38,523 nucleotides of DNA from NCBI GenBank assembly GCA_030833315.1, contig JAURHM010000031.1, positions 1-38,523 on the forward strand, read 5' to 3'. Positions 1 through 38,523 of this stretch are shown in pieces. This stretch comes from Burkholderiales bacterium (GTDB taxonomy: Bacteria > Pseudomonadota > Gammaproteobacteria > Burkholderiales > SG8-41). The notes under the pieces are model-generated. The model did not search any database and was not told where the DNA came from. It saw nothing but the letters and a program-made list of their open reading frames with translations. Both the position numbers and the translations under genes were made by a program. Position 1 is the stretch's first letter, and each line of letters starts with the position of its first letter.

Positions 1-774
1 GTACCGGTGCTGTGCGACCTCAAGCCCTCGGGCCGTTATGTCGCGGTGGACTTCCATCGTGCCGGCGGCGTGCCGCAGGTACTGAAGATGTTGCTCAAGA
101 ACGGTCTGCTGCACGGCGACTGCATGACCATCACCGGCCGCACGATGGCGCAGGAACTGAAAAACATTCCGGATGCACCGCGCGCGAACCAGGATGTAAT
201 TCGTCAATGGTCGAATCCGATGTACAAGCAGGGCCACCTCGCCATCCTCAAGGGAAATCTGTCACCCGAAGGTTGTGTCGCCAAGATCACCGGACTCAGA
301 TCACCGAAGATCACCGGACCGGCACGCGTATTCGATTCGGAAAACGCCTGCATGAAAGCGATCATGGCGAAGAAGATCAAGGCCGGTGACGTCGTCGTCA
401 TCCGCTACGAAGGTCCGAAAGGCGGTCCCGGCATGCAGGAAATGCTGGCGCCGACCGGCGCACTGACCGGCCAAGGTCTGGGCGAGTCCGTGGGACTGAT
501 CACCGACGGCCGTTTCTCCGGCGGCACCTGGGGCATGGTCGTGGGACATGTCGCACCCGAGGCCTTTGAAGGCGGACCGATTGCGCTGGTGAAGGAAGGC
601 GACTCGATCACCATCGATGCCGACAAGCTGCTGATCCAGCTCAATGTACCCGCCAAGGAACTCGCGGCGCGCCGGAAAAAATGGAAGCAGCCGAAGCCGC
701 GTTACACCCGCGGCGCACTGGCGAAATTCGCGCGTCTGGTATCCACGGCCAGCAAGGGTGCGGTCACCGACTGA
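1..774 (+). CDS. ilvD: Dihydroxy-acid dehydratase, C-terminal part (5' end outside window)
   Basis: This is the last 257 codons of an IlvD/Edd-family dehydratase, open at the left edge in frame 1. The enzyme dehydrates 2,3-dihydroxy-isovalerate and its methylvalerate homologue, the third common step of valine, isoleucine and leucine synthesis, using an Fe-S cluster. The visible part has the family hallmarks TGRTMAQEL, the GPARVFDSE stretch, the segment [18 protein letters not shown], and [11 protein letters not shown] near the active site. These fit the biosynthetic IlvD branch better than phosphogluconate dehydratase (Edd). The full family protein is about 560 residues, so roughly the second half is present. 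A 14-bp perfect hairpin lies 33 bases after the stop. The liv transporter operon further downstream keeps the branched-chain amino acid theme. Confidence 0.93.
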
Positions 775-807
775 ACATCATGAACACGACCGCCCACAGC
801 AGGTGGA

Positions 808-839
808 TCGGCCGGCACGATGCGTATCGTGCCGGCCGA
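808..839. repeat. Perfect 14-bp inverted repeat (hairpin) behind ilvD
   Basis: TCGGCCGGCACGAT (808-821) is repeated in exact inverse at 826-839, leaving a GCGT loop. It starts 33 bases after the ilvD stop. There is no T-run after it, so it is not a classical intrinsic terminator. It could still block transcription, protect the ilvD mRNA end or act as a Rho-assisted terminator. The right arm overlaps the first codons of the response-regulator remnant at 820. Confidence 0.75.
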
Positions 840-1191
840 GGATAATGCCGACATCGCGCGCATGGTCTCGTTTTATCTGAAAAACATGCGCAACGCCGAA
901 GTGGTGGTGTGCAGGGACGGCGGCTAAGCCATCGCAGTGATGACCCAGTCGCCGGTGCGCCTGGCGGTGGCCCGACGGCAGTATGCTGGGACGGACTCAC
1001 CGTGCTGAGCTGGATGCGTTCGCAACCGGAACCCGTCAACGCGCCGTTGATTTTTCTGACTGCCAATCATGCGCAGACCTTCGCCAATGAATGCATGGCT
1101 TCCGACGCCTAGCTGGTAATGACCAAACCCTTCAACCCGGAGCTGCTGGTGCGCCAGATCCGTAGCCGGCTGGCGCCTGACACGCCCACCT
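820..1191 (+). pseudogene. Degraded response-regulator receiver domain
   Basis: Three reading-frame pieces together spell a receiver domain. Frame 1 from the ATG at 820 gives MRIVPAEDNADIARMV, then a TAA at 925-927, and reads on as AIAVMTQSPVRLAV. Between about 965 and 992 the homology jumps to another frame and continues WDGLTVLSWMRSQPEP, then APLIFLTAN. After a TAG at 1110-1112 it resumes with MTKPFNPELLVRQIRSRL. These correspond to the acidic N-terminal EDN, the alpha3 region after the phospho-acceptor, the conserved T of FLTA and the K of TKPF. No output domain follows. Two stops plus at least one frameshift, in the phosphorylation-site region, make a working protein very unlikely. The remainder to the cytochrome gene at 1422 (about 230 bases) holds no other gene that I can see. 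Confidence 0.82.
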
Positions 1192-1421
1192 CAAACACCT
1201 GTAATAATTATCTTTTAAAAACAAAGGCTTGTGGTGATCCGTCTAAGCTGTTCATCGCCGGCAAGGTCAACCCGGCATTCAGCCTGGCGTTATCATGGCG
1301 TCGGAAACAGTCGGATTTCCCGGCAACGCCGCGTTGTTAAATGCACAGTGCTGATCTTCTGGCTCAGCACGGCTTCGGCTACAATCGCGCATATTTACGA
1401 ATCGCCCTTCAAGGAGTAGTC

Positions 1422-1730
1422 ATGAGATTTGCAATCGTCGCAATGGCCGCCTTCGGCGTGCTCGCTGCCGGTAACGCTGCAGCCAATGAAAAACTCGCAC
1501 AATCCAACGGCTGCATGACCTGCCATGCTGTCGACAAAAAAGTCATCGGTCCCAGCTACAAGGAAATCGCCGCGAAATACCGCAGCGACAAAGCGGCCGA
1601 AGCCAATCTGGTGAAAAAAGTGAAAGCTGGAGGTTCCGGCGTTTGGGGCCCGACCCCGATGCCGCCGAACGCGCACATCAAAGAAGATGACATCAAGACC
1701 CTCGTGCAGTGGGTATTAGCCACCAAATAA
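1422..1730 (+). CDS. Small periplasmic monohaem cytochrome c (c551/c8-like)
   Basis: This 102-residue exported electron carrier has a signal peptide of about 22 residues ending in AANA. It has one CXXCH haem-attachment motif (CMTCH, 31-35) and a likely methionine axial ligand in PTPMPPN (Met80). Mature size, motif spacing and the final helix (DIKTLVQWVLA) match class I cytochromes of the c551/c552 type, which shuttle electrons between respiratory complexes in the periplasm. The start at 1422 is fixed by AAGGAG at 1411-1416 and by the signal peptide; a longer frame from 1341 has neither. A TACAAT at 1380-1385 could be a -10 box, but no good -35 box accompanies it. The gene stands alone: an intrinsic terminator follows, and the dead regulator precedes it. 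The physiological partner cannot be read from the sequence. Confidence 0.9.
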   Translation: MRFAIVAMAAFGVLAAGNAAANEKLAQSNGCMTCHAVDKKVIGPSYKEIAAKYRSDKAAEANLVKKVKAGGSGVWGPTPMPPNAHIKEDDIKTLVQWVLATK

Positions 1731-1762
1731 CATTGGTCGCTGATCCGTACAAGGATCATCAG

Positions 1763-1789
1763 AAAGCCGGCAGCCGCCGGCTTTTTTTT
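1763..1789 (+). terminator. Intrinsic terminator of the cytochrome c gene
   Basis: AAAGCCGGC (1763-1771) pairs with GCCGGCTTT (1776-1784) around an AGCC loop, and T residues continue to 1789. It begins 33 bases after the stop codon. A second small palindrome, TGATCC-N6-GGATCA, lies just before it at 1741-1758. Confidence 0.92.
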
Positions 1790-1813
1790 GCCCGTGAATC
1801 GGGCAGGGGCAAA

Positions 1814-1842
1814 TTGACTTTGCCATGGCCTCCCCCGATAAT
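1814..1842 (+). promoter_or_regulatory. Sigma70-type promoter of the liv operon
   Basis: TTGACT at 1814-1819 and GATAAT at 1837-1842 are separated by 17 bases, close to the consensus in both boxes and spacing. Transcription would start near 1849, giving a leader of about 80 nt before livK. The site lies just downstream of the cytochrome terminator, so the liv operon is probably an independent unit. I see no clear operator in the leader. Confidence 0.75.
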
Positions 1843-1930
1843 GAACAAATTCCTTTCAGTAACAACAAGTTAAACGATATCCGTCGGTTGCGGAATCCGT
1901 ACTGCGACCGCGTGAAACCTGGAGCCTGAC

Positions 1931-3178
1931 ATGCACAAGCACCCGATACGATCCCTTGCCGTGGCACTGACCGCCGCTCTTCTCGTCGCAGCCTGTGGCC
2001 AGGAGGCTCCGCCGACCGCACCCAAAGCCGAAGCGCCGAAGGCGCCGGAAGTGCTCACCGTCAAAATCGGTTCCGCATCGCCACTGACCGGCCCGCAGGC
2101 GCATATCGGTATCGACATCCGCAACGGCGTACAACTGGCAATCGAAGACGCCAACGCAGCGAATGTCGAAATCGCTGGCAAAAAAGTGAAATTCGAAATG
2201 GTTGCGGAAGACGATGAAGCGAATCCGACCAAGGCGACGACCGTCGCGCAAAAACTGGTTGATGCAAAAGTTGTCGCCGTGATCGGCCACTTCAACTCCG
2301 GGGCGTCGATACCGGCTTCGAAGATTTATTCCGACGCCGGCATTCCGCAAATCTCGCCGTCATCCACCAATCCGAAATACACCGAACAGGGATTCAAGAC
2401 CACCTTCCGCGTGGTCGCCCATGACGGCCAGCAGGGTCCGACGCTCGCACGGTTTGCAGCAAAAACGCTGCAGAGCAAATCGGTCGCGGTGATCGACGAC
2501 AGCACCGCCTACGGCCAAGGCCTCGCCGACAACTTCGAAGCCACCGCAAAATCGCTGGGCATCAAGGTGCTTGCGCGTGAGCACACCACGGACAAGGACA
2601 CCGACTTCAAGGCGATCCTCACCAGGATCAAAGGCAAGAAACCCGACCTGATCATGTTCGGCGGCATCGACCCGCAGGCTGCACCGATGATCAAACAGAT
2701 GAAAGATCTGGGCATTCAGGCCAAATTCATCGGCGGCGACGGCATGCAGACGCCGAACTTCATCAAACTTGCCGGCGACGCCTCCGAAGGCGCGATGGCC
2801 TCGATCCCCGGACTGCCGAAAGACCAGATGCCCGGCGGCAAAACCTTCCTCGACAAATACAAAACCAAATTCAACCAGGAAGTAGAGCTGTTCGCGCCGA
2901 TGGGCTACGACTCGGTGATGGTGTTCATCGAGGCGATGAAGCGCGCCGGCTCCAGCGATCCCGCAAAGTTCCTGCCCGAAGTCGGCAAAACCACTTACAA
3001 CGGCGTCATCGGCCCCATCGCCTTTGATGACAAGGGGGATCTGAAAAACGGCCCGATCACATTGTACGTTGTCAAAGGCGGCAAATGGGAGCCCTTGGAA
3101 ACGGTGAAGCCCGAAACCGGTGCCGGCACGGCCCCCGCAGCGGCGCCGGCACCGGCTCAAGAAACCGCAAAGAAATAA
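1931..3178 (+). CDS. livK: Branched-chain amino acid ABC transporter, substrate-binding protein (LivK/LivJ family)
   Basis: This 415-residue type I periplasmic binding protein delivers its ligand to the LivHM permease. After the signal sequence it has the family pattern: KIGSASPLTGPQAHIG, the ...GHFNSGASIPAS ligand loop, ISPSSTNP, FRVVAHDGQQG and VAVIDDSTAYGQG. The N-terminus ends in a lipobox, V19-A20-A21-C22, so the protein may be lipid-anchored rather than free in the periplasm as in E. coli LivJ/LivK. The last 25 or so residues are an Ala/Pro-rich tail that looks like a flexible linker. The ATG at 1931 has GGAG at 1921-1924. Leucine, isoleucine and valine are the default substrates, but this family also carries other amino acids, amides and aromatic acids, so the ligand is not proven. 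It is the first gene of the operon and is separated from livH by a hairpin. Confidence 0.92.
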   Translation: MHKHPIRSLAVALTAALLVAACGQEAPPTAPKAEAPKAPEVLTVKIGSASPLTGPQAHIGIDIRNGVQLAIEDANAANVEIAGKKVKFEMVAEDDEANPTKATTVAQKLVDAKVVAVIGHFNSGASIPASKIYSDAGIPQISPSSTNPKYTEQGFKTTFRVVAHDGQQGPTLARFAAKTLQSKSVAVIDDSTAYGQGLADNFEATAKSLGIKVLAREHTTDKDTDFKAILTRIKGKKPDLIMFGGIDPQAAPMIKQMKDLGIQAKFIGGDGMQTPNFIKLAGDASEGAMASIPGLPKDQMPGGKTFLDKYKTKFNQEVELFAPMGYDSVMVFIEAMKRAGSSDPAKFLPEVGKTTYNGVIGPIAFDDKGDLKNGPITLYVVKGGKWEPLETVKPETGAGTAPAAAPAPAQETAKK

Positions 3179-3195
3179 GCGACCACAACTACCAC

Positions 3196-3224
3196 GCAAC
3201 GGCACCCCTCGCAGGTGCCGTTGC
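3196..3224 (+). repeat. Inverted repeat between livK and livH
   Basis: GCAACGGCACC (3196-3206) and GGTGCCGTTGC (3214-3224) form a perfect 11-bp stem with a 7-nt loop, 17 bases after the livK stop and 11 bases before the livH ATG. There is no T-run. Such hairpins between binding-protein and permease genes commonly stabilise the upstream mRNA or partly stop transcription, giving excess binding protein. The right arm covers a possible GTG start at 3215, which argues for livH starting at 3236. Confidence 0.75.
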
Positions 3225-3235
3225 CGTCTCTGAAC

Positions 3236-4159
3236 ATGGATATTTTTGCGCAGCAACTGATCAACGGCTTGGTGCTGGGCAGTATCTATGCCCTGGTCGC
3301 GCTCGGTTACACCATGGTCTACGGCATTCTCGGGCTGATCAATTTCGCGCACGGCGACATCACCATGATCGGCGCGCTGGTCGCGTTGACCATCCTGCAG
3401 GGGCTGGCGGCAGCCGGCCTTCCGGCGCCGGTGCTGCTGGTCATCGCCGGAGGCGGCGCGATGATCGTATGTGCTGCGCTGGGACTGTCGATTGAACGTG
3501 TCGCCTACCGGCCACTGCGCCGCGCACCGCGGCTGGCGCCGCTGATCACCGCGATCGGCGTATCGATACTGCTGCAGTATTCGGCAGCGCTGGTCTGGGG
3601 CAAGCAGTACATTGCCTTGCCCAAACTGCTAGAACCGTCGGCCATCGACATCGCCGGCGCGCAGCTGACCACGCTGCAACTAGCGATTTTCCTGCTGGCC
3701 TGCGCGATCATGGCCGCCCTGCTCTGGTTCATCAAAACCAGCCGTATGGGCCGCGCGATGCGCGCAACGGAACAGAACCCGGATGTCGCTGGCCTGATGG
3801 GCGTCAATACCAATAGCGTCATCGCATTCACCTTCGTGCTCGGCTCGGCGATCGGCGCCATCGCCGGCCTGATGATCATTCTCTACTACGGCATCGGCCA
3901 TTACTTCATGGGCTTCATGCTCGGCCTCAAGGCCTTCACCGCGGCAGTTCTGGGCGGCATTGGCAATGTCGGCGGTGCCGTGCTGGGCGGACTGTTGCTC
4001 GGCGTCATCGAAAGCCTGGCCTCTGGTTATATCGGCGATCTCAGCGGCGGCGTACTGGGCAGCAACTACCGCGACATTTTTGCTTTTCTCGTGCTGGTAC
4101 TGGTGCTGGTGCTGCGGCCTTCAGGACTGCTCGGCCAGCAAAACGGAGACCGCGCTTGA
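3236..4159 (+). CDS. livH: Branched-chain amino acid ABC transporter permease LivH
   Basis: This 307-residue inner-membrane permease of the LivH family has about eight hydrophobic segments. It begins with the very typical MDIFAQQLINGLVLGSIYAL and has the signature GYTMVYGILGLINFAHGD. The EAA-like loop KAFTAAVLGGIGNVGGAVLGG, which contacts the ATPases, lies near the C-terminus. It forms the translocation pore together with LivM. The ATG at 3236 matches the usual family start. The in-frame GTG at 3215 lies inside a hairpin and would add an atypical MPLPSLN. Neither has a strong ribosome-binding site. Its stop TGA overlaps the TTG start of livM, so translation of the two permeases is probably coupled. 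Confidence 0.93.
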   Translation: MDIFAQQLINGLVLGSIYALVALGYTMVYGILGLINFAHGDITMIGALVALTILQGLAAAGLPAPVLLVIAGGGAMIVCAALGLSIERVAYRPLRRAPRLAPLITAIGVSILLQYSAALVWGKQYIALPKLLEPSAIDIAGAQLTTLQLAIFLLACAIMAALLWFIKTSRMGRAMRATEQNPDVAGLMGVNTNSVIAFTFVLGSAIGAIAGLMIILYYGIGHYFMGFMLGLKAFTAAVLGGIGNVGGAVLGGLLLGVIESLASGYIGDLSGGVLGSNYRDIFAFLVLVLVLVLRPSGLLGQQNGDRA

Positions 4160-5232
4160 ATATTGCCGCGCTGTTCAACGACCGCCATTACCGCTGGTTC
4201 GCCTGGGGCGCGGTGGTACTGGTGTTGCTGGCACTGCCTTTCATCACCGAAGCCGTGCTCGGCCGCAGCTGGGTGCGCATCATCGCCGTCTCCCTGCTGT
4301 TCGTGATGCTCGCGCTGGGCCTCAACATCGTCGTCGGATTCGCCGGCCTGCTTGATCTGGGCTATATCGCGTTCTTCGCCGTCGGCGCCTACAGTTACGC
4401 GCTGCTGGCCTCACCGCAGTTCGCCGTACACTGGCCTTTCCTGCTGCTGTTGCCGCTGGGCGCGGCGATTGCCGCGGTCTTCGGCATCCTGCTCGGCGCG
4501 CCGACGCTTCGGCTCCGCGGTGACTATCTCGCCATCGTCACGCTCGGCTTCGGCGAAATCATCCGTGTCTTTCTCAACAACCTTAACCGGCCGGTCAATA
4601 TCACCAACGGTCCGCAGGGCATCACGCTGATCGACCCGCTGCAGATGGGCGGATTTTCACTGGCGCAAACCCACTCGTTCGCCGGGCTGACCTTCTCGCC
4701 GGTGCACAACTATTATTTTGTGTTTCTGGTCTGCGCCGCTTTGACGATCGCACTGTCGCTGCGCTTGCAGAATTCGCGTATCGGCCGCGCCTGGGTCGCG
4801 ATCCGCGACGACGAGTTGGCCGCCTCGGCGATGGGTATCAATACCCGCAACGTCAAACTGCTGGCCTTTGCGATGGGTGCGACTTTCGGCGGCGTTGCCG
4901 GCGGCCTGTTCGCGTCATTCCAGGGCTTCATCAGCCCCGAGAGTTTTCAGCTGATTGATTCGATCATGGTGTTGTGCATGGTGGTGCTAGGCGGCATGGG
5001 CAATGTCGCCGGCGTCGCGCTCGGCGCCGTGCTGCTGACCGCGCTGCCGGAAGCGCTGCGATATATCGGTCCGCTGCAACAGCGCTGGTTCGGCGGCGTG
5101 CTGGTGGATCCCGCCGACCTGCGCATGCTGCTGTTCGGTCTGGCACTGGTGCTGATGATGCTGTTGCGTCCGGAAGGCCTGTGGCCCGTGCGGCGGCGCC
5201 AGGCCGGCAAAGGGAACGCCGATGCCGGCTGA
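4156..5232 (+). CDS. livM: Branched-chain amino acid ABC transporter permease LivM
   Basis: This 358-residue membrane partner of LivH has about ten hydrophobic segments. The family block LGLNIVVGFAGLLDLGYIAF is present. So are the segment TLRLRGDYLAIVTLGFGEI and the ATPase-contacting loop VLCMVVLGGMGNVAGVALGA. The start is a TTG at 4156, overlapping the livH stop as TTGA, with GGAG at 4145-4148 as a well-placed ribosome-binding site; no ATG lies nearby. The basic C-terminal tail (RRRQAGKGNADAG) faces the cytoplasm and overlaps the first codons of livG by 11 bases. It is a core component of the same five-gene transporter. Confidence 0.93.
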   Translation: MNIAALFNDRHYRWFAWGAVVLVLLALPFITEAVLGRSWVRIIAVSLLFVMLALGLNIVVGFAGLLDLGYIAFFAVGAYSYALLASPQFAVHWPFLLLLPLGAAIAAVFGILLGAPTLRLRGDYLAIVTLGFGEIIRVFLNNLNRPVNITNGPQGITLIDPLQMGGFSLAQTHSFAGLTFSPVHNYYFVFLVCAALTIALSLRLQNSRIGRAWVAIRDDELAASAMGINTRNVKLLAFAMGATFGGVAGGLFASFQGFISPESFQLIDSIMVLCMVVLGGMGNVAGVALGAVLLTALPEALRYIGPLQQRWFGGVLVDPADLRMLLFGLALVLMMLLRPEGLWPVRRRQAGKGNADAG

Positions 5233-5995
5233 CATCCTGCTGGCCGCCAGCGGCATCTGCAAACATTTCGGCGGACTGGCTGCGCTGTCCGATGTATCGA
5301 TCAGCGTACGCCGCGGCGAAATTTTCGGCCTGATCGGCCCCAACGGTGCCGGCAAAACCACGCTATTTAATGTGCTGACCGGACTCACTGTGCCCGACGT
5401 CGGCAAGCTGACATTCGACGGCCGGCGCATCGAAGGACTGAAGCCACACGCAGTCGCTGGCCACGGCATTGCGCGCACTTTCCAGAACATCCGTTTGTTC
5501 GGCAGCATGACCACGCTGGAGAACGTCATGCTCGGCCGCCATCTGCGCTCGAACACCGGAGTGCTGGGCGCAGTGTTCCGCACGCGCGCCGCGGTCGCCG
5601 AAGAACTGGCGATCACCCGCCGCGCCCGTGAACTGCTCGATTACTGCGGGCTCGCTGCACGGGCCGATGATCTTGCACGCGATCTCCCATACGGCGACCA
5701 GCGCCGGCTGGAAATCGCGCGCGCACTGGCCACCGATCCACAGTTGCTGGCTTTGGACGAACCCGCGGCCGGCATGAACGCAACAGAGACCGCGGCACTG
5801 AAAGCGCTGCTCGAACGCATCCGCGAGGACGGCATCACGCTGCTGCTGATCGAACACGACATGAAACTGGTGATGGGACTGTCACACAGCGTCGCGGTGC
5901 TCGACTACGGCGAAAAAATCGCCGAGGGTGAACCCGAAGCGGTGCAACGCAATCCGCGCGTAATCGAAGCCTATCTCGGCAGCGGTTTTGCATGA
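5222..5995 (+). CDS. livG: Branched-chain amino acid ABC transporter ATPase LivG
   Basis: This 257-residue cytoplasmic ATPase powers LivHM. The Walker A motif GPNGAGKT is at residues 39-46. The signature region PYGDQRRLEIARAL starts near 156, with the YGDQ variant typical of LivG in place of SGGQ. Walker B LLALDE is at 175-180 and the switch histidine is H212 in IEHDM. The ATG at 5222 overlaps the end of livM and is preceded by an AAAGGGA ribosome-binding site. LivG pairs with LivF as a heterodimer; the next gene follows after 12 bases. Confidence 0.95.
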   Translation: MPADILLAASGICKHFGGLAALSDVSISVRRGEIFGLIGPNGAGKTTLFNVLTGLTVPDVGKLTFDGRRIEGLKPHAVAGHGIARTFQNIRLFGSMTTLENVMLGRHLRSNTGVLGAVFRTRAAVAEELAITRRARELLDYCGLAARADDLARDLPYGDQRRLEIARALATDPQLLALDEPAAGMNATETAALKALLERIREDGITLLLIEHDMKLVMGLSHSVAVLDYGEKIAEGEPEAVQRNPRVIEAYLGSGFA

Positions 5996-6007
5996 ACAAG
6001 CCTCGCC

Positions 6008-6712
6008 ATGCTTGAAGTCCGCGGACTGGAAGTGACCTACGGCGGCATCCGCGCCGTCAAGGGCATAGACCTCAAAGTCGGTGCCGGCGAAGTCGTCGCG
6101 CTGATCGGCGCCAACGGTGCCGGCAAAACAACAACGCTCAAAGCGCTGGCAGGATTGTTGCAGCCCAAAGCCGGGCGCATCACCTACAAAGGCGCTGATG
6201 TCACCGGTAAACCGGCGTATCATCTGGTCCGTCACGGATTGGCCCTGGTACCCGAGGGCCGCGGCATGTTTCCGCGGCTGACGGTTGCCGAGAATCTGGC
6301 GATGGGCGCTTATATCCGCCACGACGCCGCCGGCATTGCCGCCGATACCGAGCGGGTGTGTACGCTGTTTCCCCGTCTGGCGGAGCGACGCGAACAGCTC
6401 GCCGGTACGCTGTCCGGCGGTGAGCAGCAGATGCTGGCCATCGCGCGGGCGATGATGGGACGGCCGCAGATGCTCCTGCTCGACGAACCGAGCATGGGGC
6501 TGGCGCCGCTGATGGTGCAGAAGATTTTTGAAACGGTTCGCATGATCGCCGCCGAGGGTGTCACCATGTTGCTGGTGGAACAGAATGCCAGACTCGCCCT
6601 GGAGACCAGCAGCCGCGCCTATGTCATGGAAAGCGGCTGCATCGTACTGGCCGATGACGCAAAATCCCTGTTGTCCAATCCGCAAGTCCGACATGCCTAT
6701 CTTGGTGAATGA
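6008..6712 (+). CDS. livF: Branched-chain amino acid ABC transporter ATPase LivF
   Basis: This 234-residue second ATPase of the transporter has Walker A GANGAGKT at residues 34-41. The LivF-typical Q-loop region LALVPEGRGMFPRLTVAENL follows. The signature LSGGEQQMLAIARAM starts at 135 and Walker B MLLLDE is at 155-160. The switch position carries EQN (LVEQNA), as is usual for LivF. All catalytic motifs look intact. The stop codon is part of an ATGA overlap with the histidine kinase gene that follows, so the kinase is likely translated from the same mRNA and coupled to livF. That arrangement is unusual for liv operons. Confidence 0.95.
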   Translation: MLEVRGLEVTYGGIRAVKGIDLKVGAGEVVALIGANGAGKTTTLKALAGLLQPKAGRITYKGADVTGKPAYHLVRHGLALVPEGRGMFPRLTVAENLAMGAYIRHDAAGIAADTERVCTLFPRLAERREQLAGTLSGGEQQMLAIARAMMGRPQMLLLDEPSMGLAPLMVQKIFETVRMIAAEGVTMLLVEQNARLALETSSRAYVMESGCIVLADDAKSLLSNPQVRHAYLGE

Positions 6713-8571
6713 TCTTGATCATTAAACTGCTGCCCCAAAAATCCTGGAATCCTGCCGCGCTGAAAAACCAGGGCGCGGCCGTGTTGCAGCGTGCGCGCGC
6801 AGACGGCAACGTGCGGCTGCTGATGTTCGTAGCCGGCGCCTTTGCCCTGGTCTCGCTGCTCGGGTTCATCTATCTCAAAAGCCAGGGCGTCGATTACCGC
6901 CAGCAGAGTGAAGTTCTCGGCTACCTGCGCGAACTCAAAGAGATCGATGCACGCTGGGACCTCGAAGTACTGCGCGCGCGTGTCGAAGGTGCCTCCGGCA
7001 AAGCGCTAACGGTCGCCGACCGCGGCACGCGCGTCCCCGACCTGTTGCGTCGCCTGAAAACCGCAGCAGCTGATATTGACAGCCCGGTGCTGCAGCAGGG
7101 TCTGCCGGTACTGGTGAAAGCTTTTGAACAGAAAACCGAGTTGCTCAACCGTTACCGGGCAGCTGGTGCCACGGTGACCCAGGCGCTCGGGCGCATGGTC
7201 GCTTTTGATACCGAAATCGCCGGTCTGGTGCGCGGCGCTTGGCAAAGCGTGCCGCAGCGGGAACGGTTGGTCGCCGTCGAAAGCACTTCGGCGCTGCTGT
7301 TTGCCCATGTCATGCGTTATGCCGCAGACCCGACCGACACCGAGCGCAAAAATGTGGAAATGTTTGCGGCCGACCTGCGCAAGGCCGGCGGCGGCATGCC
7401 GGCATCACTGGGCGCTGGACTGGCGCGGATTGACGAAACGGTTCAGCAAATCCTCGGTGCGAAGCCGGTGGAAGACGAACTGTTTCAGAAAATTGCCATC
7501 GCCTCCACCGGACCGCGCATCGACAGCCTGACCGACGCCTTCAGCGCCGAAACCGCCGACGCCCAGATCGACAGCGAACGTTATCGCATTTACCTGATTG
7601 CCTATGCCGGGGCGCTGTTGATCCTCACCGGCTGGCTGCTGTCACGGCTGGCTGTCAGCTACCGTCTGCTCGAATCACGGGTGCAGGAACGCACCCGTGA
7701 ACTGTCGACGGCGCTGCACCAGCTCAAGGAATCGGAATCGCAGCTGATCCATACTGAAAAAATGTCCTCGCTCGGCCAGATGGTGGCCGGCATCGCACAC
7801 GAGATCAACACGCCGCTGGCATACGTCAAGAACAGCCTGGGTTCGGTCGCGGGCAAGCTGCCGGAAGTCAAACAGCTGATCGTCGAAACCAATAAGCTGC
7901 TGAAGCTAATGGAATCGGGAAACCCGGACCCGGACCGGCTGCAGGCGAAGTTCCGTTCTGTGCGCGAACTGGTACACCACTTCGCCGAACAACAGGCTTT
8001 GGCTGAACTCGGACAGCTGGCGTCCGACGGCCTGTACGGCATCAACCAGATTTCCGAAATTGTGTTGAACCTGAAGAACTTCAGCCGCCTCGACCGCAGC
8101 AAGGTGTCCAGCTTCAACCTGAACGAAGGTCTGGAAAGCTCGCTGCTTCTGGCCAAGCATGAACTCAAGCACCTGAAGATCAACAGGCAGTTCGGCAACA
8201 TTCCGGCCATCACCTGCTCGCCGTCGCAACTGAACCAGGTCTTCCTCAACCTGATCAACAACGCCGCGCAGGCCATCGAATCCGGCACCGGGGAACTGAC
8301 GCTGAAGACACGGGTCGAAGATGCACAGCATGTCGCAGTCGAAATTTCCGACAACGGCAAGGGCATCCCGCCGGAAATCATGTCAAAAATATTCGACCCG
8401 TTTTTCACCACAAAAGCCGTCGGCAAGGGCACCGGTCTTGGACTGTCAATTTCCTATAAAATCATTGAACAGCACGGCGGTAAAATCAGTGTTAATTCCG
8501 TGGTCGGAAAAGGCACGACATTCACCATCCTGTTGCCGCTGGCCCCCCCGGTTACTGCAGGACTCGAATAA
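6709..8571 (+). CDS. Membrane sensor histidine kinase, co-translated with the liv transporter
   Basis: This is a 620-residue orthodox sensor kinase. A hydrophobic segment at about 35-56 and a second at about 294-312 bracket an extracytoplasmic region of about 235 residues. That region looks wholly alpha-helical and resembles the DAHL class of helical sensor domains (a tentative call). A short coiled-coil linker ([25 protein letters not shown]) leads to the H-box [20 protein letters not shown] with H364 as phospho-acceptor. The dimerisation region carries a helical insert of about 70 residues. The ATPase domain has an N-box ([12 protein letters not shown]518), a G1 box DNGKGI (548-553), FDPFFTTK and a G2 box [10 protein letters not shown] (572-581). 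The ATG at 6709 overlaps the livF stop as ATGA. It has no receiver of its own; the obvious partner is the receiver-bearing Ser/Thr kinase 6 bases downstream. The signal sensed is unknown. Confidence 0.9.
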
Positions 8572-8577
8572 GAATAA

Positions 8578-10497
8578 ATGGCCACTGACCACCCGCAGAA
8601 GATCGGTAAATACGAGATCCAGGGCGTCCTTGGTCGCGGCGGGATGGGTATCGTCTACAAGGCATTCGATCCGGCGATACACCGGCAAGTGGCAATCAAG
8701 ACCATTACCAAATCGGCGATGGACCCTTCGGAACTGCAGTATGCGATTGCGCGTTTCCGTCACGAGGCTCAAGCCGTCGGCCGGCTGACCCATCCGCGAA
8801 TTGCTGCGATTTACGATTACGGTGAAGACGAGAATCTGGCGTATATCGTGATGGAGCTCGTGCACGGACGCTCGCTGCACGACCACCTGCAGAACAATGC
8901 CAAGTTTGATCTTCCGGAAGTCGGCGAAATCATCCGCCAGCTGTTGGACGGACTGGGTTATGCCCATGCACAGGGCGTCGTGCATCGCGACATCAAGCCC
9001 TCCAATCTGCTGATCAACGATGACGGCCGCATCAAGATCAGCGACTTCGGCATTGCCCACATCGATAATTCGTCGCTGACCCAGGTTGGCGAAATCATGG
9101 GTTCACCCGGTTATATGTCACCTGAACAGTTCACCGGCGACGAACCCGATTCGCGAACCGATCTTTACTCGGTCGGCGTCATTGCCTATGAACTGCTGGC
9201 GGGCCGTAAACCTTTCACCGGCAGCAACGTCGAAATCATGCGTCAAGTGATCGGCGAACGTCCGCCCAATCCTTCGGGATTCAATCCGCTGATATCGGCT
9301 CAGCTCGACTGGGCGACTCACAAGGCACTGGCAAAAAATCGTGAGGAGCGTTTCCAGTCAGCGCGGGAGTTTGCACTCGCCTTTGTACAGGGCATCGCCG
9401 CCAGCGTGCGCGCAGCAAAGAACGATGATGCAGGTAACAGCGACCACACCATAACGCAGCGTCTGGATCCTAAGCTGGTGTCGGCCGCACGGGTTATTGC
9501 CGGGCTGAACGTGCCCACGCGCGGAACAGCCTCTGCTCCTGCCTCAGGTGTTGCACACGGCGTAACGGTTACGCCCACATTTGAAACTGGCGGGAAAAAA
9601 GCCAAGCTGCTGTTCGTCGACGACGAAGAACGCATTCTCACTGCTTTGCGTTCGGTGTTCCGCAATCAGTACAACGTATTTACTGCGAGCAGCGGCCCGG
9701 AAGCCATGGAGTTCATGAAGCGCTTCAATCCGCATGTGGTGATCAGCGATCAGCGCATGCCGGAGATGACAGGTGTCGAATTCCTGCGTGAGGTGAGGGA
9801 CATTGCGCCGCACACAGTGCGCATCCTGCTGACCGGTTATTCGGATCTGGCTTCCATCGTCGGCTCAATCAACGACGGGGAAGTCTTCCGTTTTGTCAGC
9901 AAACCCTGGGACAACGCCGAAATCCAGAAAACCATCGGTGAAGCCGCAGCCATCGCACTCGAACTGGCGGACATGGCGACCAGCCCGGTTATCCTGCCGG
10001 AAAAACTCGACTGTGGCGTGCTGGTGATCGAATCCGGACAGAGCGTGTACCGCGCCACTAACGAATTGATCGGCGGGGTCTGCCCGGTATTGCATGCGCC
10101 GGATATCGACCCTGCACTGACAGTTCTGCAGGAACATGAGATCGCAGTCATCGTTGCCGACATCGGCCACGGCGACCAGACTTCACTGACCGCCTTCAAG
10201 CTGCTGAAGCAAGATCACCCCGAAATCCTCGCCATCGTGATGACCGAGGCTTCGGATTCGGAACTGGTGATCGACCTGATCAACCAAGCCCAGGTGTTCC
10301 GTTTCCTGACCAAGCCGCTGAACCTGAAAATGCTGCAGCAGCATGTGCAGGCGGCGCTGGCGCGTTACCAGTCTTTCCGCAAATCACCGAAGCTGCTCAA
10401 GCAGCACCGCGTTGCGGCGGCCCGCGGTGGCGACAGTTCGCTGCTGGAAACACTGCGCGGCAGAATTCACTCTATCAAATCCTGGTTCGGCCGCTGA
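8578..10497 (+). CDS. Hybrid Ser/Thr protein kinase with two C-terminal receiver domains
   Basis: A 639-residue fusion. Residues about 11-270 are a complete Hanks-type (PknB-like) kinase: glycine loop GRGGMG (19-24), lysine K41 in VAIK, catalytic HRDIKPSN (136-143), DFG (156-158) and SPEQF (181-185). After a low-complexity linker, a receiver domain (about 341-462) has the acidic pair D348/D349, phospho-acceptor D391 in ISDQRMPEMTG, T419 and K442 in SKPW, resembling receivers of RpfG-like regulators. A second receiver-like domain (about 478-598) keeps an aspartate (D528) and lysine (K579 in TKP), but has E485-S486 where the acidic pair should be, so it is probably degenerate. There is no transmembrane segment and no DNA-binding or cyclic-di-GMP domain. 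Its position right after a histidine kinase suggests that phosphotransfer to D391 controls the Ser/Thr kinase. Substrates are unknown. It ends 7 bases before convergent hemF. Confidence 0.9.
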   Translation: MATDHPQKIGKYEIQGVLGRGGMGIVYKAFDPAIHRQVAIKTITKSAMDPSELQYAIARFRHEAQAVGRLTHPRIAAIYDYGEDENLAYIVMELVHGRSLHDHLQNNAKFDLPEVGEIIRQLLDGLGYAHAQGVVHRDIKPSNLLINDDGRIKISDFGIAHIDNSSLTQVGEIMGSPGYMSPEQFTGDEPDSRTDLYSVGVIAYELLAGRKPFTGSNVEIMRQVIGERPPNPSGFNPLISAQLDWATHKALAKNREERFQSAREFALAFVQGIAASVRAAKNDDAGNSDHTITQRLDPKLVSAARVIAGLNVPTRGTASAPASGVAHGVTVTPTFETGGKKAKLLFVDDEERILTALRSVFRNQYNVFTASSGPEAMEFMKRFNPHVVISDQRMPEMTGVEFLREVRDIAPHTVRILLTGYSDLASIVGSINDGEVFRFVSKPWDNAEIQKTIGEAAAIALELADMATSPVILPEKLDCGVLVIESGQSVYRATNELIGGVCPVLHAPDIDPALTVLQEHEIAVIVADIGHGDQTSLTAFKLLKQDHPEILAIVMTEASDSELVIDLINQAQVFRFLTKPLNLKMLQQHVQAALARYQSFRKSPKLLKQHRVAAARGGDSSLLETLRGRIHSIKSWFGR

Positions 10498-10504
10498 GGG
10501 CTTG

Positions 10505-11401
10505 CTACAGCCAGTCTTTCGCGACCAGAAAATCCGTGTAAAGCGCGGCTTCGGGAGTTCCTGCTTCGGGTTGCCAGTTGTAACGCCAGTTCACGACCGG
10601 CGGCAATGACATCAGGATCGATTCGGTGCGCCCGCCGGACTGCAGACCGAACAGCGTACCGCGATCGAACACCAGATTGAATTCAACGTATCGTCCGCGG
10701 CGGTAGGCCTGGAAATCGCGCTCGCGTTCACCGTAGGGGACGTCGCGCCGGCGCTCGATGATCGGCGCATAAGCCGGCAGAAAATGGTCGCCGACACTAC
10801 GCGTCAGCGCAAAGCAGTGTTCGAAATCAGGTTCGCCGAGATCATCGTAGAACACACCACCGATGCCGCGCGGTTCATTGCGATGCTTCAGGAAAAAATA
10901 ACGGTCGCACCATTGCTTGAATTTCGGGTGATATTCCGCACCGAATGGCGCCAGCGCATCACGGCAGGTCCGGTGAAAATGCGCCGCATCCTCGGCGAAT
11001 CCGTAATAAGGCGTGAGATCCATGCCGCCGCCGAACCACCACACCGGATCGACGCCGCTTTTTTCTGCGATAAAACAGCGCACGTTGAGATGCACGGTGG
11101 GCACATAGGGATTGCGCGGGTGCAGCACCAGCGACACACCCATTGCCTGGAATGACCGGCCGACAAGTTCGGGGCGCACTGCGGAAGCCGAAGGCGGCAG
11201 GTTGTCGCCGAATACATGGGAGAAACCGACGCCGCCGCGCTCAAACAGATTTCCGCCTTCAATCAGTCGCGTAATACCGCCGCCGCCCTGCGGCCGCTCC
11301 CAAGCATCACGGATAAAATTGCCGCCGTCGAGTTCGGACAGTTTGCTGACAATACGGTCCTGCAGTCCCGTCAGATAGGTTTTGACTGCGGCGGTGTCCA
11401 T
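10505..11401 (-). CDS. hemF: Oxygen-dependent coproporphyrinogen III oxidase
   Basis: This 298-residue cytoplasmic homodimeric enzyme oxidatively decarboxylates two propionates of coproporphyrinogen III to give protoporphyrinogen IX in haem synthesis, using O2. The length is normal. Family signatures are present: [17 protein letters not shown] near residue 49, VHLNVRCF near 103, [15 protein letters not shown] at 121-135, and [10 protein letters not shown] near 181. The ATG at 11401 has AGGAC about 8 bases upstream. It lies 21 bases behind purD as the last gene of the dusB-fis-purH-purD-hemF run. An aerobic oxidase implies life with oxygen, in agreement with the ubiquinone gene nearby. Confidence 0.95.
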
Positions 11402-11422
11402 GGATTTTGTCCTGAGCGGAAG

Positions 11423-12700
11423 CTATTTGCGTCCGCTGCCGACCGCGCGATGACCGATGTCGCGGCGATGCTGCATGCCGTCGAAACGGATCAGGTCGAC
11501 AATCTCGTAGGCCCGCTTCTGCGCGGTGCGTGTATTGTGGCCGAGTGCGGTCACGCACATTACCCGTCCGCCGCTGGTGACCACGTTATTGCCGGACAGG
11601 GCCGTACCGGCATGGAACACATGGTAATCGTCACCTTCGGCAGGCAATCCGGTGATCATGTCGCCCTTGCGAGGATCTTCAGGATAGTCGGCGGCGGCGA
11701 GCACTACGCCCAGTGCCACGCGAGGATCCCATTCGACTTCGGCGCTGTCGAGCTTGCCGTCAATGGCGGCATCGAGCAGCACCGTCAGATCGCTTTTCAG
11801 CCGCATCATGATCGGCTGGGTTTCGGGATCGCCCATGCGGCAGTTGAACTCGAGCACTTTCAGTTCGCCGCTGCTGCTGATCATCAGGCCGGCATACAGG
11901 AAACCGGTGTACGGAATGCCATCGGCAGCCATGCCGTTGATCGTCGGTTGAATGACTTCGCGCATCACCCGTGCATGCACCTCCGGCGTCACCACCGGCG
12001 CCGGCGAGTAGGCGCCCATGCCGCCGGTATTCGGGCCCTGGTCACCGTCCTTGAGCCGTTTGTGGTCCTGGCTGCTTGCCAGCGCCAGCGCGTTGCGGCC
12101 GTCAGCCAACACGATAAAGCTTGCTTCTTCACCGATCAGACATTCTTCGATTACCACGCGTGCGCCGGCGCTGCCCATCTTGTTGCCGACCAGCATCATG
12201 TCGACCGCCGCATGTGCTTCCGCAGCATCCATCGCCACCACAACACCCTTGCCCGCAGCGAGTCCGTCGGCCTTGATCACGATCGGCGCGCCTTCGCGGT
12301 CGATATAGGCATGCGCCTGGGCGGCATCGGTAAACGTTGCGTGCTTCGCCGTCGGAATGCGATGGCGCACCATGAAATTCTTGGCGAAGTCCTTGGAGCT
12401 TTCGAGCTGCGCCGCTTTTTGTGTCGGCCCGAAAATGCGATGCCCGGCGGCGCGCACGGCATCTACAACACCCGCGGCGAGCGGCGCCTCAGGGCCGACC
12501 ACCGTCAGCGCAATTTCTTCTTTATGAATAAAATCAACAACTTGCTGATTGTCATTGAGGGCAATATTGTGCACGCCGTTTTCGCGGGCAGAGCCGGCAT
12601 TGCCGGGCGCCACAAATACTTTTGACACCCGGGGTGACTGCGCGAGTTTCCACGCCAGCGCATGTTCGCGGCCACCGCCGCCGATCACGAGAATTTTCAT
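11423..12700 (-). CDS. purD: Phosphoribosylamine-glycine ligase (GAR synthetase)
   Basis: This 425-residue ATP-grasp enzyme joins phosphoribosylamine and glycine, the second step of purine synthesis. It begins MKILVIGGGGREHALAWKL, the classical N-terminal nucleotide-fold loop. Further landmarks are GPEAPLAAGVVDAVRAAG, the ATP-grasp segment PIVIKADGLAAGKGVVVA, and NTGGMGAYSPAP, FLYAGLM and LEFNCRMGDPETQ of the catalytic site. The ATG at 12700 gives the usual family N-terminus. An upstream TTG at 12739 would add 13 atypical residues and is not favoured. It is preceded by purH, the last two steps of the same pathway, and followed by hemF. Confidence 0.95.
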   Translation of the reverse strand: MKILVIGGGGREHALAWKLAQSPRVSKVFVAPGNAGSARENGVHNIALNDNQQVVDFIHKEEIALTVVGPEAPLAAGVVDAVRAAGHRIFGPTQKAAQLESSKDFAKNFMVRHRIPTAKHATFTDAAQAHAYIDREGAPIVIKADGLAAGKGVVVAMDAAEAHAAVDMMLVGNKMGSAGARVVIEECLIGEEASFIVLADGRNALALASSQDHKRLKDGDQGPNTGGMGAYSPAPVVTPEVHARVMREVIQPTINGMAADGIPYTGFLYAGLMISSSGELKVLEFNCRMGDPETQPIMMRLKSDLTVLLDAAIDGKLDSAEVEWDPRVALGVVLAAADYPEDPRKGDMITGLPAEGDDYHVFHAGTALSGNNVVTSGGRVMCVTALGHNTRTAQKRAYEIVDLIRFDGMQHRRDIGHRAVGSGRK

Positions 12701-12756
12701 AGAGGTCGCAAAGGGTGCAGTGTTGTTAGTTGAGTCCAATACAGGCGCAGCGCCTG

Positions 12757-14319
12757 TTAATGCCGGAAATGACGGAAACCGGTTAACACCATCGCAATGT
12801 CATGCTCGTCCGCAGCGGCGATCACTTCATCGTCGCGCAGGCTGCCGCCAGGCTGGATGATGGCTTTTGCACCCGCAGCTGCGGCGACATCCACACCGTC
12901 GCGGAACGGGAAAAAGGCATCGGAGGCCACGACAGATCCGTTGAGTGTCAGTCCGGCATTGCCCGCTTTGATCGAGGCGATGCGCGCCGAATCGACACGG
13001 CTCATCTGCCCGGCGCCGACACCCAGGGTCTGGCCATTGCTGCAGAACACGATGGCATTGGATTTGACGAACTTGGCCACGCGCCAGGCAAACAGCAGAT
13101 CAGCCATCTGTGCCTCGGTCGGTTTGCGCCGGGTCACCACTTTCAGCTGTGATGCGGCGACATTCATGCCGTCGGGCGTCTGCACCAGCACGCCGCCGCC
13201 GACGCGTTTGATGTCGTAGGCGTTCGCACCCGGTGCCAGCGGTACTTCAAGCACGCGGATATTGGCTTTTTGCTTAAACACCGCCAGCGCATCGGCAGCA
13301 ATTGCCGGCGCGATGATCACTTCGACAAACTGCTTGGTAATTGCCTGCGCCGTCGCCGCATCGAGTGGCCGGTTCACCGCGATGATGCCGCCGAAAGCCG
13401 AAGTCGGATCGGTAGCCAGCGCCTTGTCATAGGCGGCAGCGACATCCCTGGCGATCGCAACGCCGCAGGGATTGGCGTGTTTGACGATCACACAGGCCGG
13501 CGCGTCAAATGTCTTCACGCACTCCCAGGCCGCATCGGCATCGGCAATATTGTTGTACGAGAGTTCTTTGCCCTGGATCTGGCGATAGGCGGCGAGACTG
13601 CCTGGCGCCGGCGTCAGGTCTCGGTAAAACGCGGCGCTCTGGTGGGGGTTTTCGCCGTAGCGCAGGGTCTGCACGCGGTCGAACTGCATGTTCAGCCGCG
13701 TCGGGAAAGCCTCGCGGCTGCCGTCGGCCTGCAAGGCCGTCAGGTAATTGCTGATCGCGCTGTCGTAAGCGGCAGTATGCGAAAAAGCTTTACAGGCAAG
13801 TTTGAAACGCGTGTTTGCACCCAGCGCGCCGTTTGCCACACGCATTTCCTGCAGCAGACCAACGTAATCGGCGGGATCGGTTACCACGGCGACATGCTGA
13901 TAGTTCTTGGAAGCACTGCGCACCATCGCCGGACCGCCGATATCGATATTTTCGATGGCGTCCTCCAGCGTGCAGTCGGGTTTGGCGATGGTCTGGGTGA
14001 AAGGGTAGAGATTGACGCAAACCAGATCGATGCCGGCAATCCCCGCCTTTTGCATCGCCGCCACATGTTCCGGCAGGTCGCGACGGCCGAGTAGCCCGGC
14101 GTGGATACGCGGATGCAGTGTTTTCACACGGCCGTCGAGCATTTCGGGAAAGCCGGTGTAGTCGGCCACTTCGGTCACCTGCAATCCGGCATCGCGCAGC
14201 AGCTTCGCGGTGCCGCCGGTGGACAGCAGCGTCACGCCGAAACCCGCCAGCCCGCGCGCGAAGTCGACAACGCCCTCTTTGTCGGAAACGCTGATCAGTG
14301 CCTGTTTAATGGTGGTCAT
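12757..14319 (-). CDS. purH: Bifunctional AICAR transformylase / IMP cyclohydrolase
   Basis: This 520-residue cytoplasmic enzyme performs the last two steps of IMP synthesis. The N-terminal MGS-like cyclohydrolase domain (about 1-145) starts [12 protein letters not shown] and contains [11 protein letters not shown] and [15 protein letters not shown] (K66). The AICAR transformylase domain follows with [11 protein letters not shown], the catalytic K280-H281 in [12 protein letters not shown], and the terminal [16 protein letters not shown] and [12 protein letters not shown] blocks. Length and motif order are standard. It begins at an ATG without a strong ribosome-binding site, 48 bases after fis. 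That gap contains a 6-bp GGCGCG/CGCGCC hairpin. Confidence 0.96.
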
Positions 14320-14367
14320 GGGAAGACGGGACTGGCATCCGGCGCGGGAGCGCGCCCGGAGGCCTTG

Positions 14368-14607
14368 CTAGAACTTGATGTTGTAGGTTTTGATTTTCTT
14401 GCGCAGGGTATTGCGGTTGATGCCGAGCATCGCCGCCGCGTGCGACTGGTTGCCGCGTACCTTGTGCAGCACCGATTCCAGCAGCGGTTTTTCAACGCTG
14501 CCGATCACCATGTCATAGACACCGCTGGCTTTTTCGCCATCGAGATCGCGAAAATAGCCATCGATCGCCCGGCGTACGACACGGGCCATTTCTGTTTCAT
14601 TCATCAT
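14368..14607 (-). CDS. fis: Fis family nucleoid-associated DNA-binding protein
   Basis: This 79-residue protein is shorter than the enterobacterial Fis (98 residues), as is common outside the enterics. The C-terminal part is the Fis helix-turn-helix: PLLESVLHKVRGNQSHAAAMLGI followed by NRNTLRKKIKTYNIKF, with the recognition helix at about 63-75. Fis bends DNA and modulates rRNA promoters, recombination and global expression. The start codon lies in an ATGATGA overlap with the dusB stop, and GGAGGAGG inside the dusB end provides a strong ribosome-binding site. The dusB-fis pair is conserved in many gammaproteobacteria and betaproteobacteria, which supports the call. Confidence 0.95.
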   Translation of the reverse strand: MMNETEMARVVRRAIDGYFRDLDGEKASGVYDMVIGSVEKPLLESVLHKVRGNQSHAAAMLGINRNTLRKKIKTYNIKF

Positions 14608-15614
14608 GCTGCCAATTCCTCCTCCACATAGGTCAGGCGTTCGCCCTGACCCGACAGTTCAGCAAAAAATGTATTGACCGCAGCCATCTGCTCGGCGCAG
14701 TTCTGCAACTGGTTCATCGCATGGCGAAACGCCGCCGATCCGGCAAGGCCCTTGGTGTACCAGGAGATGTGTTTGCGCGCGACACGGACACCGGTGTATT
14801 CGCCGTAGAACGAATACAGATCGTTGAGGTGGCCGACCAGCACGCGGTGAATCTCGGCGACTTCGGGCGGCGGCAGATGCGCACCGGTTTCCAGGAAATG
14901 ACTGATCTCGCGGAACATCCACGGACGCCCCTGGGCTGCACGGCCGATCATCACCGCATCGGCTTTGGTGTATTCGAGGACATGTTTGACGCGCTCCGGC
15001 GTGGTGATGTCGCCATTGGCTATCACCGGAATGCCGATGGCGCTTTTTACCGCAGCGATGGTGTCGTATTCGGCTTCACCGCTGTAACCGCAGGCGCGGG
15101 TGCGGCCGTGGATCGCCAGCGCCTGGATGCCAGCGCTTTCGGCAATGCGCGCAACGATGATGGCGTTGCGATGATCACGGTCCCAGCCGGTGCGGATCTT
15201 CAACGTCACCGGCACATCGACAGCGCCGACCACGGCTTCGAGAATGCGCGCGACCAGCGGTTCATCCTTTAGCAGCGCCGAACCGGCCATGACATTGCAG
15301 ACCTTCTTTGCCGGGCAACCCATATTGATGTCGATGATCTGCGCGCCCTGGTCGACGTTGTAACGCGCGGCATCCGCCAGCATCTGCGGATCGGCCCCGG
15401 CGATCTGCACTGAGATCGGATCGACTTCGCCTTCGTGATTGGCGCGGCGCAGCGTTTTGGCCGAACCCCAAAGCAAAGAATTGCTCGCCACCATCTCCGA
15501 CACCGCCATGCCCGCACCCATCAGCTTGCACAACTGGCGGAACGGACGATCGGTCACTCCGGCCATGGGTGCGACGATGAGATTGTTCTTCAGTTGGTAG
15601 GGGCCGATGCGCAC
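14604..15614 (-). CDS. dusB: tRNA-dihydrouridine synthase B
   Basis: This 336-residue FMN enzyme reduces specific uridines in the tRNA D-loop to dihydrouridine. It starts RIGPYQLKNNLIVAPMAGVTDRP in typical DusB fashion. The catalytic C100 sits in INMGCPAKKVCN. Further motifs are RTGWD, AIHGRTRACGYSGEA, IANGDI and IGRAAQGRPWMF. I place the start at the GTG at 15614: the open frame extends 83 codons upstream to 15863, but that extension is unlike the family. A promoter-like sequence (15654-15681) lies just before the GTG, inside the extension. The stop overlaps the fis start. Length agrees with E. coli DusB (about 320). Confidence 0.94.
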   Translation of the reverse strand: MRIGPYQLKNNLIVAPMAGVTDRPFRQLCKLMGAGMAVSEMVASNSLLWGSAKTLRRANHEGEVDPISVQIAGADPQMLADAARYNVDQGAQIIDINMGCPAKKVCNVMAGSALLKDEPLVARILEAVVGAVDVPVTLKIRTGWDRDHRNAIIVARIAESAGIQALAIHGRTRACGYSGEAEYDTIAAVKSAIGIPVIANGDITTPERVKHVLEYTKADAVMIGRAAQGRPWMFREISHFLETGAHLPPPEVAEIHRVLVGHLNDLYSFYGEYTGVRVARKHISWYTKGLAGSAAFRHAMNQLQNCAEQMAAVNTFFAELSGQGERLTYVEEELAA

Positions 15615-15653
15615 CGGACTGGTTCTTTGTGTGGGTGTACGGGGAAGGGCGCA

Positions 15654-15681
15654 ATTGTAATCACACTGGCGCGGTGTGCAA
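15654..15681 (-). promoter_or_regulatory. Candidate sigma70 promoter for dusB-fis
   Basis: On the minus strand TTGCAC (15681-15676) and TACAAT (15659-15654) are spaced 16 bases apart. Transcription would start near 15647 and give a leader of about 33 nt before the dusB GTG at 15614. The rest of the 232-base gap between dusB and the ubiH stop holds no gene that I recognise. Confidence 0.55.
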
Positions 15682-15846
15682 AGAAGAAATTGCCTATTTT
15701 TTGGGCAGGCGTGTTCTTCGCGCCAAGGGGCTGCGGACCTTCGGTCAAATCCGCATTGAATCCGCGCATTTACTGCGTATTGCTCGAACGCTACCTGCAG
15801 TGTGCACGGCAAACTGCGGGCGCGAAACAGTACTCGCGATGCGGTA

Positions 15847-17013
15847 TCAACCGCGTGCGCCAAAGGTCATGCGACGCACCAGGAAATTTTTCAGCGGCGG
15901 CAGACAACCCAGTAGCGTCAGACCCAGTCCGCGTGCGACACGTAAAGGCGGCAGATCATTGGAAAACAACTGGACCAGCGTGTGGGTTATGCCGATACCG
16001 CCGCCGCGATCCATATTGCGTCGCTTGTGATAGGCCTGCAGCCAGGCTGCAGTCCCCGGCGTCGCACTGGCACTCAGCGCGTGTTCGGCCAATTCCCAGG
16101 CATCGCGCAACCCCAGATTGAAGCCCTGCCCGGCCACCGGATGCAGCGTCTGTGCCGCATTGCCGATCAAAACCGTGTGTTCAGGCGCCGTGCGCGGCGC
16201 ACGGCGCAATTTCAACGGATAGGCCGCACGACCGCTGACGCCGATGAAATCACCAACACGTGAGCCGAATTCGGCACGTAATTCATCGAGAAACTGTTGT
16301 TCATCCAGTTCGCACAGCACCCGGGCGCGCGTCGGTGAAGTGGTCCACACCAGCGCCCAGCCTGCACCGTCAGGCAGCAGCGCCAGCGGACCATGCGGTG
16401 TAAACCGTTCAAATGCCCTGTTGTTATGCGGGCGCTCACTCACCACACGCGCCGTCACCGCGCACTGCTGATAGTCCACGACATCGGCATCGGCAACGCC
16501 GCTGCCGTCGGCGACCACAATCAGCGGCGCGGTCAATGTCTGCTGCGCGCCGTTCATTTTATACTGCACCTGCCCCGATGGTCCGCCCTGCCAGGAATCA
16601 ACACGGGCACCGATCCGGCAATCGACAGGCAAGGTTGCGGCCCCGCGGGCAATTTCCTGTGCCAGTGCACTGTAGTCAATGACATAACCCAGTTCGGGCA
16701 AACCGGCTTCAGCGGCCTCGAGGCCGACACGGCCGAATCCGCCCTGCTGCGAAACATGGATATGGCGGATCGGCGTCGCATTCCCGGCAAGTGCCTGCCA
16801 CACGCCCAACCGCTCCAGAATCAGCCGGGTGCCGTAGGACAGGGCCAGCGGCCGTGCATCGCTGCTTGCCGCGCTGCGCGCTTCCAGCAACACCACGCGC
16901 CAGCCGGTCGGTCGCAAGGCCAATGCCAGCGCACTGCCGACAGGGCCGCCGCCGATGATGACGACATCGGCAGTCTCCGCTTCGGCGGCAACCATGCCGG
17001 CGGGATCAGCCAT
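15847..17013 (-). CDS. ubiH: UbiH-type FAD-dependent ubiquinone-biosynthesis hydroxylase
   Basis: This 388-residue flavoprotein monooxygenase of the UbiH/UbiF/Coq6 family hydroxylates the ring of a ubiquinone precursor. Dinucleotide motif GGGPVG is at 21-26. DARPLALSYGTRLILERLG is the family's second signature. The FAD ribityl-binding segment near 287 reads LIGNAAQTLHPVAGQGFNLGLRD. The GN in place of GD and the Q in AAQ match UbiH proper rather than UbiF. Betaproteobacterial hydroxylases differ in which ring carbon they modify, so the exact position is inferred. The ATG overlaps the pepP stop by 8 bases; pepP-ubiH is a familiar pairing. Confidence 0.88.
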   Translation of the reverse strand: MADPAGMVAAEAETADVVIIGGGPVGSALALALRPTGWRVVLLEARSAASSDARPLALSYGTRLILERLGVWQALAGNATPIRHIHVSQQGGFGRVGLEAAEAGLPELGYVIDYSALAQEIARGAATLPVDCRIGARVDSWQGGPSGQVQYKMNGAQQTLTAPLIVVADGSGVADADVVDYQQCAVTARVVSERPHNNRAFERFTPHGPLALLPDGAGWALVWTTSPTRARVLCELDEQQFLDELRAEFGSRVGDFIGVSGRAAYPLKLRRAPRTAPEHTVLIGNAAQTLHPVAGQGFNLGLRDAWELAEHALSASATPGTAAWLQAYHKRRNMDRGGGIGITHTLVQLFSNDLPPLRVARGLGLTLLGCLPPLKNFLVRRMTFGARG

Positions 17014-18325
17014 GGCGCTCGCGCATCAGCGCTTCGATATCCGCCACGCTTTTCGGTGCTGCGGCGCTGAGAATCTCGCAGCCGTCACCGGTCACCAGCG
17101 CATCGTCTTCGATGCGAATGCCGATGTTGGCAAAGGCTTCGGGCACGCCCGGCGCCGGCCGGATATAACAGCCGGGCTCCACCGTCAGCACCATGCCCGG
17201 TTGCAGTTCGCGCCATTCACCGGAGGTTTTGTATTCGCCGGCATCATGCACATCCAGTCCCAGCCAGTGTCCGGTGCGGTGCATGTAAAACTGTTTGTAG
17301 CTTTCCTGCTCGAGCACGGCATCCAGCGTACCGTTGAGCAGTTTCAAATCGATAAAGCCCTGCGCCAGTACGGCCACCGCCGCATCATGCGGTGTATTCC
17401 AGTACGCTCCGGGTTTGACCGTGGCAATTGCCGCCGCCTGAGCCGCCAGCACCAGTTCATAGACATCGCGCTGCGCACCGCTGAAGTGGCCGTTCACCGG
17501 AAAGGTACGGGTGATGTCAGAGGCATAGCCGTCGAGTTCGCAACCGGCATCGATCAGCAGCAAGTCACCATCCGCGAGCGTGGCATTGTTCTCAACATAG
17601 TGCAGTACGCAGGCATTGGCGCCGCCGGCAACAATCGATGTATAGGCCGGCGCCTGTGCCCCTTGATGACGGAACTCGTGCTGCAACACGGCCTCCACTT
17701 CGTATTCGGTGGCGCCGGGCCGAGCCGTCAGCATCGCGCGGCGATGGGCCGCAGCAGAAATATCGCCGGCCCTGCGCATCAGCGCGATTTCGTGGCCGTC
17801 CTTGATCAGGCGCATTTCATCGAGCAGCACGCGAACATCGCGGAGATCACCGGGCGCGGCGACACCGCTGCGGGCGCGGCTGCGCACGGCATTGATCCAG
17901 CCGAGCACGCGGCCGTCCCACACCGGGTCGCTGCCGAGATGCACCTGCACCGCTGGCCTGTCGGCGAGCAGATCCGGCATGCGGGCATCGAGTTCGCTGA
18001 TGCTGCAGGTTTCGTCGAAAGCAAAGGTTTTGCACGCGGCCTCGGGACCGTAGCGATATCCGTCCCAGATTTCGCGCTCGGCATTTTTGTCTCGGCAGAA
18101 CAGGATGCTGCGCGGGGTTTCGCCGCCGACCAGCACCAGCACCGCTTCCGGTTCGCGGAATCCGGTCAGGTAATAGAAATAGCTGTCGTAACGGTAGGGA
18201 TAGTGGGCATCACGGTTGCGCAGGCATTCCGGTGCGGTCGGCACGATGGCCACACCCTTGCCCAGGCGCGCCGCAAGGCGGGCGCGGCGGCGGGCGTAAA
18301 TCGAGGCATCAATGGCAGCAGACAT
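17006..18325 (-). CDS. pepP: Xaa-Pro aminopeptidase (aminopeptidase P)
   Basis: This 439-residue cytoplasmic dinuclear-metal peptidase removes the N-terminal residue when proline is second. The N-terminal creatinase-like domain has the conserved YRYDSYFYYLTGF. The C-terminal pita-bread domain carries all five metal ligands: D259 (LIDAG), D270 (SDITRTFP), H353 (MHRTGHWLGLDVHD), E383 (TVEPGCYI) and E406 (IRIEDD). Spacing and numbering match E. coli PepP closely. It begins 47 bases after murU and overlaps ubiH. Confidence 0.95.
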   Translation of the reverse strand: MSAAIDASIYARRRARLAARLGKGVAIVPTAPECLRNRDAHYPYRYDSYFYYLTGFREPEAVLVLVGGETPRSILFCRDKNAEREIWDGYRYGPEAACKTFAFDETCSISELDARMPDLLADRPAVQVHLGSDPVWDGRVLGWINAVRSRARSGVAAPGDLRDVRVLLDEMRLIKDGHEIALMRRAGDISAAAHRRAMLTARPGATEYEVEAVLQHEFRHQGAQAPAYTSIVAGGANACVLHYVENNATLADGDLLLIDAGCELDGYASDITRTFPVNGHFSGAQRDVYELVLAAQAAAIATVKPGAYWNTPHDAAVAVLAQGFIDLKLLNGTLDAVLEQESYKQFYMHRTGHWLGLDVHDAGEYKTSGEWRELQPGMVLTVEPGCYIRPAPGVPEAFANIGIRIEDDALVTGDGCEILSAAAPKSVADIEALMRERHG

Positions 18326-18372
18326 GCAATGATTATAGCCGCCGCCCCCGCAGAGACGGCGCGGAAAACGGG

Positions 18373-19056
18373 TCAGCCGCCGCGGGCGGCACGATCCACC
18401 GCAGCCAGCCTTTCCGGCGTGCCGATGTCATGCCAGCGTCCGCGATAGTGTTCGCCCGTCACATGCCCCGCCGGCATTGCGGCAATCAACAGATCGGCGA
18501 GTCGCACCCGGGTGCCGCGGGTGACGCCGGCGAACAAGGCCGGGTGATAGGCACCCATGCCGCTGAACGTGCATTTTGAGATGCCGTCACGCTGGACGTG
18601 GTCATTCTCCAATGCGAAATCCCCGTGCGGATGCTGGGGCGGATTGTCGACCAGCACCAGATGCGCCAGTGGTCCCGTCGCACGCAGGCGCCGCGCCGCC
18701 AGCACCAGCGCGGCAAAATCATAGTCACTGTAGACATCGGCATTGACGGCGATAAACGGTTGATCGCCCAGTAGCGGCAGTGCATAGGCAATACCGCCGG
18801 CCGTTTCCAGGGCTTCGGTTTCGCGGGAATAGGTAATGCGCACACCCAAGGCCGAACCATCCCCAAGAGCGCCGGCAATTTTTTCACCGAGATGCGCCAG
18901 ATTGATCACCAGTTCGGTGACCCCCGCCCTAGAAAGTGAAATAATAATCATTGAAATCAATGAGTTACCGTTCACCTCCAGCAGCGATTTGGGCGTGCGG
19001 TCGGTCAGCGGCCGCATCCGTTCGCCGCGTCCCGCCGCCAGAATCATGGCTTTCAA
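18373..19056 (-). CDS. murU: N-acetylmuramate alpha-1-phosphate uridylyltransferase
   Basis: This 227-residue nucleotidyltransferase, in the MurU pathway, makes UDP-MurNAc from MurNAc-1-phosphate and UTP, feeding recycled sugar back into peptidoglycan and bypassing the MurA step. It has the Rossmann-like start MKAMILAAGRGERMRPLTD, the catalytic lysine region TPKSLLEV (K23) and the metal-site segment NADV (105-108). I choose TTG at 19056 as start because MKAMILAAGRG is the usual N-terminus and a GAGG lies upstream. The first ATG in frame, at 19110, would overlap amgK by 44 bases. The gene starts 10 bases after amgK, its pathway partner, which strongly supports the assignment over other sugar nucleotidyltransferases. 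Confidence 0.9.
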   Translation of the reverse strand: MKAMILAAGRGERMRPLTDRTPKSLLEVNGNSLISMIIISLSRAGVTELVINLAHLGEKIAGALGDGSALGVRITYSRETEALETAGGIAYALPLLGDQPFIAVNADVYSDYDFAALVLAARRLRATGPLAHLVLVDNPPQHPHGDFALENDHVQRDGISKCTFSGMGAYHPALFAGVTRGTRVRLADLLIAAMPAGHVTGEHYRGRWHDIGTPERLAAVDRAARGG

Positions 19057-19066
19057 GGGACAGGCC

Positions 19067-20098
19067 TCAGAAGGTATATCCGACCTGCGGACTGCGCTGC
19101 TCGAGTTCATCGAGCAGATGCAACAGCGGTTTCAGCGCCGCGTAACGGGCGCCGACTTCGCGTGCATAACGCAGGAAGCGCGGCGTGTCTTCGAGATAAC
19201 CGGGTTTGCCATCGCGATAATGGATGCGCGCGAAAATGCCCAGCACTTTCAGATGGCGCTGCAGGCCCATCCACTCCAGCGCGCGGTAAAACGCGCCGAA
19301 ATCAGGATCCACCGGCAGCTGCGCCCGTTTGGCCTGTTCCCAATAACGTGCCACCCAGTCGATGACGCGCTCTTCCGGCCAGCTCAGATAGGCATCACGG
19401 AACAATGAAGCCACGTCATAGGTGATCGGTCCGTACACCGCATCCTGGAAATCCAGAACACCGGGATTCGGTGTCGACAGCATCAGGTTGCGCGGCATGT
19501 AGTCGCGATGCACATACACCGGAGGCTGGGCCAGCGCGCTGTCGGCGAGCAGTTGATTGATTTTCGCCAGCACTTCGCGCTGGGCATCGCTGAGGGTGAG
19601 GCCGAGGTGGCGTCCGACGTACCAGTCGGGAAACAGATCCATTTCCCGCTGCAGCAGTGCGCGATCATAGGGCGGCAGCACATCCGGTCGGCTCGCCCGC
19701 TGCCAAGTGATCAGCGCGGCAATCGCGTCGCGGAACAACGCGTCGGCATTGTCATCGGTGAGTGCCTTCAGATATGTCGTGTTGCCGAGATCCGTCAGCA
19801 GCATGAAACCCTGCGCGGTATCCGCGGCCAGCACTTCCGGCACATGCACACCGGCATCGCGCATCAGCTGCGCGACATGGATGAAGAGCCGGCTGTCTTC
19901 ACGCTCGGGCGGGGCATCCATGGCGATCCGAGTCACGCCATCAAGTGTCACGCGAAAATAACGGCGGAAGCTGGCATCGGCCGACGCCGGCGCCAGCGTA
20001 AAAGCCTCGCCGGGCAGGCGCTCGGCGATCCAGGCGCTCAGCGCTTCGCGCCGCAAATCGTTCGCGGAATCAGTAGACGGTTTCAATCGTTGCTTCAC
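19067..20098 (-). CDS. amgK: N-acetylmuramate/N-acetylglucosamine anomeric kinase
   Basis: This 343-residue aminoglycoside-phosphotransferase-fold kinase phosphorylates the anomeric hydroxyl of MurNAc and GlcNAc. The kinase landmarks are FRRYFRV near the N-terminus, MLLTDLG near 99, the catalytic HRDYMPRN at 197-204 and the metal-binding DFQD at 216-219. The family also includes drug-modifying kinases, but pairing with murU and a position divergent to lptD are the known AmgK context. The divergent gap to lptD is only 46 bases and must hold both promoters; a TAAAAT on the minus strand there is a weak -10 candidate. Confidence 0.9.
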   Translation of the reverse strand: MKQRLKPSTDSANDLRREALSAWIAERLPGEAFTLAPASADASFRRYFRVTLDGVTRIAMDAPPEREDSRLFIHVAQLMRDAGVHVPEVLAADTAQGFMLLTDLGNTTYLKALTDDNADALFRDAIAALITWQRASRPDVLPPYDRALLQREMDLFPDWYVGRHLGLTLSDAQREVLAKINQLLADSALAQPPVYVHRDYMPRNLMLSTPNPGVLDFQDAVYGPITYDVASLFRDAYLSWPEERVIDWVARYWEQAKRAQLPVDPDFGAFYRALEWMGLQRHLKVLGIFARIHYRDGKPGYLEDTPRFLRYAREVGARYAALKPLLHLLDELEQRSPQVGYTF

Positions 20099-20144
20099 AG
20101 GGTGAATTGTGAGATTTTAGCACCTCGCCTGACACCCTTTCCCG

Positions 20145-22439
20145 ATGCCTTTCCCCAGAAAAAAACAATTAGCACTTGCAGTACTGTGCGCGCTGCCGCT
20201 GCTTGCGGGTGCCGACGACGTTTTGATGCTCAAACCGGAGTCACGGTTGCTGCCCCCTCCCGACCCCCCGCAAGACGTACCACTGTTCGTGGAAGCGGAT
20301 CGTATCGAGGGCACCCAAGACAAGGAACTTGAGGCTTTCGGCAATGTGCGCATGCGCAAACGCGGTCAAGCATTTGCCGCCGACTGGATGCGCCACGACA
20401 CCCAGAACGAGATACTCGACGCCAAGGGTAACGTCAGCCTCGAGCAGGGTCGCGAGATGATTGAAGGCAGCGTGCTCCGTTACGAGACCGCCAGCGATCG
20501 CGGCTTTATGGAATCCCCGCGTTACATGCTGATGACCCTGCCGCCGACCGGCCCTGTCGGCAGCGGCCCGTCTCCGGTCAGCGACGGCCGCGGCACCGCC
20601 GAGCGTCTGCTATTCCAGGGACCCGGACAGTATCGCGTCGAATCCGCCAATTACACCACCTGCGAACCCGGCAACGATGCCTGGTACCTGCGCGCCAAGG
20701 AGCTCGATCTGGACCGCAGCCGCGACGTTGGCGTTGCACGCGACGCCAGCATCGTATTCATGGACCAGACAATCTTCTGGTCGCCTTACATGTCATTTTC
20801 TCTGCATGAGGAACGCAAGTCCGGCGTGCTGACGCCGAGCTACCGGAGCTCGAACACCACCGGCTTTGAATTCACCGTCCCTTATTATCTGAATCTGGCC
20901 CCCAACATGGACGCGACGATTTACCCGCGCTATATGACCAAACGCGGCCTGCAACTGGGCAGCGAATTCCGTTACCTGGACCCGAAGTGGAAAGGTGATG
21001 CGCGCGCCGAATTCCTGTCCAACGACCAGCAGATTGGCAGTGACCGCTGGGCATTCTTTTCCAAACACCAGCAACAGTTCAGCAACGGTTGGAACGGAGC
21101 ACTCAACCTCAACCGCGTATCGGACGGAAAATATTTCACCGACCTGTCAACTCAGGTGGCCACCACCTCGCGGGTCAATCTGTCCAACGATCTCAATTTG
21201 AGCCGCGGCGGCCGCTGGGGCGACAGCGGCACCTACGGTTTTTCGGCTTACGCCCAGCGATTCCAGACCCTGCAGGCGGATCCGCTGGCGCCGCTGACCC
21301 CGCCGTACAACCGCCAGCCGCAGCTCACGCTGACGGCGCAGCGCCAGACTGCCAACCGGGGCGATTTTGATTTTCTCGGCAATTACACCGCTTTTGAACA
21401 CGTGTCGTTGGTCAATGCCCAGCGACTCGTCGCCTATCCCAGTTATTCACTGCCCCTGCAAAACGCATTCGCCCACTTCACGCCGAAGGTCGGTGCGCAC
21501 ATTACGCGCTATACCATCGGCAACAACAATAGCGCAGGACTGACGGATGCCACGCGTACGCTGCCGATTTTCAGCGCCGATAGCGGCGTAGTGTTCGAGC
21601 GCGAGATTAATGCCCGCGGACAGCGTGTGTTGCAGACGCTAGAACCGAAGGCCTACTATGTCTACATCCCCTACAAAAACCAGAGCGCATTGCCGAATTT
21701 CGACAGCGGCCTGCAGGACATCAATTTCGCGACTATCTTTTCCGAAAACCAGTTCAGCGGCAGCGATCGCATCAACGACGCCAACCAGCTGACCCTCGGC
21801 GTCACTTCCCGTTTTATCAGCGCCGATACGGGCATTGAACGGATCCGCGGCGCCCTGGCGCAACGTTATTATTTCCAGCCGCAGCAGGTGACTGTGCCGG
21901 GCGTGGCGCCGCGCGCCAGCGACAGCAACTCTTCAGACCTGCTGGCAGCGGTCAACGGCAACATCGCCACCAACTGGACAGCCGATGTCGGCTGGCAATA
22001 CAACACCGATCGCCAGCAAACGCAGAAATTCAACGTCTCGGGCCGTTACCAGCCGCAATACGGCAAGGTACTGAATCTGGCCTACCGCGAAACCGCCAAC
22101 TCGATACGGCAGACCGACATTTCCATGCAATGGCCGGTGCAGGCGGGATGGACAGCGGTCGGCCGCTGGAACTACTCGCTGCGCGACAACCGTGCGCTGG
22201 AGGCTCTGGCCGGCATCGAATACAACGACCGCTGTTGGTCGTTGCGCGTTGCCGCACACCGCTTCGCCACCACCAGCAAAGCGGCCAGCACGTCAATCTT
22301 CGTCATGCTGGAATTGACCGGCGTTTCTCGCATCGGCAGTAGCCCGATGGAAGTGCTTAAGCGTAATATTATTGGCTACAAACCATTCGATCCGCGCTCT
22401 CCGGCGCCGGTCGAATACAATGTACCGGGACTGTTCTGA
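20145..22439 (+). CDS. lptD: LPS-assembly outer membrane protein LptD
   Basis: This 764-residue outer-membrane barrel inserts lipopolysaccharide into the outer leaflet with LptE. A signal peptide (about 1-23, cleaving near GADD) leads to an OstA/LptA-like beta-jellyroll (about 45-150) with FVEADRIEGTQDKELEAFGNV. The rest is a long barrel rich in aromatic strands, ending VEYNVPGLF. The mature protein has only two cysteines, C173 (TTCEPGNDAWYL) and C697 (DRCWSL), so a single long-range disulfide is expected, against two disulfides in E. coli. The downstream chaperone SurA helps fold it. The ATG at 20145 is set by the signal peptide; the ribosome-binding site is weak. Confidence 0.95.
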   Translation: MPFPRKKQLALAVLCALPLLAGADDVLMLKPESRLLPPPDPPQDVPLFVEADRIEGTQDKELEAFGNVRMRKRGQAFAADWMRHDTQNEILDAKGNVSLEQGREMIEGSVLRYETASDRGFMESPRYMLMTLPPTGPVGSGPSPVSDGRGTAERLLFQGPGQYRVESANYTTCEPGNDAWYLRAKELDLDRSRDVGVARDASIVFMDQTIFWSPYMSFSLHEERKSGVLTPSYRSSNTTGFEFTVPYYLNLAPNMDATIYPRYMTKRGLQLGSEFRYLDPKWKGDARAEFLSNDQQIGSDRWAFFSKHQQQFSNGWNGALNLNRVSDGKYFTDLSTQVATTSRVNLSNDLNLSRGGRWGDSGTYGFSAYAQRFQTLQADPLAPLTPPYNRQPQLTLTAQRQTANRGDFDFLGNYTAFEHVSLVNAQRLVAYPSYSLPLQNAFAHFTPKVGAHITRYTIGNNNSAGLTDATRTLPIFSADSGVVFEREINARGQRVLQTLEPKAYYVYIPYKNQSALPNFDSGLQDINFATIFSENQFSGSDRINDANQLTLGVTSRFISADTGIERIRGALAQRYYFQPQQVTVPGVAPRASDSNSSDLLAAVNGNIATNWTADVGWQYNTDRQQTQKFNVSGRYQPQYGKVLNLAYRETANSIRQTDISMQWPVQAGWTAVGRWNYSLRDNRALEALAGIEYNDRCWSLRVAAHRFATTSKAASTSIFVMLELTGVSRIGSSPMEVLKRNIIGYKPFDPRSPAPVEYNVPGLF

Positions 22440-22501
22440 CCGGCGCGTCCGAACGGCGCGCCCGGAAAACCCCCGGCTGCATCCCAAACCCTGGATATGA
22501 C

Positions 22502-23815
22502 ATGCACCTCCGAACCGCCCTCCGACTGACTGCCGCCTGCCTGCTGCTGATTGCAGCGACTGTGCAGGCCCAGCAATCCAAGCCCCGCTCGATTGTCGTT
22601 GTCGACCGCATCGTCGCGGTCGTCAATGACGAAGTGATCACCGAACGCGAACTGGCGGCACGGGTCGATTTCGCGCTGCGACAACTGGCCCAACAGGGCA
22701 CACAGCCGCCCGCGCGCCAGGTCCTCGAGCGTCAGTTGCTGGAACGGACGATCAACGACCGAGTGCAGATGCAGCACGCTCGCGACACCGGAACGCGCGT
22801 GGATGACGCCGAACTCGACCGCGCCTTGTTGAAGATTGCCGAGCAGAATAAGATGACCGTAGTGGAACTGCGCACGGTACTGGCGAAGGACAATGTACCC
22901 TACGATAAATTCCGTGAGGACATCCGCAGCGAAATCACCCTCTCACGATTGCGCGAACGAGAAGTCGCACAAAAAATCGTTGTCACCGAATCGGAAGTCG
23001 ACAACTTCATCCAGAGCCAGATGGCCCAGTCTGGTCGCGACGAATTCAATGTCTCGCATATCCTGGTCTCCGTTCCCGAAAAAGCCACGCCCGAACAGTT
23101 ACAGCAACGCCGTGAACGCGCTGAGCAGGCGCTGTCGCAGATCAAGGGCGGCGCGGATTTCCGTCAGATCGCTGCTGCTTTTTCCGACGGTCCTGAAGCA
23201 CTGCAGGGCGGCTTGCTCGGCTGGCGCGAGTCCAGCCGGCTGCCGGCGCTGTTTCTGGATGCGCTGCGGCCGCTGCAGGCCGGCCAGCTGAGCGAATTGC
23301 TGCGCAGTTCCAACGGCTTCCACATTCTTCGCCTGAACGAACGGCGCGGCGGCGCAGCCCCGGTCATGATCCAGCAGACGCGCGCGCGCCATATCCTGAT
23401 CAAGACCAACGAGCTGGTTTCCGAAACCGAAGCGCGCAACCGCATCCTCACGCTGAAAGAACGCCTCGACAACAAAGCCGATTTTGCCGAACTGGCGCGG
23501 TCGCGCTCGGAAGACACCAGTGCGTCACGCGGCGGCGAACTGAACTGGCTTTCCCCCGGCGACACCGTGCCCGAGTTTGAACGCGCCATGGATGCGCTGA
23601 AACCCGGTGAAATCAGCGCGCCGGTGCGCAGCCCTTTTGGCTGGCACCTGATCCAGGTCATCGAACGGCGCAACCAGGACATGACCCAGGAAGGCCGGCG
23701 CCTGAATGCACGCAAGACTCTGCGCGACCGCAAAACCGACGAGGCCTATCAGGAATGGGTACGCCAGCTGCGTGATCGCGCCTACGTCGAACAGCGTCTC
23801 GAAAACCGCAGCTGA
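22502..23815 (+). CDS. surA: Periplasmic chaperone and peptidyl-prolyl isomerase SurA
   Basis: This 437-residue protein escorts unfolded outer-membrane proteins, including LptD, through the periplasm. A signal peptide ends around AQA (22-24). The N-terminal chaperone module starts with VVDRIVAVVNDEVITEREL. Two parvulin domains follow: about 172-272 (FNVSHILVSVP ... GGLLGWRESSRLP) and about 285-385 (TRARHILIKT ... GGELNWLSPGDTVPEFE). A short C-terminal helix completes the chaperone part. Domain order and length are standard. It sits 62 bases after lptD and 32 before pdxA. Confidence 0.95.
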   Translation: MHLRTALRLTAACLLLIAATVQAQQSKPRSIVVVDRIVAVVNDEVITERELAARVDFALRQLAQQGTQPPARQVLERQLLERTINDRVQMQHARDTGTRVDDAELDRALLKIAEQNKMTVVELRTVLAKDNVPYDKFREDIRSEITLSRLREREVAQKIVVTESEVDNFIQSQMAQSGRDEFNVSHILVSVPEKATPEQLQQRRERAEQALSQIKGGADFRQIAAAFSDGPEALQGGLLGWRESSRLPALFLDALRPLQAGQLSELLRSSNGFHILRLNERRGGAAPVMIQQTRARHILIKTNELVSETEARNRILTLKERLDNKADFAELARSRSEDTSASRGGELNWLSPGDTVPEFERAMDALKPGEISAPVRSPFGWHLIQVIERRNQDMTQEGRRLNARKTLRDRKTDEAYQEWVRQLRDRAYVEQRLENRS

Positions 23816-23847
23816 CCGGCAAGGGCCGACGTAAAATCCGGCTCCAC

Positions 23848-24840
23848 ATGACAACCCCCTCCAACACGCCGCTGGTTGCGGTCACCGCCGGCGAACCCGC
23901 AGGCATCGGTCCGGATCTGTGCGCGATGATCAGCGATCACACATTCCCTGCGCGCATCGTCGTCATCGCTGACGAAACACTACTGCACACCCGTGCGCGC
24001 AAGCTGGGATTTACCGGTGCGCCGCCGCGGTTTAACAGTCGCGACAGCGCCCCGGCATTTTCGGTATTGCACGTGCCCCTGAAAAAACAGGCCGTTGCCG
24101 GCCGCCTCGATCCGGCCAACAGCCGCTACGTACTGCGCACGCTGGAAATCGCCACCGACGGCTGCCGCGACGGCATTTTTGATGCGATGGCCACGGCGCC
24201 GGTGCACAAAGGCGTCATCAATGACGCCGGCATTCCCTTCACCGGACACACCGAATTCCTGCAGGAACGCCTGCAGTCGCCGCATGTGGTGATGATGCTT
24301 GCCGGCGGCGGTATGCGTGTTGCGCTGGCCACCACCCATCTGCCGCTGCACAGCGTCGCTGCCGCCATCACCCGCGAAAGCCTGGAACGCACGCTACGGG
24401 TGCTGCGTGGCGATCTCGTGCAGCGCTTTGCCATTGCCCAACCCCGGATCATTGTCGCCGGACTCAATCCGCATGCCGGTGAATCAGGCCATCTCGGCCG
24501 GGAAGAAATCGATGTCATCGTGCCGGTGCTGGAGCAGTTGCGCTGCGAAGGATTCGACCTGCTAGGCCCTCTGCCAGCAGATACACTGTTCCAGCCCGAG
24601 AGGCTGAAACATTGTGATTGCGTGCTGGCGATGTATCACGATCAGGGACTGCCGGTGCTGAAGTACGCCAGTTTCGGCGGCGGCATCAATATCACGCTGG
24701 GATTGCCGGTGATACGCACCTCGGTCGATCACGGCACGGCACTGGAACTGGCCGGTACCGGCAAAGCCAAGGCGGAAAGCCTGGTGGCCGCGATTGAACT
24801 CGCTGCTGAACTGGCCACCCGCAGCAAAAGCACGGCGTGA
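23848..24840 (+). CDS. pdxA: 4-hydroxythreonine-4-phosphate dehydrogenase
   Basis: This 330-residue NAD-dependent dehydrogenase of the DXP-dependent pyridoxal phosphate pathway oxidises 4-phosphohydroxy-L-threonine. The divalent-metal histidines are recognisable as H164 (ATTHLPL), H209 (GLNPHAGE) and H264 (MYHDQGLPVLKY). PVHKGVINDAGIPFTGHTE is the conserved substrate loop. Length is normal. Its TGA overlaps the GTG start of ksgA by four bases (GTGA), as in many proteobacteria with surA-pdxA-ksgA. Confidence 0.95.
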   Translation: MTTPSNTPLVAVTAGEPAGIGPDLCAMISDHTFPARIVVIADETLLHTRARKLGFTGAPPRFNSRDSAPAFSVLHVPLKKQAVAGRLDPANSRYVLRTLEIATDGCRDGIFDAMATAPVHKGVINDAGIPFTGHTEFLQERLQSPHVVMMLAGGGMRVALATTHLPLHSVAAAITRESLERTLRVLRGDLVQRFAIAQPRIIVAGLNPHAGESGHLGREEIDVIVPVLEQLRCEGFDLLGPLPADTLFQPERLKHCDCVLAMYHDQGLPVLKYASFGGGINITLGLPVIRTSVDHGTALELAGTGKAKAESLVAAIELAAELATRSKSTA

Positions 24841-25628
24841 CCTTGCGCTCCACCGCCGGACATATCCCGCGCAAGCGCTTCGGCCAGAATTTCCTGATCG
24901 ATGACGGCATCATTGCCGGGATCATTTCGGCAGTAATGCCGCGGCGGAGCGACAATCTGGTGGAAATCGGTCCCGGCCTCGGCGCACTGACCGATCCGCT
25001 ACTGGACCGTCTTGATCGCCTGCAGGTCATCGAAATCGACCGCGACCTGATTGCCCGGCTGCACGGGCTGTATCCGCCGGAACGGCTGGTCATTCACGAA
25101 GGCGATGTGCTGGAGTTCGATTTTGCGATGCTCGGAGACGACCTACGTGTCGTCGGCAACCTGCCCTACAACATCTCGACACCGCTGTTATTCCGCTTTG
25201 CCGCGTTTGCCAGCCACATCCGCGACATCCATGTCATGCTGCAGCGTGAAGTCGTCGAACGCATGGTTGCCGCTCCCGGCGATTCGGAATTCAGCCGGCT
25301 GTCGGTAATGCTGCAATACCGCTTCGATATGGAAATGCTGATCGACGTACCCGCGGAATCATTTGATCCCGCGCCCAAGGTCGAATCGGCCGTGGTCCGG
25401 CTGATACCGCTGAATCCGCTGCCGCATCAGGCGCGCGATGAAACCCTGTTTGCCGAAGTTGTCAGCCATGCCTTTTCGCAAAGGCGCAAAACGCTGCGCA
25501 ACACGCTGAAAGGCCTTGTGTCGGGCGACCAGCTCGCCGCGCTGGGCATCAATGCCGGCGCACGGGCGCAGGAGCTGTCGGTTGCGGATTTTGTGCGGAT
25601 TGCCGATGCCCTTGCGGCAGCGGTCTAG
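24837..25628 (+). CDS. rsmA: 16S rRNA dimethyladenosine transferase (RsmA/KsgA)
   Basis: This 263-residue SAM-dependent enzyme dimethylates two adjacent adenines near the 3' end of 16S rRNA, a late checkpoint in 30S assembly. Motifs are KRFGQNFLIDDGI at the N-terminus, SAM-binding EIGPGLGALT (43-52), an acidic EIDRDL, and the catalytic NLPYNIST (108-115). The start is a GTG inside the pdxA stop, so translation is coupled. Its TAG and the TAG of gloA on the other strand share the bases CTAG at 25625-25628, so the two genes converge with no spacer and no room for a terminator between them. Confidence 0.95.
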   Translation: MTLRSTAGHIPRKRFGQNFLIDDGIIAGIISAVMPRRSDNLVEIGPGLGALTDPLLDRLDRLQVIEIDRDLIARLHGLYPPERLVIHEGDVLEFDFAMLGDDLRVVGNLPYNISTPLLFRFAAFASHIRDIHVMLQREVVERMVAAPGDSEFSRLSVMLQYRFDMEMLIDVPAESFDPAPKVESAVVRLIPLNPLPHQARDETLFAEVVSHAFSQRRKTLRNTLKGLVSGDQLAALGINAGARAQELSVADFVRIADALAAAV

Positions 25629-26017
25629 TTCGCCGTCTTGCGCTGCACGAACTCGATTTTGTAGCCGTCGGGATCTTCGACAAAAGCGATTACGGTTGTG
25701 CCGTGTTTCATCGGCCCGGGCTCGCGGGTGACCTTGCCGCCGCGGCTTTTCACTTCAGCACAGGTTTTGTAGGCGTCTTCAACTTCGACCGCCACGTGGC
25801 CGAAACCCGTACCCATGTCGTACGAAGCGGTATCCCAGTTGTGCGTCAGCTCCAGCGCCGCGGCACGTGACTCGTCGTCATAACCGACGAACGCATTGGT
25901 GAAACGGCCGCTGGGGTAATCACTTTTGCGTAAAAGCCGCATGCCCAGCACCTGGGTATAAAAATCAATTGACCGCTGCAGATTGCCGACGCGGATCATC
26001 GTATGCAATAGCCTCAC
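25625..26017 (-). CDS. gloA: Lactoylglutathione lyase (glyoxalase I)
   Basis: This 130-residue metalloenzyme converts the methylglyoxal-glutathione hemithioacetal to S-lactoylglutathione. With the start at the GTG at 26017, the metal ligands fall at H5, E56, H74 and E122, exactly as in the E. coli Ni-dependent enzyme. That numbering, and AGGAG about 8 bases upstream, fix the start; the open frame reaches back to 26068 without either. Other conserved segments are RSIDFYTQVLGM, ELTHNWDT, GFGHVAVEV and DPDGYKIEF. It lies just after the rubredoxin gene on the same strand (13 bases) and may be co-transcribed. Confidence 0.95.
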   Translation of the reverse strand: MRLLHTMIRVGNLQRSIDFYTQVLGMRLLRKSDYPSGRFTNAFVGYDDESRAAALELTHNWDTASYDMGTGFGHVAVEVEDAYKTCAEVKSRGGKVTREPGPMKHGTTVIAFVEDPDGYKIEFVQRKTAN

Positions 26018-26030
26018 GATAAATCTCCTG

Positions 26031-26216
26031 TCAGATCTGAACCATTTCAAAGTCTTCCTTGCGCGCACCGCACTCGGGACAGGTCCAGTTCATCGGCACG
26101 TCTTCCCATTTTGTGCCCGGTGCAATGCCTTCATCAGGCGCGCCTGCAGCTTCGTCGTAAATAAAGCCGCAAATCAAGCACATGTATTTCTTATACTGCC
26201 CGGTATCGGTGGTCAT
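26031..26216 (-). CDS. Rubredoxin
   Basis: This 61-residue iron protein carries single electrons. Two CXXC pairs bind one iron: C13/C16 (YMCLICGFIYDEAAG) and C46/C49 (NWTCPECGA). The sequence between them (GIAPGTKWEDVP) is typical of rubredoxins. The ATG at 26216 gives the usual length. Upstream in-frame starts at 26252 or 26276 would add an unrelated leader, but no strong ribosome-binding site decides the matter. It is divergent from thiD and 13 bases upstream of gloA. Redox partners cannot be told from the sequence. Confidence 0.93.
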   Translation of the reverse strand: MTTDTGQYKKYMCLICGFIYDEAAGAPDEGIAPGTKWEDVPMNWTCPECGARKEDFEMVQI

Positions 26217-26260
26217 CAGCGTTTTCTGAGTTAAATGTAAGCTACAATTCATCGGTAGGA

Positions 26261-26283
26261 ACTTCGTCGCCGGCACTTCGTCG
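26261..26283. repeat. Short direct repeat between rubredoxin and thiD genes
   Basis: ACTTCGTCG occurs twice, at 26261-26269 and 26275-26283, with a 14-base period and a CCGGC inside the gap. The 115-base divergent region must hold both promoters, so a regulatory role is possible, but chance is also plausible. Confidence 0.35.
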
Positions 26284-26331
26284 TCAACCCTGACATTTTA
26301 GCCCATCCCATCCCCGGGCCCAATCTCGCGC

Positions 26332-27189
26332 ATGATTGATTCTCCGCCCATTGTCATGGTGTTCGCCGCCACCGATCCCACCGGGGGCGCAGGGCTGCAG
26401 GCCGACATCATGACCCTCGCCAGCATGGGATGCCATCCGGTCTCCGTGGTCACCGCCATTACGGTGCAGGACACCATGGGCGTCGATGGCGTGTTGCCGA
26501 TCGACGGCGAGTGGGTTTCCGATCAGGCCCGCTGCATTCTCGAAGACATGCCTGTCGCCGCTTTCAAGATCGGCGTATTGGGCAGCCTGGAAGCGGTTGC
26601 CGCCGTTGCCGAGGTGGTCTCGGATTACCCTGAAATTCCGCTGATCCTTGACCCGGTGCTGGCTTCGGGTCGCGGCGACGAACTCGCGTCCGAAGACATG
26701 CTCACGGCAATCCGCGAACTGCTGATCCCGCAAACCACCATCATCACGCCGAACAGCATTGAAGCGCGCCGGCTTGCCGCCGAGGAAGCCGAAGACGGTG
26801 AAGACAATCCCGATCTCGCGGAATGCGCAAGGCGCATTCTCGCTTCGGGGTGTGAATACGTGCTGATCACCGGCACCCACGAAAACACCGGTGAAGTCGT
26901 CAACACTCTCTACAACAACGACGGCGTGGTACGCAGTGACAATTGGCCGCGCCTTCCCGGCAGCTATCACGGCTCGGGCTGCACCCTCGCTTCGGCACTT
27001 GCCGCCACCATTGCCAACGGCGTTGACATGCAGGAAGCCGTGCGCGATGCCCAGGAATACACCTGGCAATCGCTGAAACTTGCCTTCCGTCCCGGCATGG
27101 GACAACACATCCCGGACCGCCTGTTCTGGGCCCGTGAAGAGGAAGCCGACTCCGACGCGCCCGAAGGCGACGGCGAAAATCAGGCGTGA
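26332..27189 (+). CDS. thiD: Hydroxymethylpyrimidine (phosphate) kinase
   Basis: This 285-residue ribokinase-fold kinase phosphorylates HMP and HMP-P to HMP-PP for thiamine synthesis. The substrate loop reads ATDPTGGAGLQADI, a variant of the usual GSDPSGGAGIQADI. LDPVLASGRGDEL and TPNSIEARRL are conserved, and the anion-hole/cysteine motif GSYHGSGCTLASALAA is near residue 220. The C-terminus carries an extra acidic tail ([18 protein letters not shown]). It overlaps thiE by four bases (GTGA). No TPP riboswitch is visible in the 115 bases upstream. Confidence 0.93.
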   Translation: MIDSPPIVMVFAATDPTGGAGLQADIMTLASMGCHPVSVVTAITVQDTMGVDGVLPIDGEWVSDQARCILEDMPVAAFKIGVLGSLEAVAAVAEVVSDYPEIPLILDPVLASGRGDELASEDMLTAIRELLIPQTTIITPNSIEARRLAAEEAEDGEDNPDLAECARRILASGCEYVLITGTHENTGEVVNTLYNNDGVVRSDNWPRLPGSYHGSGCTLASALAATIANGVDMQEAVRDAQEYTWQSLKLAFRPGMGQHIPDRLFWAREEEADSDAPEGDGENQA

Positions 27190-27812
27190 ACTCAAAGATC
27201 GCAGGTTTGTACGCGATCACGCCGGATCTCGCTGATACCGACGATCTGCTGTATCGCGTACGAGCCGCAATCGCAGGCGGTAGCCGTGTCGTGCAATACC
27301 GCAACAAGACTGCCGATCCGCAGTTGCGGCTCACCCAGGCCCGCGCATTGCAGGCCTTGTGTGCGGCGCGCGGCGTGCCGCTGATCATCAATGACCACCT
27401 CGATGTGGCGCTGGCCGTAGATTCTGCGGGTCTGCATCTTGGCGGCGATGACGGCGACATTGCCGCAGCCCGCGCCCGGCTCGGCGCCGGCAAGCTGCTC
27501 GGTGCCTCCTGTTACGACCGGCTGGAACTGGCGGAAGCGGCGTTGGCCGCCGGCGCCGACCATATCGCCTTCGGCAGTTTTTTCGCCTCCAGCGTCAAAC
27601 CCAATGCCGTCAGGCCGCCTCTGGATCTGGTGACCCGCGCCAAAAAGCGCTTCAACGTTCCGGTAGTCGGCATCGGCGGCATCACACCGTCGAATGCCCC
27701 GCAGCTGATCCGCGCCGGTATTGACGCCGTCGCCATCATTTCCGCCGTATTCGCCGCGCCCGACATCGAGGCGACAGCCCGTGAATTTCAATCCCTGTTT
27801 GAGTTGCACTGA
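27186..27812 (+). CDS. thiE: Thiamine-phosphate synthase
   Basis: This 208-residue TIM-barrel enzyme couples HMP-PP and thiazole phosphate to thiamine phosphate. Landmarks are LYAITPDL at the start, VVQYRNKT (pyrophosphate binding), [46 protein letters not shown], and the phosphate loop [10 protein letters not shown]. The start is a GTG overlapping the thiD stop. Its own TGA shares an A with the hemL ATG (TGATG), so thiD-thiE-hemL is a tightly coupled operon. Confidence 0.95.
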
Positions 27813-29089
27813 TGAAAAAAAACCAGAAACTGTTCAATCACGCCCAGTTGGCCATCCCCGGCGGCGTCAATTCCCCCGTGCGGGCCTTCAAATCGGTGGG
27901 CGGCACGCCGCTGTTTTTCCAGCGCGGCAAAGGGCCGCTGGTCTGGGACGCTGACGGCAACAGTTATATCGACTATGTCGGTTCCTGGGGTCCGCTGATC
28001 TGCGGCCACGCCCATCCCGATGTGGTGCGCGCCGTGCAGCAGGCGGCAGAGCGCGGCCTGTCTTTCGGCGCACCGACGGAAGTTGAAATCGAGATGGCCG
28101 AATTGCTGCGGCAATTGGTGCCTTCTCTGGAAATGGTCCGGCTGGTCAGCTCCGGTACCGAAGCGACGATGAGCGCAATCCGTCTGGCCCGCGGCTTCAC
28201 CGGGCGCAGCAAAATCATCAAGTTCGAGGGCTGCTACCACGGCCATGCCGACTCTCTGCTGGTCAAAGCCGGCTCCGGCGCGCTGACTTTCGGCCAGCCC
28301 TCGTCGGCCGGCGTGCCGCCGGAAGTCGCTGCACACACCCTGGTGCTCGACTACAACAGCGAATCAGCGCTCGAAGAAACCTTTGCCCGCCAGAGTTCTG
28401 AAATTGCTGCAGTCATCGTCGAACCGGTGGCCGGCAATATGAATCTGGTTGCACCCAAACCCGGCTTCCTCGAATTGCTGCGCCGTTTGTGCAGCGAACA
28501 CGGCGCCGTGCTGATTTTTGACGAAGTGATGACAGGCTTCCGGGTGGCCCTCGGCGGCGCGCAGGCGCTCTACGGGATCAAGCCGGATCTGACCACGCTG
28601 GGCAAGGTCATCGGCGGCGGCATGCCGGTCGGCGCCTTCGGCGGGCGCCGTGACATCATGCAATGCATCGCACCGGTGGGCCCGGTGTATCAGGCCGGCA
28701 CGCTGTCCGGCAATCCCGTCGCGATCGCCGCCGGACTGGCCACGCTGAAACTGATCCAGGCCCCGGGGTTTTACGACAAGATCGCTGCCACCGCCCACCA
28801 GCTGTGCAGCGGCCTGACCGAAGCGGCGCAGGGCCACCGCATCCCGTTTTCGGCGCGCAATATCGGCGGCATGTTCGGGCTGTATTTCCGCGATACGCCG
28901 CCAACCGGTTATGCCGAGGTCATGGAGTGCGACAAGGAAGCGTTCAACCGGTTTTTCCACGCCATGCTCGCCGAGGGCGTCTATCTGGCACCATCCGCTT
29001 ACGAAGCCGGGTTTGTTTCCGCGGCGCACGGCTCTGCCGAAATCGAACGCACGATCAAGGCTGCCGCCAGCATCTTTGCTGCGTTTTGA
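27812..29089 (+). CDS. hemL: Glutamate-1-semialdehyde 2,1-aminomutase
   Basis: This 425-residue PLP enzyme converts glutamate-1-semialdehyde to 5-aminolevulinate, the tetrapyrrole precursor in the C5 pathway. The PLP lysine is K265 in [46 protein letters not shown] and the glycine-rich [16 protein letters not shown] are conserved. Position and length agree with the E. coli enzyme. It is the last gene of the thiDE-hemL operon. The next 100 bases are unusually AT-rich for this window and probably hold the promoter of the following gene. Confidence 0.96.
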
Positions 29090-29189
29090 TGCGCAACAAA
29101 ATACAATATTCAATAAAAACAAAAGGTTAGTTAATTTCATTTTGCTGCACTTTTCCTAACCCTGCGCATCTCTACCCAACCACGCCACC

Positions 29190-29921
29190 ATGGAAAAAAT
29201 TCGTCTGTCCAAGCTGATGTCGGAGCAAGGCCTGTGCTCCCGGCGCGAGGCGGACAGTTATATCGAGCGCGGCTGGGTACTGGTGGACGGCGAGCCCGTC
29301 ACCGAACTGGGCACGCGCATCCTGCCTACCCAGACCATCACGCTGACCGCGGCGGCACGTGACAAGCAGCAGTCGCGGGTCACCCTGCTGCTGCACAAAC
29401 CCATCGGCTTTGTCTCCGGACAGGCCGAAAACAACTACAAACCGGCGAGCACGCTGGTGACCGCGGAAAACCACTTCAGCGGCGACCGCAGCAAACTGCG
29501 CTTCGGCCCGCAGCATTTGCGCGGCCTCGCGCCGGCTGGCCGCCTCGACATCGACTCCACCGGCCTGCTGATCCTGACCCAGGACGGACGCATCGCCAAA
29601 CAGCTAATCGGCGAAAACTCGCGCATTGAAAAGGAATATCTGGTGCGGGTCACTGGCAAAATCGCCAAAGACGGACTGGCTTTGCTGCAGCATGGTCTGT
29701 CACTCGACGGTGAAGCGCTAAGGCCGGCACAAGTGTCCTGGCAAAACCAGGACCAGCTGCGCTTCGTGTTGCGCCAGGGCAAAAAGCGCCAGATCCGCCG
29801 CATGTGCGAGCTGGTCGGACTCACTGTCACCGGCCTGAAACGGGTACGCATCGGCAAGGTGATGCTCGGCGATCTGCCCGTCGGCCAGTGGCGCTACCTG
29901 CGCGAGGACGAACAGTTCTGA
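29190..29921 (+). CDS. RsuA/RluF-family RNA pseudouridine synthase
   Basis: This 243-residue enzyme isomerises a specific uridine in rRNA. An N-terminal S4 RNA-binding domain (about 4-50: [31 protein letters not shown]) precedes the catalytic domain. That domain has [12 protein letters not shown], the nucleophile D120 in [14 protein letters not shown], and [16 protein letters not shown]. Compared with RsuA there is an insertion of about 25 residues before GRLD ([13 protein letters not shown] ... RGLAPA), as in RluF-like members. The exact target uridine cannot be assigned. It meets the HAD hydrolase tail to tail with an 8-base gap. Confidence 0.9.
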
Positions 29922-29929
29922 CGCCGGGT

Positions 29930-30607
29930 TCAGGCGCGACCGAAGAATAGTTCCGGCAAATCCGCCACGCTGCCCAGCAGATGGGTATGCGGAAGGGCCT
30001 GCATCTGGTCACGACCATGGGCGCCGGACAACACGCCGATATTCCAGTTCACGCCAGCGTTGTGCCCGGACTGCAGATCAAGCACGGTATCGCCGACATT
30101 GGCGACATGGCGCACATTACTCACGCCCGTCGCTTCCATGCAATGGAAAATCATATAAGGGGCCGGACGCCCCAGTTTGACTTCATCGCCGCAGACCACC
30201 GCATCCACCACGCCGTCACGCCAGCGCAATGCATCGAGCAGCAGCTCCGTGGTTTCGCGGTCGAAACCGGTATTCAGCGCGACGCGCACGCCGCGGGCGC
30301 GCAGAGTATCCATCATTACACGGGCACCGGGGACCGGTTCCACCGTACCGTTAAACACCTGCGCCAGATGCTGCACAAAAGTTGCATAAACCCGTTCGGC
30401 CACGCGCTCGCGATCCGGGGCCTGCGGCGGAATCAGATTGAGAATCGCCAGCCGTTTGGATGCGCCGCGCAGGCTGTTGATCGCCTGCGGCGTGACGTCA
30501 ATACCGTGGGCTGCCAGCGCCGAGGTGAAGGCCTGCGGCACTTGCCCGGCATCGCGTACCGTGGTGCCCGCCATGTCACAAACCACCAGTTCTATTTTTT
30601 GCGTCAA
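29930..30607 (-). CDS. Phosphonatase-like HAD hydrolase
   Basis: This 225-residue HAD-superfamily phosphohydrolase has its nucleophile D11 in VVCDMAGTTVRD, the motif shared with phosphonoacetaldehyde hydrolase and the phosphonatase-like family. A helical cap follows with LRGASKRLAI; K51 is near where PhnX keeps its Schiff-base lysine, but equivalence is not certain. ALNTGFDRETTELLL is motif II, KLGRPAPYMIF motif III, and VANVGDTVLDLQSGHNAGV the acidic motif IV. The start is a TTG at 30607, supported by AGGGA about 8 bases upstream; no ATG lies nearby. It is probably co-transcribed with the two genes upstream. Substrate unknown. Confidence 0.85.
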   Translation of the reverse strand: MTQKIELVVCDMAGTTVRDAGQVPQAFTSALAAHGIDVTPQAINSLRGASKRLAILNLIPPQAPDRERVAERVYATFVQHLAQVFNGTVEPVPGARVMMDTLRARGVRVALNTGFDRETTELLLDALRWRDGVVDAVVCGDEVKLGRPAPYMIFHCMEATGVSNVRHVANVGDTVLDLQSGHNAGVNWNIGVLSGAHGRDQMQALPHTHLLGSVADLPELFFGRA

Positions 30608-30620
30608 GACAATATCCCTG

Positions 30621-30971
30621 TTAAATCAATTCGATGCCGAAACGCCGCAACGCCAGTGCAAACAGCGCAAAACAGACAGCGGTGATCACCGTGCAGGCCA
30701 GCAGCGCCGGCCAGAATCCGATGCGCGGCAACAGCAAGGGAAAAACCAGAAACATCGGCAGCGTCGGAATCACGTACCAGAAGGTATACCAGGCATGGTT
30801 GGCGATTTTTTCCGCTGGCTGGTTTTCAACATACAACCAGATCAGGGTCAGCAGCGTCACCATAGGCAGTGCGGCGACCAGACCGCCGAGTTTGTCGCTG
30901 CGCTTGGCCAGCTCGGAGACCAGCACGACGACCGCGGCCGTCAGGAAATACTTGGTGATGATCCACGCCAT
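30621..30971 (-). CDS. DUF3147-type inner membrane protein
   Basis: This 116-residue hydrophobic protein has four predicted membrane segments (about 3-21, 28-48, 60-82 and 86-109). The block KLGGLVAALPMVTLLTLIWLYVE with the later PTLPMFLVFPLLLP matches the DUF3147 family, for which I know no established function. The ATG at 30971 has a strong GGAGGAGG. It lies 33 bases after the thioesterase gene and 13 bases before the HAD hydrolase, suggesting a three-gene unit. Confidence 0.8.
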   Translation of the reverse strand: MAWIITKYFLTAAVVVLVSELAKRSDKLGGLVAALPMVTLLTLIWLYVENQPAEKIANHAWYTFWYVIPTLPMFLVFPLLLPRIGFWPALLACTVITAVCFALFALALRRFGIELI

Positions 30972-31004
30972 GATGCCTCCTCCGCGCGCCGGTGCGGCGC
31001 GACT

Positions 31005-31391
31005 TCAGCCTTCGATCTTCTTTTTAAGCTTGGCCTGATACTTGTCGAGATCAACGATAAACCGGTCATGCTCGGCTTCGCCGACCTGCTCGACATCATC
31101 GAACACCTTGATTTTGAAACTCAGCCGACGCCGATCGATACCGGTCAGTTCAACCTCGGCACGTACGCGTTTGCCCATCGGCGTCGGCCCCATGTGGCGT
31201 ATGGTCACCACGATCCCGACCTGGCCCTGGCCCGGCTGCAGATGCGGTGCGATCAGCTCACCGGCAGAAGCTTCGCAGAACTGCACCATCGAAGGCGTCG
31301 AAAACACCCGGTACTCGCCGCGCTTGGTGGTCATCGCTTCGGTGACTTCGCGTTCCGCCACATGCTTCATACCGACTTTCAACGCATCCAT
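31005..31391 (-). CDS. Hotdog-fold acyl-CoA thioesterase, FlK-like
   Basis: This 128-residue single hotdog domain is related to fluoroacetyl-CoA thioesterase. VFSTPSMVQFCEASA and VVTIRHMGPTPMGKRVRAEVEL match the two active-site blocks of FlK. T32, E40 and H66 fall where FlK has its Thr-Glu-His triad, with a constant offset of 10. Most bacterial members are not involved in fluorinated compounds and their substrates are unknown; general short-chain acyl-CoA hydrolysis is the safe reading. The ATG at 31391 has GGAG upstream. The C-terminus is a lysine-rich helix. Confidence 0.85.
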   Translation of the reverse strand: MDALKVGMKHVAEREVTEAMTTKRGEYRVFSTPSMVQFCEASAGELIAPHLQPGQGQVGIVVTIRHMGPTPMGKRVRAEVELTGIDRRRLSFKIKVFDDVEQVGEAEHDRFIVDLDKYQAKLKKKIEG

Positions 31392-31454
31392 ACAACCATC
31401 TCCACGGGTCAGAATGTGGCCTTGATTCTAGCCGAGGCCGGTCGCACAGAGCGT

Positions 31455-31481
31455 AAAAAAAGCCGCCCTTGCGGGGCGGCT
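31455..31481 (-). terminator. Intrinsic terminator of the small exported protein gene
   Basis: Read on the minus strand, AGCCGCCC (31481-31474) pairs with GGGCGGCT (31468-31461) around CGCAA, followed by a T-run to 31455. It ends transcription of the gene at 31503-31832 before the thioesterase gene, which must then have its own promoter in the roughly 60 bases left. Confidence 0.92.
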
Positions 31482-31499
31482 GTGGTTGATCAACCACAG
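31480..31499. repeat. Perfect 20-bp palindrome next to the terminator
   Basis: CTGTGGTTGATCAACCACAG reads identically on both strands. It lies between the stop codon at 31503-31505 and the terminator stem and touches the latter. It could form a hairpin only with a distorted loop, so it may equally be a binding site for a dimeric protein. Confidence 0.7.
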
Positions 31500-31502
31500 G
31501 TA

Positions 31503-31832
31503 TCAGTTGGCTTTTTGGCGGTCGTGTTTCTGGTGATGGATGCGCCTGCTTTCCTGATCCTGCGCATGATGCAGGCGGGCGCGCTCGTTTTTGGTCACTG
31601 TGCCGTCGGCCTTGGCCTTGCTCTCCATGTTCGCAATGTGCGTCTGATGGCGTTCAAGACGTCCCGCTTCCTTGATGTTGAGTTGCCCGGATTCGACGCC
31701 CTTGTCGATGCGTTTCTGCTGCACTTCCTGGCGCTTGTCGACGCCGGGGGTTGACGCCGGAGCCTGCGTCTGCGCGTAAGCAGTGGGGGCTGCAGCCAGT
31801 ACCGCAGCAATCATGAGGGTCTTGATGTACAT
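31503..31832 (-). CDS. Small exported basic protein, His/Lys/Arg-rich (unknown function)
   Basis: This 109-residue protein has a clean signal peptide (MYIKTLMIAAVLAAAPTAYAQ, cleavage after about 20). The mature part is predicted to be helical and strongly charged. An ADGTVTKNERA segment resembles half of an EF-hand loop, and the tail is RARLHHAQDQESRRIHHQKHDRQKAN. The histidines and the EF-hand-like piece could bind metal, but this is inference. The ATG at 31832 has AAGGAG upstream; the longer frame from 31922 lacks a signal at its start. A good terminator and a tandem TGTAAG repeat upstream mark it as a separately regulated single gene. I recall similar small proteins in other betaproteobacteria but know no assigned role. 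Confidence 0.8.
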   Translation of the reverse strand: MYIKTLMIAAVLAAAPTAYAQTQAPASTPGVDKRQEVQQKRIDKGVESGQLNIKEAGRLERHQTHIANMESKAKADGTVTKNERARLHHAQDQESRRIHHQKHDRQKAN

Positions 31833-31924
31833 ATTCGATGCTCCTTGAAGGGTCCGCGGGTTGATTCCCGTAATAACCTTAACGCCGCAGACCGGCGCAA
31901 ATCGACCGCTTTGCAGTAACAATG

Positions 31925-31940
31925 TGTAAGCGTTTGTAAG
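31925..31940 (-). promoter_or_regulatory. Tandem TGTAAG-N4-TGTAAG repeat, possible response-regulator site
   Basis: TGTAAG occurs at 31925-31930 and 31935-31940, exactly one helical turn (10 bases) apart. On the minus strand this reads CTTACA-N4-CTTACA. It is located 93-108 bases before the ATG of the exported protein gene. Half-sites of this kind and spacing are typical of OmpR/PhoB-family response regulators. No clear -35 box follows, as expected for an activated promoter. The regulator is not in this window. Confidence 0.45.
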
Positions 31941-32002
31941 CCGGCGGGGAGCATCCCGGTCACAGCAATGATCATACGGCCAGGTGCAGCCGTGACAGTA
32001 AT

Positions 32003-32420
32003 CTACTGTTCGGGATAAGAATCGAAATCGATGGCGTCAGCAACGCAACCCAGCGCCTGCGCCATGCAGTTGAGACTGTCTTCGGTCAGCGCAACAACTT
32101 TGTTGTCGGCATCAATGCCTTTGGCGGCAATTAGGGCTTTGGCTTCGGATTCAATCGTGGTGTCAGGGCATTTGCGTTTGCCTTCGATCACCGTGCTCAC
32201 CGGCCTGTCTTGCTGGTGAAAGGCGTTTTCGGTGCTTTCCATTCCACCGTGACGCCGGCGGCGCCGGTTTCCAGTATGTACTTGATGGTGTTAGCGAAGG
32301 TTTTAAGCCCCTCGGTAGACAGCCGGGTCACCGGCGCATCCTTGAGAAGACATTCATGTTTATGGCAAAAGCCGGCGTAGCCATCGCGGCGAATACGATA
32401 ATTAGGTATCGGGGCTTCAT
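32003..32420 (-). pseudogene. Frameshifted exported cysteine-containing protein (unknown family)
   Basis: Three frames join into one sensible protein. The ATG at 32420 begins a signal peptide, MKPRYLIIVFAAMATPA. A frameshift around 32365-32380 leads into GFCHKHECLLKDAPVTRL and on through LSTEGLKTFANTIKYILETG to TSKTGR-stop. Near 32190 a second shift leads into RPVSTVIEGKRKCPDTTIESEAKALIAAKG and ends SLNCMAQALGCVADAIDFDSYPEQ-stop. Only the last piece is a long open frame by itself. Cysteines come in FCHKHEC, KCPD and CMAQALGC, suggesting disulfides or metal binding in the periplasm. Two sequencing errors could mimic this, but short indels in a real decaying gene are equally possible. I do not recognise the family. 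Confidence 0.7.
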
Positions 32421-32550
32421 GATGGTATGGATTTCCCGGTTATCAGAAATACGCCTGCCCTGTGACCTGGGGGCTGCAGGGTTTGATCCGTGAAGTAAAG
32501 GCGATCAGGAATAATTCCGCCTACTGCAAGGCGTACCGGACTGCCGGTAA

Positions 32551-33471
32551 TCAGCCGTCGCGCTTGAGCACCGCCTCGATATCCTCGACCGGCACTTTGA
32601 TTTCCAGCCCGGCCCGCTCCTGCTGCAGGATCAGGAAAGAACGCGAATCGCGTTTGTCCCAACCGCGGTTCAGCGCGTCGGTCATTTCGGCATAGGTCAG
32701 ATTGGCCAGCCGCATCGGCACACCGATCTCGCGTGCGAGTTCGGTCGCCAACGTGACATCCTTGTGCGCCAGCGCGAGGGCGAATGCCGGCGGATCGAAT
32801 TTGCCCTGGAGGAACTGGTCGCCCATGCGGTCAAACGAACGCTTGCGGCCCAGCGCACCCTGGCGGATCGCCGCCCACAACGGCAGCGGCTCGACGCCAG
32901 CCTTGACCCCCATGGTGAACAATTCGGCCAGCGCCAACTGCATCGCATAACCGGCGCAGTTATGCACCAGCTTGGCCACGGAACCGGCGCCGATCGCGCC
33001 GATATAGATCACCTGGTCGCCGACGGCATCCAGAACCTTGCGGCAGCGATCGAATTCTTTTTGATCGCCACCGACCCACAGCGCCATCTTGCCGGACTTG
33101 GCGCCGCTGGGGCCGCCGCTGACCGGGGCATCCAGCACCGAAATTTTCTTCTCCGCAAAGCGCGCATGCAGCTCGCGCACTACCGTCGGCGAGTTTGTCG
33201 ACAGGTCAAACCACACCGTGCCCGGACGCATGGTCTTGATCAGGCCTGCGGCGACCGCCTTCACTTCCTTCGGTCCCGGCAGCGACGTCAGCACAACGTC
33301 TGCATCGCGACCGACATCCTCGACGCTGTCCGCCCATTGCGCGCCGCCCTTGATATGCGGCGCACCCGCTTCCTTGCGCATGTCATGCACCGTCAGTGCA
33401 AAACCGCCCTTCATCGCATTCAATGCGATCGAAGCGCCCATCGTCCCCAGTCCTATGAATCCCACGTGCAT
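32551..33471 (-). CDS. 3-hydroxyisobutyrate dehydrogenase-family oxidoreductase
   Basis: This 306-residue beta-hydroxyacid dehydrogenase has its NAD(P) loop GLGTMG at 7-12, substrate-binding LDAPVSGGPSGA (113-124), and the catalytic K167 in GAGSVAKLVHN with N171. The C-terminal all-helical domain follows. Members oxidise 3-hydroxyisobutyrate, tartronate semialdehyde and related acids. The substrate cannot be told, though hydroxyisobutyrate would link to valine breakdown. The ATG at 33471 is preceded by AAAGGGC. It lies 49 bases after the Bug-type binding protein gene, so the two probably form an operon. A small TACCGG/CCGGTA hairpin sits directly after its stop. Confidence 0.9.
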   Translation of the reverse strand: MHVGFIGLGTMGASIALNAMKGGFALTVHDMRKEAGAPHIKGGAQWADSVEDVGRDADVVLTSLPGPKEVKAVAAGLIKTMRPGTVWFDLSTNSPTVVRELHARFAEKKISVLDAPVSGGPSGAKSGKMALWVGGDQKEFDRCRKVLDAVGDQVIYIGAIGAGSVAKLVHNCAGYAMQLALAELFTMGVKAGVEPLPLWAAIRQGALGRKRSFDRMGDQFLQGKFDPPAFALALAHKDVTLATELAREIGVPMRLANLTYAEMTDALNRGWDKRDSRSFLILQQERAGLEIKVPVEDIEAVLKRDG

Positions 33472-33520
33472 GTTCTGCCCTTTCTTCTTCCGTTACTCAA
33501 ATTGAATTACAAAAAATCCG

Positions 33521-34495
33521 TCAATCCGCCTTGATACCGGCCGCAGCCACTACACGTTCCCACTTGGCGATTTCGGCGTGAATATGCTTCTGGAATTCAA
33601 GTGGCGTCGAAGCAATCGGCTCCACACCGTCCTTCTGGAAACGTTCGGTCAGATCCGGCGTGCGCAGCGCATTCACAATGCTGCGATTGAGTTTTTCCAG
33701 GACCGGTTTGCGGATGGCGACTGGCGCCAGCACGCCGTACCAGTTCGTCACTTCGTATCCGGCTACGCCGGTCTCGGCGATCGACGGCAGGTCGGGCATC
33801 GCCGGCGAACGCTGCGGACTGGTCACCGCCAACGCACGCAAGCGCCCCGACTTGATATGCGGCACCGATTCCAGCGGCGTCGCAAACACCATGCTGATCT
33901 GCCCGCCCAGCACATCGGCCAGCGCGGGACCACCGCCTTTGTAGGCAACATGCAGCAGATTGGTATTGGTCAGGGTCGCCAGTAGCGCCCCCGAGAGATG
34001 CTGCAGGCTGCCCTGTCCGGCCGAACCGTAAGTCAGGCTGCCGGGTTTCGCTTTCGCCAGCGCCAGCAGTTCGGCAATGGATTTCGCCGCTACCGTCGGA
34101 TGCAGCACCAGCACATAGGACTGCTGGGTCATCTGTGTCACCGGTGCGAAATCCCGGATCAGGTCATAGGGCAGCCGGCCGTGATGCGTCGCCCGCCGCG
34201 CGGTATGCGTGCCACTGATCATCACAATGGTGTAGCCGTCGGGCTGGGCTCGCGCCACGGTCTCCAGCGCAATAGCGCCGGTGCCGCCGGGCCGGTTGTC
34301 GACCACCACCGACTGGCCCCAGGCCGCATTCAGTTTTTGCGACACCGCCCGCACGGTGATGTCACCGCCACCGCCGGCGGCCAGCGGAATCAGGAAGCGC
34401 ACCGGGCGCGACGGAAATTCCTGTGCAACTGCCATGAATGACGTTGCAGCCATGACGACCCAAAGCAGGCGAATTGCGATCGTTGATGTATTCAT
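33521..34495 (-). CDS. Bug/TctC-family tripartite tricarboxylate transporter substrate-binding protein
   Basis: This 324-residue periplasmic binding protein has a signal peptide of about 28 residues ending in AVAQ, then FPSRPVRFLIPLAAGGGGDITVRAVSQKL. WGQSVVVDNRPGGTGAIA, YTIVMISGTHT, SLTYGSAGQGSLQHLSGAL and VAYKGGGPALADVLGGQISMVF are the usual Bug blocks. Such proteins bind carboxylates or small metabolites. No membrane subunits (TctA/TctB) are in the window, so it is an orphan, as most Bug proteins are. The ATG at 34495 has GGAGGAG; a GTG at 34510 would start before that site. Confidence 0.93.
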   Translation of the reverse strand: MNTSTIAIRLLWVVMAATSFMAVAQEFPSRPVRFLIPLAAGGGGDITVRAVSQKLNAAWGQSVVVDNRPGGTGAIALETVARAQPDGYTIVMISGTHTARRATHHGRLPYDLIRDFAPVTQMTQQSYVLVLHPTVAAKSIAELLALAKAKPGSLTYGSAGQGSLQHLSGALLATLTNTNLLHVAYKGGGPALADVLGGQISMVFATPLESVPHIKSGRLRALAVTSPQRSPAMPDLPSIAETGVAGYEVTNWYGVLAPVAIRKPVLEKLNRSIVNALRTPDLTERFQKDGVEPIASTPLEFQKHIHAEIAKWERVVAAAGIKAD

Positions 34496-34576
34496 GCCGG
34501 GCTCCTCCACAACTAAGGTTTGCCGAATGGATGCAAACTGCGGATGCGCCCGCGTTTTGCGGCGGGCTTTGTTGTT

Positions 34577-34987
34577 TTAAGGGATTCTTGGGAGCAGCGA
34601 CCCGAGCGTCAAGCCTTGGACCGCACTATGGAGAAAGCTTTTGTGTTCAGCTTTTTTCACGAACTGCGATTTCAGCTTCATCGCACCGATACCGTCGATT
34701 TTGCAATCGATGTCGTGGTCACCGTCGACCAGGCGTATGCCTTTGACCTTGGTGCCGACCTTGACCACGCTCGACGAACCCTTGACCTTGAGATCCTTGA
34801 TCACGGTCACGGTATTGCCGTCGCTCAGCACATTACCCACAGCATCGCGAACGACTTTTTCGCCATCGGCCGTTTCAGCCTCGGCATCTTTGGCCCACTC
34901 ATGCGCACATTCGGTATAGATATACAAAGCACCGTCTCCGTAAGTCAGAGCGGATTGGCATTACGGACAGGGCGGCAGGTTGGTAAT
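34577..34987 (-). pseudogene. yjdM: Dead phnA/yjdM-type zinc-ribbon gene
   Basis: The open part ends in [43 protein letters not shown] and [10 protein letters not shown], almost the E. coli YjdM (PhnA) sequence. Reading upstream in the same frame gives ITNLPPCP[26 protein letters not shown]. A TAA at 34963-34961 replaces the residue between CP and C of the first zinc knuckle. In the second knuckle the usual ICPEC is IYTEC, so one cysteine is lost. The codon where the start should be, at 34987-34985, is ATT. After FVKKA, where relatives end, the frame runs on for more than 20 residues. No single sequencing error explains this set. The function of the intact family is unclear; it is not the phosphonoacetate hydrolase first suggested by the name. 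Confidence 0.85.
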
Positions 34988-35049
34988 GAATTCCTGGGGT
35001 GTTAAATGGAGAACCTGCACGGCACAATTCGCTCGAGATTACGAGTTAC

Positions 35050-35083
35050 AAAAAATACTTAACAATCAATCATTTATTGATTA
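35050..35083 (-). terminator. Weak AT-rich terminator candidate after the alcohol dehydrogenase homologue
   Basis: On the minus strand AATCAAT (35082-35076) can pair with ATTGATT (35070-35064) directly after the stop codon, and a run of six T follows at 35055-35050. The stem is all AT but one pair and the T-run is 8 bases away, so it would be inefficient at best. Confidence 0.3.
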
Positions 35084-36283
35084 TTACCAAGCGGCCTGCA
35101 AGGCAGCCATCAATGTCTCACGCTCGCGCAAAAATTCACGCTGCGGATCGGCATTGAAATTTCTCAGTGAATTTTCGAGCACCGTGGCCAGGCTATCGCG
35201 CGGAATATCGAGCTCGCGCAATTTGGTCGGCATGCCGGCCCGGGCAAACGCCTGCTCAACAGCGTCGGCGGCGCGTTCATGCGCAGGTCGTTCATCGGTC
35301 ACGCCGAAAGCGGCGGCGATCAGGGCCATCGCCTCCGGATCACGCGCACCGAAATGGCGAATCACCGTCGCCGTCAATGCCGAGTTGGCCTCGCCCTGCC
35401 CGACATGGCCGTGCAGATTGAACAGCGCGGTGGCCAGCGCGTACACCACACGGGCCGGCCAGTGTTTTTCCGTCAGCGCACCGCCATCATCCGCATCCCG
35501 GTTCTGCAGGAAAGCTGCGGCGCACATTTCGATACGCGCGCCGGCGTCCAGTGGATCGCTCATGCGGGAAAAGGCACCTCGTGCCAGCCGGAAAGCCTGC
35601 AGCCGGTCACCTTCGGACAACGGCGCCATGCGCGGTGCGCCGAGGTTCATCAGCGAACGCCAGAACACCGAGGTACCCGTGGTGCGCGCCAGTGACACCG
35701 GTGCGGTTAGTAATGCGTCTTCATCCCAGAACACCGCCGCAGGGCGGGTCTTCGGATCAAAAAATTCCATGCGATTGGGTCGTGCCGGATCCTTGACCGC
35801 AGAACCGGCGCGGTTCTGTGCGGTCGTTGCTGCGGTCAGTACGTTGATGATCGGCAGTTTCGGCGCCAGCAGTTTGGGACTGATCGCCGGGGCATTGTCC
35901 GGATACTGCGTAATCAGCTGATCGACCGGTGCCTTTTCCGCCAGCAGTACGGCAACCACCCGCGTACCCTGAATGACGCTACCGGAGCCGACGGCGATCA
36001 GCAGATCAGCATTGACCGACCGTGCTGCTGTAGCCGCAGCCTGCACCGATACCAGCGTGGTGTCTTTCTCGATTTCGTCATAACGGCCGGCGTAGGCGGG
36101 ACCGAGAATTCTTGCGATGCGATCGATCAGATCGGTTTTACGCGATACGCTGCGGCCGCAAACCACAAAAGCGCGCTGCGCTTTATAACGCTTCAGTTCC
36201 GCCGGCAGGTTTTCCAGCGCATTCTTGCCGCTATAAAGTCGCAGGGGATAGCCGGTGGCGCGAAACTGGTGTTTGTAAGTCAT
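35084..36283 (-). CDS. Iron-type alcohol dehydrogenase superfamily protein, apparently without metal ligands
   Basis: This 399-residue protein has the iron-ADH/maleylacetate-reductase two-domain layout. The nucleotide-binding loop is LLIAVGSGSVIQGTRVVAVLL (GSGSV 99-103), with PIINVLTAATTAQNRAGSAV near 144. The metal-binding C-terminal domain is divergent. By my alignment the four usual ligands (Asp in GxDALxH, its His, and two later His) become S205 and R209 (TTGTSVFWRSL), Y281, and Q296 (VGQGEANSAL). H291 and H293 lie close by and might partly substitute. The start is the ATG at 36283, 10 bases after the acyl-CoA synthetase alpha gene, with AAGGAC upstream. The 89 extra codons of the open frame are antisense-like. 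It may act on an aldehyde or keto acid made by the operon; the substrate is unknown. Confidence 0.8.
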   Translation of the reverse strand: MTYKHQFRATGYPLRLYSGKNALENLPAELKRYKAQRAFVVCGRSVSRKTDLIDRIARILGPAYAGRYDEIEKDTTLVSVQAAATAARSVNADLLIAVGSGSVIQGTRVVAVLLAEKAPVDQLITQYPDNAPAISPKLLAPKLPIINVLTAATTAQNRAGSAVKDPARPNRMEFFDPKTRPAAVFWDEDALLTAPVSLARTTGTSVFWRSLMNLGAPRMAPLSEGDRLQAFRLARGAFSRMSDPLDAGARIEMCAAAFLQNRDADDGGALTEKHWPARVVYALATALFNLHGHVGQGEANSALTATVIRHFGARDPEAMALIAAAFGVTDERPAHERAADAVEQAFARAGMPTKLRELDIPRDSLATVLENSLRNFNADPQREFLRERETLMAALQAAW

Positions 36284-36293
36284 GTCCTTGAAC

Positions 36294-37730
36294 TCAGGGG
36301 CGTGCAGACTTGAAACGTTCGAAAGTCGCCAGCGCCGCCAGCGGATGGCCGGCATTGGCCATCTCATCATAAACCGGCACACCCAGCGCCACCGCCTTGT
36401 CGCGGAACTCGCGTTTGCGCGCCTCCAGTCCGGGTTCGCCGTCGGAACGCAGCACAAGGATAAAATGCGACCGGTCCGGATATTTTTCCTGCACACGCAT
36501 CGCCGCCGCCACCAGGTTGTCGAGCACTTCGGGTTTGGTGCGCCCGACAAAAGCCGACAGGTTCAGGTGCATCACCAGCGCTTCGGGTTTGCCCTGGCTG
36601 TAAATGATATCGAGGATTTTCTCGGCGACACGTCCGTCGTCCTGCTGCAGCGTGCCCACCGGACAATCCACGGGATTGGTAATGCTGGTGCCGGGCGGCA
36701 GCTTCATGTCCGCGAGTGCATTGATCGCTTCCTGCGCAAACGGCGTCACGTCGAGACCGAGTCGCGAGTAATAGTCGGTAGCCAGCACGCTGGTGCCACC
36801 GCCATTGCCGAACAGCACGACTTTTTGCGTCGGCCGCTGAGGACGCGGCGTCAACGACTGGAAGATCAGCAGTGTGTCGACGAATTGATCCAGCGTGTCG
36901 ACCAGCATACAGCCGGTCTGCCGCGCCAGCGCTACCCAGACGCGATCATCGCCGGCCAGCGATCCGGTATGCGAAGCCGCTGCAGCCAACCCCTGCTGGG
37001 TGCGACCGCCCTTCAGGATCACCACCGGCTTCGAAGCCTTGGCATTGCGCAGGATGTCGAACAGGCGACGGCCGTCTTTTGCCGTCTCGATATACATGCC
37101 GATGACCTTGGTCTGCGGATCGGCCAGATAAAACTCCAGCAGGTCGGAAGGCGTGACATCGGCACAGTTGCCGACGGTGACCAAACCGGAGAACTTCAGG
37201 CCGCGCGCCAGACCGCGGCGGATGATGTCGGTGCCGAGGCCGCCGCTCTGCGACACGATGCCGACATGGCCGACTTCTTTCGGACCGATCTCGGCAAAGG
37301 TCACCCGGCCGCGCGGCGTATAAATGCCCAGGCAGTTCGGACCCAGCAAACGCATGCCGCCGGCTTGTGCGGCACTAACCAGCTCGGCTTGCAGATCCTT
37401 GCCTTCATCGACTTCGCCGAAACCGCTCGAAATCACCTGTGCAAAACGCACATGGCCCTTGGCCGCTGCAAGCATGCCGGGAATCTGCGCGCCGGAGACG
37501 GCGATATACGCGTAATCCACCGGCTTGGGCGTATCCGCCAGCGTTTTGTAGGCGGTCAGGCCGTCGATCTCTGCCGCAGCGGGATGGATCGGATAAATGT
37601 CGCCGCTGAAACCGAATTCGCGGATGCGACGGATGAATACATTAGGCAGTGCATTGCCCTTGGTCGAGGCGCCGATAACGGCAACCGTCTTCGGCGCAAA
37701 CAGGGGCGTGAATTCTTCGATGATGTTCAT
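36294..37730 (-). CDS. ADP-forming acyl-CoA synthetase, alpha (CoA-binding) subunit
   Basis: This 478-residue protein is related to the alpha half of acetate-CoA ligase (ADP-forming) and to succinyl-CoA synthetase. The CoA-binding Rossmann domain opens FAPKTVAVIGASTKGNALPN, then LLGPNCLGIYTPRG. A succinyl-CoA-ligase-like flavodoxin domain starts HVGIVSQSGGLGTDII. The phospho-histidine is probably H254 in AAASHTGSLAGDD. A further ligase domain runs from about 310 to the end. The ATG at 37730 lies 4 bases after the beta-subunit stop and gives the normal N-terminus. Such enzymes interconvert acyl-CoA plus ADP and phosphate with acid plus ATP. The acid is not predictable here. Confidence 0.88.
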   Translation of the reverse strand: MNIIEEFTPLFAPKTVAVIGASTKGNALPNVFIRRIREFGFSGDIYPIHPAAAEIDGLTAYKTLADTPKPVDYAYIAVSGAQIPGMLAAAKGHVRFAQVISSGFGEVDEGKDLQAELVSAAQAGGMRLLGPNCLGIYTPRGRVTFAEIGPKEVGHVGIVSQSGGLGTDIIRRGLARGLKFSGLVTVGNCADVTPSDLLEFYLADPQTKVIGMYIETAKDGRRLFDILRNAKASKPVVILKGGRTQQGLAAAASHTGSLAGDDRVWVALARQTGCMLVDTLDQFVDTLLIFQSLTPRPQRPTQKVVLFGNGGGTSVLATDYYSRLGLDVTPFAQEAINALADMKLPPGTSITNPVDCPVGTLQQDDGRVAEKILDIIYSQGKPEALVMHLNLSAFVGRTKPEVLDNLVAAAMRVQEKYPDRSHFILVLRSDGEPGLEARKREFRDKAVALGVPVYDEMANAGHPLAALATFERFKSARP

Positions 37731-37734
37731 ATTC

Positions 37735-38439
37735 TTAACCCAGAATAAAGCGCGCATCGACCGCAACCGCTGTGGTGTCGGACACAATCAGCGGATTGAT
37801 GTCAGCTTCACTGATGTCGGCGGCGTGCTGCATCAGCAGACCGTTGTCACCGCCCACTTTCAGCAGCACATCAATGATGGCGTCCATCGATGCCGGCTTG
37901 GTACCACGGGCGCCTTTCAGAATCGCGGCCCCTTTGAGCTCGGCAATCATCTCCTCGGCATCGATGCGGGTGATCGGGCACAACCGGAAAGACACGTCTT
38001 TGAGAATTTCGACAAAGATACCGCCGAGGCCGACCATCACCAGCGGACCAAACTGCGGATCGCGCAAACCGCCGATCACCAGCTCATGACCGGCAGGCGC
38101 CATTTCCTCGACCAGAAAACCTTCGATGCGCGCGCCCTTGATCTTCGGCGCGTTGAGCATGCCCTCGATCGCCGATTTCACTTCAGCAGCAGAACGCAGA
38201 TTGATTTTCACACCGCCGGCATCGCTCTTGTGCAGGATGTCCGGTGACATCACCTTGACCACCACCGGCGCCTGCAAACCGTTCATCACGGCATCGACAT
38301 CGGCAACGCCTTTCGCCACCCGCGACTGCGGTACCTTGACGCCATGTGCCGCCAGCAATTGTTTACCAGCGCTTTCGTCCAGCGCATTACGGCCGGCTCG
38401 CTTGGCGGCGGCGACGGGATTATTCGTTGTTGTATTCAT
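37735..38439 (-). CDS. ADP-forming acyl-CoA synthetase, beta (ATP-grasp) subunit
   Basis: This 234-residue ATP-grasp protein is the nucleotide-binding partner of the alpha subunit that follows 4 bases later. VVVKVMSPDILHKSDAGGVKINL (about 59-81) is the ATP-binding lysine/His region. VEEMAPAGHELVIGGLRDPQFGPLVMVGLGGIFVEIL and the ADINPLIV metal-binding segment near the C-terminus are typical. In many bacteria alpha and beta are fused in one protein of about 700 residues; here they are separate, with beta first. The ATG at 38439 lies 5 bases after the previous reading frame. Confidence 0.9.
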   Translation of the reverse strand: MNTTTNNPVAAAKRAGRNALDESAGKQLLAAHGVKVPQSRVAKGVADVDAVMNGLQAPVVVKVMSPDILHKSDAGGVKINLRSAAEVKSAIEGMLNAPKIKGARIEGFLVEEMAPAGHELVIGGLRDPQFGPLVMVGLGGIFVEILKDVSFRLCPITRIDAEEMIAELKGAAILKGARGTKPASMDAIIDVLLKVGGDNGLLMQHAADISEADINPLIVSDTTAVAVDARFILG

Positions 38440-38444
38440 GCGTC

Positions 38445-38523
38445 TTAAACTTTCTTGCCGGTGACTTCACCGATGATGCCGGTGTGAACGCGGCCCGAAC
38501 GGAATTGTTCGGAGCGCAGGATA
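38445..38523 (-). CDS. C-terminal end of an unidentified gene (5' part outside window)
   Basis: The last 25 codons of an open frame enter from the right edge and read ILRSEQFRSGRVHTGIIGEV then TGKKV and TAA at 38447-38445. It ends only 5 bases before the beta-subunit start, so it is most likely the preceding gene of the same operon. The fragment is too short to name. Confidence 0.6.
   Translation of the reverse strand, partial: ILRSEQFRSGRVHTGIIGEVTGKKV

Follow-up and report, generated by a model that had tools for sequence, protein, structure and literature searches.

The best-known way in which bacterial Ser/Thr kinases interact with two-component systems is by decorating a response regulator. 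A 38,523-nucleotide stretch of DNA from a Burkholderiales bacterium (contig JAURHM010000031.1; the whole stretch is referred to below as the window) encodes a Ser/Thr kinase and two receiver domains in one polypeptide, and raises the question of whether His-Asp phosphotransfer here governs the Ser/Thr kinase or the reverse. The frame at 8578-10497 of the forward strand is open throughout and encodes 639 amino acids, in which Pfam recognises Pkinase (E 5.5e-54) and two stretches of Response_reg (whole-protein E 1.8e-31). The parts of the protein are as follows.

8578..10497, + strand: Ser/Thr kinase - REC1 - REC2 (pseudo-receiver) protein, 639 aa (open reading frame, motifs, Pfam)
8611..9387, + strand: Hanks-type kinase domain, residues 12-270 (K41, E63, HRD 136-138, N143, DFG 156-158, PE 182-183)
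9424..9594, + strand: linker between kinase and REC1, residues 283-339 (pLDDT <50, poorly conserved)
9604..9963, + strand: REC1, canonical receiver, residues 343-462 (D348, D349, D391, T419, K442)
9748..9750, + strand: codon of D391, predicted phospho-acceptor of REC1 (D in 96/96 orthologues)
10015..10377, + strand: REC2, pseudo-receiver, residues 480-600 (E485-S486, D528, T556, F576, K579)
10030..10035, + strand: codons of E485-S486, where the acidic pair is expected (first position, DD1, acidic in 78/93 orthologues; second position, DD2, in 9/90)

The kinase domain has the catalytic Lys, the αC Glu, HRD, DFG and the PE of the activation segment, which makes it a Hanks-type kinase, and REC1 has the acidic pair, the Asp, the Thr/Ser and the Lys of a canonical receiver. 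The initial annotation of the locus had placed the kinase motifs at K41, H136-R137-D138 and D156-F157-G158, the residues of the first receiver at D348/D349, D391, T419 and K442, and those of the second at D528 and K579. All of them stand at these numbers, and T556 and F576 of the second receiver are kept as well. The description of that receiver as lacking its acidic pair is half right for this protein: S486 (DD2) is non-acidic, but E485 (DD1) is still acidic. One canonical and one degenerate receiver do follow a complete kinase, as judged from the motifs and from the alignment of orthologues.

Of the 79 homologous loci that we found, 28 (L039-L066) are receiver-bearing orthologues, one being truncated at a contig end; the remaining loci match essentially in the kinase. 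When the related loci were pooled with genome sets (74 in the family, 349 in the order; many of the surveyed genomes are metagenome-assembled, MAGs), 96 distinct orthologous sequences were obtained, all from one bacterial order; in three, a contig end cuts the sequence short of REC2. Such recurrence of the domain set is far above what chance would give. The close relatives are mostly Betaproteobacteria or Burkholderiales MAGs, and kinase and receivers share one frame in 96 of 96. Outside the order, no match at 1e-85 carried receivers among 369 genomes of the class and 398 of the phylum, with the best three candidates per genome scored.

The catalytic K, E, D, N and D of the kinase are complete in 95 of the 96 orthologues. 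In the exception (L178) the kinase is dead and REC1 is intact, so kinase activity is not always the output. A structural search with the full-length model, which covered the kinase only, aligned this part best with PknB of M. tuberculosis (Z 25.2, rmsd 4.3, 258 residues), and NF033483 (PASTA kinase) matched the kinase part with 305.2 bits. The protein, however, differs from the PknB-type family outside this likeness of the kinase domain: its score lies below the 450-bit family cut-off of NF033483, Pfam matched no PASTA repeats in the 639 amino acids, and no strong hydrophobic segment was found in the kinase-REC-REC protein. Pairing of kinase domains is a known way to activate PknB-like kinases.

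We compared the two receivers across the orthologues. In REC1, D348, D349, D391 and T419 are each present in 96 of 96 sequences, and K442 in all 95 that have a residue at this position. In REC2, DD1 and DD2 are both acidic in 7 of 93 rows, and the window protein, with S486, lacks the canonical pair. D528 is Asp in 92 of 93, position 556 is Thr or Ser in 89 of 93, position 579 is Lys in 82 and Arg in 11, and the Y-T coupling residues are kept in 84 of 93. The surroundings of the site diverge further, as Pro at position D+4 is found in 93 of 96 REC1 and 0 of 93 REC2 sequences, and position T+1 is Gly in 96 of 96 REC1 sequences and Ala or Gly in 13 of 93 REC2 sequences. With one sequence per 70% cluster (34 clusters), REC1 is invariant, all 34 keep D528, and an acidic DD2 remains in 2 of 31. 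A sequencing slip, or a defect private to one genome, is ruled out as the origin of the REC2 substitution by the alignment of orthologues.

DD2 is the residue that binds metal directly, and a pseudo-receiver is a domain recognised as a receiver in which key catalytic residues are missing, in the usage of PMC12632262. REC2 is a pseudo-receiver in this sense: Response_reg (PF00072) recognises it on its own (E 8.6e-10; 39.2 bits against a cut-off of 30.2), its modelled fold is that of a receiver, and Ser stands at DD2. D, T/S and K are present all three together in 80 of 93 rows, the window included, which is more than an inert adaptor would need, and the second site is formally complete in 4 of 93 rows (L186, L204 and the second copies in L160 and L161).

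The surfaces of the receivers were compared in the same way. The α1 helix of a receiver is the usual docking helix for a histidine kinase (HK); its mean entropy is 0.81 in REC1 and 2.21 in REC2. The α4-β5 face of REC2 has a mean entropy of 0.86, against 1.84 for the remainder of the domain (p 3e-5, with positions treated as independent). Since α4 is also the conserved helix in REC1, this conservation may partly reflect the receiver subclass. On or near the α4-β5-α5 face of REC2, R575, D560, N569 and P580 are invariant (93/93) and R596 is kept in 90 of 93.

Structures were predicted from the window sequence and 24 of the 28 orthologous loci. The REC1-REC2 model (25-row alignment; mean pLDDT 79.8, pTM 0.67) consists of two (βα)5 domains. 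In REC2, D528 sits at the end of strand 3, T556 at that of strand 4 and K579 shortly after strand 5. Confidence is lower for the full-length model (pLDDT 67.0, pTM 0.40), which says nothing on dimers. A different fold for the C-terminal half, which the initial annotation had raised as the first test of its own reading, is ruled out by the REC1-REC2 model, by Foldseek and by the Response_reg match of REC2 alone.

The best ten Foldseek matches of the REC1-REC2 model were all PleD chains (E 1.9e-14 to 8e-11, TMq 0.45-0.49). Any long tandem-receiver chain would rank high in such a search. As the match over both domains has an rmsd of ~7, with a domain arrangement that is not superposable, and as single receivers rank level or above (in VIA-align the top row by Z was a single receiver, 3kcn, with Z 22.3 over 134 residues, and PleD gave Z 20.5 over 258), the match supports the plan of the protein and not its geometry. 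PleD of Caulobacter consists of a receiver, a pseudo-receiver and a cyclase, and its phosphorylation alters the contacts between receiver and pseudo-receiver, leading to dimerization and cyclase activity (PMC12632262). The window protein likewise has a presumably phosphorylatable receiver followed by a degenerate one, and an enzymatic output. The output of PleD, however, is a GGDEF domain, whereas here a Ser/Thr kinase would take that role, and it precedes the receivers in the chain; GGDEF is absent from the Pfam matches of the 639-aa protein, and the identity is 18-20%.

A candidate source of phosphoryl groups for REC1 is encoded next door, by a gene that ends six bases upstream of the kinase-REC-REC frame.

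6709..8571, + strand: sensor histidine kinase, predicted cognate partner (two hydrophobic segments, ~33-58 and 293-314; DAHL; HisKA-like region; HATPase_c)
7798-7800, + strand: codon of H364 of the histidine kinase (motif A-H364-E-I-N-T)

The HisKA region of the window HK scores below the Pfam cut-off (23.2 against 26.9 bits). In a scan of 28 HKs (E 0.001), HATPase_c was found in 28, HisKA in 27 and DAHL in 24. H364 is kept in 94 of 94 aligned HKs, as is the H-E-x-x-T form (94/94), which fits the phosphatase motif H-E/D-x-x-T/N given in PMC12570481. As in a two-component pair, an HK with a conserved phospho-His and an ATPase domain is encoded beside a receiver protein.

This partnership does not vary. 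In 95 of the 96 orthologues an HK homologue is encoded directly upstream in the same orientation; these are all the loci with upstream sequence, as the contig of the 96th (L184) has only 2 bases there. The HK frame ends at most 152 bases from the kinase match or overlaps it; at one locus (L064) the HK is split into two frames. In the survey of the order, where the best three candidates per genome were scored and the 1e-90 threshold can miss diverged members, a match to the Ser/Thr kinase protein (STPK; E 1e-90) was found in 52 of 349 genomes, a match to the HK (E 1e-70) in 54 and both in 50. Of the two genomes with the STPK match only, one (G156) has a broken copy, and in the other (G347) the match is a different kinase that lacks receivers. 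Distances of HK and STPK correlate (0.93 over 94 pairs), to which shared descent contributes, and in one genus (g21) the unit is duplicated as a pair, HK-STPK-HK-STPK. From these sequence comparisons we predict that the HK at 6709-8571 is the cognate partner of the kinase-REC-REC protein.

In the four genomes with the HK match only (G119, G162, G186 and G224), the HKs have the transmitter of the window HK together with a CBS domain, and gave no match to DAHL; beside each is a REC-REC protein that aligns to window residues 339-341 to 613-628. With REC1-REC2 as the query, and the best 11-12 candidates per genome scored, a search of 198 genomes of the class (Gammaproteobacteria in GTDB terms) gave full-length tandem matches in 11 that lie outside the order, and tandems without kinase fusion were found in 5 of 215 genomes of the order. 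Two of the unfused copies, in open frames of 346 and 405 aa, belong to one genome (G121), and at one locus (L257) the full-length query matched residues 339-620 only, that is, without the kinase. We examined 13 stand-alone modules, the G121 copies being left out. REC1 is intact in 13 of 13. In place of the REC2 aspartate, nine modules have Glu and one has Gly; the three that keep Asp have a non-acidic DD2. An HK with the same transmitter adjoins 11 of the 13, and none was found in ~1.4 kb of upstream DNA at the other two (L254 and L255).

When 34 fused and 13 stand-alone modules were placed in one tree, a single branch (99/98) split the two kinds, which fits one fusion or, as the tree is unrooted, one separation. 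The second receiver is degenerate in the fused and the stand-alone branches by different substitutions. The REC1-REC2 pair is thus a regulatory cassette by itself, and, given the stand-alone relatives and the split in the tree, the kinase looks like its attached output. A direct bridge between His-Asp and Ser/Thr signalling, as had been proposed in the initial annotation, is strongly suggested by the invariably adjacent HK and by the kinase-less HK/REC-REC pairs.

Upstream of the HK are genes of a putative transporter, and downstream of the kinase a convergent gene.

1931..3178, + strand: livK-like substrate-binding protein, opening the putative operon (NCBIfam, below curated cut-off)
3215..4159, + strand: livH-like permease (NCBIfam, below cut-off)
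4156..5232, + strand: livM-like permease (NCBIfam, below cut-off)
5222..5995, + strand: livG-like ATPase (NCBIfam, below cut-off)
6008..6712, + strand: livF-like ATPase, overlapping the HK start by 4 bases (NCBIfam)
10505..11401, - strand: hemF, convergent neighbour bounding the unit (450 bits, cut-off 297)

The livK-H-M-G-F-like genes, the HK and the kinase lie on one strand (1931-10497) with overlaps or short gaps, from which we infer that they form one operon. By NCBIfam the transporter is nearest to branched-chain amino acid Liv proteins, at scores below the curated cut-offs. A promoter scan of the window did no better than chance (4 found, 3.1 expected), and Rfam at gathering thresholds gave nothing in it. 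We judged the neighbourhood of 94 units (the 95 with an HK, minus one with too little sequence beyond it). The liv genes are directly upstream of the HK in 59; in 8 further units, each the second copy of a tandem array, liv genes precede the first copy instead, and in L064 livF lies beyond the split HK. In the other 26 no liv linkage was seen. Neighbours typed in some of these include lumazine-binding (riboflavin-synthase-like), YgjP-like, PLP decarboxylase, GGDEF and MFS genes, metal P-type ATPases and a second Ser/Thr kinase; one gene matched nothing. A Liv transporter as the general input is ruled out by these 26 units and, as 4 of 28 HKs gave no DAHL match, neither Liv nor DAHL is a general input.

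From the gene order, domain make-up, conservation, unvarying gene partnership and kinase-free relatives described above, it is probable that the locus encodes a dedicated two-component system, in which a Ser/Thr kinase forms the output domain of the response regulator and the HK controls this kinase through REC1. The membrane HK would sense a periplasmic cue through DAHL, here possibly the state of the upstream Liv-type transporter, would autophosphorylate on H364 and would pass the phosphoryl group to D391 of REC1; because of its H-E-I-N-T motif, it is predicted to be able to dephosphorylate REC1 as well. REC2, presumably unable to bind metal normally, would act as a pseudo-receiver adaptor. 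Phosphorylation of REC1 may then alter the packing of REC1 against REC2 through the α4-β5-α5 faces, as in PleD, and the repacking may either pair two kinase domains or free one from inhibition, and would so set the Ser/Thr phosphorylation of substrates. Besides the phosphotransfer and the rearrangement, this scheme presumes a ligand at the sensor, a sign for the effect on the kinase, and substrates. We favour this route, from HK through REC1 and repacking to pairing or release of the kinase, because of the likeness to PleD, the conserved face of REC2, the contrast between the α1 helices and the pairing of PknB-like kinases. The PleD-like dimer version, taken alone, would have a little less than an even chance.

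It is also conceivable that information flows the other way, with the Ser/Thr kinase phosphorylating its own receivers or the adjacent HK and thus tuning phosphotransfer, and that the real output is another protein bound by REC-REC. Stand-alone REC-REC proteins without an attached output exist, so the module is presumably able to act in trans, and L178 keeps REC1 with a catalytically dead kinase. Moreover, Ser/Thr kinases acting on response regulators are documented, as with StkP-ComE (PMC6010298) and DosR (PMC12919924). A kinase that is otherwise catalytically complete throughout the family, and always in one frame with its receivers, nevertheless argues against this direction, which we consider unlikely.

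Two further readings concern REC2. As in ShkA, whose pseudo-receiver binds c-di-GMP on its β5-α5 surface (PMC7010744, PMC12632262), REC2 might bind a ligand, for example a cyclic dinucleotide, through its α4-β5-α5 face, and the kinase would then integrate REC1 phosphorylation with a small molecule. The invariant R575, D560, N569 and P580 and the well-kept R596 on or near this face would agree with that; however, D560, N569, R575 and P580 match the REC1-conserved D423, N432, R438 and P443 and so look like features of the receiver subclass, which leaves ligand binding rather improbable. Less probable still is that REC2 is a slow but genuine second receiver, in which loss of DD2 weakens phosphorylation without abolishing it, making a two-step or threshold switch. 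Substitutions of DD, T or K need not ablate phosphorylation (PMC12632262), and the retention of D528, of Thr/Ser at 556 and of Lys or Arg at 579 (93/93), like the four formally complete sites, would be consistent with such a receiver. Yet the absence of Pro at D+4 and the scarcity of Ala/Gly at T+1, both at odds with REC1, and the replacement of the aspartate by Glu or Gly in most stand-alone REC2 domains, speak against it.

Control of the kinase by the HK through REC1, the reading that we prefer, can be extended to the origin of the family, more tentatively and with some doubt. A portable cassette of an HK and a receiver/pseudo-receiver tandem, which stands alone elsewhere in the class, may have been spliced once onto a Hanks kinase in the window's order. 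This would have made a hard-wired His-Asp-Ser/Thr cascade, often behind Liv-type genes, in which the pseudo-receiver may serve as a clamp turning Asp phosphorylation into kinase pairing.

Other proteins share parts of this plan. HstK-type proteins of cyanobacteria, reportedly Ser/Thr kinases fused to a histidine kinase, likewise join Ser/Thr and His-Asp signalling, but their fusion partner is the HK and not receivers. In sequence, HupR and HD-domain regulators are among the nearest receivers in the PDB. NosR and the RpfG-type REC-HD-GYP regulators have receivers of the same type (NF053512 matches in two stretches, best in REC1), and NosR pairs with an operon-encoded HK (PMC12570481), as the window protein probably does with the adjacent one; the window protein, however, has no HD-GYP and scores 201.3 bits against the NF053512 cut-off of 400. 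The Rim15 kinases of fungi combine a protein kinase with a C-terminal receiver, often a pseudo-receiver, but they are eukaryotic and are described with a single such domain (PMC8510515, PMC12632262).

No description of an HK-kinase-REC-REC family was found among the titles listed in our literature searches, which did not cover the Galperin 2010 survey of output domains. The word 'receiver' does not occur in the main text of PMC1262709, which surveyed the architectures of bacterial Ser/Thr kinases in 2005. Surveys may have missed kinase-REC-REC proteins; a large two-component census, by its account, dropped proteins annotated as Ser/Thr kinases (PMC4558063). The arrangement predicted here reverses the better-known order, in that the Ser/Thr kinase would be the output of a response regulator and its sensor is fixed next door. 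Two proteins would then suffice for a clean study of the switching of a Hanks kinase by Asp phosphorylation, with the kinase-free relatives of the REC1-REC2 module as a natural control.

One orthologue of the kinase-REC-REC protein (locus L178, G365:C35; frame 2916-6365) carries HGA at the HRD position and GFG at the DFG position of its kinase domain, and is, as read from its sequence, a predicted natural pseudokinase. Its canonical receiver, REC1, is intact, and the gene of the partner histidine kinase (HK) still adjoins it. In genus g21, the HRD motif is replaced by HQD in the kinase of nine of the aligned orthologues, which are the copies adjoining the liv transporter genes. The same genus has tandem arrays in which the HK and kinase-REC-REC genes alternate, HK-STPK-HK-STPK (L159-L163, L165, L168, L175 and L183, the last being truncated by the end of its contig). 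A broken copy was found in genome G156 (L181, 4523-5974, forward strand), where a stop interrupts the kinase-REC-REC gene close to the activation segment; this genome had no HK match at the search threshold of E 1e-70.

In one orthologous locus, L192, the gene that immediately precedes the HK (8207-9490, reverse strand) encodes a second Ser/Thr kinase, this one with a cyclic-nucleotide-binding domain; such a kinase gene was also noted in L063 (1856-3139), and the genome from which the window comes has a similar kinase-cNMP protein at another place (L003). Several metagenome-assembled contigs (those of L042, L053, L063 and L067) are titled Bordetella parapertussis, although their proteins group with environmental relatives of the window; these titles look like wrong labels.

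Of the promoter-like sites in the region scanned, the best lies ahead of livK (window 1814-1842, forward strand), but the count of such sites did not exceed chance.

In genus g55, a CheX-domain gene (L240, 7199-8167, reverse strand) and a chemoreceptor gene (L241, 2574-4247, reverse strand) are found close to the stand-alone HK/REC-REC pairs, and their proximity hints at a link between the kinase-free form and chemotaxis.
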